Positions 1 through 48,762 of a stretch of 48,762 nt of DNA are shown piece after piece (the stretch's first letter is position 1; each line of letters begins with the position of its first letter). The notes below the pieces were generated by a model that worked only from the letters and a program-made list of their open reading frames with translations, was not told the origin of the DNA and ran no database searches. The DNA is from Candidatus Cloacimonadota bacterium (GTDB lineage: Bacteria > Cloacimonadota > Cloacimonadia > Cloacimonadales > Cloacimonadaceae), in contig JAHDQK010000017.1 in assembly GCA_018433885.1 (NCBI GenBank), positions 1 through 48,762 on the forward strand, in the 5' to 3' direction. A program made the position numbers and the translations under genes.

Positions 1-35
1 AGATAGTAATGCATCCAATTCATGGCTTATTTGAT

Positions 36-516
36 GTTTCAATCCTTGTTTTAATGGATGGATGGGTAAAGACACACCTATCTCATATTTTCTACCATCA
101 CTTGTTACCTGTTTCAATCCTTGTTTTAATGGATGGATGGGTAAAGACAAATATTTTCAAGCACAACTTCCCAATTTTTTGTATGGTTTCAATCCTTGTT
201 TTAATGGATGGATGGGTAAAGACATTGATGTTAAATCGCTGAATCGCAGAGCGCAGTTGTTTCAATCCTTGTTTTAATGGATGGATGGGTAAAGACACAG
301 TTTGGTGAGGTTTTGGCGACTTTGGCGATGGGGTTTCAATCCTTGTTTTAATGGATGGATGGGTAAAGACGCAGATCATTAGGGACATCAAAAGCCACAT
401 CGAGGGTTTCAATCCTTGTTTTAATGGATGGATGGGTAAAGACATGATTATTTATTGATTTCATGCAATCATTATCCAGTTTCAATCCTTGTTTTAATGG
501 ATGGATGGGTAAAGAC
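36..516 (-). CRISPR. CRISPR array, seven 38-bp repeats, type I-B
   Basis: Seven apparently identical 38-bp repeats start at 36, 111, 186, 259, 333, 406 and 479. They are separated by six different spacers of 35-37 bp. Read on the minus strand, each repeat begins GTCTTTACCC, contains three tandem CATC steps and ends in GGATTGAAAC. The ATTGAAAC end is the usual 8-nt 5' handle of I-B type crRNAs, so the array is transcribed leftwards, in the same direction as the cas operon. The 35 bp before the first repeat are the length of a spacer, so the array continues beyond the window. Repeats show no decay at the right end, consistent with that being the leader-proximal end. The repeat has only a weak possible stem (ATCC/GGAT). 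Short open frames across the array are artefacts of the repeat. Confidence 0.98.
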
Positions 517-697
517 CCAAAGCGGAAGCTATCTGGCTATATAATTTTAAGTTAGGCATGAATCTCAGAGAGGAATACCCACGAATAATGGAGGATTCGA
601 ACTGCGTTTCACGCTGATTTTCCGAGTTCAGACAGCCCTAAACACACTATGCAAGGTCAAAGAACAAACAAACAGCAAATTTGTCAATAAAAACGTC
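517..697 (-). promoter_or_regulatory. Probable CRISPR leader
   Basis: This 181-bp stretch lies between the cas4 stop and the leader-proximal repeat and holds no gene. Its position follows from the repeat orientation. An AT-rich block at 538-550, AATTATATA on the minus strand, sits about 25 bp upstream of the first repeat and could be a -10 region. I see no convincing matching -35. The leader function is inferred from position. Confidence 0.6.
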
Positions 698-1285
698 TCA
701 GGAAACGCACAGATTTCGATATGTGCAATCCTCACATTTTCTGATGGCGGTTTTGGCGTTGGGGAATGCTCCGTGGTATGTTATGTTGAAGATCTTCTCC
801 AGGACAGTTAGAGCGTTTTCCTTCATGGGTTTGGTTATAGGAAGCATCTCCAGGTGGTTTTTTGATCTTACATATACTAGATATGCGTTTGATACGGGTA
901 GTCCGAAGTTCTCTTCTATCAGTAGGGAATAAAGGGTCTGTTGCATTTTCAGAGTCTTATAAACACGATTATCCCAATACGCGTACTTATAGTCCAGAGG
1001 CGCCGCACTACCATCATTCAGAAAGAGCACTTCGTCAACTTTACCCACTAAGTGCAGACTTGGTGAGCTGAGATAGACGTCTAGGGATTTGTCAATAACG
1101 CCGATTTTACTGCGAAGGTATTCTTTGTTCTGGACCATCTTCAATACATGAATATCTCTGCCTTTATTAACTAGGTGCCGGCGGTGCTCGTGTTGTTGGA
1201 TTTTTAGCACATTCATGAAGTACACAAAGCGAGGGCAATACATGTATTGGATTACTTCAGACGGAGTGATAAAAACAGGATCCAC
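698..1285 (-). CDS. cas4: CRISPR-associated exonuclease Cas4
   Basis: This is a 195-aa Cas4-type RecB-family nuclease that acts in spacer acquisition by trimming prespacer ends and checking PAMs. Four cysteines for an iron-sulfur cluster are visible: C17 in the N-terminal YCPR motif, and C184, C187 and C193 at the C-terminus. The nuclease core shows GKVDEV (D84), LDYK (D98, K100) and a following QTLYS helix. The start codon is GTG, three bases after the cas2 stop, and there is no better in-frame start nearby. It is the last gene of the cas operon, after cas1-cas2. In many I-B loci cas4 instead precedes cas1. Identification is firm. Confidence 0.93.
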   Translation of the reverse strand: MDPVFITPSEVIQYMYCPRFVYFMNVLKIQQHEHRRHLVNKGRDIHVLKMVQNKEYLRSKIGVIDKSLDVYLSSPSLHLVGKVDEVLFLNDGSAAPLDYKYAYWDNRVYKTLKMQQTLYSLLIEENFGLPVSNAYLVYVRSKNHLEMLPITKPMKENALTVLEKIFNITYHGAFPNAKTAIRKCEDCTYRNLCVS

Positions 1286-1288
1286 TTA

Positions 1289-1579
1289 CTACACCAGAAG
1301 CGCTTTGATCTCGTCAGTAATCAAGTCTCTATCAAAGGCTTGTCCAAGAAGAACGCAGGCGTTGAAGTCTTCTCTACACATGGGGAAAATGTAAACACGA
1401 TCTACCTCGGAATCGATCAGATCTTCGATAATGGTGCGCAATTCTTTGATCTGTGTCTTGTTCATCTCACCCAACCAGACAGAGTACTGAACGCGGTAGA
1501 TGCCGGATTTTTCGCAGCTTTTTACTACTTTATTTCGGATTCTGTCTTTAGCAATGTCGTACATAACCCATGTAAGCAT
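1289..1579 (-). CDS. cas2: CRISPR-associated endoribonuclease-fold protein Cas2
   Basis: This 96-aa protein has the normal Cas2 size. The first beta strand ends with the conserved Asp (MLTWVMYDIA), followed by KSCEKSGIYRVQYSVWLGE and a later strand RVYIFPMC. Cas2 dimers bridge two Cas1 dimers in the integrase that inserts spacers at the leader-proximal repeat. The ATG overlaps the cas1 stop by one base (TAATG arrangement), so the two are almost certainly translationally coupled. It is followed three bases later by cas4, completing an adaptation module directly next to the array. Confidence 0.95.
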   Translation of the reverse strand: MLTWVMYDIAKDRIRNKVVKSCEKSGIYRVQYSVWLGEMNKTQIKELRTIIEDLIDSEVDRVYIFPMCREDFNACVLLGQAFDRDLITDEIKALLV

Positions 1580-2634
1580 TATTCCTCTTCCTTATCAAAG
1601 GCAAGTTTGGGATTTATGAAGTTTTCGAATCTAGTCGCAACTGAACTTTCCAAATAGCTTTCTTTCTTCCCGATCAAGAAGTTTGCAAACGCATGGGCGT
1701 CAGTTTGGATCATTTCGATACGTTTGCGATTCTTGTTGCGATAGCGAATTATCTGATCGAGGTTCTCTAAAAAATAGGGAGCAAAGAACTTCTTTCCCTC
1801 AGTGCTGAGATTAAAGCCGTTGTGAACCTGTTCTAGATACTCAGGCTTACATTTGCCTCTGGAAAAGAGATAGAACACAGATTCGTCTGCAAGGATCCGG
1901 TATGCTTCAATGAAGTCGAAAACAAAGCTTTTCTTGTTGTAGTTGTCACAGTGCAACAAGCCGATATAGGGGTCAAGCCCGGCTATTATCAATGCTCTTT
2001 CAGTTTTGGAATATAGAATTCCATAGGCATAGTTCAGGAAAGCATTGAAGGCATCCTTTGCTGGTCTGGAGCTTCTACCTTCAAAATGCCACTGACCCGG
2101 AATCATCATGCTTAATAGGGAGAAATAGACTTTGGAGGCACTACCTTCCAAACCCATGATGATTGGGGTCAAATCATCGAGAGAACCATTTGACCCAAAG
2201 ATTGAGATGGCGTAGTTTCGCATTAGTTCTATCCGCTTCTTGTCTTCATCATTTACCCAATCACGTTTCGATATCAGGGTTTTTACAAATCGGTACTGAT
2301 TCATTATCTTTAGGCAAATCCAGCGCTTGATGAAATCCAGTCCCGAGGCATCTGATAGCATTTCCAGCTGGCGCCTGCGGATCAAAACAGTACTTCCGAT
2401 GCGCGGAAACCACACCCGGGCATAGGGATTGCCATAATTATCGAGCATAACCACATCGATGTTGTAATCCATTGCTAGTTGGATGGCGTCTGAGCTTATC
2501 TGCACGGCATTTGAGATCACGATGCTACTGATCTTCTGAGGTGATACCTTGATCTTCTTCTCATTCACAAAGATTTCGAACATATCGTCTTTTTTACGAA
2601 GAGCAGAGCCGTAGGAGTTTAGATAGAGCTCCAT
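1579..2634 (-). CDS. cas1: CRISPR-associated integrase Cas1
   Basis: This 351-aa Cas1 is the metal-dependent integrase of spacer acquisition. The N-terminal beta domain is followed by the helical catalytic domain. The three acidic/histidine positions are visible as E163 in MGLEGSASK, H228 in LLHCDNYNK and D240 in FDFIEAYR. The frame is open 69 bases further upstream. I place the start at the ATG giving MELYLNSYGS because it begins the family's first strand and lies two bases after the cas3 stop. The longer form would overlap cas3 by 67 bases. There is no strong ribosome-binding site, so coupling to cas3 translation is likely. Confidence 0.94.
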   Translation of the reverse strand: MELYLNSYGSALRKKDDMFEIFVNEKKIKVSPQKISSIVISNAVQISSDAIQLAMDYNIDVVMLDNYGNPYARVWFPRIGSTVLIRRRQLEMLSDASGLDFIKRWICLKIMNQYRFVKTLISKRDWVNDEDKKRIELMRNYAISIFGSNGSLDDLTPIIMGLEGSASKVYFSLLSMMIPGQWHFEGRSSRPAKDAFNAFLNYAYGILYSKTERALIIAGLDPYIGLLHCDNYNKKSFVFDFIEAYRILADESVFYLFSRGKCKPEYLEQVHNGFNLSTEGKKFFAPYFLENLDQIIRYRNKNRKRIEMIQTDAHAFANFLIGKKESYLESSVATRFENFINPKLAFDKEEE

Positions 2635-2636
2635 AG

Positions 2637-4946
2637 TTAAAAAATGTAGTCTTCTTGAGTCTGTTCTCTTTTGAAGCCTGTTTGCATGTCGTAATGAAGA
2701 CACAAGTTATCCTGATCCACAAAGTAGATGAAGTCGTCTGTCTTGATAAACCTCCTATCCACGTTTATCATATATGGCCCCATTCTTCGAAATAAACTCT
2801 TGATTAGGGCTCTTTGTTCGAAGTCTTTAGCGTCTGTGGATCTTTTCAATTCCCTGAACTCGCTTGCTAGGATCGAGGCTTCCGGATCGCTCTCTATGAA
2901 CACAGTTTGGGTCGGGAAGCTTTCTATGAGATTGAAAGCTAATGGATTATGTTTAGGATGGTAGCTTAGGGCAGAATCCAAATCCAAACGCAATAAACTA
3001 CCAATAATGTTTCTTGACCTATCCTGCGTAGCCACCATGTGCAAGTGATGGTAGTATTCATTGCTCATAAAGAAGAACTCAGATTCCGGAATCGGATTCC
3101 GAAATTCCGAAAGAACCTTTATCGTTCCATATACTAGCGTCTGATCATATATGTATTTCCAGTAGGGCTTGTTATCTTTTGCTAACTGAAAGACCAACAC
3201 TTTCGAGCGGGTTTTTACGGAATTACGGTTACATCTACCTGAAGCTTGAATAATTGAGTCGAGAGGAGCCAGATCCCGGTAAACCACATCTACATCAATA
3301 TCTACTCCTGCTTCCACAACTTGGGTCGACACAATAATGAGTCCTTTTCCGGAGTGTTTCTTGATTTTGTTTATTCGCTCAAGTCTCTGTTTAGGGATCA
3401 CGTTCGAGGATAGATAGATGAGGTCTACGTTTGGAATATTCTGCTGTAACTTTTCAAAAAGCTCGAGCGAGCTTTTGATCGTATTCAATATAAGCAAACG
3501 TTTCATATCTGGCTCAGATCTGATATCAGAGCAGATAATCTCGACCAATTGATCCATACAGATAGTGGTGTTTATGAGATCATGGAACAACTCAATACGG
3601 TTAAGACTTTTAAACCAAACATCTTTTTGTGTAGCCAGTTCCAAAAGTTCAGGATCATCGGGATCGAAAATTAAGGGAAGTGTAGCTGTTACGAGAATGA
3701 AAACCGAGTTTAACTGAGAACTTATCAATTTTAGGCTATGTTTTAAGAGTGGCCAGTAATAATGAGGGATGTTCTGTATTTCATCCAAAAGGATAATGGC
3801 ATTTGATAGCCGATGAAACCTTTTGAGGCTGGAATTCCTTGTAGATAGAAATGTCGCCATCAGTTGTACGAAAGTGGTAACCACTAGTTCACTCTCCCAG
3901 GTTTCGACCAAATATTCAGACTCATTTTTGGAATTCTCATCTCGACCAGTGTACACAAAATCTGTAAGATGGTGATGCGCCAGCAATGTGCTTGAATCTG
4001 GTGAGACATCGCTATTGCGCAAAACACTTTGGAATACCTGATGGTTCTGATCAATTACAGAAGTAAAGGGGAGGCAGTAGATGATGTGATCAAGCTCTGG
4101 TCTGATCTTCCTGAGTTCAAGAGCAACTTTTAGTGAGCTCAATGTCTTACCCGCTCCTGTTGGTAGATTGATTGAGTACAATCCTACTTCGTGCCTGAGA
4201 GCTAATGACAAGGAATTATATGCCTGTTCGCGTATCTGGTCTATCTCTCGGTCGGTGTTTGTGAAATGCGTTTTGAACCTATCCAGAAGATCAGTTTCCC
4301 AGACTTGCTTCACGGTATAATTGGCATTCTGATGAAAAATAGCTGAGTACTTATCCGACCATATCAACAAAGAGAATAAATAGTCTAAGACTATCCAAGT
4401 GTTTTCTTGAATGTTCTTTCTTTGCTTCCGGAACAGCATTGAGGGAGAGCTTTTGGTGAAATATTTTATCACATCCTGAAAGCCAGCATGGGATAGATTA
4501 GTAGGTAAGCCAAGGTGTTCAAATATGTTATTCAACTCATAATAATCCATGTGCTCACTTATCTTCAGGAGTTCCTCAGGTGAAAGGTCTTGCCCAACGG
4601 ATTCCGTGAAGTTTCCTAAAGGACCATGGTGTGAAGCAATGCAAACATAAGCAATCAAGGCATCAAGAGTGTTTGTCTGATACTGCGTTATTAGATGGTA
4701 GCATGCCCAAAGAGCGGATATCTCACTGTGACGGGTTAGTTTACTACGGGGTGCCTTTTGTGAAAGATAATCCTGGAAACAAGAAGATCCTTTTCCCAGA
4801 TCATGAAAAGCAAGGATCACCCGGAGGACAGTTCTGAACTTGGAGAATACCGCATTTCTATCGAATGTGGTCAAGCCGCTGCTAAGAACTTGATCCAGAT
4901 GATCCCTGAGCAAGACATCGGGATGAGAGAGAAGCTTAAAACTCAT
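2637..4946 (-). CDS. cas3: CRISPR-associated helicase-nuclease Cas3 (HD plus DExH)
   Basis: This 769-aa single-chain Cas3 is recruited by Cascade to unwind and degrade target DNA. The N-terminal HD nuclease shows FHDLGKG (H48-D49), H73, and SHHGPLG (H106-H107). The superfamily 2 helicase follows: Walker A LPTGAGKT (about 261-268), motif II DEIQ (388-391), motif III VTATLP (419-424) and motif VI QASGRCNRN (567-575). DEIQ in place of DEVH is a variant seen in the Cas3 family and need not abolish activity. The ATG overlaps the end of cas5 by 11 bases and lacks a clear ribosome-binding site, so coupled translation is likely. The protein appears complete. Confidence 0.95.
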   Translation of the reverse strand: MSFKLLSHPDVLLRDHLDQVLSSGLTTFDRNAVFSKFRTVLRVILAFHDLGKGSSCFQDYLSQKAPRSKLTRHSEISALWACYHLITQYQTNTLDALIAYVCIASHHGPLGNFTESVGQDLSPEELLKISEHMDYYELNNIFEHLGLPTNLSHAGFQDVIKYFTKSSPSMLFRKQRKNIQENTWIVLDYLFSLLIWSDKYSAIFHQNANYTVKQVWETDLLDRFKTHFTNTDREIDQIREQAYNSLSLALRHEVGLYSINLPTGAGKTLSSLKVALELRKIRPELDHIIYCLPFTSVIDQNHQVFQSVLRNSDVSPDSSTLLAHHHLTDFVYTGRDENSKNESEYLVETWESELVVTTFVQLMATFLSTRNSSLKRFHRLSNAIILLDEIQNIPHYYWPLLKHSLKLISSQLNSVFILVTATLPLIFDPDDPELLELATQKDVWFKSLNRIELFHDLINTTICMDQLVEIICSDIRSEPDMKRLLILNTIKSSLELFEKLQQNIPNVDLIYLSSNVIPKQRLERINKIKKHSGKGLIIVSTQVVEAGVDIDVDVVYRDLAPLDSIIQASGRCNRNSVKTRSKVLVFQLAKDNKPYWKYIYDQTLVYGTIKVLSEFRNPIPESEFFFMSNEYYHHLHMVATQDRSRNIIGSLLRLDLDSALSYHPKHNPLAFNLIESFPTQTVFIESDPEASILASEFRELKRSTDAKDFEQRALIKSLFRRMGPYMINVDRRFIKTDDFIYFVDQDNLCLHYDMQTGFKREQTQEDYIF

Positions 4947-5652
4947 GAATGGTATCGTTTAAGTTATCCACGACGTATGAAGTATCGTTGCAAATCATGG
5001 GAATAGCGGCGCCATTCATCTCAAAGAGCACCTCCCCATAGCTCGTTACTTCCCTGCTGTTAGTCATAGTAATGGGAAGTACTACTTTCTGAAGTTTGAG
5101 AGGTAAATCCAAGAGCAGTTCCTTTACTGCGGACATTGGAGTAATGGTGCTCATGGTCAGCCTTTGATCAGGTGGAACTGGCGTCAGACTATGCTCTCCC
5201 ATGTAGTCAAAGTTTGCCAGACATCCACTGATACCTAAGCAAACTGTATATACGCTCTTATGTGAATGTAAAAGACTTTTTAGCCTCGCATACAACTCTC
5301 GATCTTCACAAGAAAAATAGATCCTGTAACGTACACTCTTTAGAAATTCGACGTTGGTGGGTTTGTGTGCAGGAAAATCAAACAGGTGTGTTGGTGACGT
5401 TGTCTTCAAATAGTTATGAGCAATTCTGACCTTCCTGATCGGATTCATAATCCTCAAGGCAATAAAGCTTTTATCCTTGCTAAAAGTCTCTGGATTTTCT
5501 GCTTTGTCAATTCCGACTATAGCACCTATGACTCCGCTTACAACTGTTCTGGGCGGTATGGAGAAGCTAAGAGGAGACATGTTTGTAAAGAATTTCCTGA
5601 ACTGGGCGTGATCTCCAAACAGCTCAAAACATAATACTTTATCTGGTTTCAT
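4936..5652 (-). CDS. cas5: Cascade subunit Cas5 (type I-B)
   Basis: This 238-aa Cas5 binds the 5' handle of the crRNA and caps the Cas7 backbone. The N-terminus has the family pattern: a hydrophobic strand (KVLCFELFGDHAQFRKFFTN) followed by SFSIPPRTVVSGVIGAIVG, the loop-helix typical of Cas5 N-terminal domains. The ATG is preceded by GGGAG. It lies 25 bp after cas7 and overlaps cas3. Length and order match the I-B (Cas5h/Cas5b) subgroup. Confidence 0.92.
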   Translation of the reverse strand: MKPDKVLCFELFGDHAQFRKFFTNMSPLSFSIPPRTVVSGVIGAIVGIDKAENPETFSKDKSFIALRIMNPIRKVRIAHNYLKTTSPTHLFDFPAHKPTNVEFLKSVRYRIYFSCEDRELYARLKSLLHSHKSVYTVCLGISGCLANFDYMGEHSLTPVPPDQRLTMSTITPMSAVKELLLDLPLKLQKVVLPITMTNSREVTSYGEVLFEMNGAAIPMICNDTSYVVDNLNDTIHEF

Positions 5653-5677
5653 GTTGACTCCCGCAGATACAGGATGT

Positions 5678-6547
5678 TCACCATCCCGTTAGTTCAAGAT
5701 TCGGGTCTTTTTGAAGGTAGATCTCCGGTTTGTGATCTCCCATGCCATCAAGAATTGATTTCAAAGGACTCATATCAAGTTGAAAATCACTTATACTGCG
5801 AATTTTTTCGTCATGCAATCCCGAGACTAGCTTGATGTGTTTATCCAGTTCACCAATAAAGTAGTTCGGAGACTGATGCTCAAGCGTAAGCAGGAGCCTG
5901 GGGTTGTGCTCCATTTTTGATCTGGTGATGAGTTGCTTGGTACCGTTCCAGATAGCGGTCTTGAGCATCTCAATATCGTCGGTACTCAGCCTAGTATGCT
6001 TAGCAGCATTCTCGTTGATAATTCCGTAGAAAGCGATGAAAGAATAGGGTAGGATGTATTCTTCACGGAATGTCTGTTGTTGAGCTCCGGGTTTTCCAGC
6101 GAAAGCTCCTGTCCCCTTTATGTACATCATATCTACCTTATGGAGAGAATGCCCCATCTTGAACTGAACTGGACCAGTAAAAGTGATGGATGATTTGTCC
6201 AAAGGAATAACTCCACCAAAAAGCCTGATATCTATACATGCCTCTATGACTAAATCCAGATTGTCTTTATAAGTTTTTGCTCGATTTTTACCATCCTTGA
6301 GTCCCTTGGTCGGGTCTTCTTCCATAAATGTCTGTCTAACAAAGATATCTTTAATTGTGTCCTGATTATAGCCCTCATAGTTATAAAGGTAATCTCTAAT
6401 TGTCCTTTTCAGCCTTACATCGGTTACAATATTGATCCCTGTTTCTTCATCAATACGTGGTTTGTTCTCATCCGAAGGGTCGCCGTTGGGGTTGGCATTT
6501 TGAACGTCGTAGAGGAATAGGACTTCTGTTCTTTTAATCTCAGACAT
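5678..6547 (-). CDS. cas7: Cascade backbone subunit Cas7 (Csh2 family)
   Basis: This 289-aa Cas7 is the RAMP protein that polymerises along the crRNA spacer. The hallmark strand-loop YDVQNANPNGDP stands near the N-terminus, followed by RIDEETG and TDVRLKRTIRDYL, as in Csh2 proteins. The frame is open for nine further codons upstream. I chose the ATG giving MSEIKRTE because an AAGGAGAG ribosome-binding site lies about six bases before it. That also puts the start just after the cas8b stop instead of inside it. Confidence 0.95.
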   Translation of the reverse strand: MSEIKRTEVLFLYDVQNANPNGDPSDENKPRIDEETGINIVTDVRLKRTIRDYLYNYEGYNQDTIKDIFVRQTFMEEDPTKGLKDGKNRAKTYKDNLDLVIEACIDIRLFGGVIPLDKSSITFTGPVQFKMGHSLHKVDMMYIKGTGAFAGKPGAQQQTFREEYILPYSFIAFYGIINENAAKHTRLSTDDIEMLKTAIWNGTKQLITRSKMEHNPRLLLTLEHQSPNYFIGELDKHIKLVSGLHDEKIRSISDFQLDMSPLKSILDGMGDHKPEIYLQKDPNLELTGW

Positions 6548-6557
6548 GGTACTCTCC

Positions 6558-8423
6558 TTATTGATTGTTTTCAATTTCTTGTTTTTTGGTGTCTTTAAAC
6601 TTTTTGTTCAATGTCATGCCTAGGGCAAAAATGAAGCTGATTTCATCATTTGAAAGTTCATCAATACCCCCCATGATCATCAGTTCTGCAATATTCTGCT
6701 CAAGTTCTTGATAGTAGTTCTTGTCGTATTGAATCAGCTTCTCTTTGGCTTCAGTAAAGACCCTATGCACTAGTTTTTTATCCATTTTTAAGCTGTTTAG
6801 CCTTTTTCTAAATGGCGCGGATCCTTTATCCTGTAATTGAATATTGATCAGGTACTGGGTTAAAACTCCAGTCATAAATACGTATTGTTTGGCGCTGGAT
6901 TCGAAGAAATCTTGGTGTTCCTTGAAGAAATCGGCGAACTTGCCTGTCATGACAACCTCCTTACAGGTGTGTGGTTTATTAGATTGCAATATGTCAAGAT
7001 GTGTGAGGAACTTTAGCAGAAGAAACGCTTTCAATGTAGTTAGTTGATAATTCTGATCATTGGCAAATCTACGTCGGACAACTTCGGTTATCCTATGTAA
7101 TAAAAAACCGTACGATATCCTTTTTTGCATGAAAATACTACGTGATAGCTCCAAGAATGCCTTGGAAAAATCTCCCTCAATTCTATCGTTTATGGGAAAG
7201 AACTCTTTAATTGTATCAAATCTAAACTCTAGGTCATATATCTCTCCACTTTGACGCCCAGGTAATTCATGAAATACATCGTATCTTTCAGCCCTATCTT
7301 TGGCTTCAAAGATTGATTTAAACTGGCAAGGGAAAATATCTTCAATGGTAACTAGGATCTTGAATTCTGCATTATTTATGGCATAAAAGAGCATAGTAAA
7401 AGAAGCCTCGTTATCTGCTTCGGCTAAATAATCGAAGACTTCTTTGGAATATTGGTCAATAATTTTACGGCGTTTGCCGAGGCTAAACTCACCTAGGCGG
7501 GGTTCTAAATGAAGCAGAGCATCAGGATTTGCATCATGTTGGGCAACCATTATCTCCACAATTGCTTCCATGGAAATTGCCAATGGATCTGATTGGATAA
7601 CGCTTGGAATAAGCAGATAATTGAATCCGCAAAACTTGAAGTTGAAATACTTGTTTACTACCGGACGCATTTTCTTGAGTTTAGTAGCGCATTGCGGGCA
7701 TACGGGGTAATTCTTGTGCGCCTGCTCCCTGTCAAATCCACCTGCCAGAGGTGCGAGATCAGTTTTTGAAGCATAGAAGTTGTAAATAGATACATATCCC
7801 CAAAGCTCATTCTGAGTAGTATTGCACATTGAGCAAAGCATGTCTCTACCAACAATATGTTTGTTGCCGAGCGTATAGAAATCCTTAAAATAATCTTCTG
7901 CAGCTTTCTCCCTGATTCTGGTAAAGTATTTAGATCGGCCTATGTATTCTCCATTGATGCTGATAGTGAAGATGAAGGGATTCTTCTTGGTGCCATTAAG
8001 GTACTGATCGAGTGCTTCGAAGATCTCGTGATAATGATCGGAAAAAAAACCATAAAGACATTCCAGATCCTGGTTTTGCTTAGTATTGTCTCTTATTATT
8101 CTAATGAATTTCTTATAATCTTTTGATGAAGCTGAATACTCGCCATCGGTTTTTAGTCCCTCTTCCGAAACATATAGAGTCAAAAATGGAGATACAGACA
8201 TTGCAGAAGCTCCACGATAAAAGAAATCGGATAAATTCATTTTAGAATCGTAATCTACGAGTGTGGTACCTAAAAGTTCTAGCTTCTCGTCTGAAATCTC
8301 AAAATCAAGGCTTATCACCTTAAGATTTGGTTTTGATCCAACCTCAAGTCCATATTCATTTTCAAAGATTTCTAGGTATTCAGTGGGGATGTTCTCGTAT
8401 AAAGCGTGCATTTTATGTATCAT
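6558..8423 (-). CDS. cas8b: Cascade large subunit Cas8b (Csh1/TM1802 family)
   Basis: This 621-aa protein is the large subunit that recognises the PAM and recruits Cas3. A zinc-binding region is clear: CSMC (C197, C200) and CPQC (C242, C245), the arrangement known from TM1802-type Csh1 proteins. Its place between cas6 and cas7 supports the assignment. The ATG overlaps the cas6 stop (ATGA) and has a strong GGAGGTG site just upstream. The C-terminus is Lys/Glu-rich and poorly conserved in this family. Sequence in this subunit diverges fast, so the name rests on the zinc motifs, size and position together. Confidence 0.88.
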   Translation of the reverse strand: MIHKMHALYENIPTEYLEIFENEYGLEVGSKPNLKVISLDFEISDEKLELLGTTLVDYDSKMNLSDFFYRGASAMSVSPFLTLYVSEEGLKTDGEYSASSKDYKKFIRIIRDNTKQNQDLECLYGFFSDHYHEIFEALDQYLNGTKKNPFIFTISINGEYIGRSKYFTRIREKAAEDYFKDFYTLGNKHIVGRDMLCSMCNTTQNELWGYVSIYNFYASKTDLAPLAGGFDREQAHKNYPVCPQCATKLKKMRPVVNKYFNFKFCGFNYLLIPSVIQSDPLAISMEAIVEIMVAQHDANPDALLHLEPRLGEFSLGKRRKIIDQYSKEVFDYLAEADNEASFTMLFYAINNAEFKILVTIEDIFPCQFKSIFEAKDRAERYDVFHELPGRQSGEIYDLEFRFDTIKEFFPINDRIEGDFSKAFLELSRSIFMQKRISYGFLLHRITEVVRRRFANDQNYQLTTLKAFLLLKFLTHLDILQSNKPHTCKEVVMTGKFADFFKEHQDFFESSAKQYVFMTGVLTQYLINIQLQDKGSAPFRKRLNSLKMDKKLVHRVFTEAKEKLIQYDKNYYQELEQNIAELMIMGGIDELSNDEISFIFALGMTLNKKFKDTKKQEIENNQ

Positions 8424-9094
8424 TTCACCTCCTTATTTGGTTGGACTACCCCAAAACCCCGGCTAACCTGTTTACCCAGTGCTAGAAACTCGGGAATTTC
8501 AAAATTAGTCATAAAATCACCATAAAAACAGTGCATCGGGATATTATGGAAATTTCTAGAAACCTGGCGGTATGTGCCATCTACGCTGAGGGAGTTAAAA
8601 TCCGGGATTGTATAAGAAAAGGCTTTCGCAAGAGTGAGTAGATTGCCACGCAGGATGCTATTCAAGCTTTGGGTTTGCGCTAAAGTGTTTGTCTTTACAT
8701 AGTCTTTGTAATTCTCCTGATTCAGTGCCATCCAAGGTGAGTTAAAGCGGTAATCGCGCAGTTCTTCTGTTTGTCCAAAATTCGCTTGTTTGAGATCAAT
8801 GAAAAGCTCATTTACTATCAAGCTGCGCATCCCGATGCGGATGTGATGGCGATCCATGATAACACGTTTTAAGGCATTTAAGCCGTCCCCGATGCCAATC
8901 AGAGCCGGATGTCCTCGATAGATCCGGTATTGGATCTTTGGATATTGAAACGCAGGCTTGCCATCTGCCCTGTGGTTGTGAAACAGTGGTTCATCCTGGT
9001 ACTTCTGTGCAAAATAGCCCCTTAACTTGGGAATGTCGAACGCGTTTAGACTCATGTCCGTAAAGGCTACTATCATATACTCGACATTTATCAT
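8420..9094 (-). CDS. cas6: CRISPR RNA endonuclease Cas6 (Cas6b type)
   Basis: This 224-aa Cas6 cuts the precursor transcript within each repeat. The N-terminal part shows the Cas6b pattern PKLRGYFAQKY, HNHRADGKPAFQYP and YRIYRGHPALIGIGDG. The middle shows FNSPWMALNQENY, and the C-terminal Gly-rich loop reads LGKQVSRGFGVV. The frame is open 114 bases upstream. I chose the ATG at 9094 because AGGAAGGAG lies seven bases before it and the family's first strand starts there. It is the first cas gene and so probably marks the promoter-proximal end of the operon. Confidence 0.9.
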   Translation of the reverse strand: MINVEYMIVAFTDMSLNAFDIPKLRGYFAQKYQDEPLFHNHRADGKPAFQYPKIQYRIYRGHPALIGIGDGLNALKRVIMDRHHIRIGMRSLIVNELFIDLKQANFGQTEELRDYRFNSPWMALNQENYKDYVKTNTLAQTQSLNSILRGNLLTLAKAFSYTIPDFNSLSVDGTYRQVSRNFHNIPMHCFYGDFMTNFEIPEFLALGKQVSRGFGVVQPNKEVK

Positions 9095-9118
9095 GGAAAG
9101 GCTCCTTCCTAATTTTCG

Positions 9119-9135
9119 TGCATACATAGCATGCA
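9119..9135. promoter_or_regulatory. Inverted repeat upstream of cas6, possible operator
   Basis: TGCAT and ATGCA are separated by seven bases, forming a small dyad 25 bp upstream of the cas6 start and just beyond its ribosome-binding site. Its size and place would suit a repressor site or an mRNA hairpin in the cas leader. A 5-bp dyad can occur by chance. I found no convincing -10 and -35 pair for the cas operon in 9095-9200. Confidence 0.25.
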
Positions 9136-9180
9136 AGATAAAAACGAATGCTGTTGCAAGAGAAGGTGTATTGAAAAACT

Positions 9181-9510
9181 GTGTCAAGAGAAATAATTCT
9201 CGGAACATTTACAAATGCCGATGCGAAACCACGTGGATTGCCGGAGGATACTGGTTAAGCTATTGCGAAACATAGCGATAAGTATGTGGAGGAAGCTCCA
9301 CAGATTGCGGATGAGATCTTGCGTAAGTAGCTGGGTTATTCATGGTTTTCGCTTCTTTGTCATGATGAACAAGGTCAGTTTTCTGGGTTATCATGTGCGG
9401 AGTCTGGCAGTTGTTTTACACTCCCTCTTGCATATCCTAAGGATTCTTGGCTCAACCCAAACAAAAGAATTAGGAAGATGGTCTATAGATATCCGGAAAT
9501 TCAGGCTTGA
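9181..9510 (+). pseudogene. Possible decayed gene of unknown function
   Basis: One plus-strand frame from the GTG at 9181 to the TGA at 9508 reads like protein over about 108 codons but is interrupted by two in-frame stops, TAA at 9256-9258 and TAG at 9319-9321. Translated pieces include VSREIILGTFTNADAKPRG, AIAKHSDKYVEEAPQIADE and YPKDSWLNPNKRIRKMVYRY. Their composition looks more natural than the competing open frame at 9215-9562, which is rich in Arg, Cys, Trp and His. I do not recognise the family. The end of the frame runs directly into the promoter of the next gene. Chance remains a real alternative. Confidence 0.3.
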
Positions 9511-9534
9511 CAAATTTTTCTTGGTTTACATTAT
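9507..9534 (+). promoter_or_regulatory. Promoter of the histidine kinase gene
   Basis: A perfect TTGACA (9507-9512) is followed after 16 bases by CATTAT (9529-9534). Transcription would begin around 9541-9543, on or next to the ATG at 9543. There is no ribosome-binding site, so the mRNA may be leaderless. Confidence 0.5.
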
Positions 9535-9542
9535 TGCAGTCT

Positions 9543-10718
9543 ATGGAGAAGAAAGAAACTAGTAATAGCTCAAATGACCTGTTCGATGTGATCGGGTCGC
9601 AGCCGGGGGGGATAACCCCGGAACTTTTACCAAACCTGATGCACAATCTGCCGGGCATGGCATATCGTTGTAAAAACGACTCCAAGTGGTCGATGCTTTT
9701 TATCTCGGAAGGCAGCGTGGAGCTCACGGGTTATCATTCTTTCGAGCTATTGCACAATAAGATCATCAGCTACGATGACCTTATAGTAGAGGAAGATCGC
9801 CATTTTGTGCGAGAGACGATTAACACCGCGGTGGTAAAGCGGACTCAGTTTCAGATGGAGTATCGTATCCAGCACAAGGACGGTAGCCTCCGGTGGGTTT
9901 GGGAAAAGGGTAACGCGGTATATGATAAACATCATAACCCGATCTTCCTGGATGGGTTTATCACGGATGTAAGCTTGCGCCGCAAGGCAGAAGAGGATCT
10001 GAAGCAGGCAGCGCAAAACCTGGTGGAATTGAACGGGATGAAGGATCGTTTCTTCTCGATTCTAGCCCACGATCTTCAGAACCCCGTATATGCCATTATC
10101 TCGTTATCGGAGTTTGTAGCAGAGAATTTCAATAGCTTTGGCAGGGCTGAGATCGAAGACGCCTTGCTTCAGGTTCACAGTGCCGCGCGGGGGGTTTATA
10201 CGCTTTTGGAGAACCTTTTGGACTGGGCGAGGTTGCAATCCGGGCAGATCGTTCCTCAAAAGGAGTATGTGTCTCTGGTAAAGGCTACCAATTATGCCTT
10301 GGACCACTATCGTAAGGCAGCATCTCAGAAAGGAATAGATCTTAAGTTTGATTTTGAGCAGGATTTGATGGTCAATTGCGATATACGCCTGCTCTCCTCC
10401 ATCATCCGGAATTTACTATCAAACGCCATCAAGTATTCGTATCCCAAGAGTGTGGTGCATGTGCGTCTGCGGTTTAGGGATAATGAAGCAGAGTTGTGCG
10501 TGGAAGATAATGGGGTGGGGATCTCGCGCAAACATCTGCAAAAGTTGTTTCGGATAGATAACGATCTCCGGCAATATGGCACATCAAACGAATCCGGAAG
10601 CGGTCTGGGCTTGATTTTGGTGGATAACTATTCCCGGTTGATGGGGATGACGATTAAAGTAGAAAGCAAGCTAAACCACGGCAGCAAGTTCCGACTGCTG
10701 ATTCCGGGTAGAATTTGA
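9543..10718 (+). CDS. Soluble PAS-domain sensor histidine kinase
   Basis: This 391-aa histidine kinase has no membrane segment or signal peptide, so it should sense something in the cytoplasm. A PAS domain runs from about 33 to 148, with a PAC-like end (EYRIQHKDGSLRWVWEKGNAV). The HisKA helix has the phospho-acceptor H176 in FFSILAHDLQNP. The ATPase domain shows the N box NLLSNAIKYS (N290-N294), G1 VEDNGVGIS and G2 GSGLGL. The frame opens earlier at a TTG that is part of the -35 box, so I start at the ATG at 9543. No response regulator lies next to it, which makes it an orphan kinase in this window. Confidence 0.9.
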   Translation: MEKKETSNSSNDLFDVIGSQPGGITPELLPNLMHNLPGMAYRCKNDSKWSMLFISEGSVELTGYHSFELLHNKIISYDDLIVEEDRHFVRETINTAVVKRTQFQMEYRIQHKDGSLRWVWEKGNAVYDKHHNPIFLDGFITDVSLRRKAEEDLKQAAQNLVELNGMKDRFFSILAHDLQNPVYAIISLSEFVAENFNSFGRAEIEDALLQVHSAARGVYTLLENLLDWARLQSGQIVPQKEYVSLVKATNYALDHYRKAASQKGIDLKFDFEQDLMVNCDIRLLSSIIRNLLSNAIKYSYPKSVVHVRLRFRDNEAELCVEDNGVGISRKHLQKLFRIDNDLRQYGTSNESGSGLGLILVDNYSRLMGMTIKVESKLNHGSKFRLLIPGRI

Positions 10719-10746
10719 TTGACGCTAAGGCAGGTTTAAAAAACAA
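10719..10746 (+). promoter_or_regulatory. Candidate promoter before the PtsN-like gene
   Basis: TTGACG (10719-10724) and AACAAT (10741-10746) are 16 bases apart, directly after the kinase stop and about 30 bp before the next ATG. The -10 matches four of six consensus positions. The following genes could equally be transcribed from the kinase promoter. Confidence 0.35.
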
Positions 10747-10775
10747 TGCGTCTCATCACAAAAGCATGGTAGGAT

Positions 10776-11249
10776 ATGAACAAATTATTCAAACCTGATT
10801 TGGTTCGCATCGTTGATGCGTTTGCTACAAAAGGCGAATGCCTGAACTATATGGCGGAGCTTTTATCTGCCAGCGACTGCCTAAGCTTTCCGGATCGCTA
10901 TCTGGCGGCAGTGAAAGGACGTGAAGAGATTATGAGCACCGGGATCGGCAGGGGAGTGGCAATTCCCCACGCCAGAGATCTCACCGTGAGTAGCCTCAGG
11001 ATAGCCGTGTGTAAAATCCGGTGCGCGTTGGACTTTCAATCTGTAGATGGAGAACCGGTAAATCTGGTCTTTATGATCGCCGTGCCCCAGAACTCGAACC
11101 AGGAATATATGCGGATTTTAAAGAATCTATCAGAGTTCCTGCGGAACGACGAAAACCGCACCTTGCTCTTGAATGCAGGGTCGGATATGGAGTTATACAA
11201 TTATGTTCATAAAATTGAAGACATTATTTGCGCTTCTGTTGCTGATTAG
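10776..11249 (+). CDS. ptsN: PTS EIIA type-2 domain protein (PtsN-like)
   Basis: This 157-aa protein is a stand-alone EIIA of the fructose/nitrogen-PTS type. The phospho-acceptor histidine is H65 in GRGVAIPHAR, the family signature, preceded by the VKGREEIMSTGIG loop. Such proteins usually regulate rather than transport sugar. No EIIB or EIIC is present here. A ribosome-binding site GGTAGGA lies just before the ATG. Its last 47 bases overlap the signal-peptide region of the next gene in another frame. The length is normal for PtsN, so the overlap does not look like a frameshift artefact. Confidence 0.9.
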   Translation: MNKLFKPDLVRIVDAFATKGECLNYMAELLSASDCLSFPDRYLAAVKGREEIMSTGIGRGVAIPHARDLTVSSLRIAVCKIRCALDFQSVDGEPVNLVFMIAVPQNSNQEYMRILKNLSEFLRNDENRTLLLNAGSDMELYNYVHKIEDIICASVAD

Positions 11250-12162
11250 CCTTTCCTCTTTGTCCGCTCAGAACGAAGATGCAGGTAGCACCGGGTTCAA
11301 CACCCTGAAGCTAATCTACGGTGCCCGCAGTATGGCGATGGGCGCTGGAGGAATAGGCATCCCCGCAAATCACGAAGGCTTGAACCAAAATCCCGCAACC
11401 ATCCTGCGCGCAGAACAACAGAGCTTGAGCAGCACCTTTATGGATCATCTGGTGGGCAGCGGCGGAGGAAGAATCTCCTATGTATATCCCAAAAACATCT
11501 ACGAAGCTTATGCCGCCGCGATTAGCTATTGGAATAGCGGAGCGATGGACCGCACGGAACTAAGCCCTACGGGAGAGCTGGTGGAAACCGGGGAAACATT
11601 TGGAGCTCAGAGCATGGTGGCAGAAGTATCCGCTTCGCGTTTTGTAAGCCCGGCGCTGGATATCGGGGCAAGCTTGAAATTTATCTACGACAGCATCGAT
11701 GGCTATTCCGCAAGTGCGGCAATGGTGGATCTGGGAGCTTTGCACCACACCGCGAACCCAAAGATAAAAGTGGGCTTGGCATTAAGAAACGTGGGATTCC
11801 AGACATCTTACTATACAGATTCCAAATTCAAAGAACATCTGCCGTTTACTTATGGCGCGGGCTTATCCATGCAAATGCAAGAAAACCTTTTGGGTGCAAT
11901 TGATGTGGGAAAAGCCAATGGCGAGAACATCACCCTGAAACTTGGAATGGAGTATGGCATCTCGGATGCCTTCACCCTAAGAGGTGGTTTTAGAAGCAAT
12001 GCCGGGGATTACCAGATGGGTGGGATAGCCGGCTATACTTCGGGGATCAGCCTGGGTTTGGGCTGGAAGATACGTTCCTGGAATCTGGACTACGCCGTTG
12101 CTTCTTATGGCGACCTTGGCATCAGCAATCAACTGAGTTTGAGATACAATCTTTCTAACTGA
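11203..12162 (+). CDS. PorV/PorQ-like outer-membrane barrel protein
   Basis: This is a 319-aa exported protein. A signal peptide (FIKLKTLFALLLLISLSSLSAQ) precedes the family's typical N-terminal segment LKLIYGARSMAMGAGGIG followed by NPATI. Many Gly- and aromatic-rich alternating strands follow, up to LSLRYNLS at the C-terminus, as expected for a barrel of the UPF0164/PorV-PorQ superfamily. PorV helps deliver or attach cargo of the type IX secretion system, but this superfamily is broad and the exact role cannot be read here. I chose the ATG at 11203, with GGAG about ten bases before it, over an upstream in-frame ATG lacking a signal peptide start. It overlaps ptsN by 47 bases. Confidence 0.75.
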   Translation: MFIKLKTLFALLLLISLSSLSAQNEDAGSTGFNTLKLIYGARSMAMGAGGIGIPANHEGLNQNPATILRAEQQSLSSTFMDHLVGSGGGRISYVYPKNIYEAYAAAISYWNSGAMDRTELSPTGELVETGETFGAQSMVAEVSASRFVSPALDIGASLKFIYDSIDGYSASAAMVDLGALHHTANPKIKVGLALRNVGFQTSYYTDSKFKEHLPFTYGAGLSMQMQENLLGAIDVGKANGENITLKLGMEYGISDAFTLRGGFRSNAGDYQMGGIAGYTSGISLGLGWKIRSWNLDYAVASYGDLGISNQLSLRYNLSN

Positions 12163-12176
12163 TAAAAGGATGAATT

Positions 12177-14276
12177 TTGCACACCTTTCTATTTGAACTG
12201 GGTATGGAGGAATTGCCGGATAACGTGATAGTTCCGGCTATCGAAAACCTGAAGACATCTCTGGAGAAATTGCTGGAGCAGGAGAATCTGGAATATGGCG
12301 CGATCGAAATTGCGTCCAGCCCCAGGCGCCTCGCGCTATCTGTAACCGGGCTTGCCGAGAAGCAAAACGATGTGGAGGTCTGTAAACTGGGACCATCGGT
12401 GAATATCGCTTTGGACTCTGGGAACGAACTTACCAAGGCAGGTGAAGGATTTCTGCGCAAAAGCGGGGGCAGCAGAGAAGATATCTATATCCAAACCACA
12501 GATAAAGGCGATTTTATTGCGGTGAAATATCTGCAAACCGGAAAGATATGTTCTGAAATCCTCAGAGATTGGATCATTAGCGCGATAGGTGCAGTTCCGC
12601 TACCCAAGAAAATGATCTGGAAAGATAAGAATTTAGCCTTCTCCAGACCAATCCGGTGGATCGTGGCGATGTGGGATTCCCAAGTGATCGAGCTGGACTA
12701 TATGGGTATCAAGTCCGATAGAATCAGCTATGGAAACCGCTATCTGGGCATGGATCGCAAGGTTACCATTCCCCAAGCCTCTGCCTATAAGGATATTCTT
12801 AGGGAAAACCGGGTGGTTGCAGTTCGAGAAGAGCGCCGCGGGATGATCCTCACGCAGTTTGAAGAGTTGTTCAAGGATTCCATATATAGGGTAAGGGAAG
12901 ATGAACGGCTTCTGGATACTGTCTGCAATCTGGTGGAATATCCCTACGCTGTGATTGGGGAATTTGCACCCAGTTTTTTGAGCTTGCCAGAAAAGATCAT
13001 CACCTCTACAATCAGCCAAAATCAGAAGTACTTCTCTGTGTATGATGAGTGCGACAAGCTTACCAACCGCTTTGTCTTCGTTTCAAACGGAGATCCGGAG
13101 TTTAGCGAGATTATCCGCAACGGTAATGAAAAAGTAGTGGCGGCAAGGTTGGAAGATGCCCACTGGTTTTTTGCCGAAGACACTAAGCGGAGCCTGGAGT
13201 CGTATGTCCCGCAGTTGCGCGATGTGGTATTTCAATCCCGCCTTGGCACTCTAGCGGATAAAACCGAGAGGGTGGAAAAGCTCTGTGCCTGGATATGTGA
13301 AAGCATTGATCTGGATGAAACATCCCGCCGCAAAGCCCAACGCACGGCAAAGCTCTGCAAAGCGGATTTGGTGACCCTGATGTTGGGAGAGAAAGAATTT
13401 ACCAAGCTTCAGGGTTATATGGGTATGCAGTATGCCCTTGCTGGTGGGGAAGATCCCGAAGTGGCTCAGGGCATATATGAGCACTATATGCCACGTGGCA
13501 GCAACGATGGATTGCCGGAAACCCTGTATGGAGCTATTTGTGCTGTGGCAGACAAACTGGACACCGTATGCGGGATAATCGGAGTGGGGCTGATGCCTAC
13601 CGGAAGTGCGGATCCTTTTGCTTTGCGCCGAGCTGCCGGAGGAGTGGTGCAGATCCTAGCCGATCGGGCTTGGATGATGGATCTGGATTTGTTAATCGAG
13701 CAGGCTTTTACATTGATCCAGAACAGCATTGTTCTTGAGGCCGATGCTTTGCCCAAGATCAAGAACTTCTTCGCGCAACGGGTGAGCTGGCTGTTGAAAG
13801 AACTCGGCATCAGCTACGATGTCTGCGCCAGCGTAATGCAGGCCGGATACACCTGTTTGCCGCATCTTATCGCCAGAGCTAGGGCATTGGAAGATTTGAG
13901 GCAGGACGAGCGTTTCATCCGCCTGGTTATTGGCTTCAAGAGGGTATCCAACATCATTTCCGCTAAGACAGATTTTGGTGATGCCGATCCTGCTGCTTTT
14001 GAAAGTGATGCCGAGAGATATCTGTTCTCCCAGCTTTCAGAGATGAGCGCAAGAGTGGATGATGCCCTGGAGCATGTGGACTATGGTAGGGCTTTACTTA
14101 TTTTAGTGGATTTCGGCAAGGTGATCGACAATTTCTTTGATCAGGTATTGGTGAATTGCGAAGATCAGCGTCTGCGGGATAACCGTTATGCCCTCTTAGC
14201 GGCTATCCGCAAGGAATTCATCAAGGTGGCGGATCTGTCTCTAATCGTAGTAGAATCTGAAACAAATGGAGAATAA
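12177..14276 (+). CDS. glyS: Glycyl-tRNA synthetase beta subunit
   Basis: This 699-aa protein is the beta chain of the tetrameric (alpha2beta2) glycyl-tRNA synthetase. The N-terminal FLFELGMEELPDNVI matches the family start (E-G/M-EELP), and the C-terminal ARALEDLRQDERF and VIGFKRVSNI are typical. The start is a TTG: the family's N-terminus begins there, AAAAGGA lies about eight bases upstream, and the nearby ATG at 12170 is in another frame. The alpha subunit gene glyQ, often adjacent, is not in this window. The pta gene follows without a gap. Confidence 0.96.
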   Translation: MHTFLFELGMEELPDNVIVPAIENLKTSLEKLLEQENLEYGAIEIASSPRRLALSVTGLAEKQNDVEVCKLGPSVNIALDSGNELTKAGEGFLRKSGGSREDIYIQTTDKGDFIAVKYLQTGKICSEILRDWIISAIGAVPLPKKMIWKDKNLAFSRPIRWIVAMWDSQVIELDYMGIKSDRISYGNRYLGMDRKVTIPQASAYKDILRENRVVAVREERRGMILTQFEELFKDSIYRVREDERLLDTVCNLVEYPYAVIGEFAPSFLSLPEKIITSTISQNQKYFSVYDECDKLTNRFVFVSNGDPEFSEIIRNGNEKVVAARLEDAHWFFAEDTKRSLESYVPQLRDVVFQSRLGTLADKTERVEKLCAWICESIDLDETSRRKAQRTAKLCKADLVTLMLGEKEFTKLQGYMGMQYALAGGEDPEVAQGIYEHYMPRGSNDGLPETLYGAICAVADKLDTVCGIIGVGLMPTGSADPFALRRAAGGVVQILADRAWMMDLDLLIEQAFTLIQNSIVLEADALPKIKNFFAQRVSWLLKELGISYDVCASVMQAGYTCLPHLIARARALEDLRQDERFIRLVIGFKRVSNIISAKTDFGDADPAAFESDAERYLFSQLSEMSARVDDALEHVDYGRALLILVDFGKVIDNFFDQVLVNCEDQRLRDNRYALLAAIRKEFIKVADLSLIVVESETNGE

Positions 14277-15263
14277 ATGCATATCCTCGAAGTTTTAAAA
14301 AACCGGGCTACCGCATTTGGCGGTAGCATTGTATTGCCGGAATCCGGTGATCCCAGAACCTTGGCAGCCGCAGCAAGCTTGGCATGCCAGAAGATCGCCA
14401 AAGTAATCCTGTTGGGAGCTCCTGCAGAAATCCTGAAAAACGCCGCCTCTTTAGGCGCGGACATCTCGTTATGTGAGATCATCGATCCCCAAAGCAGTTC
14501 CTTGCTTCCGGAGTTTGCGGATACTTTCTACGAACGCCGCAAGGAGAAGGGGCTAAGCCCGGAAGGTGCACTGGAAGCCATGCAGAACCCGCTTTATTTT
14601 GGAGCTATGTTGGTAAAGAAAGGCATTGCCTCCGGCATGGTGGCGGGTGCGGCAAATACCACCGCCGATGTATTGCGAGCCGCTCTGCAGGTCGTGGGTG
14701 TGATGCCGGGATTGAAGACCGTTTCCTCCACATTTATCATGGTATCCCCTCGCGTGGATGATCCTACATATCTCTTCGCGGATTGCGCAGTAGTGCCCAA
14801 CCCCACCGCCGAGCAATTGGCTGATATCGCCAGCTCCACGGCCCAAACCCGCCGCTCAATACTGAGCGACGAACCTTTTGTAGCTCTGTTGTCTTTCTCC
14901 ACAAAAGGCAGTGCGGAGCACGAGTTGGTAGAAAAAGTGCAAACAGCGAAGTCCATATTGGATAGCCGTCAGGTAGATTTTGCCTACGATGGCGAACTGC
15001 AGCTTGATGCCGCGATCGTGGAGAAAGTGGCAAAGAGCAAAGCACCTGGCAGCAAGGTTGCAGGGCATGCCAACACGTTGGTGTTTCCGGATCTTCAGGC
15101 TGGCAATATCGGCTACAAACTGGTGCAACGTCTGGGTGGATACGAAGCGATCGGCCCCATCATCCAAGGGCTTGCCGCTCCCATCTGCGATCTTTCCAGG
15201 GGCTGCTCCACTGAGGATATCGTGAATACCGCGATCCTTGTGCTACTAATGTCTCAAAAATAA
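14277..15263 (+). CDS. pta: Phosphate acetyltransferase
   Basis: This 328-aa short-form phosphotransacetylase interconverts acetyl-CoA and acetyl phosphate. Conserved blocks include IVLPESGDPRTLAAA near the N-terminus, MVAGAANTTADVLRAALQ, VVPNPTAEQLADIA, LSFSTKGSAEH and the C-terminal NIGYKLVQRLGG with DLSRGCS. It lacks the DRTGG regulatory extension of the long form. The ATG directly follows the glyS stop, with GGAG just before it. No acetate kinase gene is adjacent. A phosphate butyryltransferase would be the main alternative, but the C-terminal blocks match Pta better. Confidence 0.92.
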   Translation: MHILEVLKNRATAFGGSIVLPESGDPRTLAAAASLACQKIAKVILLGAPAEILKNAASLGADISLCEIIDPQSSSLLPEFADTFYERRKEKGLSPEGALEAMQNPLYFGAMLVKKGIASGMVAGAANTTADVLRAALQVVGVMPGLKTVSSTFIMVSPRVDDPTYLFADCAVVPNPTAEQLADIASSTAQTRRSILSDEPFVALLSFSTKGSAEHELVEKVQTAKSILDSRQVDFAYDGELQLDAAIVEKVAKSKAPGSKVAGHANTLVFPDLQAGNIGYKLVQRLGGYEAIGPIIQGLAAPICDLSRGCSTEDIVNTAILVLLMSQK

Positions 15264-15284
15264 AAAAAGATATAGGGGGAGAAG

Positions 15285-16487
15285 ATGGCTATCAAGCTAT
15301 CCAACCGCACCAAATTGATCAAACCCTCGCCCACTTTGAGCCTTTCCGCAAAAGCAACCCAGATGAGGCAGGCGGGGATCGATGTAGTAAACTTTGGAGT
15401 AGGAGAGCCGGATTTCAATACTCCGGAATACATCAAGGCTGCCGCTCATAAGGCGATTGATGCCAATTTCACACGCTATACCGCCAACGCAGGGATCATC
15501 GAGCTGCGCGAGGCTATCGCCGCGAAACTTATGCGCGACAACGGTCTTAGCTATTCACCCAAAGATATCTTGGTATCTCCGGGAGCAAAGGCTTCAATTT
15601 TAAACATTCTTATCGCGGTCTGCGATACCGATGATCAGGTTTTGATTCCCGTTCCGTATTGGGTTACGTATCCTTACCAGACTCTGATGGCGGATGCCGT
15701 TCCGGTGTATATCCAGACCGAAGTTTCCGAAGGGTACAAGATCCAACCTCAAGCTTTGCAGGAAGCCATCGACGATAGCCCCTGCGCCAAAGTGTTGATC
15801 CTGAACTCGCCCAGCAACCCCACTGGGGCAGTTTACAGCCGCGAAGAACTGGAAACTATAGCAGAGATTTGCGTAAAGAACGACATCCTGATCATCTCGG
15901 ACGAGATCTATGAAAGATTGGTTTACGACGATGTAAAACATGTCTCCATCGCCTCCATCAGTCAAGAGGCAAAAGATCATACTGTGATCGTCAATGGAGT
16001 ATCAAAGGCTTACGCGATGACCGGCTGGAGGCTTGGTTATGCAGCGGGACCCAGCCACATCATCAATGCCGCTGGCAGAGTTCAGGAGCATACAACCTCC
16101 TGCGTGAATTCTATCACTCAAAAAGCTTGCGTTACGGCACTTAATGATGAAGACGATTCCATCGAAAACATGCGCAAAGAGTTCTGGAAACGCAGGGACT
16201 ATATGTATGATATGCTGATGAAGATCCCAAACGTGGTGTGCAAGAAGCCCCAAGGCGCATTCTACATCATGCCGGATATCAGCTGGTATCTCGCTAATAA
16301 CAAAATAGGAATCAAGACGGCTGCTCATTTTTGCGATCAGCTTCTGGAAAAATATCATGTGGCAATGGTGGATGGCGGTTCATTCGGCGTGAAAGGAACA
16401 GTCCGCTTCTCCTATGCCAACAGCATGGAAAACATCAACAAAGGCGTTACTCGCTTTACTGAATTTCTCAAGGAGATCAGTTCGTGA
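15285..16487 (+). CDS. Class I aminotransferase (aspartate/prephenate type)
   Basis: This 400-aa PLP-dependent fold-type I aminotransferase resembles bacterial aspartate aminotransferases of the 1b subgroup. Visible motifs are VNFGVGEPDFNTP at 36-47, the Tyr/Trp substrate region PVPYWVTYP (122-130), LNSPSNPTGAVY (173-184) with the cofactor Asn, ISDEIYE (204-210) and the Schiff-base lysine K241 in NGVSKAYAMTGWRLGY. It probably makes aspartate or glutamate and may also use prephenate. A GGGGAGAAG site precedes the ATG. Confidence 0.92.
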   Translation: MAIKLSNRTKLIKPSPTLSLSAKATQMRQAGIDVVNFGVGEPDFNTPEYIKAAAHKAIDANFTRYTANAGIIELREAIAAKLMRDNGLSYSPKDILVSPGAKASILNILIAVCDTDDQVLIPVPYWVTYPYQTLMADAVPVYIQTEVSEGYKIQPQALQEAIDDSPCAKVLILNSPSNPTGAVYSREELETIAEICVKNDILIISDEIYERLVYDDVKHVSIASISQEAKDHTVIVNGVSKAYAMTGWRLGYAAGPSHIINAAGRVQEHTTSCVNSITQKACVTALNDEDDSIENMRKEFWKRRDYMYDMLMKIPNVVCKKPQGAFYIMPDISWYLANNKIGIKTAAHFCDQLLEKYHVAMVDGGSFGVKGTVRFSYANSMENINKGVTRFTEFLKEISS

Positions 16488-16699
16488 AAGACATGAACGA
16501 TCAGATCGAAGATCGTTGGCGTAGCCGCCGCAAGAAGGGTTACAACTGGCCCAAACTGATTGCCATGGTGTTGATACTGGTGGCTCTGTGGTACGCAAGT
16601 GTGACCTTGAAACGGATGGGCGACAACCAAACGATGATCATGACCGAAGAAACGGATTCACTTAGCACACCTGCCGGGCAAGCGGAGCCCAATCCGTGA
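16484..16699 (+). CDS. Small single-pass membrane protein, unknown
   Basis: This 71-aa protein is of a family I do not recognise. A basic, hydrophilic N-terminus (RWRSRRKKGYNWPK) leads into one membrane helix (LIAMVLILVALWYASVTL), then a 30-residue acidic, Ser/Thr/Pro tail. The positive-inside rule predicts a cytoplasmic N-terminus and a periplasmic tail. The start is GTG, overlapping the aminotransferase stop as GTGA, with AAGGAG eight bases upstream. It in turn overlaps the next gene by GTGA, so it is embedded in a coupled run and is very likely translated. The topology resembles small envelope-biogenesis proteins, but nothing in the sequence fixes a function. Confidence 0.75.
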   Translation: MKDMNDQIEDRWRSRRKKGYNWPKLIAMVLILVALWYASVTLKRMGDNQTMIMTEETDSLSTPAGQAEPNP

Positions 16700-17589
16700 G
16701 CCTGGTAGTAGTTGGCTCCATCGGTCTTGATACTATCAGCACACCTTCCGGCAGCGTCGTGGACGCTGTCGGGGGGTCGGCTGTGTATGCCTCTGTTTCC
16801 GCGTCTTACTTCACATCTGTAAATCTGATCGGAGTGGTAGGTATCGATTATCCGGATAGCGCGATTGATCTTCTCAGAAGACACGGCATAAATCTGGAAG
16901 GGCTGGAAATTGCCGAGGGCAAAACCTTTCGCTGGAAAGGTGAGTACCACGATCTGAACAAGGCAGAGACACTATCCACCGAGCTTAATGTTTTTGCAGA
17001 TTTTATCCCCAAACTGCCCCAAAATTGTATCAGTTGCCACAGTCTGCTACTGGCAAATATCCACCCCAGTCTGCAACTCAGGGTACTGGAAGAAACCCGG
17101 GTATATCATCATGTGGCATGCGATACTATGAATTTCTGGATCAATGGCTGCCCGGATGACCTGGCACAGGTGATAGGCAGGGTGCACATTGTTTTTATGA
17201 ACGAGGATGAGGTTAAGGCATTCACTGGAAAACACAATATCTTCAGCGCCGCACAGTCTGTTTTGGATATGGGTCCTACCCTAATCGTAGTGAAGCGTGG
17301 GGAATATGGAAGCGTTGCGCTTACCCGGGATTACATCCTCTTTGCTCCGGCATATCCCGTAAGGGAAGTAAAAGATCCTACGGGAGCAGGGGATACTTTT
17401 GCCGGGGCTTTCATGGCATGGCTGGAAGGGCATGCAGAGCTTTCTCGCGAGGTGGTCAGTCAAGCTCTGCGCTATGCCAGCGTAATGGCAGCCTTAAATG
17501 TAAGTGATTTCAGTGTAATGGGCATCTTGGATCTGCAGCGTGAATCCATCGAAAATCACAAGGAAAGATTATGCCGGATGACAATTTGA
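16696..17589 (+). CDS. PfkB-family carbohydrate kinase
   Basis: This 297-aa kinase has a ribokinase-like fold. The N-terminal VVVGSIGLDTI and AVGGSAVYAS correspond to the first PfkB signature. The C-terminal signature DPTGAGDTFAGAF carries the catalytic base D233 and the GAGD anion hole. The substrate cannot be read from the sequence and could be a sugar, nucleoside or sugar phosphate. The start is GTG overlapping the previous stop (GTGA). Its end overlaps purM by 19 bases, so translation of the two is probably linked, and a nucleoside substrate would make sense of that pairing. Confidence 0.88.
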   Translation: MSLVVVGSIGLDTISTPSGSVVDAVGGSAVYASVSASYFTSVNLIGVVGIDYPDSAIDLLRRHGINLEGLEIAEGKTFRWKGEYHDLNKAETLSTELNVFADFIPKLPQNCISCHSLLLANIHPSLQLRVLEETRVYHHVACDTMNFWINGCPDDLAQVIGRVHIVFMNEDEVKAFTGKHNIFSAAQSVLDMGPTLIVVKRGEYGSVALTRDYILFAPAYPVREVKDPTGAGDTFAGAFMAWLEGHAELSREVVSQALRYASVMAALNVSDFSVMGILDLQRESIENHKERLCRMTI

Positions 17590-18605
17590 AACCCATCGAT
17601 TACAAAGAAGCCGGAGTCGATATCGAAGCCGGAGAAAATGCCGTACGCAGAATCAAGGACAAGGTACGCAGCACTTTCAATGCCAATGTTCTCAGCGAAC
17701 TTGGCAGTTTTGGCGGGCTGTATCGCATAGATGATTCTTGGAACAAGCCGGTGTTGGTTTCCAGCACAGACGGAGTGGGTACAAAACTCCTGGTAGCAAT
17801 TCAAGCCGGAGTGTATCACACTGTGGGGCAGGATCTGGTAAACCACTGTGTGAACGACATCCTGGTACAAGGTGCAAAACCTCTGTTCTTTCTGGATTAC
17901 ATCGGAGTAGGCAAACTCTCGGTGGAAACCATTGCGAAGATCATCGACGGTTTTGTGAAAGCCTGCAAAGAAAACAACTGTGCGCTAATCGGTGGTGAAA
18001 TGGCAGAGATGCCGGGAGTGTACCAACCCGGAGATTTTGATCTTGCCGGAACCATCGTGGGGATAGTGGAAGAACCTCAGCTTCTGCCCAGAGTAAGTAT
18101 CGGGGCGGGAGACATCCTGCTGGCTCTGCCTTCCAGTGGATTACATACTAATGGCTTCTCGCTTGCGCGCAAGGTTCTTTTCGAACGTATGGGCTTGCAG
18201 GTGGATTCGTATCTGGAAGATCTCGGCTGTAGCCTTTCTGAGTGCCTGTTGCAGGTTCACCGGAGTTATTTGCCGGTGCTTCTACCATATCTGAAGGATT
18301 CCAACCTGCTGGCTTTGGCACATATCACAGGAGGAGGCATTGGCGGAAACTTGAAACGGGTGTTACCAAGTGGCATCAAGGCAGTGGTTAATCTACCCAA
18401 AACTGCGATTCCACCAATCTACCACATTATCCAAAAGGGTGGCAATGTAACAGATGATGTGATGCGCCAAACCTTTAACCTGGGCGTGGGCATGATCTGT
18501 GTAGTGAAACAGGAGCTCGTTTCCCGTTTTATGCAAGATACCGGAGCTACAATATTGGGAGAATTGGAGACCTGCGAGAGTGCAGCAAGAGTGGAATTCA
18601 AATGA
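17571..18605 (+). CDS. purM: Phosphoribosylformylglycinamidine cyclo-ligase (AIR synthetase)
   Basis: This 344-aa PurM closes the imidazole ring in purine biosynthesis using ATP. Family blocks are visible: DYKEAGVDIEAGENAV at the N-terminus, LVSSTDGVGTKLLVA, GQDLVNHCVNDILVQGA, ALIGGEMAEMPGVY, the Gly-rich ITGGGIGGNLKRVLP and the C-terminal FNLGVGM. The ATG is preceded by AAGGAAAG and lies inside the end of the PfkB gene. It is the last gene of this run. No other pur gene is in the window. Confidence 0.95.
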   Translation: MPDDNLKPIDYKEAGVDIEAGENAVRRIKDKVRSTFNANVLSELGSFGGLYRIDDSWNKPVLVSSTDGVGTKLLVAIQAGVYHTVGQDLVNHCVNDILVQGAKPLFFLDYIGVGKLSVETIAKIIDGFVKACKENNCALIGGEMAEMPGVYQPGDFDLAGTIVGIVEEPQLLPRVSIGAGDILLALPSSGLHTNGFSLARKVLFERMGLQVDSYLEDLGCSLSECLLQVHRSYLPVLLPYLKDSNLLALAHITGGGIGGNLKRVLPSGIKAVVNLPKTAIPPIYHIIQKGGNVTDDVMRQTFNLGVGMICVVKQELVSRFMQDTGATILGELETCESAARVEFK

Positions 18606-18807
18606 ATTTGCTAACTGCTTTTTATTCGATAACGTTCCCCTTTGCCAAAAGGGTTGATTCCAGCATACTCAAAAAAAACTGCTTGACTGATTTTTACTGC
18701 TCAGATATACGAGCTTTAAGAGGAATAGCCTTTTTGCTTTTTGGGCGATTTCTTGAACTAAATTATTACATAATAGTAAATAAGCCAGGATGAAGGGAGG
18801 TCCATCG
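18606..18807 (+). promoter_or_regulatory. Promoter and 5' leader of the TonB receptor operon
   Basis: This 202-bp gap carries TTGACT (18683-18688) and TATACG (18706-18711) spaced by 17 bases. Transcription would start near 18718, leaving a leader of about 90 nt before the receptor ATG. The strong ribosome-binding site GGGAGGT lies at 18795-18801. An open frame starting at 18602 crosses the promoter and does not look like protein. Confidence 0.5.
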
Positions 18808-21800
18808 ATGCGAAAAACTGCATTGATCCTGCTAATTGTGTTGCTCGTTGGCGTTGCATGCCTCGAAGCACAGACCACCGGTCGCCTTGCCGTTCGCGTT
18901 CGCGACACGCAGGGACGCCCGCTTGAGTTTGTGAACGTAGTGGTAATGTCCGGCACCCAACGCATTACCGGAGGCCAGACCAATGAACGTGGTCAGGCAA
19001 TCATTATCAACATTCCCCCGGGTACCTACTCTGTGAGATTCACTCTCGTTGGTTATGCTACCATGACCTATCAGAACGTGAGAATCCAGGTTGGTCAGAC
19101 TGCTGATCTTTCACCTACAATGAACCGCGAAGGCATCCAAACCGCAGCGGTGGTTGTGCAAGCTACTCAGGACAGAGTGGAAAGCGACCGTACCGGGTCG
19201 TCCCGACAGATCGAAATGGATCGTTTGTCGGATTCCGCTGTTTCGGATGTGGCTGGCATTATCTCTTTGCAAGCGGGTGTTACAAACATCGGTGGTGAAC
19301 TGCATATTCGTGGTGGTAGAGCAAACGAAGTGAACTTCACCATCGACGGTATGAGCGTATCCGATCCCGTGGACGGCGGCAGCGCTCTCTCCGTGGATAC
19401 CGACGCGATCAAGGATATGAAAGTGATGACCGGTGGTTTCCCCGCCGAGTTTGGTAATGCCCAATCCGGAGTTATCAACATTGTGACCAAAGATGGAGAT
19501 CCTTTCTTCTCCGGAAAGATTGAGTACAATACCGACCATATCATTGGTGAAGGTCGCAACTCCGACGTATTAAAGCTCGCGATTGGCGGACCGATAGTCC
19601 CCTTTGCTTCTCAAGACCTCAAAGAACGGCTTACGTTCTATCTGAATGGAGCCGGAGAATGGATGGACGGACGCTATAAAGACCTCTATATTACAGATCC
19701 CAATAAGGATTACAGCCTAAACGGAATATCCATCCTGGAAGCCGAGTATCCCAGATACGATCCCTACGAAGGGCGTGACAGCTTTTTGGGAGTGGATTTG
19801 GGCAACCGCAACTACAATAACTATAACATAAACTTGAAGACAAAATACGATCTCAATCCCGCCCAGAAGTTTACTCTTGCAGTACGTGGAGATAGATCCT
19901 TTTCCCATCCCTTCAACCCTGCTTTGTCCAGTGCAAACTACTTCTGGTGGCGTTACGCCCTCCAGCACTATAAATACGAAAACATTGTGCAACAGCAATA
20001 TATCGGAACATACGACCATATGTTCTCGCCTACTATGAACCTGAACGTGAAGGCAAGTTACTATAAGAAGATAACTGAAGAAGGTCCTCGTGGTGTGGAT
20101 CGGGATAACTATCTGTTTATGGTGGTAGATCCTGAAAACCCAGGTCCCGGCTATATCGACGATGTGCTTCTTGGTAATTATGGTTACAGCAGCATCGACG
20201 ACAATGGCGATGGAGTTCACGATTTTGGTTTCCTGCCCTCCTCCTTCTGGCAATATCGCCTCAGAAGCCAGGAAGAACCCCGTGGGATACCCGGTTTTCG
20301 TGCTCCCGGTACCATTTACCCCGATTTTATCGATGATGCTACTACCACAGTGAACTTCCGCACGGATTTTGAATGGCAAATCAGCAGAACACATCTTGCC
20401 AAGACTGGTCTGGAGATCATCAACCACAATATCGAAAAAGACCAAATGCAGAATTTCCTCTCCATCTATGAAGATCGCCGTCAAGGCTATCTGAACCGGA
20501 TTTACACCATTACCGACGCAGATGTAGATGCCTATAATGCAGCACCCGCGGATGATCCTTATGTACCGGAAGCTCTGTATGCCATCGCCGCTCTGGTGCA
20601 GGAACCGGAAGCAGTATCCGATCTTGTTCCTATCTACAAACCGATGGACTATTATAATGCCGCTAAAGCCGCCGCCGGTAAGCGCGATGGTTATTCCGCC
20701 AAACCTTGGCAGATGGCTTATTACCTCCAAGACAAAATGGAATGGGAAGGCATGATTGTAAATGCAGGTCTGCGTTTTGACTTCTGGTATCTGGGCTCCA
20801 GCTACCAAGTCTTGCAGGATGACGGCAAATTCGCGGATCGTGAATTCAGTAAAAAAGATCGCTTCCAGATGATGGTCTCTCCCCGTCTGGGTGTGTCGCA
20901 TCCCATTACAGATCGTGACGTGCTACGCTTTGCCTATAACTATCAGAACCAATTGCCTCAGATGCAGTATATATTCACTTCCAAAACTCCGGAAGACGCA
21001 AACCTCTCCGATGTAGCGATCACAGTTGGTAACCCCAAACTGGAACCGCAGATCACAGTTACCTACGAGGTGGGTCTTTCGCACCAGCTTAGCGACGACT
21101 ATGTTCTGGATATGACTGCTTATTATAAGAACCTATACAATTATGTAAGCACTCTGCGCGAACGGAAGCCCGGTGAAGAAAGCGTATCCTGGTACCGTTA
21201 TATCTCTGAGGACTACGGCTCTGCCCGTGGTATCGATGTCCAGCTGGAGAAATTGCTCTCGAACTTCAATACTTGGAGTATTGCCTACTCTCTGGCTTGG
21301 GCTCAGGGAAATAACTCTGAGACCCTGGTTCAAGACGAGAACACTTCTCTGCGCGAGTTTCCGCTGGATTGGGATGTGCGGCACAACGCCTCCATCAACT
21401 ATACTTTCCGCATCGGTCGCGGCGAAGAATACTTCGTCCCCTTCACGGACTATATTCTTCCTCTGGATGATTTCTCCGCAAACATCAACTGGAGCTTTGT
21501 ATCCGGCTCTCCCTATACCCCGCAGAGTACCGAAGGGAATGCCTTCCTAGATACAAACAGCAAGCGCAAAGACCCCACCAATCAAGCCAATGCTCGCTTG
21601 ACCAAGGGCTTTGTGTTACCCGGTGGATCAAGCTTCAGAGTGTTCTTGGATATCGAAAACCTGTTCAAAACCAAGAACGTGAACAGAGTGTATCCCAGAA
21701 CCGGTTCTGCCTATGAAGATGGTGAAGATCTCGAAGATGATCTTGTAGATTATGTTTATCCCGAAGTGGAATTCACTTACGGACGTTCCATCCAAAACCC

Positions 21801-21855
21801 AGCTTACGTAAACAACTACCGCGGAGTAACCCTCGGCGTGTCGTTTAACTTCTAA
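18808..21855 (+). CDS. TonB-dependent outer-membrane receptor with carboxypeptidase-like domain
   Basis: This is a 1015-aa outer-membrane receptor. A signal peptide (RKTALILLIVLLVGVACLEAQ) is followed by a CarboxypepD_reg-like beta domain (about 25-105, with DTQGRPLEFVNVVV and IPPGTYSVRF). A plug domain comes next (about 115-235, LHIRGGRANEVNFTIDGM and NAQSGVINIVTKDG), then a long barrel ending in the beta signal GVTLGVSFNF with terminal Phe. I chose the ATG six codons into the frame because GGGAGGT precedes it. An Asp-rich loop DDNGDGVHD lies near residue 463. The substrate is unknown. The gene heads an operon with its own ExbB, ExbD and TonB. A SusD-like partner, expected for SusC transporters, is absent. 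Confidence 0.92.
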   Translation: MRKTALILLIVLLVGVACLEAQTTGRLAVRVRDTQGRPLEFVNVVVMSGTQRITGGQTNERGQAIIINIPPGTYSVRFTLVGYATMTYQNVRIQVGQTADLSPTMNREGIQTAAVVVQATQDRVESDRTGSSRQIEMDRLSDSAVSDVAGIISLQAGVTNIGGELHIRGGRANEVNFTIDGMSVSDPVDGGSALSVDTDAIKDMKVMTGGFPAEFGNAQSGVINIVTKDGDPFFSGKIEYNTDHIIGEGRNSDVLKLAIGGPIVPFASQDLKERLTFYLNGAGEWMDGRYKDLYITDPNKDYSLNGISILEAEYPRYDPYEGRDSFLGVDLGNRNYNNYNINLKTKYDLNPAQKFTLAVRGDRSFSHPFNPALSSANYFWWRYALQHYKYENIVQQQYIGTYDHMFSPTMNLNVKASYYKKITEEGPRGVDRDNYLFMVVDPENPGPGYIDDVLLGNYGYSSIDDNGDGVHDFGFLPSSFWQYRLRSQEEPRGIPGFRAPGTIYPDFIDDATTTVNFRTDFEWQISRTHLAKTGLEIINHNIEKDQMQNFLSIYEDRRQGYLNRIYTITDADVDAYNAAPADDPYVPEALYAIAALVQEPEAVSDLVPIYKPMDYYNAAKAAAGKRDGYSAKPWQMAYYLQDKMEWEGMIVNAGLRFDFWYLGSSYQVLQDDGKFADREFSKKDRFQMMVSPRLGVSHPITDRDVLRFAYNYQNQLPQMQYIFTSKTPEDANLSDVAITVGNPKLEPQITVTYEVGLSHQLSDDYVLDMTAYYKNLYNYVSTLRERKPGEESVSWYRYISEDYGSARGIDVQLEKLLSNFNTWSIAYSLAWAQGNNSETLVQDENTSLREFPLDWDVRHNASINYTFRIGRGEEYFVPFTDYILPLDDFSANINWSFVSGSPYTPQSTEGNAFLDTNSKRKDPTNQANARLTKGFVLPGGSSFRVFLDIENLFKTKNVNRVYPRTGSAYEDGEDLEDDLVDYVYPEVEFTYGRSIQNPAYVNNYRGVTLGVSFNF

Positions 21856-21878
21856 ATTATTCCAAGGAGGAATCATAA

Positions 21879-22628
21879 ATGAGAAAATTCTCGTACATAG
21901 TGCTGCTGATCACGCTTGCTAGTGTGTTGATCCCTGGCATGGCTTTTGCTCAGGAAGCAGTTGAGGAAGCTGCCGCAGCTGCTGGCAGCAGTGGTATGGA
22001 GAGCTTTGCCGAACTCGTATTTGGCAGTGGCATGGTTAAATGGTTTAAAGACGGCGGATGGGCTATGTGGCCGATCCTCATTGTCGCCCTTTACGGCGTA
22101 GCTTACATTATCTGGAAGTTCATCGCGCTGTTTTATGGCAGAATCAATCTGAATGCCTTCCTGGATAAAATCCTTCCTTTAATCAAGGATAAGAAGTATA
22201 AAGAAGCGGCAGAAGTCGCCAAGAATACCCGTGGACCCGTTGCGGCTATCGTATATGCCGGTCTGCTTAAGGCTGATGGCGGTATCGCAGCCGTTGAAAA
22301 AGCCATCGAAAATGCTGCCATGATCGAAATGAGCTATCTCGAAAAAGGTTTCCTGGAGCTTTCCACAGCCATTACTCTTGCTCCGATGCTGGGATTCCTT
22401 GGTACCGTGGCTGGTATGATCAGTGCCTTCGACGCTATCGCTGCAGCTCGTGCGGTGGACGCAACCATCGTGGCAAGTGGTATCAAGATCGCTCTTATCA
22501 CCACCGAAGCCGGTCTGATCGTAGCTATTCCCGTGCAGTTTTTTAACAACATCTTCGTAACCATGGTAGACGGCATGGTTATCAATATGCAGAAAGCAAC
22601 TGAGAAAGTTGTAGAAGCAATGCTGTAA
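21879..22628 (+). CDS. exbB: ExbB/TolQ/MotA-family proton channel
   Basis: This 249-aa channel subunit uses the proton gradient to energise TonB. A cleavable-looking N-terminal signal (IVLLITLASVLIPGMAFAQ) and an Ala-rich stretch precede TM1 (WPILIVALYGVAYIIWKFIALF). The conserved core follows, ELSTAITLAPMLGFLGTVAGMISAFDAIAAA, then a last helix, TTEAGLIVAIPVQFFNNIFV. A strong AAGGAGG site lies before the ATG. It sits 23 bp after the receptor gene and before two ExbD genes. An ExbB with an added signal segment is common in FCB-type bacteria. Confidence 0.92.
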   Translation: MRKFSYIVLLITLASVLIPGMAFAQEAVEEAAAAAGSSGMESFAELVFGSGMVKWFKDGGWAMWPILIVALYGVAYIIWKFIALFYGRINLNAFLDKILPLIKDKKYKEAAEVAKNTRGPVAAIVYAGLLKADGGIAAVEKAIENAAMIEMSYLEKGFLELSTAITLAPMLGFLGTVAGMISAFDAIAAARAVDATIVASGIKIALITTEAGLIVAIPVQFFNNIFVTMVDGMVINMQKATEKVVEAML

Positions 22629-22649
22629 AAAAGCCCAAGGGAGATTATA

Positions 22650-23075
22650 ATGAAAATAGGACGTAAAAGGAAAAGCAAGGCCGAGATTCCGACCTCGTCG
22701 ATGTCCGACATTGCTTTCCTCCTCATCGTCTTCTTCATGGCGACCACCAAGTTCGACGTGAAAGAAGGGATCAGGATAGTCCTTCCCCAAGCGTCAGAGG
22801 AAGGGGCGGAACAGACTCAGACCCTTACTCTTACAGAAAACGAGATGACCCGTTTGCAGATTACGGAAGATGGTAGAATCGCAGTGAATAACGACGCTCC
22901 CCGTGCTTTTGAAAGCGGCGAGCTGGATGCCCTTATTCAGCAGAAAGTAAGAATCAATCAACAGATGATCTTCAAGGTTATCACGGATCGTGAGGCTACT
23001 TACAACGAAATGATCCGTGTGGTTGACCGCCTTAAGGCGGCCAAGATCGAAAAGATCTCGCTATCGACAAATTAG
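22650..23075 (+). CDS. exbD: ExbD/TolR-family biopolymer transport protein 1
   Basis: This 141-aa protein has one N-terminal membrane helix. The motif IPTSSMSDIAFLLIVFFMATT contains the conserved proton-carrying Asp (SDIAF), followed by a periplasmic domain with VITDREATYNEMIRVVDRLKAA, typical of ExbD/TolR. It is the first of two tandem ExbD genes, sharing the same SMSDIAFLL core but diverged in the periplasmic part, where this copy keeps the better-conserved C-terminal half. A GGGAG site precedes the ATG. Confidence 0.92.
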   Translation: MKIGRKRKSKAEIPTSSMSDIAFLLIVFFMATTKFDVKEGIRIVLPQASEEGAEQTQTLTLTENEMTRLQITEDGRIAVNNDAPRAFESGELDALIQQKVRINQQMIFKVITDREATYNEMIRVVDRLKAAKIEKISLSTN

Positions 23076-23084
23076 GAGAGAGAT

Positions 23085-23519
23085 ATGGCAAACTTCCAGA
23101 AAAAAAGAAGCCGTGACGTAGCCATCCCTAATGGGTCGATGTCTGATATTGCGTTTCTGCTGTTGCTCTTCTTCATGGTTAGCACAGTGTTTGTTCAGGA
23201 AAAGAAATTCTGGGTAGAACGCGATCGCTGGCCAATTGCGGAAAGCATCGAGCGCATCCCCCGCAATCACACCACAACCATCTACGTGATGAGGGATGAG
23301 ACTATTCTTATCGACGACATTCCCACCCGCATCGAGAGTTCGGAAGACGTCTTTGTGTCTTCTACTCTGATTAGAAAAAAAGCTGACGATCCCGAGCTCG
23401 TGGTCTGTTTCAGAACCGACCGGGATACCAAATATGGAGTAATGTCCGATGTAATGCGGCAACTACAGACCGCGGAAACGCTTGTAGTGGCCTTTGAAAC
23501 GCAACAGCGGCATAACTAG
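23085..23519 (+). CDS. exbD: ExbD/TolR-family biopolymer transport protein 2
   Basis: This 144-aa second ExbD paralog has IPNGSMSDIAFLLLLFFMVST with the conserved Asp in the membrane helix. The periplasmic domain has WVERDRWPIAES, TTIYVMRDE and FRTDRDTKYGVMSDVMRQL. The two ExbD copies probably form a heteromeric dimer in the channel, as suggested for other two-ExbD operons. It starts 9 bp after the first copy with TAGGAGAG as ribosome-binding site. Confidence 0.92.
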   Translation: MANFQKKRSRDVAIPNGSMSDIAFLLLLFFMVSTVFVQEKKFWVERDRWPIAESIERIPRNHTTTIYVMRDETILIDDIPTRIESSEDVFVSSTLIRKKADDPELVVCFRTDRDTKYGVMSDVMRQLQTAETLVVAFETQQRHN

Positions 23520-23528
23520 GAGGCAAAG

Positions 23529-24161
23529 ATGAAACAGCAGTTTACAGATTGGAAAGACATCGCCAACAGCCAATTTAGCAAGGCTCTGGCGCTTTCGATT
23601 ACGGTGTTGCTCTTTGCGATGATGGTTACTCCCAAGATTGAAGTGCGCAAGCAGGTCTTCAAATCCCAACAAATGGAACTGGTAGATATCCCCATGGAGG
23701 AGCGCGAGAAGATTGAACCCCCGGAAACAGAAGTTCAGATCGATATCCCGCTGGTTATCAGTGACGTCTTGGGAACTGAAGAAGTGGATATGGCTGCTTA
23801 CGAAAGTGCCATCGCGCAGATCGGTAATATAAACACCACTACAGCTTCCAGCCTCAACCAAGTGGATGATCGTCCGGCAAACTTCGTGCCTTACGATGAT
23901 CCCCCGGTTGTGATCGGAAGTATCAGCCCAGTATATCCGGATTTTGCTAAAAGAAACGGAGTGCAGGGTACGGTGGTTTTGGAAGTGGAAGTGCTGAAAG
24001 ATGGCTCTATCCGCAATATTCATGTGAAGCGTTCGGTTCCTGGCGGGCTGGATCAGGCTGCCATCGACGCCGTTCGCAAAGTTAGATTTCAACCCGGAAG
24101 AAGTAGCGGTCAGCCTGTTGACGTACTGCTGATCATTCCAGTTGAATTTAAACTTAATTAA
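23529..24161 (+). CDS. tonB: TonB-like energy transducer
   Basis: This is a 210-aa TonB-family protein. One N-terminal membrane helix (ALALSITVLLFAMMV) is followed by an acidic linker (MEEREKIEPPETEVQID) and a C-terminal TonB domain with SPVYPDFAKRNGVQGTVVLEVEV, KDGSIRNIHVKRS and GLDQAAIDAVRKVRFQPG. The linker lacks the long Pro-Lys repeats of E. coli TonB, so the reach across the periplasm is shorter, as in many FCB-type TonB proteins. An AGGAGG site precedes the ATG. Position after exbB and two exbD makes it the partner of the operon's receptor. Confidence 0.93.
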   Translation: MKQQFTDWKDIANSQFSKALALSITVLLFAMMVTPKIEVRKQVFKSQQMELVDIPMEEREKIEPPETEVQIDIPLVISDVLGTEEVDMAAYESAIAQIGNINTTTASSLNQVDDRPANFVPYDDPPVVIGSISPVYPDFAKRNGVQGTVVLEVEVLKDGSIRNIHVKRSVPGGLDQAAIDAVRKVRFQPGRSSGQPVDVLLIIPVEFKLN

Positions 24162-24175
24162 CCCGGGAGTGTTTG

Positions 24176-27100
24176 ATGAAGTTTAATAGAATCGTGTTCT
24201 GCCTGATTATTCTGACCCTGTTTACGGTCAGTTCCGTGTTTGCGGCCATGGCAGTACCCTCTACCGGAACCAAGAAGCTGGATCTCTCCAAATACCACAA
24301 CGTTGGTAACATTTGGCTGAGAGTAAGTAACTATGGTTTCTTCGGCTCTGGTGATGATATTGTACCCCAATATCCTTCTCTGGAATATCCTGGCGGTAGC
24401 GGTATTGACTATCTGTATCAGGGTGCTCTCTGGTTCGGAGCCAAGAAGCAAAGACGCGACAGCGCGAACCGTAAGTTGTACTGGACAAAATACCCTCCGT
24501 CTTCCGCAGGCGATGTAGTATACGAAGGTCATGAAGACTGGACTTCTGATATGATCCCTGTGCTGGATACCTTGGTAACTGTGGGATTTGATGGCGATGA
24601 TGATCTCTATGAATTCCTGCCGGCATACAATCCACTTCTGATCGCAAACGCTGCTCAGAGTGGTAACTATGCATTGTATAATGCCCTTGATGGTATTGCC
24701 TCGGCATCCATCCGCACCCAAAAACGTGGAGTGGACGATGATGGCGATGGTCGCATCGATGAGGACTTCGCAGGTTACACATTCCCCTTCCGCGCCGCAC
24801 ACGAGTTACCTACTCAATTCAGTGCGTTTGGGAGCAGCTACTTGCACCAGATGTCTTCGAACGATTTCTCCATATTGGATGATCCTGAAGCATATCAAAT
24901 CTGGTTCCCTCTGGGATTCATGGATCTCTCAGATCCCAGCGGGCAACATGGCACAAGAACATATTCCTATGCCGTTCCCTACGATGACGACCACGATGGA
25001 CGTATAGATGAAGATGGAGCACCGGTTTCTGAGCAGGACTATATCGCATATTACTACGACTATTGTCCCTTTGGAACCATAGGCGACCGTGATCACGGTG
25101 GCTCTCGCGGACAGAACACTCACTATCCTTTGAATGTGAAAGTACGCCAGATGAGTTATCAATGGAGTTACGATTACATCAAAAACCTGGTCTATGTGGA
25201 ATTCAACATTACAAATATGAACCGGGAAGATGAATTGTTCGACTGCGCCATGGGTATTTACATGGATGCGGACGTAGGACCTCAATCCTGGGGTTCCGAG
25301 AAAGCAGCCGACGATAAATCTGGCTATGTCAAAGGTACTGGCTACGAATTTGCCTATACTTACGATGCTGACGGCGATGGCGGACTAACCACTGGTCTGG
25401 TGGGTGCTCGCGTCTGTTCTCCGGATCCTGAACAGCTTCAGTTCCACTGCTGGTATTGGCGTGTGGGACAAGGTCCGGATGATAGAAACGCCAGAAACAT
25501 CGCTCCGAACTTGAAAACTGCCAACCAAAAGTATTGGCTGCTTACCGGTAGAAATCCGGACACGGCAAAGTACACTCCCCTGCGTCCGGAAGATGATAAC
25601 ATTATGGAATATGAACAGCCTACTCCTAATGATACCCGGTTCCTGTTCTCTTTCTACGGAGCTCAGCCCGGTAGTCCCGAATATGACGAATTAGATGAGT
25701 TTGGCAACTATTACAAGCGTTGGAACCTGGCCCCCGGAAAGACTATGAAGATCGTGGTGGCTGTATTCCCTGGCGATAACAAAGAAGAACTCAAGAGAAC
25801 TGCTGCTCGCGCCAAGATCATCTATGGTGAAGCTCAGAACCTTATTACCGTTACCCAGCCCGACACAGCGTCGCACTACAATCCTCCGGAACCTCCTGAA
25901 ATACCCAAAATGTATGCGGAGATGATGGAAGGTGAAGATGGACACAGAATCGATGTCTATTGGGATAACCGTAGCGAATTCTCCTATGACTTCATGAACG
26001 TTCTCACCGCCGAAATCGGCTGGCAGAATCCTAATAACAACCCCAACTTGGTACATGGCATCGATAGTGATCCCACCCCATACCTTGGTGGAAACTGGCC
26101 CGCAGATTTCCCTGAAGAATTCCGGTTCGACGAAAATGACCCAAACTTTGTTTGGAAAAACGCCGCTTTGGTGAATCCTTTCACCGGCTACAGACTTCGT
26201 CACGACTTCCAAGGCTATGCCGTCTGGGGTCGCTCCGGAAGCGGTAGCCGTGAAGATTGGGAACTGGTAAAACGTTGGGACAAAATTGATACTGCTCGTG
26301 ACCATCTGGATTACTGGATCAACGAAACTGCACCATACGACTCTCTGAATGTAAACTACGGCGGTTACACCGGAATCGATACTGATCTTCCCAACGCTTC
26401 CAATCATCCTGAATTAGACAAGAGAGGATGGCAGGCTAGCCCTGAGGATTACGCAAGATTCTGGCAATTGGATAGTAACTACCAATACAAGATAAATGAT
26501 GGAACTTTCTACGGCTGGCCTCTTTATGATCCAGACAAGGAATGGACTCCTGAAATCCAGGCACAAGCAAATGCTATTGCCGAGGCGAACGAGTTTCTTA
26601 CTGATGAACAAGTAGCCGCTTTGCAAGCGCGCCTCTTTATTCATCCGCATCTTGTTCAAGAAGGTCGCGAAGAGCTTTTCGACGCCCTTTACGATACCAA
26701 GATGATTCCTCTGAAATCCTTTGCCTTCCCCGGAGGCGCAGGTGCCGGAGATCCCAGTGCGGAAGAAATCGAAAAACTGAAGAAGCAGAGACTCGCTCGC
26801 AGATACTATAAATCTCAGATCATGTTTCCCAGACGTGGTGTGGAATACTACCTCGCGGTGACTGCTTACGATCGCGGTATTCCTTCTCAGGATCTGGACT
26901 TCCTGGAGACAGGACGCGACGCTGATGCGAACATGAAAGTCTTCTTCCCCGGTTCGCTTTCTCGTGATAAAATGGATGACATCAAAGTGATCCCCAACCC
27001 ATATATCGGGCGTAGTAAGTTTGATGGCAGATACGACAACGACGAGAAAGGCGATAAGAGCCGTCGGTTGTGGTTCGTAAACCTGCCCAAACGTGCCACT

Positions 27101-27340
27101 ATCCGCATCTATACTCTGGCGGGTGACCTTGTGGATGAACTCCATCACGATGGAGCTACCACAACGGACGTGATCACGATCTCCAAAGCCGCTACCCAAG
27201 GCATCGCTGCCGATGGTATGCATTCATGGGATCTGCTTTCCAAAAATAATCAGATTATCGCCCCCGGCGTGTATCTATTTAGCGTCGAAAATCGCGATAA
27301 TGATAAAATCAAAGTCGGCAAGTTTGTCGTAATCAAATAG
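24176..27340 (+). CDS. Large secreted protein with calcium-type Asp loops and sorting-tail-like C-terminus
   Basis: This 1054-aa protein is of unknown function. It has a clear signal peptide (KFNRIVFCLIILTLFTVSSVFA). Three Asp-rich loops of the calcium-binding DxDGDGxxDED kind lie at about 187-197, 270-281 and 396-402. The C-terminal 110 residues (IPNPYIGRSKF, ATIRIYTLAGDLVDEL, GMHSWDLLSKNNQIIAPGVYLF, KFVVIK) match the FlgD-Ig/type IX sorting-tail pattern, pointing to export and surface attachment. The rest is rich in Tyr, Trp and Pro with no domain I recognise. The frame begins one codon earlier at a TTG; I use the ATG, with GGGAG five bases before it. It is co-transcribed with the TonB system. 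Confidence 0.75.
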   Translation: MKFNRIVFCLIILTLFTVSSVFAAMAVPSTGTKKLDLSKYHNVGNIWLRVSNYGFFGSGDDIVPQYPSLEYPGGSGIDYLYQGALWFGAKKQRRDSANRKLYWTKYPPSSAGDVVYEGHEDWTSDMIPVLDTLVTVGFDGDDDLYEFLPAYNPLLIANAAQSGNYALYNALDGIASASIRTQKRGVDDDGDGRIDEDFAGYTFPFRAAHELPTQFSAFGSSYLHQMSSNDFSILDDPEAYQIWFPLGFMDLSDPSGQHGTRTYSYAVPYDDDHDGRIDEDGAPVSEQDYIAYYYDYCPFGTIGDRDHGGSRGQNTHYPLNVKVRQMSYQWSYDYIKNLVYVEFNITNMNREDELFDCAMGIYMDADVGPQSWGSEKAADDKSGYVKGTGYEFAYTYDADGDGGLTTGLVGARVCSPDPEQLQFHCWYWRVGQGPDDRNARNIAPNLKTANQKYWLLTGRNPDTAKYTPLRPEDDNIMEYEQPTPNDTRFLFSFYGAQPGSPEYDELDEFGNYYKRWNLAPGKTMKIVVAVFPGDNKEELKRTAARAKIIYGEAQNLITVTQPDTASHYNPPEPPEIPKMYAEMMEGEDGHRIDVYWDNRSEFSYDFMNVLTAEIGWQNPNNNPNLVHGIDSDPTPYLGGNWPADFPEEFRFDENDPNFVWKNAALVNPFTGYRLRHDFQGYAVWGRSGSGSREDWELVKRWDKIDTARDHLDYWINETAPYDSLNVNYGGYTGIDTDLPNASNHPELDKRGWQASPEDYARFWQLDSNYQYKINDGTFYGWPLYDPDKEWTPEIQAQANAIAEANEFLTDEQVAALQARLFIHPHLVQEGREELFDALYDTKMIPLKSFAFPGGAGAGDPSAEEIEKLKKQRLARRYYKSQIMFPRRGVEYYLAVTAYDRGIPSQDLDFLETGRDADANMKVFFPGSLSRDKMDDIKVIPNPYIGRSKFDGRYDNDEKGDKSRRLWFVNLPKRATIRIYTLAGDLVDELHHDGATTTDVITISKAATQGIAADGMHSWDLLSKNNQIIAPGVYLFSVENRDNDKIKVGKFVVIK

Positions 27341-27349
27341 GGAGGAAAC

Positions 27350-28381
27350 GTGAAGAAGTATATAATCCTGATTCTCGCCCTCACACTTAGCCTGTTGCCC
27401 TTGTGTCTGAATGCCAAACCATTCGGGAAGGTCGGTACCGTAGGTATGCAATTCCTGAAGCTTGGTGTGGATGCCAGAGCCATTGGTATGGGTGAAGCCT
27501 ACACCGCTGTTACCGATGATATCTCTTCGGTTTATTGGAACCCTGCGGGATTGGCTCCTTCCTTCCAAAACCAGGTGTTCTTCTCCCATACAAACTGGGT
27601 GGCGAACATCATGCAGGAATTTGCCGCTGCCACATACACCAACGGTGTTTCTACCTTTGCGGTTTATGGAACCGTCCTGCATATGGACAAACTTGAAGTG
27701 ACGGATGAAGATACATTTGGTCACACTGGTGAGTATTTTACCAATAGTAACGTAGCCCTAGGCGTCAATTATGGACAGCAGTTTACGGATAAATTCTCTG
27801 CCGGGTTCGGCGTGAAGTATCTTCGCGAAAACCTCTACGAGTACGATGTAAACAGCTATGCCTTCGACGTAGGATCCATGTACAATACTGGTTGGAAAAA
27901 CACCAAGATCGGTATGGTTCTAAAAAACTTCGGTCCTGATATTCGCTACAACGTGGACGATGATGGCGATGGAAAGGTCGATGAAGATCCCTTTGACTTG
28001 TTTGACAACGATGGTGATGGTCTGATCGATGAAGACGGACCAGAGCTTGAAAGCAAGATTCCCATGCACTTCTCGCTGGGTATTTCCACTGATCTGATGC
28101 GTACCGATGATAGCCATTGGATCGCTTCCGCCCAGCTGGATAATGTTATCGACCGTCAGGAGACCTGGAATATCGGAACCGAGTATAAGCTTGGCAATAT
28201 TTTCTTGAGAGCGGGTTACCAGATCAACTACGACGCAGCTGGATTCAGCGCTGGCGCTGGTTGGCAGGTTCCCACAAGCCTTGGAATTTTCAATATCGAC
28301 TATGCCTATACCGATATGGGTTATCTGGCTGAAACCATGATCAAGAGCGCGCATCGCGTGTCTCTTAAAATGAGATACTAA
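27350..28381 (+). CDS. PorV/PorQ-like outer-membrane protein with Asp-loop insert
   Basis: This 343-aa exported protein has a signal peptide (IILILALTLSLLPLCLNA), then the PorV-type segment MQFLKLGVDARAIGMGEAYTA and VYWNPAGLA. A barrel of alternating strands ends in HRVSLKMRY. Inserted at about residues 203-232 are two calcium-type loops, DDDGDGKVDED and DNDGDGLIDED, which most PorV proteins do not have. The same motif occurs in the preceding secreted protein and the receptor. The start is GTG with GGGAGGAAAC directly before it. PorV proteins act as attachment or shuttle proteins for type IX cargo, so this one may serve its two neighbours. Confidence 0.82.
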   Translation: MKKYIILILALTLSLLPLCLNAKPFGKVGTVGMQFLKLGVDARAIGMGEAYTAVTDDISSVYWNPAGLAPSFQNQVFFSHTNWVANIMQEFAAATYTNGVSTFAVYGTVLHMDKLEVTDEDTFGHTGEYFTNSNVALGVNYGQQFTDKFSAGFGVKYLRENLYEYDVNSYAFDVGSMYNTGWKNTKIGMVLKNFGPDIRYNVDDDGDGKVDEDPFDLFDNDGDGLIDEDGPELESKIPMHFSLGISTDLMRTDDSHWIASAQLDNVIDRQETWNIGTEYKLGNIFLRAGYQINYDAAGFSAGAGWQVPTSLGIFNIDYAYTDMGYLAETMIKSAHRVSLKMRY

Positions 28382-28409
28382 TCTAATTGAAAAAATAACT
28401 GGAGGAACA

Positions 28410-30620
28410 ATGAAAAAAGTTCTTTTACTGACCCTGTGCCTCTCCTTCATCATTAGCGCCGTTTTCGCAGATCAAGTGAAACCGGCAGATGCTAGGAAGC
28501 CTCTTAATGTACCACTTAATGCAAAGATCAGTGGTCAGACCCGAAACGCTCCGAGCTATACATTCACCCAGGACCCAACAGTTCTAATGCTGAACTACTA
28601 TGACTACATGATCGGCAGCTACAACGGTCTGCCCCTGAGAGTGATCCCGGATGCTGCTGGTGGTGGATATTTCCTTACTTTCCATGGCCGTAGATCCGCC
28701 ACCGCCGATGCAAAACGTCGTGCTTTCTACGCTTACCTGGATGCCGCTGGCAACGTGTTAAACGTTAATGAAATCACAAACGTGGAAAATAACGAAGGTT
28801 ACAGCACTCTGGGCGTTGATCCCGTGAGTGGAAAACCATTGTACGCTTGGCATGCAAACCACGAAGTTGCCGCAAGTCCGGATTTTGATAATCAATTGGA
28901 AGTTCAGTTTACTTCCGATGCCTTCTTATTCGGTACTGCTGGTTTGTTCAACGATGTGATTGCCGTTATCGACAACCCCTACATTGTGGAAGGTATCTAC
29001 GAAGGCAATACATATTACTCTGATGACAATGAATTCCTATGGCCTACCATTCAGATCGGACCTTCACCCACTGCCGGAATGAGAAGAGTATATGTTGCTG
29101 CCCGCAACTTCGTTACTCACAATACCTACGATGCACCCAGCGAAAACGTAAAAATCGCGTATGCAGATTTCAATGGCGACATGATCGAATCCGGAACTCC
29201 GCTCAATTGGCAATATACCTCCATTCCCGAAATGGACTGGTGGAATCACCAAGACGACTGGCGCCGTCCCTTCCATGCGATCACTACCGATAACATGGGC
29301 AACGTATATTATGCAGGTTACCACTTCGCTACTGAAAGCGATGGTACCACAAACATCGAAGAAGAAGATCTGGATATCTTCATGTGCGATAACTATGGTG
29401 AAGGCACCTGGACCCGCATCGCTGGATGGAGCAATCTTCCTTCTTGGAATCCTCCCGACCAGCCTGGTGGAACCGCTGGATACTTCAAAAGCTCCGACAC
29501 AGGACTTCCTTACACCGATGACCAGCTGAATTGGACTATTGGCAATTCCAGCCATCTCAACGCCGTAGTGGACAACTATGGTCGTATCCACGTGATCGGT
29601 CTCTGGTCTCTCAATAACTTCGAAGGCTATTACTATCCTGCCTTCCAGACCGTGAAAACCTTCATCTTCGATCCTGCGGATCAAAGCTTCACCGTGAAAG
29701 AAATCTTCCCCAAGAAACCTCTGGAAGATGAGTTCAACCTGTATTACCAACCTTGGGATATTGAAGCTCCCTTTGGCGAAGCTGATTCCTATACCGAATC
29801 CGCTGGAGAGTGGTATCTTGATATCGAAACCAATCTGCCCTTCCCCCACTATGATGACACCCTTCACGATACTTCGATGTATTTCCACTACAACAACGTG
29901 AAAATCTCAGAAGCTAACGAACAAGGCATGATGGTAGCCGTATGGCAGGATTCTCAACGTGCCAGCTATGGTATTAAGTATCCGGAAGATTATCCTGAAC
30001 TGGTTCCTTATGCTTCCGGCGCAGAAATCATGATCTCCGTATCCTCAGACAATGGTAGCAACTGGTCAGAGCCGATCAGACTGAACGCCGTAGATACTCC
30101 CCAGATGGCGAACATCAAACCCATGTGGGTTTATCCCGCGGATAAAGTTCTCTACACCGGCGAATCCACCAATGGCTTCCCGATGGGTAAAATTGGTCTG
30201 ATGTTCTATAACGATTATACTTGGGGCTCAAACGCCATCGCTCCGCCCGCTCACACGACCCCGGATGGTGGTGAAGTGATCTTCGCAGAACTCGAAATCG
30301 AATTTAGCGGTGTCTCAAACGACAACCAAACCGCTCCTGCCGTAACCCGCGTTCTGCACCAGAACTTCCCGAACCCCTTCAACCCCGAAACCACCATCAG
30401 CTTCGATATGCCTGTAAATGGCAATGCCAAGCTGGATATCTTCAACGTGAAAGGACAGCTGGTGAAGAGCCTCTTCAACGGTAATGCTCCTTCCGGAAGA
30501 AACACCCTGGTATGGAATAGCACCGATCAAAACGGCAACGCCGTTACCTCCGGTATCTATTTCTATCGCCTCAGCACCGACAACCATAGCGAAACTCGCA
30601 AAATGATGCTGATGAAATAA
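28410..30620 (+). CDS. Secreted sialidase-fold-like protein with type IX sorting domain
   Basis: This is a 736-aa secreted protein with a signal peptide (KKVLLLTLCLSFIISAVFA). The body has repeated propeller-like phrases (TTDNMGNVYYAGYHF, VVDNYGRIHVIGLW) and one clean Asp-box, SVSSDNGSNWSEPIRL, as in sialidase/BNR folds. I do not see the arginine triad of true sialidases, so enzymatic activity is uncertain. The last 85 residues are a textbook type A sorting domain: LHQNFPNPFNPETTISFDMP, AKLDIFNVKGQLVKSL, TSGIYFYRL, KMMLMK. A GGAGGA site precedes the ATG. It is the last gene of the operon and is followed by a strong terminator. Confidence 0.82.
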   Translation: MKKVLLLTLCLSFIISAVFADQVKPADARKPLNVPLNAKISGQTRNAPSYTFTQDPTVLMLNYYDYMIGSYNGLPLRVIPDAAGGGYFLTFHGRRSATADAKRRAFYAYLDAAGNVLNVNEITNVENNEGYSTLGVDPVSGKPLYAWHANHEVAASPDFDNQLEVQFTSDAFLFGTAGLFNDVIAVIDNPYIVEGIYEGNTYYSDDNEFLWPTIQIGPSPTAGMRRVYVAARNFVTHNTYDAPSENVKIAYADFNGDMIESGTPLNWQYTSIPEMDWWNHQDDWRRPFHAITTDNMGNVYYAGYHFATESDGTTNIEEEDLDIFMCDNYGEGTWTRIAGWSNLPSWNPPDQPGGTAGYFKSSDTGLPYTDDQLNWTIGNSSHLNAVVDNYGRIHVIGLWSLNNFEGYYYPAFQTVKTFIFDPADQSFTVKEIFPKKPLEDEFNLYYQPWDIEAPFGEADSYTESAGEWYLDIETNLPFPHYDDTLHDTSMYFHYNNVKISEANEQGMMVAVWQDSQRASYGIKYPEDYPELVPYASGAEIMISVSSDNGSNWSEPIRLNAVDTPQMANIKPMWVYPADKVLYTGESTNGFPMGKIGLMFYNDYTWGSNAIAPPAHTTPDGGEVIFAELEIEFSGVSNDNQTAPAVTRVLHQNFPNPFNPETTISFDMPVNGNAKLDIFNVKGQLVKSLFNGNAPSGRNTLVWNSTDQNGNAVTSGIYFYRLSTDNHSETRKMMLMK

Positions 30621-30640
30621 GCTGTAGCTTATATCCATAA

Positions 30641-30667
30641 AGGGCTCTCTTGCGAGAGCCCTTTTTT
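30641..30667 (+). terminator. Rho-independent terminator of the TonB operon
   Basis: A perfect 9-bp stem (AGGGCTCTC with GAGAGCCCT) encloses the tetraloop TTGC and is followed by six T. It lies 20 bp after the stop of the sorting-domain protein. A-rich sequence before the stem would also pair with the T run, so it may work weakly in the other direction. Confidence 0.93.
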
Positions 30668-31462
30668 GTTCGGATGCCATCCATCTGTAATCCGTAAATT
30701 CAGACTTTTTTAGATTCGTCACTCGATCTTAGCATGGGTAACAAATAGAACGATTAGAGCTTCAACGAATATTTACTTCCATAACGCATTGTTTAGGCGA
30801 TAGACCGTATCCCGGACTGCGATGCTACGCGCCCTCGCGAAGGGTAGTGTCGCCCCGGTGGGGCTAATTATTTGAGCATGGAGTAACAAAGAGCCGTTTC
30901 CCAGTCTCAAGCTATCTCTTGTTTCCAGGCTTCTTAGACTACATGTGTTGTTTATCGCTGCATCTGCTGTTTGAAATTACGCGTCTATGTGATGTTGTTT
31001 GGGTAACACATAACCCCACACCCCAGAATATAATGAACGATAAAAAACCGTACAACACTCCAGCCCATTCATCGCAACTGTCGCGTAGCCGTTATCCTGC
31101 AGTTTTCACCGCATAAAAGAAGCACGGCGACTGTCTCGAGAAATGGGGTAGCTTATAGGGATCCCGATCTCCCCCCTAGTTTCTCGGCTTTTTGAACTCA
31201 TGTGTTGTTGCTCGCTGCTTCTACGGGTTGAAGACCAATCCGGCTGCAGAGTTACCGGAAATTGCTTAGCTTATCATGCCGGCTTGAACTCCTAAGCAAG
31301 AATACCATGATGCAAACCCATTGTACTGTGTCACCGCGAGGGCTGCGTAGCGTAGCGGAGCAACTCGCACATGAATCCAACCACCCATAAAGTTTTAGGG
31401 TTCAATCCATCCGTTCACGATGGTGTTTGGATCTGGGAAGCGTTTCGAGGAGTATTCTGGTT
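30668..31462. other. Gene-free, repeat-rich intergenic region
   Basis: This is a 795-bp stretch between the terminator and the convergent RNB gene. No open frame in it reads like protein. It holds short hairpins (CCCT-CGCGA-AGGG at about 30833 and GCCCC-GGT-GGGGC at about 30853), a diverged direct repeat (separate entry) and a segment at 31121-31149 resembling 44878-44910. The make-up suggests accumulated remnants of dispersed non-coding repeats. Confidence 0.6.
30919..31232. repeat. Diverged direct repeat, two copies
   Basis: Copies at 30919-30975 and 31177-31232 share CATGTGTTGTT, TCGCTGC and a TTGAA end. Over the best 34 bases (30942-30975 against 31199-31232) I count 27 matches. The preceding 22 bases are also similar (GTTTCCAGGCTTCTT against GTTTCTCGGCTTTTT). 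They look like two old copies of one dispersed element. Confidence 0.55.
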
Positions 31463-33319
31463 TTAGTCGATTAGGTCAGCTTTCAGGATTAGCTTATCCC
31501 AGTCGATGTCGTAAACCACGAAATTGAAATGCTCTTCCTTGGGCGGGGCGTCCAAGCTCAACCAAGCCTGTTTTCCCCAGGGCAATATCTCCACTCTGTA
31601 TTTACCGTTTGAAGTAGCTCTTAGCATCCCATCAAGGGGATTGTGCATCAGTTCATCGGATATATATTTCATCAACCAATATCGCTCTGAACGCTGCACA
31701 GTTTCGCGGATGAGCAGGAGTCTCTTTTCGATAAAGGGGATCATTTGTTTCAGTTCGTCCTCTGGGAATAGATGGCTGCCTTTGGCGCGGTGGTGGTATA
31801 TCTGCATCTGATTCACCATATCCACAAATCTCCGAATTGGGCTGGTGCCGTGGAGATATGCACTTGTGCCGATTCCCGGGTGAAAACCGGCGGTAGTATC
31901 CAAGAAAGCAGTATTGGTTTGCCAGTCCTTTTCCGCATCGAAGAAACTATTGATGTTTCGAAACAGCATAGGAATGGAATGCGAAGTGGCGTAATCTGCC
32001 AAAACGCTGTTGTAAAGGATCATCAGTTCTTCGATCATACGGCGCGAGGGGCTGTGAAGATCGATCTTCTTAAATGCCAAGCGTCCCTTGGTTAGACTCA
32101 AGTTATAGATGAATCTGCGATCCTCGGTTTTGGGGTTTATCTCTCGTTGTTCTCGCAGGGCGTCTGCTATGCGGAAAAACGGGTTCCAGAAATCCTGGTG
32201 ATGTTCCTTATCTACTTCCTTGTAACTGTAGTTCTTGGCGATGCGGATTATCTCACACTTAAGAAAGTGCTCCTGCAAGCGGAAATCGGAATCGAACCGG
32301 GCATATAAACTCAGTACAGCTTTATCCTCATTTTGCCTTAGCGAAAAGCTCTGTTCCGAATATTGGGGTGGCAACATCGGTACAGTTCCGGATGGTAGAT
32401 AAAGCGATGATATACGGTTCCTGGCTTCTTGGAAGAGAGGGCAGTGGGGTTCGATGGCTTGGGCAAGGTTACTCACATGGATGCCCAATAGATATCCGTT
32501 CTCATAGCGGAGGCTGATGGCATCATCAAAATCCCGGCTGTCTTCATCGTCTATGGATACTGCCTTCACGTCGTTAAAAGGTACATCATGGGGAGCGTGA
32601 AGTTCTCGAACAGGCTGTGGGATAAATGCGATGGGAAGTCCCGATTCCAAGAGGGGAGGGTCGGTTATCTGGAGTGTATCTCCCAGTTCAGCCCGGATCT
32701 GGGAGATGCTCTTTTCCGGAAACTCGCGGCGAAGAGCTTTCTGCAGGTCTTCGATCTTATCGCCTTGCAAGATACTGCGCAATTCTTGGATGAGGGAAAC
32801 CGCAAGGGAGGTTGAGTGGTTCTGGGATGGTCTTCGGATCAAATCCAGTGCAGCTTGTAAATAGTTTTTACGGGCTTGCATTTTCTGGATGTTCTGCAGG
32901 TATTTGCTTTCGCCTTCGGGGTCGCGTTGAAAGTAACGGTCGTGCTTCTGATAAAAAAGCTGAGGGCTCTCCTTAAGATGCAGAAGTAAAGAAAAGCGTC
33001 CGGTATCACTATCTAGCTTTAGCGAAGCAGTTAAATCGGCAAAGCTTAAGCCTTCGGGCGGGATCTGGAATTCTGGAATCTGCCGATTATCAAGAGATTG
33101 TCGGAAATCATCAATAGCGGAGGACACCGGCGGAAAAGTGTTCGAGGATTTTAGGAGAATCCGCGAGGGATTTAGTATAACGCTTTCGCCGGTTTCCAAG
33201 AGGACTATCAAGTTCCGGGCGCTAAGTTCGATTACCAGCCCGAAGAGCAGCATACCCCGGTTGTAGAAAGCTACTATATTGCCGATGTCTGGTTCATTTG
33301 CCGGGATTTGCTGTTTCAT
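31463..33319 (-). CDS. RNB-domain ribonuclease (RNase II/R family)
   Basis: This is a 618-aa 3'-to-5' exoribonuclease-like protein. The RNB catalytic domain starts near 245 with VSIDDEDSRDFDDAISL, giving the metal-binding Asp cluster (D257/D258, D263, D265, D266). It continues through SSLYLPSGTVPMLPP and ends with the HGTSPIRRFVDMVNQMQI block. The N-terminal 240 residues replace the cold-shock domains of E. coli RNase II and are not obviously OB-fold, and no S1 domain is evident at the C-terminus. The size resembles the shorter RNB proteins of bacteria and plastids. The ATG has only a weak AGAAAGAA upstream. It lies 34 bp downstream of tRNA-Arg on the same strand. Confidence 0.88.
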   Translation of the reverse strand: MKQQIPANEPDIGNIVAFYNRGMLLFGLVIELSARNLIVLLETGESVILNPSRILLKSSNTFPPVSSAIDDFRQSLDNRQIPEFQIPPEGLSFADLTASLKLDSDTGRFSLLLHLKESPQLFYQKHDRYFQRDPEGESKYLQNIQKMQARKNYLQAALDLIRRPSQNHSTSLAVSLIQELRSILQGDKIEDLQKALRREFPEKSISQIRAELGDTLQITDPPLLESGLPIAFIPQPVRELHAPHDVPFNDVKAVSIDDEDSRDFDDAISLRYENGYLLGIHVSNLAQAIEPHCPLFQEARNRISSLYLPSGTVPMLPPQYSEQSFSLRQNEDKAVLSLYARFDSDFRLQEHFLKCEIIRIAKNYSYKEVDKEHHQDFWNPFFRIADALREQREINPKTEDRRFIYNLSLTKGRLAFKKIDLHSPSRRMIEELMILYNSVLADYATSHSIPMLFRNINSFFDAEKDWQTNTAFLDTTAGFHPGIGTSAYLHGTSPIRRFVDMVNQMQIYHHRAKGSHLFPEDELKQMIPFIEKRLLLIRETVQRSERYWLMKYISDELMHNPLDGMLRATSNGKYRVEILPWGKQAWLSLDAPPKEEHFNFVVYDIDWDKLILKADLID

Positions 33320-33353
33320 TTCTTTCTGCCTTATACATTTGTGGAAACCAACG

Positions 33354-33429
33354 TGGCGCCCCTGGGAAGAATCGAACTTCCGACCAACGGTTTAGGAAAC
33401 CGCTGCTCTATCCCCTGAGCTACAGGGGC
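33354..33429 (-). tRNA. tRNA-Arg (anticodon CCT)
   Basis: On the minus strand a complete cloverleaf is visible. The acceptor GCCCCTG pairs with CAGGGGC, followed by discriminator G and an encoded CCA. The D arm is GCTC/GAGC, the anticodon stem GCGGT/ACCGT has loop TTCCTAA, and the T arm GGAAG/CTTCC has loop TTCGATT. The anticodon CCT reads AGG. It lies directly upstream of the ribonuclease gene and may share its transcript. Confidence 0.97.
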
Positions 33430-33470
33430 ACACAATTTCTGAATGCAAGGATTTTTACACATGGAGTTTC

Positions 33471-33488
33471 GTCAAGTTTACATTGACA
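33471..33488. promoter_or_regulatory. Back-to-back -35 elements between tRNA-Arg and asd
   Basis: TTGACA (33483-33488) points towards asd and TTGACG (complement of 33470-33475) points towards the tRNA. Together they form the dyad GTCAA-N7-TTGAC. For asd, a weak -10 (CATTGT, 33505-33510) sits 16 bases downstream. On the other side TAAAAA is only 12 bases away, so that promoter is uncertain. Confidence 0.35.
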
Positions 33489-33547
33489 AAAGAATTGGAT
33501 TCTGCATTGTGACCCTCTAAATACGGTGTATAAAAGGAATATTTGTA

Positions 33548-34528
33548 ATGAAGATAGCGATAGTAGGCGCCACTGGTGAAGTGGGCAGAATGATGATCAA
33601 TTGCCTGGAAGAACAAAATATAAAACCAAAGAAGTTAGAGCTTTTTGCCTCTGCCAAATCCCAGGGGACGACCCTGTATTACATGGATCAACCGCTGGTG
33701 GTAAAGGAACTCACAGAGGAAAGTTTTCGGGATTCTTATGACTATGTTTTCTTTTCCGCGGGAGGTGGGGTTGCCCGTGTATTCGCACCTATCGCGGCAG
33801 AACACAGCGGTTTGGTGATCGACAACAGCTCTGCATTTAGGAATGAAGAGGACATCCCCTTGGTTGTTCCTCAGATCAATGCCGATCTGCTAAATGGTTA
33901 CCAGGGGATTGTTGCAAATCCAAATTGTTCGACGATCCAGATGGTGTTGCCGCTTGCAGTTTTGGACAGGGCTTTTGGTTTGCAGAAGGTAGTGGTTTCC
34001 ACCTATCAAGCAGTATCCGGTAGCGGGCACAGTGGTATAGAGACTTTGGAAAAACAACGGCGGGGTGGAATCCTGAAAGGCATCTATCCCGAAATCATAG
34101 ATCTGAATGTGATTCCCCAAATAGGTGTCTTCCTAGATTCCGGCTACAGTAGCGAAGAAGAAAAGATGAAGTTCGAGACCCAGAAGATCCTCCGCAACGA
34201 AGATATCATGGTAAGCGCCACCACGGTGCGCGTTCCAGTGATCTATGGCCATTCAAATTCCGTGTATGCAGAGTTTTCCAAGCAAGTGGATATGCGGGAA
34301 GCTACCCGACTCTTGGGAGATGCTCCAGCGATCCAGCTTCACGAAAACAGCTATATTACCCCGCTAGCGATAGGTAACTCCAACGATGCGCATGTGTGTC
34401 GCCTACGCTATGGAGTAGATCAACATTCCGTTTCTTTCTGGAATGTGGGGCACAACGTCCGGATCGGTGCCGCGGCAAATGCGGTGAACATCCTGGTTGC
34501 TCATGTCAAGGCATACGGAAAGCTTTAA
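33548..34528 (+). CDS. asd: Aspartate-semialdehyde dehydrogenase
   Basis: This 326-aa NADPH-dependent enzyme makes aspartate semialdehyde for lysine/diaminopimelate, threonine and methionine. The N-terminal nucleotide fold is IAIVGATGEVGRMM. The catalytic cysteine is C127 in NPNCSTIQ, followed by YQAVSGSGHSG. The C-terminal half contains VRVPVIYGHSNSVYAEF. An AAAGGA site lies before the ATG. An M20 peptidase of the type that can act in diaminopimelate synthesis starts two bases after its stop, which supports a role in that branch. Confidence 0.95.
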   Translation: MKIAIVGATGEVGRMMINCLEEQNIKPKKLELFASAKSQGTTLYYMDQPLVVKELTEESFRDSYDYVFFSAGGGVARVFAPIAAEHSGLVIDNSSAFRNEEDIPLVVPQINADLLNGYQGIVANPNCSTIQMVLPLAVLDRAFGLQKVVVSTYQAVSGSGHSGIETLEKQRRGGILKGIYPEIIDLNVIPQIGVFLDSGYSSEEEKMKFETQKILRNEDIMVSATTVRVPVIYGHSNSVYAEFSKQVDMREATRLLGDAPAIQLHENSYITPLAIGNSNDAHVCRLRYGVDQHSVSFWNVGHNVRIGAAANAVNILVAHVKAYGKL

Positions 34529-34530
34529 AG

Positions 34531-35646
34531 ATGAATCCCATCGCTCTGCGTCACGCTTTGCACAAGATCCCCGAATTGGCGTTTGAAGAACACAAAACCA
34601 AAGCTTTACTGATGTCGGAGCTTACGGATTTGACAGGTTCTGATAAGCGGTTTAAGATTATCCAGTTCAAACACTCACCCGGAATCCTGGTGGAGTATCA
34701 CGGAGGGGCATCAGAAGACCAATTTAAGCTGTTTCGGGCAGATATGGACGCGTTACCCAGCGTGGAGCAGAGTGGTTGCGATTTCGCATCAGAACATTCA
34801 GGATTGATGCATGCTTGCGGACATGATGTCCACATGGCAGTCCTCTTTGGTTTGATCCAAAGAGTTCAAATGGAAGCTCCCGAAAAGAACCTGCTTTTCC
34901 TGTTTCAACCAGCGGAAGAGGGGAAAGGCGGGGCACAAGCCATTATCAAAGAAAACGTGATTCAGGCTTATCCGGTGAGTTCCGCTTTTGCTCTGCACGT
35001 GGGTAGCGAAATGGCAGTAGGCACGATCAGCGCGAAAGCCGGGATCTTCTTCGGTATTCCCCAGGAGTTTGACGTTCGGTTCCTGGGAAAGGCAGCTCAT
35101 GTGGCGTTTCCGGAAAAGGGAGTAAATGCCCTTGCCTGCGGGATTCGCTTCTTCAACCAAATGGAGAGCTCCATCCAGGCGATGAACAAAACCGAAAGAC
35201 TGATCTTTCACGTGGGGAAGATGAGCGCAGGGCAAATCCGCAATATTATAGCCGATGATTGTACTTTGGAGGGAACTCATCGCACCCTGTCCAGCAAAGT
35301 GCGAGGCACTGTGAACCAAATGATCGAAAGCACAGCCCAAAGGGTGGCGTCTGAACACGGAGCAAAAGCTGAAGTGCAGCTTTTGGGAACCTACGATGCA
35401 GTGGTGAATGATGCGGGTTTGGAGCAAATGCTGAGGGGTGTGTGCTCTCAGCTGGGTTATCCTTACATCCCCGCGGAAACCGTGATGACGGGAGAGGATT
35501 TTGGATTCTTTACGTCCATGTATCCGGGCTTGCTGTTTTGGCTGGGTAGTGGCAGTGATCACGCACTTCATTCCGGCTTGTTTTTGCCCAAAGACGATTG
35601 TATCGAGGTGGGAATTAACGTGATGTGGAATCTGGCGCTGGCTTAG
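34531..35646 (+). CDS. M20-family amidohydrolase, probable N-acyl-diaminopimelate deacetylase
   Basis: This is a 371-aa M20D metallo-amidohydrolase. Metal-site motifs are FRADMDALP (69-76), HACGHDVHMA (94-103, with C96 and H98) and FQPAEEGKGGA with the catalytic Glu pair E129/E130. The C-terminal metal histidine is in SGSDHALHSG. The family includes N-acetyldiaminopimelate, hippurate and amino-acid-conjugate hydrolases. Pairing with asd makes N-acetyl-diaminopimelate the likeliest substrate, by inference only. The frame is open far upstream inside asd. I use the ATG two bases after the asd stop, with GGAAAG before it. It ends two bases from the convergent aroB stop. Confidence 0.8.
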   Translation: MNPIALRHALHKIPELAFEEHKTKALLMSELTDLTGSDKRFKIIQFKHSPGILVEYHGGASEDQFKLFRADMDALPSVEQSGCDFASEHSGLMHACGHDVHMAVLFGLIQRVQMEAPEKNLLFLFQPAEEGKGGAQAIIKENVIQAYPVSSAFALHVGSEMAVGTISAKAGIFFGIPQEFDVRFLGKAAHVAFPEKGVNALACGIRFFNQMESSIQAMNKTERLIFHVGKMSAGQIRNIIADDCTLEGTHRTLSSKVRGTVNQMIESTAQRVASEHGAKAEVQLLGTYDAVVNDAGLEQMLRGVCSQLGYPYIPAETVMTGEDFGFFTSMYPGLLFWLGSGSDHALHSGLFLPKDDCIEVGINVMWNLALA

Positions 35647-35648
35647 GT

Positions 35649-36608
35649 TTATTCGGAAAGCTCTACCAGCTTGATTTCCTTGCCCACTGGCAGGATCAAA
35701 CGCATCGCGCTGCCGCTTTTTTTATCCTGTTCCATTATCACTAAAAGCTCATCCATATCCAGATTCTTCACGTATGCCAGTACTGACGCGGGAAATTCGT
35801 ATCCAGAAAGGATGTTTCTTAGCTCAGCATGTCTTTCCCGGCTGATGAACCCCATTTGCAGGCTGAGATCGCATGCCATGATCATGCCCATTACCACTGC
35901 GTCGCCGTGACGGATCTGATACTCACTTTTCGTTTCCAGAGCGTGTCCGAAACTATGCCCAAAGTTAAGCAACATCCGTTCGGAGCCGTCGTAGGGATCT
36001 ATTTGGCAGATGGACATCTTGTAGAGCGCGTGGCGGAGGATATCCTCGGCGTGGGGGAGGTCTTCGCAAGAATCCGGGATCGGTATTTCTGGAAACAAGA
36101 TGGCGAGTTTCAGCATTTCGGCAATACCTTGCCTGATCTCATCCCGGGCTAGGGTTTTCAGGAAATCCGGGTGGATCACGATCCGTTCTGCGGGATAAAA
36201 GGTGCCGATCTGATTTTTGAAGCCAGAGTAGTTTACGCCGGTCTTGCCTCCGATTGCCGCATCCACCATTGCCAGTAAGGTGCTGGGATACAAGTGTAGC
36301 CGGCATCCACGTTTGTAGCTGGAGGCGGCGAAGGCAGCGGTGTCGCAGATTGTTCCCCCACCGAAAACGTGCACGATCTCACTGCGCCTGAGCTTGTTGG
36401 CAAGAAAGAAATCATACAGAATCTGTACACTCGCGATAGTCTTGGCATCTTCGCCGGCATCGAGCAGTAAAAGCGGAAAGTTCAAGCAACTGAAGAATTC
36501 TGGATACAAATCCTTTAATACCCTGTCTGCTACCACCAATCCTTGTTCAGGATGTTTCAGGATGGGCTGGAGCTCCAGGGCTTCGGGAGAAAGATTCTGG
36601 CGGTTCAC
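35649..36608 (-). CDS. aroB: 3-dehydroquinate synthase
   Basis: This 319-aa enzyme of the shikimate pathway closes the ring of DAHP to 3-dehydroquinate using NAD and zinc. Motifs are FGGGTICDTAAFAAS, TLLAMVDAAIGGKTGVNYS, KNQIGTFYPA, the zinc ligands in GIAEMLKLAI, NFGHSFGHALE and RHGDAVVMGM. It is some 30 residues shorter than usual at the N-terminus but keeps the VVADRVLKDL and LLLLDAGEDAKTI strands. The start is GTG without a clear ribosome-binding site. It lies four bases after the propeller-protein gene, so coupled translation is likely. Related sugar-phosphate cyclases are an alternative, but the motifs fit AroB. Confidence 0.9.
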   Translation of the reverse strand: MNRQNLSPEALELQPILKHPEQGLVVADRVLKDLYPEFFSCLNFPLLLLDAGEDAKTIASVQILYDFFLANKLRRSEIVHVFGGGTICDTAAFAASSYKRGCRLHLYPSTLLAMVDAAIGGKTGVNYSGFKNQIGTFYPAERIVIHPDFLKTLARDEIRQGIAEMLKLAILFPEIPIPDSCEDLPHAEDILRHALYKMSICQIDPYDGSERMLLNFGHSFGHALETKSEYQIRHGDAVVMGMIMACDLSLQMGFISRERHAELRNILSGYEFPASVLAYVKNLDMDELLVIMEQDKKSGSAMRLILPVGKEIKLVELSE

Positions 36609-36611
36609 AAT

Positions 36612-39083
36612 TTACCGAATGATGGCAAGCTTTCCTCTGCCGGTTTCGCCCTCGTCGTCGGCAACTACGAAGTAATACACTCCGCTGGAGACGATGGTTC
36701 CGGCGTCGTTTCTGCCATCCCACTCAAAGCGTGCCATGGGGCTTTCTTGCAGCTTGCGGACAAGCGCTCCGGAAGCACTGTAAATGCGGCAGAGATTCTT
36801 GCCAATCGGCATGCTGTCAGAGGGTTGGTTCACGATCTGTAAGGTCTTGAATCCATCCGGACGGAAGGGATTGGGATATGCTTTCAGGGTACGGATTCGG
36901 GTCTCCGTTTTCGCGGTTCTGCCTATCAATAGCGTGTTCAAACCATCTGAAGTGCCGATCAACAGGCGTCCTTCCAAGGGATTGTAACCCAGAGAGATAA
37001 TCTGATTGGACAGCAAGGGGGAATTGGCGCGGTAGTAATTTGTAAACCTCTCGGTAATGGGGTTGTACATGCTAAGACCGTTGCCTTCGCTGCCGATCCA
37101 TACTCTGCCGAAGGGATCTCCGTAGATGCTTAGGGGAGAGGTGCGTTCGCTACCAAAGAGGCGTTCTTCATCAGCATAGTATAATGTGTCGTTCAGCCAG
37201 TTCTGGCTGGAGAAGTCGTACCGATAACGTTTGATATATACATCGTATTTGTACCATTCATACTCGTCCCACATATAGAGTCCGGTGCCAGCGGCTATAA
37301 AATGTTGCCATCCGCTGGGGCTGTAAGGGGTTTCCACGCTGGCTACGCCGAAGATCTTGCCGCCCCGTAGCTCCGGAACAATGCGGGATTCCCAGTGAGG
37401 TCCGTCGGTTTCTGGAATGCTATCGTGATTCCAGATCGAAAGTCCATTATCTGCTTCTGTCCCAAAGAAATACTGCCGTCCGTTGTGATAGGCATTCAGC
37501 ACGCGCTGGAAGGTGGAACCCGGCAAGCGGAAACTACTGCTGATATGGTCTGTATCATCCATAACATTCACTCCGCCATCGTAACTGAGCACGAACATGT
37601 TGTCGTGCAGGTCACGATATATCCCACCGATGGTTCCAGTCAACAAAACTGCTCCCCCATCTATATAGGGTCCCCAGCTTTCGGTTTCTGGATCCCACAG
37701 GCTAGTACCATCGGCGTTCAGCCATTTCCAGCTTTGGTCTGTTTCGTCGTAGATGGTTACACCATGCAGGTTTCCGGTGGAAGGGGAAGTATCCCAAGCA
37801 CCAAACCACTTGCGATTGCGGGCGTCCACTGCCACACTCAGAATGTTGTTTGAGTGCAGAGGGCTGTTATCCCGGTTCAGGCTAGTCCAATGGCCATCTT
37901 TATAAGAACTTACACCGAGAGTGCCTTTACGAACTACGTAGTCTCCGATGATCCCGCTGGCAAACCAGACAGTACTTTCATTGTCTGCGATACTCATGGT
38001 GATCTTGGGAAAGGCGATGTTATCCGGATTGTAGTATTGCCAACTGTTGCCGTCGTAACGAGCGATGCCATCTCCCCAAGTGCTGAAATATGGCTTGCCT
38101 CCAAACTCCTTGATGCGGGATATGTGGTTGTAACCCAAGCCTTCAGTATTGCGCTTCCAATACCGTTCTTGCATGGTGGCGAGATCCACTTTCATGAGCA
38201 GGTAGTCGCTCTGGTTGTTGTAGATAAGAACGTCCTCGTTCCAATCTCCGAAAGCTATCCAGAGCTGGTTATCCGAGCTGAGATGAATGGCGGAGATATC
38301 CCAGCTGCCATTACTTAGCGTAGGGCGAATGATCTCCCAGGCATCCACGGAGGGATCGTTTACATTCAAATAGACCGAACCATTGGAAGAGATTGCGATG
38401 TAATCCTCATTAGAACTCATACGCAGGTTGTCACTTACTGGGATAGCTATGTGTTCACTGAGAGAATGCCAGGCGGAATTTACTTCCAATGAATCCAGAT
38501 GCACGTAAGTAATACCAAGATCATGGGCAAGGAACAGAAGATTGTCTCCTGTAAGAACCATGTCGCTGATATTGTTGTGAGGCAAAGCTCCACCGGTATT
38601 TACGGTATTGTATTGATGCAGCATCAGGGGGAACTGAACTCCGCTGAGGTAATAGAACATAGAAAGACCTTGAGCGGTAGCTACCAGAATTTGGGAGTCG
38701 GATTCGATGATGCGATTCACCCTAAGCGAGGGCAAGCCCAGATCGGTGCCGAGGTTTTGTAAGCCCGCATCGCTGATGATGCTGATTCCGTCGTAACTGG
38801 AGCCCAGCCACAGGCTTTGGGAGACGTCGATCATGGCGAGATTCCGGATGTCGTTTGATAGCAGGCCATCACCTGTGCTAATCTGCCGAATTTCGGAGTA
38901 AAAAGCTAGGTTTTGATTTTCCATTCCGGAGATCTCCATCACTCCACCCCAACTGGAGAAATAGATGCTGTTTCCGGCTTTCTCGATGTCGTAAACGTGG
39001 TTTACGTTGTTGATTGTCTGCCACGTTTGACCATATAGCAGGGCATTGATCAGGATCAATCCCACAAAAAGTACTTTTCTCAT
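36612..39083 (-). CDS. Secreted two-component-regulator-type propeller protein with sorting-tail-like C-terminus
   Basis: This is an 823-aa exported protein. After a signal peptide (RKVLFVGLILINALLYGQ) come many Reg_prop-like repeats of a seven-bladed propeller: STGDGLLSNDIRNLAMID, GALPHNNISDMVL, NSPLHSNNILSVAVD with RNRKWFGAWD, FGRVWIGSEGNGL. In hybrid sensor kinases such propellers bind polysaccharides, but here no kinase part follows. Instead the last 90 residues are FlgD-Ig/type IX-like: LKAYPNPFRPDGFKTL, CRIYSASGALVRKL, FEWDGRNDAGTIVSSGVYYF, KLAIIR. So it is probably a secreted or surface glycan-binding protein. GGAG lies nine bases before the ATG, which directly abuts the WecA-like gene. 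Confidence 0.8.
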   Translation of the reverse strand: MRKVLFVGLILINALLYGQTWQTINNVNHVYDIEKAGNSIYFSSWGGVMEISGMENQNLAFYSEIRQISTGDGLLSNDIRNLAMIDVSQSLWLGSSYDGISIISDAGLQNLGTDLGLPSLRVNRIIESDSQILVATAQGLSMFYYLSGVQFPLMLHQYNTVNTGGALPHNNISDMVLTGDNLLFLAHDLGITYVHLDSLEVNSAWHSLSEHIAIPVSDNLRMSSNEDYIAISSNGSVYLNVNDPSVDAWEIIRPTLSNGSWDISAIHLSSDNQLWIAFGDWNEDVLIYNNQSDYLLMKVDLATMQERYWKRNTEGLGYNHISRIKEFGGKPYFSTWGDGIARYDGNSWQYYNPDNIAFPKITMSIADNESTVWFASGIIGDYVVRKGTLGVSSYKDGHWTSLNRDNSPLHSNNILSVAVDARNRKWFGAWDTSPSTGNLHGVTIYDETDQSWKWLNADGTSLWDPETESWGPYIDGGAVLLTGTIGGIYRDLHDNMFVLSYDGGVNVMDDTDHISSSFRLPGSTFQRVLNAYHNGRQYFFGTEADNGLSIWNHDSIPETDGPHWESRIVPELRGGKIFGVASVETPYSPSGWQHFIAAGTGLYMWDEYEWYKYDVYIKRYRYDFSSQNWLNDTLYYADEERLFGSERTSPLSIYGDPFGRVWIGSEGNGLSMYNPITERFTNYYRANSPLLSNQIISLGYNPLEGRLLIGTSDGLNTLLIGRTAKTETRIRTLKAYPNPFRPDGFKTLQIVNQPSDSMPIGKNLCRIYSASGALVRKLQESPMARFEWDGRNDAGTIVSSGVYYFVVADDEGETGRGKLAIIR

Positions 39084-40130
39084 TTATTTTCGCTCCATTC
39101 GCATAAAGATATAGGCGATTATTACGATTAGCGCCAGAAGAACCATCAGCAGGGAGAACAGGATCTTTTTATCCGTGAACGAAAAGCCGATGGCGATGAG
39201 TCCAAAAAGCATGGTAATAAAATATACGATAACCGAGATCACCTTCTGGGAAAAGCCAAAAGCCAGCATTGTGTGGTGAATGTGGGCTTTATCCGCTTTG
39301 AATATTCTGCCCACACGCAGCCTCCGGCTGATCGCCAGCAACACGTCCAGAAGCGGAATCCCCAAGGCGGCAAGCGGGATCATCATCGTCATGGATGTGA
39401 TACCTTTGAATTGGGCGGTTCCGGCGGTGGATATGGCAGCGATGTTTAAGGCGATGAACTGGGCTCCGGTTTCTCCCAAAAAGATGCGGGCAGGATGAAA
39501 GTTATACTTCAAAAAGGCGAGAGACCCTGCCAAGAGGAAGCTGGAAAGCGAAATCACCAATAGGTTTTGCTCCTTGATTCCCACTACCAAAAGAACCCCG
39601 CACACGATTGCCGCGATTCCGGTAGCCAGGCCGTCCATTCCGTCTATCAGATTGATGGCGTTGATTACTATTACATACCATAAAACGGTAATGGGGAAGG
39701 ACATCCATCCCAAGATAAAGTGCTCGCCCAAGGGATTGGTAAGGTAATAAACCCGGTAACCGATAATGTACATGATTACGCCAAGGATGATCTGCCACAG
39801 GAATTTATGCCGTGCCCTGCTCTCGAAACGGTCGTCGATCAAACCAAAGGTGATAGCCAATACTCCCACTGTGGAAAGCTCAAAGAAGAAGCGGCTTATC
39901 TCCTGCCCACGTGTGAAGAAGGCAAAAAGCAATTGGATTGCCACTACCGGCAAGCCAAAGGAGAGCCCGCCCGCCTCTGGAATCGCTCGTTTGTGGATGC
40001 GTCGTTCACTGGGCAATGCCAAAATGCCATGCCGTGTGGAAAACCGGATGTTCCAGGGTACCAGGATTGCGGTAGCAAAAGCGATGAAGAGGGATGCAAG
40101 AATAATGTAGGTGGTCATTTGGTGATCCAT
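39084..40130 (-). CDS. WecA/TagO-like undecaprenyl-phosphate sugar-1-phosphate transferase
   Basis: This 348-aa membrane enzyme of the MraY/WecA family transfers a HexNAc-1-phosphate to undecaprenyl phosphate, the first step of lipid-linked glycan assembly. About ten membrane segments are visible. Motifs are HKRAIPEAGGLSF, the DD pair in FGLIDDRFESRA, NAINLIDGMDGLATG, and the loop KADKAHIHHTMLAFG. The metal-loop motif usually written FLGDxG reads FLGETGAQF here. The start is either the ATG at 40130 or the one at 40118; neither has a good ribosome-binding site. It lies in an operon with a glycosyltransferase and a deacetylase-like gene, which fits cell-surface polymer assembly and not peptidoglycan. 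Confidence 0.88.
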   Translation of the reverse strand: MDHQMTTYIILASLFIAFATAILVPWNIRFSTRHGILALPSERRIHKRAIPEAGGLSFGLPVVAIQLLFAFFTRGQEISRFFFELSTVGVLAITFGLIDDRFESRARHKFLWQIILGVIMYIIGYRVYYLTNPLGEHFILGWMSFPITVLWYVIVINAINLIDGMDGLATGIAAIVCGVLLVVGIKEQNLLVISLSSFLLAGSLAFLKYNFHPARIFLGETGAQFIALNIAAISTAGTAQFKGITSMTMMIPLAALGIPLLDVLLAISRRLRVGRIFKADKAHIHHTMLAFGFSQKVISVIVYFITMLFGLIAIGFSFTDKKILFSLLMVLLALIVIIAYIFMRMERK

Positions 40131-40148
40131 GTGGGGTTTTTCAAGCTG

Positions 40149-41249
40149 CTAACTTTCATACACCCTCCGGTAAGCCGCTACCATCTCATCATAATTGCTC
40201 TTTTTTTGAATGTGTGACCTTGCATCAATCCCTTTGGGGATGAGTTCTTCCGGATGCCGGGAGATCTCTACAAGAGTAGAAATCAAGGCCTCCTCATCAT
40301 CCAAAGGTACCAGCCACCCGCTCTTGGAATCCACAAATTCGCTGATCGATGGTATCGCAGAGCCGATCACCGGAAGTCCGGCTTTCATCGCTTCGATAAT
40401 GCTATATGGCATCGCTTCCCATCTGGAATAGAGGATGAACGCGTCAAACTTATTCAACCACGGAGCCACATTGGAATCCCAACCCGGCAGCAAGATTCTT
40501 TCATTCAGGTGATGGGAGGCAACGATGCTGCGGCACAGAGCGTGGTGCTCGCCATCTCCCAAGATGATGAAGCGCAGCGCAGAGCTTTGGTGACAGGCTT
40601 TACACGCCGCGCAGATTAGCGCGATCACGTTCTTTTGATCCGAAAAGCGGATTGTGCTACCGATGGTAACCATACTTGGTTGCGTATCCTTTGTCACAAG
40701 TGAAGGCTTCATATCCTCCGACATCGCATTAAATATGGTTTCAGCTTTGTCTGGGGTTAATAGGCCCAGCTTCAAGCAATTTTCCCGATCCGAGTTGTTT
40801 ACGAATATGGTTCTGTGCCCCAAGCTGTTGCCTATGCGTTCCATGTTTCGGTACAAGGCTTGCACCAAGGGATGCTGACGGTCTTGAAACGGAGTGCCAT
40901 GCACTGTGTGAATGATCCTGGGAACTCCGCAAAGACGCGCGGCAAGGCGTCCTAACAACCCAGGTTTGGAAGAATTGGTGTGCACGATATCGAACTTATA
41001 GCTTCGCATGAGTTGGATCAATTCGACCAATGCGGCGGCGTCCAGGATCGAGATTGGATGGCGCAAGGTTCTGAGAGGCAGATAGTTCCACCCGCGGGAG
41101 CGCACCGTATCCTCAAATTCTCCCCCGGGCTGGCTTGCCACAAAAATCTCGTAATCGGATTCCGGAAGACCATCCAACAGATGCAGGGAAAAGCGCTGCA
41201 CTCCGCTCATCAAAGGGAGCAATTGCAGATGCAGCAATTTACGTTTCAC
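40149..41249 (-). CDS. GT4-family glycosyltransferase
   Basis: This 366-aa retaining glycosyltransferase has the GT-B fold. The N-terminal domain has LMSGVQRFSLHLLDGL and DIVHTNSSKPGLLGRLAARL with HTVHGTPF. The C-terminal domain has the nucleotide-sugar site RFSDQKNVIALI, ILGDGEHHALCRS, DAFILYSRWEAMPYSIIEAMKAGLPVIGS with the EX7E-like glutamates. It probably adds the second sugar to the lipid carrier primed by the downstream WecA-like enzyme. The start is GTG, overlapping the previous stop as GTGA, with GAGGTT about ten bases before it. Confidence 0.9.
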   Translation of the reverse strand: MKRKLLHLQLLPLMSGVQRFSLHLLDGLPESDYEIFVASQPGGEFEDTVRSRGWNYLPLRTLRHPISILDAAALVELIQLMRSYKFDIVHTNSSKPGLLGRLAARLCGVPRIIHTVHGTPFQDRQHPLVQALYRNMERIGNSLGHRTIFVNNSDRENCLKLGLLTPDKAETIFNAMSEDMKPSLVTKDTQPSMVTIGSTIRFSDQKNVIALICAACKACHQSSALRFIILGDGEHHALCRSIVASHHLNERILLPGWDSNVAPWLNKFDAFILYSRWEAMPYSIIEAMKAGLPVIGSAIPSISEFVDSKSGWLVPLDDEEALISTLVEISRHPEELIPKGIDARSHIQKKSNYDEMVAAYRRVYES

Positions 41250-42907
41250 GGGCGGATGAACCTCAGGATGGCGAATGATTTTGCCTTCACATTGGCAAAA
41301 CGCACCAAGTTCCCATCGATCTTTGCCTTAGCACCATCAATTTCTTTGATCTTGGCATCGGCAAAGATCTGCAAACAAAAGTGATCCATGTCTTCATCGA
41401 AGTAAACGGCGATCTCATAATCGCTTTCTTCGACTGTCACCCGGCTCCGTTTGATCCACCAGTGGCTGAGTTCACGCGCGGTACAGACCCAGGTGGGAGC
41501 GGATTTTACCAATGCCAGAAGATAGGCATAAAGCTTGTGACAGTAGTGAATATCGCTGTAGGAAGCCAGCGAGAAATCCAGCGCGAAGATGCCGTGGGTG
41601 CGTTGTATTTGTTGAAAATAGCTCTTGATCTGCGCTTTGGCATCGTCCAGCGCCAAGATCTTATGTTTATTTACTCTCAGATATTGATCCCGATATGTGG
41701 TAGGTAGGTTCAGATATGAGGCTTTACCACCGATCCAGGGATAGAATGGGAAGGATGTACCATGGTAAAAACCGGGAGAATCCTTGAAGGCAGCGCTTTG
41801 GCTATAAAGCGGACCAATCTTGTCGTGCAGAGCAAGGATATCCGGATTGATGGTATAATGCAATTGCCTGATGCCTACTTGGTCTTTGGTTAATTGATGT
41901 AGCATCACCTGCTTGCGGCTCAGCATATCGTCGCGACCAATCTTGTCGTTGGGCAGAAGCAAGCCGATGTCGTGTCCTCTTCCCAGAATTTTTTGGATCT
42001 CTTCTTGCAGATCAGGATCTTCCAAACCATAATCTATCTCATCACATTGATCGGTGCCCAAAAAGAAGGTGGAATGACATCCGTTTTCCCGCTCCAGCTC
42101 TTGAAATTCATCGAAATTCCAATAGAGTTCATAGTTCGTGAAGAGGTACTGGATCTTGCCCCAAAGGGCGTGGAATAGTTGGCGGAATTTAAGCGTGAAC
42201 AGCATCGTGAAATCGTCCGCAATCGAAAGGATCAGCGAGGGTAGATTCCACTTTTGCAGGTCGTCAACGGTGTGGGAAAGCAACACTGCGGCTGTCTGAG
42301 CTTCCGGCCAATAGCACTTTTGTGCCAAAAACAGCTTCTTGTGCTGGGCATGTTCTTTGATCATGGATTCCAAAAGCCAAAGCAGGCTATCGATGGTGGG
42401 AGTATCGCGGTGAGTATAGAAAGCGCTACCTTCTTCGTCATAACGCTGCGCCCCGGATGCCTTGCTATAATAACTCCGCTCGGTGGATGAAAGGTGGTAA
42501 AACACGTTTCCGACCAGATCGAAATTGATCTTGCCACCGCTAAACTCACGATCTATATAGTTTTCTGCTACATTATGGAAAGCCCGGGTGCAGATGATTT
42601 GGGTAGGGTAGAGTAGTTTCTTTTCCTTGATGAACCTACGCAAGGATTCCGAGCTGAGCCCCCCAGGTTCGTAGAGTTTGAGGTCACAGGTGATGTAAAT
42701 CGTGATATAGTGACGTGCCAGGGCTTTGATCTGCTCCTCATCCGGTTCGCTGAAACTATAGAGGATCACAATATCCTGCGGCTTGAGTTCTTCCGGATCT
42801 GAAACGTAGCGATGTCCGAAGCCCAAGACATGGAAAATGAAATCGAAGCTATATCGAATTTCGCGGGTAAATCGTTCTAATTTATGATCAATAAAGATAG
42901 ATATCAT
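41246..42907 (-). CDS. Polysaccharide deacetylase-like protein
   Basis: This 553-aa protein resembles the large CE4-like proteins found in bacterial capsule and surface-glycan clusters. After a 200-residue N-terminal domain (FIFHVLGFGHRYVSDPEEL) comes AAVLLSHTVDDLQKWN, the family's HDVDD-type metal motif with Thr in place of the first Asp. CHSTFFLG follows, then a stretch that in relatives reads GHEIGLH and here reads GHDIGLLLP. The altered metal ligands make deacetylase activity doubtful. A start ATG at 42907 has GGTGG upstream. It is the first gene of the minus-strand glycan operon that runs down to aroB, and its stop overlaps the glycosyltransferase start. Confidence 0.65.
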   Translation of the reverse strand: MISIFIDHKLERFTREIRYSFDFIFHVLGFGHRYVSDPEELKPQDIVILYSFSEPDEEQIKALARHYITIYITCDLKLYEPGGLSSESLRRFIKEKKLLYPTQIICTRAFHNVAENYIDREFSGGKINFDLVGNVFYHLSSTERSYYSKASGAQRYDEEGSAFYTHRDTPTIDSLLWLLESMIKEHAQHKKLFLAQKCYWPEAQTAAVLLSHTVDDLQKWNLPSLILSIADDFTMLFTLKFRQLFHALWGKIQYLFTNYELYWNFDEFQELERENGCHSTFFLGTDQCDEIDYGLEDPDLQEEIQKILGRGHDIGLLLPNDKIGRDDMLSRKQVMLHQLTKDQVGIRQLHYTINPDILALHDKIGPLYSQSAAFKDSPGFYHGTSFPFYPWIGGKASYLNLPTTYRDQYLRVNKHKILALDDAKAQIKSYFQQIQRTHGIFALDFSLASYSDIHYCHKLYAYLLALVKSAPTWVCTARELSHWWIKRSRVTVEESDYEIAVYFDEDMDHFCLQIFADAKIKEIDGAKAKIDGNLVRFANVKAKSFAILRFIRP

Positions 42908-43446
42908 GCTGAGTATTCCACCAATTCAATTTATAACATGAAAATCAGGATAGAGCTGGGCGTCAAGCAGTTTGTTTCGGATAAGCCAGCGATTGGGAAT
43001 GAGGTAGCATGTTGGAATGGATTTCTCTTAGTGATTATGGCTGGCAATTGCGAAAATAAGGCAAGAGAGTTTTGCATGAATGAAAAGGCCAGGATGATCC
43101 GCCATTGCTTCTTAGACAACGCTTTGGCAGGCACTCAACCCGGTTTGCAATGTCGCTTCCCGAAGTTTTACCAAAGCTCCTTGGAGGGTATTCAGTTAAA
43201 GGGAGATAATGCTGAGCTCCATCCTCTTGGAGATCAAAGTGCCATTAACAAGGCTGAAAACTATTGACATTCTGAGCACCGGAAAATGGAATGCCCTTGT
43301 TATCATGATCGCTTGCATAAGCGACGCAGCGGAGCTGTATTCTAGTGTATGCTCTACATACATAAAAAAAACCGAGATTGCTTATGCGATCATATTGGTA
43401 TCCAAGCTATTAGCTCTGGAACTTAGTAAATATAATAAAGGAATCG
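42908..43446 (+). promoter_or_regulatory. Divergent intergenic region with promoter and structured leader
   Basis: This 539-bp gap separates the minus-strand glycan operon from the TagF-like gene. A plus-strand promoter is visible: TTGACA (43264-43269), 17 bases, TGGAAT (43287-43292). The predicted transcript then carries a long-range dyad, ATGATCGC (43305-43312) with GCGATCAT (43386-43393), extended by ATAAGC/GCTTAT after a 4-nt bulge. Inside it lies a small hairpin, GTATG-CTCTA-CATAC. The stretch 42950-43260 has an open frame on the plus strand that does not read like protein. On the minus side TTATAAAT upstream of the deacetylase-like gene could be its -10. Confidence 0.4.
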
Positions 43447-44706
43447 ATGCAGATATTTCTGGTCCTGGCAATCCTCCTTGCCCCGGCATCCGCTTTTGCC
43501 TATCTGGATCCCGGGAGCGGAGCTGTGTTAATAAATCTCATCATAGCCGGTTTTGCCGCCCTCATATATTCTTTTAAGAATCTGTTACTAAGGATCTTAG
43601 GAAAACACAATCCCCAGAAACATGAGGAAATCATCCCGGATATCGCTATTTTTAGCGAAGGCAAGAGCTATCAACATACCTTCCTGCCCATTGTAGAAGC
43701 GTTGATATTCAGCAAGACGCATTTTTCCTACTACAGTTTGGAACCAGAAGACCCTCTGCTGGAGATCGATAACGATTTCTGTCACAATCGATTTTTGGGC
43801 TATGGCGCCATGGGCAGGTATCGCGCAAACAATCTATCCGAACCGATTGTTCTTTCTACCACGCCGAACATCGGGAGTCCCGGTTATCCGGTGAGGCGAT
43901 CCCCAAAAATCAAGAATCTTGTGCATGTGTTTCACTCGGTAGTGGATATCTCGATGTATCGCAGGGGATCATTGGATTCCTACGACACGGTTATACTCCC
44001 TGGAGATTATCACATCCATCCAATCCGCGTAATCGAAGCCGTTCGCGGACTCAAGGAGAAGCATTTGCTCTCTCTGGGTGCTCCATATCTGGATGTTTTA
44101 CTGAGAGATAAAGAACTACGCATTCCAGAGCCACGCCCAAACTGCATTTTAGTGGCATCTTCCTGGGGCGATAAGGGATTGCTGAAACAATATGGGATAA
44201 AGCCTTTTGTGGAGCTTACAAAGGGTGGATTTGAAGTGATCATCCGTCCGCATCCACATTCTTGGAAGCATGAACCGGAATTGCTCCGGAGCTTGCAAAA
44301 GGAGAGCTCGAAAAGTGAGGGAATTGTTTGGGATACAGCGCTTTCTCCGGTAGGAGCTATGAACCGGGCGGCGCTGATGATTTCGGACACATCGTCGGTG
44401 CGTTTCGATTTTGCGTTTATCTACGAAAAGCCGGTTCTCAGCCTGGAAATCCCGGTGGAGGAGATGCCGGGCTTTGAACGCGATGATCTTGAAGAGATTT
44501 GGAGTGATCATGCCGCTTTGGAGATAGGGCGGGTGATCAGCCGCAAGGAACTTGAGACGCAGCTGGAACAGCATGTAACAGACACTTTGGCAGAGTTTGA
44601 CGCCCAGCGGATCAGACAGTTTCGAGATCAAACGGTGCTGAATTTCGGTCATGCGGGAAAGGCAATTGCCGATTTTCTGATAAACTTCCCGAAAGCTAAA
44701 GCGTGA
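43447..44706 (+). CDS. CDP-glycerol glycerophosphotransferase-family protein (TagB/TagF-like)
   Basis: This is a 419-aa protein. The N-terminus is a signal-anchor pair: IFLVLAILLAPASAFA, the motif AYLDPGSGAVLINLIIAG, and a second hydrophobic helix. The remainder is the GT-B-like domain of the glycerophosphotransferase family: NLVHVFHSV, GAPYLDVLL, LVASSWGDKGLLKQYG, VIIRPHPHSW, MISDTSSVRFDFAFIYEKPVLSLE. In Gram-positives these enzymes prime or polymerise poly(glycerol-phosphate) wall polymers. Here the substrate could be glycerol- or ribitol-phosphate. An AAAGGA site precedes the ATG. The YidC-sulfatase fusion follows on the same strand. Confidence 0.85.
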   Translation: MQIFLVLAILLAPASAFAYLDPGSGAVLINLIIAGFAALIYSFKNLLLRILGKHNPQKHEEIIPDIAIFSEGKSYQHTFLPIVEALIFSKTHFSYYSLEPEDPLLEIDNDFCHNRFLGYGAMGRYRANNLSEPIVLSTTPNIGSPGYPVRRSPKIKNLVHVFHSVVDISMYRRGSLDSYDTVILPGDYHIHPIRVIEAVRGLKEKHLLSLGAPYLDVLLRDKELRIPEPRPNCILVASSWGDKGLLKQYGIKPFVELTKGGFEVIIRPHPHSWKHEPELLRSLQKESSKSEGIVWDTALSPVGAMNRAALMISDTSSVRFDFAFIYEKPVLSLEIPVEEMPGFERDDLEEIWSDHAALEIGRVISRKELETQLEQHVTDTLAEFDAQRIRQFRDQTVLNFGHAGKAIADFLINFPKAKA

Positions 44707-45013
44707 TAGGTATCAATGGGCATCTGAGGGGGACCAATAACCACATCCTGACTCTTTTTTGTATGCGATATTACTACTACTACTACTACCTTTCTCTAGA
44801 ATCCAAGAACCGACAGATTCCACCCCCATTTCACCAAGAAATCGCGAAGCTGCTTTCTTGCAGTGCCAACTTATTCAACACGGCATGGCGACTGCTTCGA
44901 GCGATGGGTGAAGGGCATGCAACTGAATGGGAACTTCTTCGCATTTCCTTCTTTATGGGATACACAACAAGTACGCGATAAGGAATCTGTGAATATACAA
45001 ATCTGAACAACTA
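44707..45013 (+). other. Intergenic region with TAC microsatellite
   Basis: This is a 307-bp gap. It contains six tandem TAC units (44772-44789) after a T run, and a segment at 44878-44910 (GGCGACTG, TTCGAG, GATGGG) resembling 31121-31149. I see no clear promoter or terminator, and the next gene lacks a ribosome-binding site near its ATG. The open frame starting at 44703 has no protein-like features. Confidence 0.5.
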
Positions 45014-47683
45014 ATGATGATAACTCTTTTCCGCAATCTCTTTCTTCTGCTGTTGGAGCTTACGCAGAGCCCCATTGCAGCGCTTCTGTTACTCTCGCTG
45101 ATAACCGGGGCTTTGATGCATATCCTAAACAGGATTTTTGCTATGTTTCCCAAACGCGAAGCACATATAACGAGCATCATGGAACCCCAGATCTGGGAAA
45201 TTAACAGGGTTTATCGCGGGGGAGAAGCGCAATACCGGATATCACGGCTCTACAAACGCTATCGATATCATCCGATCCTTGCTCTGCGTTCCGCCTTGCC
45301 GCTGTTCTTTCAACTGCCATTTCTCTTTGCCGTGTATCACGCGCTCAAGGACTTACCGGAATTGGCGGGAGTAAGTGTAGGGATCATTCGGGATCTTTCT
45401 CAACCGGATTCTATGATATTGGGCTACAATATCTTACCATTTGTAATGACAGGGGTCAATCTGCTAACGGCTGTTTTTACACCAGGGTTCCGGCTGAAGG
45501 ATATGTTTCGCGCATTCGCGATCGCAATGCTCTTCTTGGCACTACTTTACAAGGCGCCATCCGCACTGTTGATTTACTGGACAACAAACAATCTCATCTT
45601 CCTCGTGAGAGTATTTATTCAACGGTTCTCAGCCAAGGAAAGCGGGAGACCTAGGGATAATGTTTCCAGCGTAATTGGGGGCTATTTACCTGATCTTCAG
45701 CGGAAGCTTCTGCTACCGTTTGTATTACTGATCTTTCTAATGAATTTGTTTCAGTATCTCGCCGATGGCGAGGGGATCTTTATCTACAGGTTTTCAAAGA
45801 CCGTACCGCTATTGCTGGCGAGTTTTGCGGGCGCTTTCCTGACGTTGAAAAACGGTCATTTTCCACGCAAGAAACTGGGGTTAGCGATATTGGCTATACC
45901 GCTTCCGCTAGTAATCTTGGCGCACCTTACAGGGATCTATCTGATTCCATCCCAGCGCTATGTGATATTTGCTTGGCTGGCAGGCTTTTATCTGTTAATT
46001 TGCGTTATTCTCGCGGGGTATCAATGGGTGGTCTTCAGAAAAAATGATTCACATGGCGGAAACGCTCTGCGCAAAATCCCACTCTCCAGCGGGACGGCCT
46101 TGATAAGAGTTGTTTTGCTGTTTACTCCATCCTTGCATCTAGCGGCGTCCAATCCGGGTTATCTGAGTGCTTGGTTTTATCCACTTTTCTTGCTGTTACC
46201 GTTTATAATATTTGCGTTAGCATGGTTTGTTTTGCGGCTGGTAGATGCCTTTATTCCTGCTGGATTTCGGGATGGCAGGTTAAACATCGATTTCGCCCTA
46301 AGCTTCTCTGTGCTATTCTGTTATCTTCCGGTGATCCGGGCAATGATGCAAAAAAACAGCGCGCACGATGGGGATTTCTGGGTAATATTGCTGGTTACGA
46401 TGCTAATTATCTGGCTATATTATAAAAAGCAACAGGATGTATCATGTGCAGCTCCAGCGGCACCTCCAGCGGGAAGCGAGATCACAGCCGCGCAGGGGTC
46501 ATCAAATGTATCCCTTATAAAAGCTAATCGCGCACCGCGCATAATAGCCGTGCTAAACATTCTTATCATAGTGCTGTTTATTAGCGCGCTAGGGAATTTC
46601 GGCAAGACTCTCATCCAGGGAGAACGTGAATCCACCAGGCAATTGCAAGAAATTCCGGAGCTACTACAGAATTTGAAAATTAAAGAGAAGCCCAATATCT
46701 ATCTTTTTGTGTACGATGGTCTGCCCAATCCCAGGGTTTTTAAAGATCAAGATCTGCCTCTGGAGCCGATGCAGGAACTCTTCGACAAATATGGGTATAA
46801 GGTATATGATGATACCTATACGATCGGAAATGAAAGCCTGAATAGCATGGCTATGACGCTGAATATCAGCGACGAACAATACGAATCCATGAACGAAATG
46901 CAGGAGATTTACAGCGGTAATTCCGTGGTAAATCTTTTCCTTACCGGAGCTGGATACGGTAGCTATAATCTTTTGGAAAATTACTTTACGGGAACCTATG
47001 CGATCACAAATGAGGATCTGGTAACGGAATACTTCCCCCCCAAAGAGCTCACGGCTGTGCAAAGCGATTTTTTCCTGACCCTGCTGCGGGGTGTTTTTCA
47101 GGGTGAATTTCGCTTCGATACCAAAGGGATAATGGTTGCGGATCAATATACCGAAGCGGATCGGCAGAACCGGAAACATGAACTTATCCGCGATGGGAAT
47201 TCTCCAAAGTTCGTGATAGATCAGGTTTCCAAGCCAAGTCATTCGCAAAACTCCGGGCAATGCCTTCCCAACGAGACAGAACTTTGGATCGAGCGCTATG
47301 AGCAAGCGCTTGAGTATCTGGAGCGCGATCTGGAGGCTTTGGAGGAGCATGATCCCGAGGCTATCGCAGTTTTCATCGGAGATCATGGACCATCCCTATT
47401 GGGGGATTGCTACGTGCTTCAGAACTGGAAGCTGGAGGATATCACCCCCGAACTCATGTGGGACCGCATTGGCACCATGGTAGCCGTCAAATGGCCGGAT
47501 CCCGCCCGAGCTGCGAAATATGATCAGAACCTTACTCTCAATCAAGACCTCTTCCCCGTCATATTCTCCTACCTTGCCGATGATCCCGCCCCCCTGGAAC
47601 TGATGCCGGATCGAACCTTCAGCGGCTATGAACTGCTGACCAGACCGGCGGTAAAGTTCAGAGAAGGGAGGATGGTTGATTAG
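45014..47683 (+). CDS. Fusion of YidC/Oxa1-like membrane domain with sulfatase/phosphoglycerol-transferase-like domain
   Basis: This is an 889-aa polytopic protein. Residues about 15-205 resemble the YidC/Oxa1/Alb3 core: RYHPILALRSALPLFFQLPF, LGYNILPFVMTGVNLL and YKAPSALLIYWTTNNLIFL match its TM2-TM5 region. Several more membrane helices follow (about 230-470), then an Ala/Pro-rich loop, one last helix (510-527) and a periplasmic domain of the alkaline-phosphatase/sulfatase superfamily from 558: KPNIYLFVYDGLP (D568), a candidate nucleophile in IGNESLNSM, and IGDHGPSL (D790-H791). LtaS, MdoB and EptA share this domain and transfer phospho-groups to envelope glycans. Two ATGs open the frame and neither has a ribosome-binding site. 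The stop codon lies at the first unit of the repeat array. Confidence 0.85.
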   Translation: MMITLFRNLFLLLLELTQSPIAALLLLSLITGALMHILNRIFAMFPKREAHITSIMEPQIWEINRVYRGGEAQYRISRLYKRYRYHPILALRSALPLFFQLPFLFAVYHALKDLPELAGVSVGIIRDLSQPDSMILGYNILPFVMTGVNLLTAVFTPGFRLKDMFRAFAIAMLFLALLYKAPSALLIYWTTNNLIFLVRVFIQRFSAKESGRPRDNVSSVIGGYLPDLQRKLLLPFVLLIFLMNLFQYLADGEGIFIYRFSKTVPLLLASFAGAFLTLKNGHFPRKKLGLAILAIPLPLVILAHLTGIYLIPSQRYVIFAWLAGFYLLICVILAGYQWVVFRKNDSHGGNALRKIPLSSGTALIRVVLLFTPSLHLAASNPGYLSAWFYPLFLLLPFIIFALAWFVLRLVDAFIPAGFRDGRLNIDFALSFSVLFCYLPVIRAMMQKNSAHDGDFWVILLVTMLIIWLYYKKQQDVSCAAPAAPPAGSEITAAQGSSNVSLIKANRAPRIIAVLNILIIVLFISALGNFGKTLIQGERESTRQLQEIPELLQNLKIKEKPNIYLFVYDGLPNPRVFKDQDLPLEPMQELFDKYGYKVYDDTYTIGNESLNSMAMTLNISDEQYESMNEMQEIYSGNSVVNLFLTGAGYGSYNLLENYFTGTYAITNEDLVTEYFPPKELTAVQSDFFLTLLRGVFQGEFRFDTKGIMVADQYTEADRQNRKHELIRDGNSPKFVIDQVSKPSHSQNSGQCLPNETELWIERYEQALEYLERDLEALEEHDPEAIAVFIGDHGPSLLGDCYVLQNWKLEDITPELMWDRIGTMVAVKWPDPARAAKYDQNLTLNQDLFPVIFSYLADDPAPLELMPDRTFSGYELLTRPAVKFREGRMVD

Positions 47684-47864
47684 TGCGTAGTGCTTAGTGC
47701 GTAGTGCGTAGTTGGCGGCTGTTTAGTGCTTAGTGCTTAGTTCGTAGTGCTTAGTTGGCGGCTGTTTAGTGCTTAGTGCTTAGTGCGTAGTGCTTAGTTG
47801 GCGGCTGTTTAGTGCTTAGTGCTTAGTGCGTAGTGCTTAGTGCGTAGTTGGCGGCCTTCGGCCG
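47681..47864 (+). repeat. Hierarchical tandem array of the heptamer TAGTGCT/TAGTGCG
   Basis: Beginning at the stop codon of the fusion gene, the array reads four heptamers, then a 15-bp spacer (TAGTTGGCGGCTGTT), four heptamers, spacer, four heptamers, spacer, five heptamers, and a final TAGTTGGCGGCC leading into the hairpin GGCC-TTC-GGCC. The spacers start at 47709, 47752, 47795 and 47845, giving super-units of 43, 43 and 50 bp. Most heptamers end in T or G; one reads TAGTTCG. The exact 7-bp step between 43 and 50 shows that copy number changes by whole heptamers. Confidence 0.97.
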
Positions 47865-48196
47865 GTGGATGCTCAGGCTTCGCCTTCGCGTTTAATGGGC
47901 TTCGCGTTATGCGTAATGCTGGTGTATCTCGTTTCTTTCACCCCACAAAATAGCTGCGCAATTTTGCGGGGGCCCCGATCTCTGGCACGTTTTCGTTATT
48001 GCGCCTCTCCTGAGGCGTCAATTATGCGGCTGATGGCCGTACCCACTCCACCCCGAACTCCGGCACTCTGACGGCATTTGGACTATCCTATTACTATCTG
48101 AAATATCGTTCCTCCGTGACTCTGCTCGCTAAAACTCGCTGTTTAATTTTTCCAATAACAGGCACAAATTTGAACAATAAAATTGAGGTGAACCAA
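47865..48196 (+). other. Hairpin-rich non-coding stretch before the four-helix-bundle gene
   Basis: These 332 bp hold no credible gene but several perfect dyads: CGCAA-TT-TTGCG (47957-47968), CGCCTC-TCCT-GAGGCG (48002-48017) and CGGC-TGATG-GCCG just after. The phrase CTTCGCG occurs twice near 47883-47908. It could be the structured 5' region of the next gene's mRNA or a separate small RNA. I see no good promoter. The last 40 bp are AT-rich and end in the ribosome-binding site GAGGTG. Confidence 0.4.
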
Positions 48197-48565
48197 ATGA
48201 GATTAGATTCTTTTACGGATATTGAAGCTTGGAAAAAAGCCAGAACGTTGGTAAGTCAGATTTATGAGATTTGCAGAACTCAAGAGATCAAACATGATTA
48301 CGGATTCAAGGACCAGATTCAACGAGCCGGAGTATCAATTATGGCAAATATAGCGGAAGGGTTTGACGGAGGCTCCACCAATTCCTTCAAGCTGTTTTTA
48401 TCTTATGCATATCGTTCAGCCTCAGAAGTAGAATCACTTCTGTATGTAGCTCTTGATATCAAATACATCGATGATGCTACCTTTCAAAAACTGGTCACCC
48501 AAACTCAAGAAACCAAGAAACTGATCGGCGGATTCATCCGCTATCTAAACTCAAAAAAATCCTAA
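48197..48565 (+). CDS. Four-helix-bundle protein (S23 / Avd-like, TIGR02436 type)
   Basis: This 122-aa protein belongs to the family first known from intervening sequences in 23S rRNA genes and related to the Avd accessory protein of diversity-generating retroelements. Family marks are DIEAWKKARTLVSQIYEI at the N-terminus, FKDQIQRAGVSIMANIAEGF in the second helix, LSYAYRSASEVESLLYVAL in the third, and LGGF-like LIGGFIRYL at the end. It should form a basic homopentameric bundle that can bind nucleic acid. The ATG has GAGGTG seven bases before it; an upstream in-frame ATG at 48116 lacks one. No reverse transcriptase or rRNA gene is near, and the gene lies between two inverted repeat arrays. Confidence 0.93.
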   Translation: MRLDSFTDIEAWKKARTLVSQIYEICRTQEIKHDYGFKDQIQRAGVSIMANIAEGFDGGSTNSFKLFLSYAYRSASEVESLLYVALDIKYIDDATFQKLVTQTQETKKLIGGFIRYLNSKKS

Positions 48566-48633
48566 CTCCAAACTAACAACGTGCAAAATGCATTAACCGA
48601 CTGCCCGAAAGGAAAAAAGCAACAGTCTAATCC

Positions 48634-48762
48634 CGTCGCCAACTAAGCACTAAGCACTACGCACTAGTACCAACCGTGCGCAGCACACCACTGACGCGCA
48701 GCGTCGCCAACTAAGCACTAAGCACTACGCACTAGTACCAACCGTGCGCAGCACACCACTGA
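48634..48762 (-). repeat. 68-bp tandem repeat with inverted heptamers, running off the window
   Basis: Copy 1 spans 48634-48701 and copy 2 48702-48762, identical over all 61 shared bases and cut by the window end. On the minus strand each unit contains TAGTGCG, TAGTGCT, TAGTGCT and TAGTTGGCGACG in that order, the same words as the left array. The rest of the unit has two dyads with the same GCA loop, GTGC-GCA-GCAC and GACGC-GCA-GCGTC, the second spanning the junction of two units. Confidence 0.95.

Follow-up and report, generated by a model that had tools for sequence, protein, structure and literature searches.

Across many phyla, the genes of a small family of four-helix-bundle proteins (S23/Avd-like, PF05635) are flanked by inverted arrays of 7- or 8-letter words, an arrangement suggestive of a very small mobile element not yet described. 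We favour, by a modest balance of probability, the reading that the gene of such a protein (IVP, our name for S23-family PF05635 proteins and genes) and its two inverted arrays form one compact mobile element of ~0.5-1 kb, in which the protein recognises its own array, resembling REPIN/RAYT systems but without a known transposase. No prior description of an IVP-array element was found in open-licence PMC papers (an unseen report is possible).

Results

Structure of the window element

The element that started this work lies at the right end of the window, i.e. the whole 48,762-nucleotide stretch of Candidatus Cloacimonadota DNA analysed (Table 1). Its IVP scored well above the cut-offs for PF05635 (E 2.5e-32, 111.7 bits, cut-off 33.8) and TIGR02436 (109.9 bits, cut-off 24). 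The window contained 28 TAGTGCK matches vs 7.0 expected (0 of 100 shuffles reached 28), and 22 of them formed two clusters, 16 on the + strand (47681-47844) and six on the - strand (48646-48734). This confirmed the S23/Avd-like gene between opposite TAGTGC(T/G) arrays described in the earlier note, and the same layout proved general among PF05635 genes. The period-7 repeat on the left spanned 47680-47848. Each left-array block ended in TAGTTGGCGGC, creating a 43-bp higher-order unit, and the inverted arms were up to 30 nt long with 97% complementarity. The spacer between left array and gene exceeded that of most relatives (usually 0-100 bp). Since the contig stops inside the 68-bp direct repeat, the outer border of the element may lie beyond the data.

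Table 1 Features of the IVP element in the window and of the gene before it.
Feature	Position	Strand	Details
Left array	47680..47856	+	TAGTGC(T/G) heptamers, period 7, four blocks
TAG stop codon of upstream 889-aa 60KD_IMP-domain gene (45014-47683)	47681..47683	+	Coincides with first array unit
Non-coding spacer, left array to IVP gene	47857..48196	no strand	GC-rich hairpins
IVP gene, 122 aa, S23/Avd-like four-helix-bundle protein	48197..48565	+	PF05635, TIGR02436
Right array, copy 1	48642..48666	-	Inverted relative to left array
Right array, copy 2	48710..48734	-	Inverted relative to left array
68-bp perfect direct repeat containing both right arrays	48634..48762	no strand	Contig ends within

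As the earlier note had observed, neither a transposase nor a reverse transcriptase was found in the ORFs adjoining the window IVP (the contig ends to its right). The window held no rRNA gene (Rfam: a single tRNA), the element coming after a protein gene whose stop codon is donated by the first left-array unit, a detail previously missed. In related genomes the site after this 889-aa gene carried different IVP subfamilies and elements, for which reason we rejected one ancient insertion that has stayed put ever since. Related genomes had either other IVP elements or no IVP at the site, and neither a target-site duplication nor a clean empty site was recognised. A GCGAAGC/GCTTCGC mini-hairpin was discarded as a common element part (0.22 vs 0.19 per kb, no enrichment), as was a phage carrier (0 matches among 50,697 phage records).

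Arrays beside PF05635 genes across phyla

We assembled 178 PF05635 genes with the protein score as the only criterion: 125 genomes from the window's phylum supplied 94, and a set covering many phyla and Methanophagales archaea supplied 84. In about 84% of the 178, a tandem array with a unit of 6-9 bp lay no more than 300 bp away, the remaining IVP genes (about 16%) having no detectable array. A 7/8-bp array within 300 bp accompanied 59/84 IVP genes (70%) and 21/142 same-contig control ORFs (15%), an odds ratio of 13.6 (p 3e-17), which bore out the enrichment next to PF05635/TIGR02436 genes that the earlier note had proposed to look for. Across phyla, array density at 0-50 bp from the IVP was ~50-fold over the 1.5-3 kb background, while lags of 4, 5 and 9-13 gave almost nothing near IVP genes. 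Cyanobacterial plasmid IVPs also carried tandem arrays of 7-bp units.

Two-sided geometry of the arrays

The two flanks of an IVP nearly always had equal periods: the left/right pairs were 24 (7,7), 21 (8,8), 2 (6,6) and 0 mixed in the phylum, and 26 (7,7), 6 (8,8) and 2 mixed across phyla (2/81 mixed overall). Inverted flanks outnumbered direct ones 42:5 in the phylum and 27:5 across phyla (together 69:10), and left-right sharing of 5-mers was 0.53 for inverted flanks, 0.17 for direct flanks and 0.05 between loci. Moreover, IVPs lay on the same strand as their two co-directional neighbours in a ratio of 85:8, and the gene-ward strand of the arrays had G>C in a ratio of 177:26; array polarity is therefore fixed relative to transcription.

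This polarity also suits a device acting at the RNA level, in which the arrays would be transcript binding sites and stem arms. The IVP would bind them and control processing or translation of the operon, the paired inverted arrays would be a substrate for RNase III, whose cuts would excise or split off the IVP segment in the way of 23S intervening sequences (IVS), and spread would be secondary; we regard this as rather unlikely to be the main explanation. Folded as RNA, the window arrays paired around the IVP gene (z -9.1), which suits the mobile-element reading too. In vitro, RNase III cleaves the Coxiella IVS, which has three to four GACAGAT heptamers immediately 5' of its S23p gene (PMC4990558), and the Beggiatoaceae TAACTGA repeats just 5' of start codons were proposed as post-transcriptional regulator sites (PMC4679880). 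Acting alone, such a device would leave unexplained the gene-less arrays in coding sequence and the spread to 182 matches in G034, both described below, although it is compatible with a mobile element and the two readings are not exclusive.

Unit and period follow the protein

Array period changed 11 times on the IVP tree, vs 36 times after shuffling (minimum 28), and protein and unit distances were correlated (Mantel r 0.18; 0/1000 permutations reached it). The share of unit 5-mers in common was 0.65 at ≥80% protein identity vs about 0.05 at <50%. IVP residues linked to period clustered at 106-110, near the C-terminus. Related IVPs retained their unit even where the sites differed, one and the same unit occurring within unrelated flanks (L001 vs L049 and L070). 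At the level of sequence, the analysis shows that gene and array are associated and that unit and period co-vary with the protein.

The word changes from one IVP to the next, and the TAGTGCT heptamer of the earlier note is in itself not special. Nor did it serve as a signature: most TAGTGNN arrays of the phylum lay away from an IVP (3 of ~24 sites had one within 1 kb). The reversed-pattern control built into a search for the word was compromised, as it matched the same heptamer in another register. To that extent the arrays do occur mostly at unrelated loci, which the earlier note had named as an outcome against a protein-repeat link.

Joint inheritance of gene and array alone would account for much of the co-variation, and in principle could give all that was seen; consistently, the period signal faded below 50% protein identity (8 changes vs 10.0 shuffled). 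The IVP might be a passenger that does something else, with the arrays as simple termini of an element that is mobilised by enzymes of the host or of foreign origin. We consider this improbable, as both the equality of periods on the two sides over many unit words and the clustering of period-linked residues fit recognition more easily.

Gene-less arrays

Gene-less dispersed arrays carried the unit of the IVP of their genome, and the local IVP's unit was found in 15/41 of them vs 2.4%, which again fits recognition more easily than a passenger. In the window's genome, TTAGGNN arrays occurred solely around a second IVP, which sits in a BREX operon, at distances of up to 5 kb; three were in-frame inserts in pglX, missing from three homologues, and inverted array doublets also occurred inside PglX. 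No dispersed copies of the window's own TAGTGCT unit were found, solo arrays in this genome having been sought with two patterns only. A relative (G034) with two IVPs of the TTAGGNN clade had 182 TTAGGNN matches, and its neighbouring arrays were convergent rather than divergent 7:1, 2/7 convergent pairs being IVP elements themselves. Overall, TTAGGNN arrays were present in 7/8 genomes with that IVP clade vs 26/117 others (p 3.5e-4).

We read the unit-matched solo arrays around IVPs as gene-less satellites of the element. On comparative grounds, the binding or spreading of the repeats by the protein suggested by the earlier note gains support from the co-variation, the unit-matched gene-less arrays and the presence of the element at unrelated sites.

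The published guess for the heptamer excess is polymerase slippage (cited in PMC4692102 and PMC4679880), and IVP genes might by chance have inserted into such pre-existing microsatellites. This seems very unlikely: in the window's genome the arrays of a given unit were restricted to the surroundings of their IVP, periods of 4, 5 and 9-13 were almost missing near IVP genes, and insertion into an array leaves direct flanks, so that the observed inversion contradicts this reading. As far as sequence comparison can tell, it is already contradicted by the inverted flanks together with the unit-protein co-variation.

The only reverse transcriptase of the genome

The family is akin to Avd of diversity-generating retroelements (DGRs) (PMC10053308), and an Avd-like IVP could provide recognition while a reverse transcriptase or other polymerase from elsewhere writes the arrays, a possibility that we find doubtful. 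The window's genome has one reverse transcriptase (RVT_1) gene (C87:71689-72291), adjoining, at 226 bp, a third, weak IVP match (C87, 72518-72808, L003), and the two are likely a DGR with its Avd. This third IVP had no arrays, however, and no reverse transcriptase was in view at the two array-bearing IVPs. The IVS/Avd history invoked in the earlier note thus stands for the family, whereas the window element lies outside rRNA and the sole reverse transcriptase sits by an array-less IVP.

Discussion

From these data we infer recognition and movement. In the favoured mobile-element reading, an IVP oligomer would recognise about four consecutive units (the depositions of the solved relatives 2GSC and 2RLD have five chains each), the target would probably be single-stranded DNA or RNA, and the C-terminal helix would read the unit. 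Convergent arrays would pair, drawing the ends of the element together, and the element and gene-less array pairs would be copied nearby and later farther away, in the manner proposed for REPINs and their RAYTs. We know of no catalytic domain in an IVP, and the cutting and copying steps may be borrowed from the host. The 23S IVS would then be copies of the element landed in rRNA.

The window element shares with REPIN/RAYT a gene between inverted copies of a repeat of its own class (PMC3116915). Both systems also have dispersed inverted doublets (here in G034 and PglX) and a repeat flavour particular to each gene, and for REPINs mobilisation in trans has been proposed (PMC3116915). In contrast, RAYT is an IS200-related tyrosine transposase while the IVP is a four-helix bundle with no known catalysis, the window gene matching PF05635 only and no HUH/IS200-like tyrosine transposase. 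Furthermore, REP units are short palindromes whereas IVP units are non-palindromic 6-9-bp tandem words, and across families it is the period and the inversion of IVP arrays that are conserved, not the sequence.

With 23S IVS the window element has in common the S23p protein family and complementary termini, but it is intergenic; the array-flanked IVP element would be the general form, and the IVS a special instance of it. The Coxiella study handled its heptamers as a local feature (PMC4990558). Avd belongs to a homologous fold family working with nucleic acids; unlike DGRs, array-bearing IVPs had no adjacent reverse transcriptase or template/variable repeats in view (the right flank of the window element is missing), and the likely Avd of the window's genome is array-less.

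Known bacterial heptamers, such as Xanthomonas GGGAATC, Nostoc GGGGA(C/T)T (PMC4692102) and Beggiatoaceae TAACTGA (PMC4679880), likewise are tandem 7-mers, intergenic, often in convergent pairs and with a lineage-specific word; this includes the cyanobacterial STRR, with which the window shares a tandem array of a 7-bp unit. The heptamer papers name no IVP-type protein: Rehm et al. described heptamers without general association to mobile elements (PMC4692102), and MacGregor weighed S1, Csp and CsrA as binders (PMC4679880). In Xanthomonas, an IVP between accB and accC had inverted GGGAATC-like units on its flanks, and exact GATTCCC x3 matches numbered 84, 40 and 49 in Xanthomonas genomes. Published orphan heptamers (Xanthomonas GGGAATC, GACAGAT of the Coxiella 23S IVS) agree with the IVP-element reading.

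IVP elements are a probable source of unexplained 7-letter repeats in many bacterial genomes, which joins three puzzles so far treated separately in the literature: the bacterial heptamer excess, the origin of 23S rRNA intervening sequences, and the role of a widespread family named by its fold only. The reading predicts the DNA word of each protein, gene by gene, and nature offers well over a hundred protein-word pairs; the idea is therefore directly testable. A survey lists IVP genes in cas or BREX operons as a novel CRISPR association (PMC10910872); these genes may instead have been inserted there and not belong to the defence systems. More tentatively, as a possibility below even odds, IVPs could be unit-specific repeat writers, each reading a word of 6-9 nt and, helped by enzymes of the host, planting and lengthening arrays first near its gene and then genome-wide; if so, the IVP family would be a main source of prokaryotic heptamer/octamer microsatellites and of 23S rRNA intervening sequences.

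Tandem arrays around the IVP gene of the window

The S23/Avd-like four-helix protein gene (IVP) of the window is flanked by arrays of the unit TAGTGCK, which has 28 matches there against 7.0 expected, 22 of them in two clusters on opposite strands; the earlier note's description of such a gene between opposite-strand TAGTGCT/TAGTGCG arrays was thus borne out, far above chance. The inverted arms reach 30 nt with 97% complementarity, and the stop codon of the gene before the left array is supplied by the first array unit. The contig ends within the perfect 68-bp repeat that contains the right arrays. When folded computationally as RNA, the arrays pair around the IVP gene; action of IVP arrays at the RNA level is the main rival to the mobile-element reading, and the two may coexist.

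Features of the window and of other contigs of its genome
Feature	Position	Description
CRISPR-like array	window 21-517	seven GTTTCAATCCTTGTTTTAATGGATGGATGGGTAAAGAC copies, spacing 73-75 bp, unique spacers; contig begins shortly before
IVP gene	window 48197-48565	PF05635 / TIGR02436 profile match
BREX type 1 operon (L255)	G000:C84:4000-20000	brxC, PDDEXK nuclease, pglX, second IVP, pglZ, brxL, RecQ-like PsyrT-type helicase
Reverse transcriptase gene and third, weak IVP	G000:C87:71689-72808	the genome's only reverse transcriptase gene, 226 bp from the IVP match

Arrays are enriched beside IVP genes within and beyond the phylum

PF05635 was found in 102 of 125 genomes of the phylum. For 94 distinct IVP genes, picked in protein-score order, each flank was represented by its best array in the nearest 300 bp, as called by our own detector with thresholds set by eye (at equal thresholds other periods gave almost nothing). 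The periods of the two sides matched (7/7, n = 24; 8/8, n = 21; 6/6, n = 2), with no mixed pair among the 94 genes; 32 had an array on one side only and 15 had none. Lag 7 occurred 28 times upstream and 24 downstream, lag 8 23 and 26 times, lags 4 and 5 never and lags 9-13 at most three times. Orientation was inverted in 42/47 two-sided cases, and at least some of the five direct ones sit in multi-array clusters. Loci L157 (JAGOIS010000113.1) and L082 (genome G022) have identical IVP coordinates and arrays. Units of 6 bp or 9 bp also occur at a few IVPs (L111, L071, L128; L073, L099, L112), so the period is not confined to 7 and 8.

When 84,980 species genomes were scanned once with an IVP alignment, 80 loci were recovered; they belong to Pseudomonadota, Bacteroidota, Planctomycetota, Acidobacteriota, Nitrospirota, Chloroflexota, Bacillota, Omnitrophota, Hydrogenedentota, candidate phyla and Methanophagales. 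An array lay within 300 bp of 69/84 cross-phylum IVP genes (7/7, n = 26; 8/8, n = 6; mixed, n = 2), and two-sided arrays were inverted in 27 cases and direct in five. Lag-7 density was 1.37 per kb near the IVP versus 0.16 far from it. By distance, the interval 0-50 bp had 261 lag-7 array bases per kb and the region past 200 bp had 2-5; control lags stayed close to zero. Under a stricter cut, 59/84 IVP genes had an array within 300 bp versus 21/142 other ORFs on the same contigs (odds ratio 13.6, p = 3e-17), in samples weighted toward high-scoring IVPs and including some orthologous loci; the enrichment beside PF05635/TIGR02436 genes that the earlier note proposed to look for is therefore present. 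Plasmid-borne IVPs of cyanobacteria and Riemerella have the same layout.

Array anatomy and co-variation with the protein

Whether the period is 7 or 8, arrays are most often about four units long (roughly 24-35 nt), shorter arrays also passing the detector; one or two unit positions vary and the remainder are nearly fixed. Read on the strand pointing to the IVP gene, 177 arrays are G-rich and 26 are C-rich, and the gene lies on the strand of two co-directional neighbours (from ORF calls, not annotation) in 85 cases versus eight. The two flanking arrays of a locus have 0.53 of their 5-mers in common when inverted, versus 0.05 between loci. At L041/L069 (G089:C5), two IVPs separated by about 3 kb have array clusters with CGGGATT, CCCAGTA, CCAATCA and CGTGAGT units, as if elements had inserted into one another's arrays.

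Unit and protein co-vary. A tree of 176 IVPs requires 11 changes of the 7/8 label, versus 36 in shuffles (minimum 28); the counts are 12 versus 30 for representatives below 70% identity and 11 versus 21 below 60%, and the signal is gone below 50% (8 versus 10). Protein and unit similarity are correlated (Mantel r 0.18, reached by 0/1000 permutations). Period 7 is best told from period 8 by residues clustered at positions 106-110 (L001 reference numbering), probably the last helix. An IVP oligomer may recognise about four units, the element's ends would pair, and host enzymes would do the copying.

Related sites and known repeats

Downstream of homologues of the 889-aa gene that precedes the window's IVP, genomes G038 and G035 carry an IVP of another subfamily, G040 an IVP of 73% identity whose units differ, and G041 and G043 no IVP. 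At a site homologous to the window's (L259, G040:C79; L258), a composite 15-bp period of GTTCTTA plus GTGCAGGA, possibly unit turnover or a 7+8 composite, adjoins CCAAGAA/CCCAGAA heptamers.

The Xanthomonas IVP (family of XCC0516, PDB 2GSC), whose neighbours appear from the flanking protein ends to be accB and accC, has inverted GGGAATC-like units on both flanks; GGGAATC is the genome-wide heptamer of Xanthomonas (Rehm et al., PMC4692102). Exact matches to three consecutive GGGAATC units numbered 84, 40 and 49 in three Xanthomonas genomes, with none in seven others. GACAGAT heptamers precede S23p in the Coxiella 23S IVS (PMC4990558), and the TAACTGA heptamers present in Beggiatoaceae and cyanobacteria have been taken to spread horizontally, with no mechanism evident (PMC4679880). 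The nearest functional analogue is REPIN/RAYT (PMC3116915); the IVP element is not a member, because it lacks RAYT's defining tyrosine transposase. The third IVP of the window's genome and the adjacent reverse transcriptase are likely a diversity-generating retroelement with its Avd; no arrays were found at this IVP, which would fit Avd proteins being a branch with a different mode of action.

Spread of units, and IVPs in BREX and CRISPR-Cas operons

Distant arrays carry their own IVP's unit in 15/41 cases versus 2.4%. All TTAGGNN arrays found in the window's genome lie no more than 5 kb from the second IVP, which is located between pglX and pglZ. Three TTAGGNN-unit stretches of this pglX are in-frame inserts (14, 31 and 23 aa), one of them an inverted pair, and are missing from three compared homologues. 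The heptamer-coded inserts read LGVRGLGVR and LKPNTQNL, and brxL of the operon also has an LKPNTQNL stretch. Relatives of the second IVP in G034 (L049 and L070) keep the unit at unrelated sites, and TTAGGNN has 182 matches in that genome. TTAGGNN arrays occur in 7/8 genomes with the second-IVP clade versus 26/117 without (p = 3.5e-4); in genus g1 the match counts are 16 and 50 for the two genomes that carry the clade, and 0 or 1 for each of the remaining ten.

Array-bearing IVP genes also lie within CRISPR-Cas operons (L309, L310, L312): between cas6 and cas4 in two cyanobacteria, one beside cas1d (type I-D), and between cas10 and cmr3 (type III-B). Such elements may explain the IVP-CRISPR association that appears in PMC10910872.
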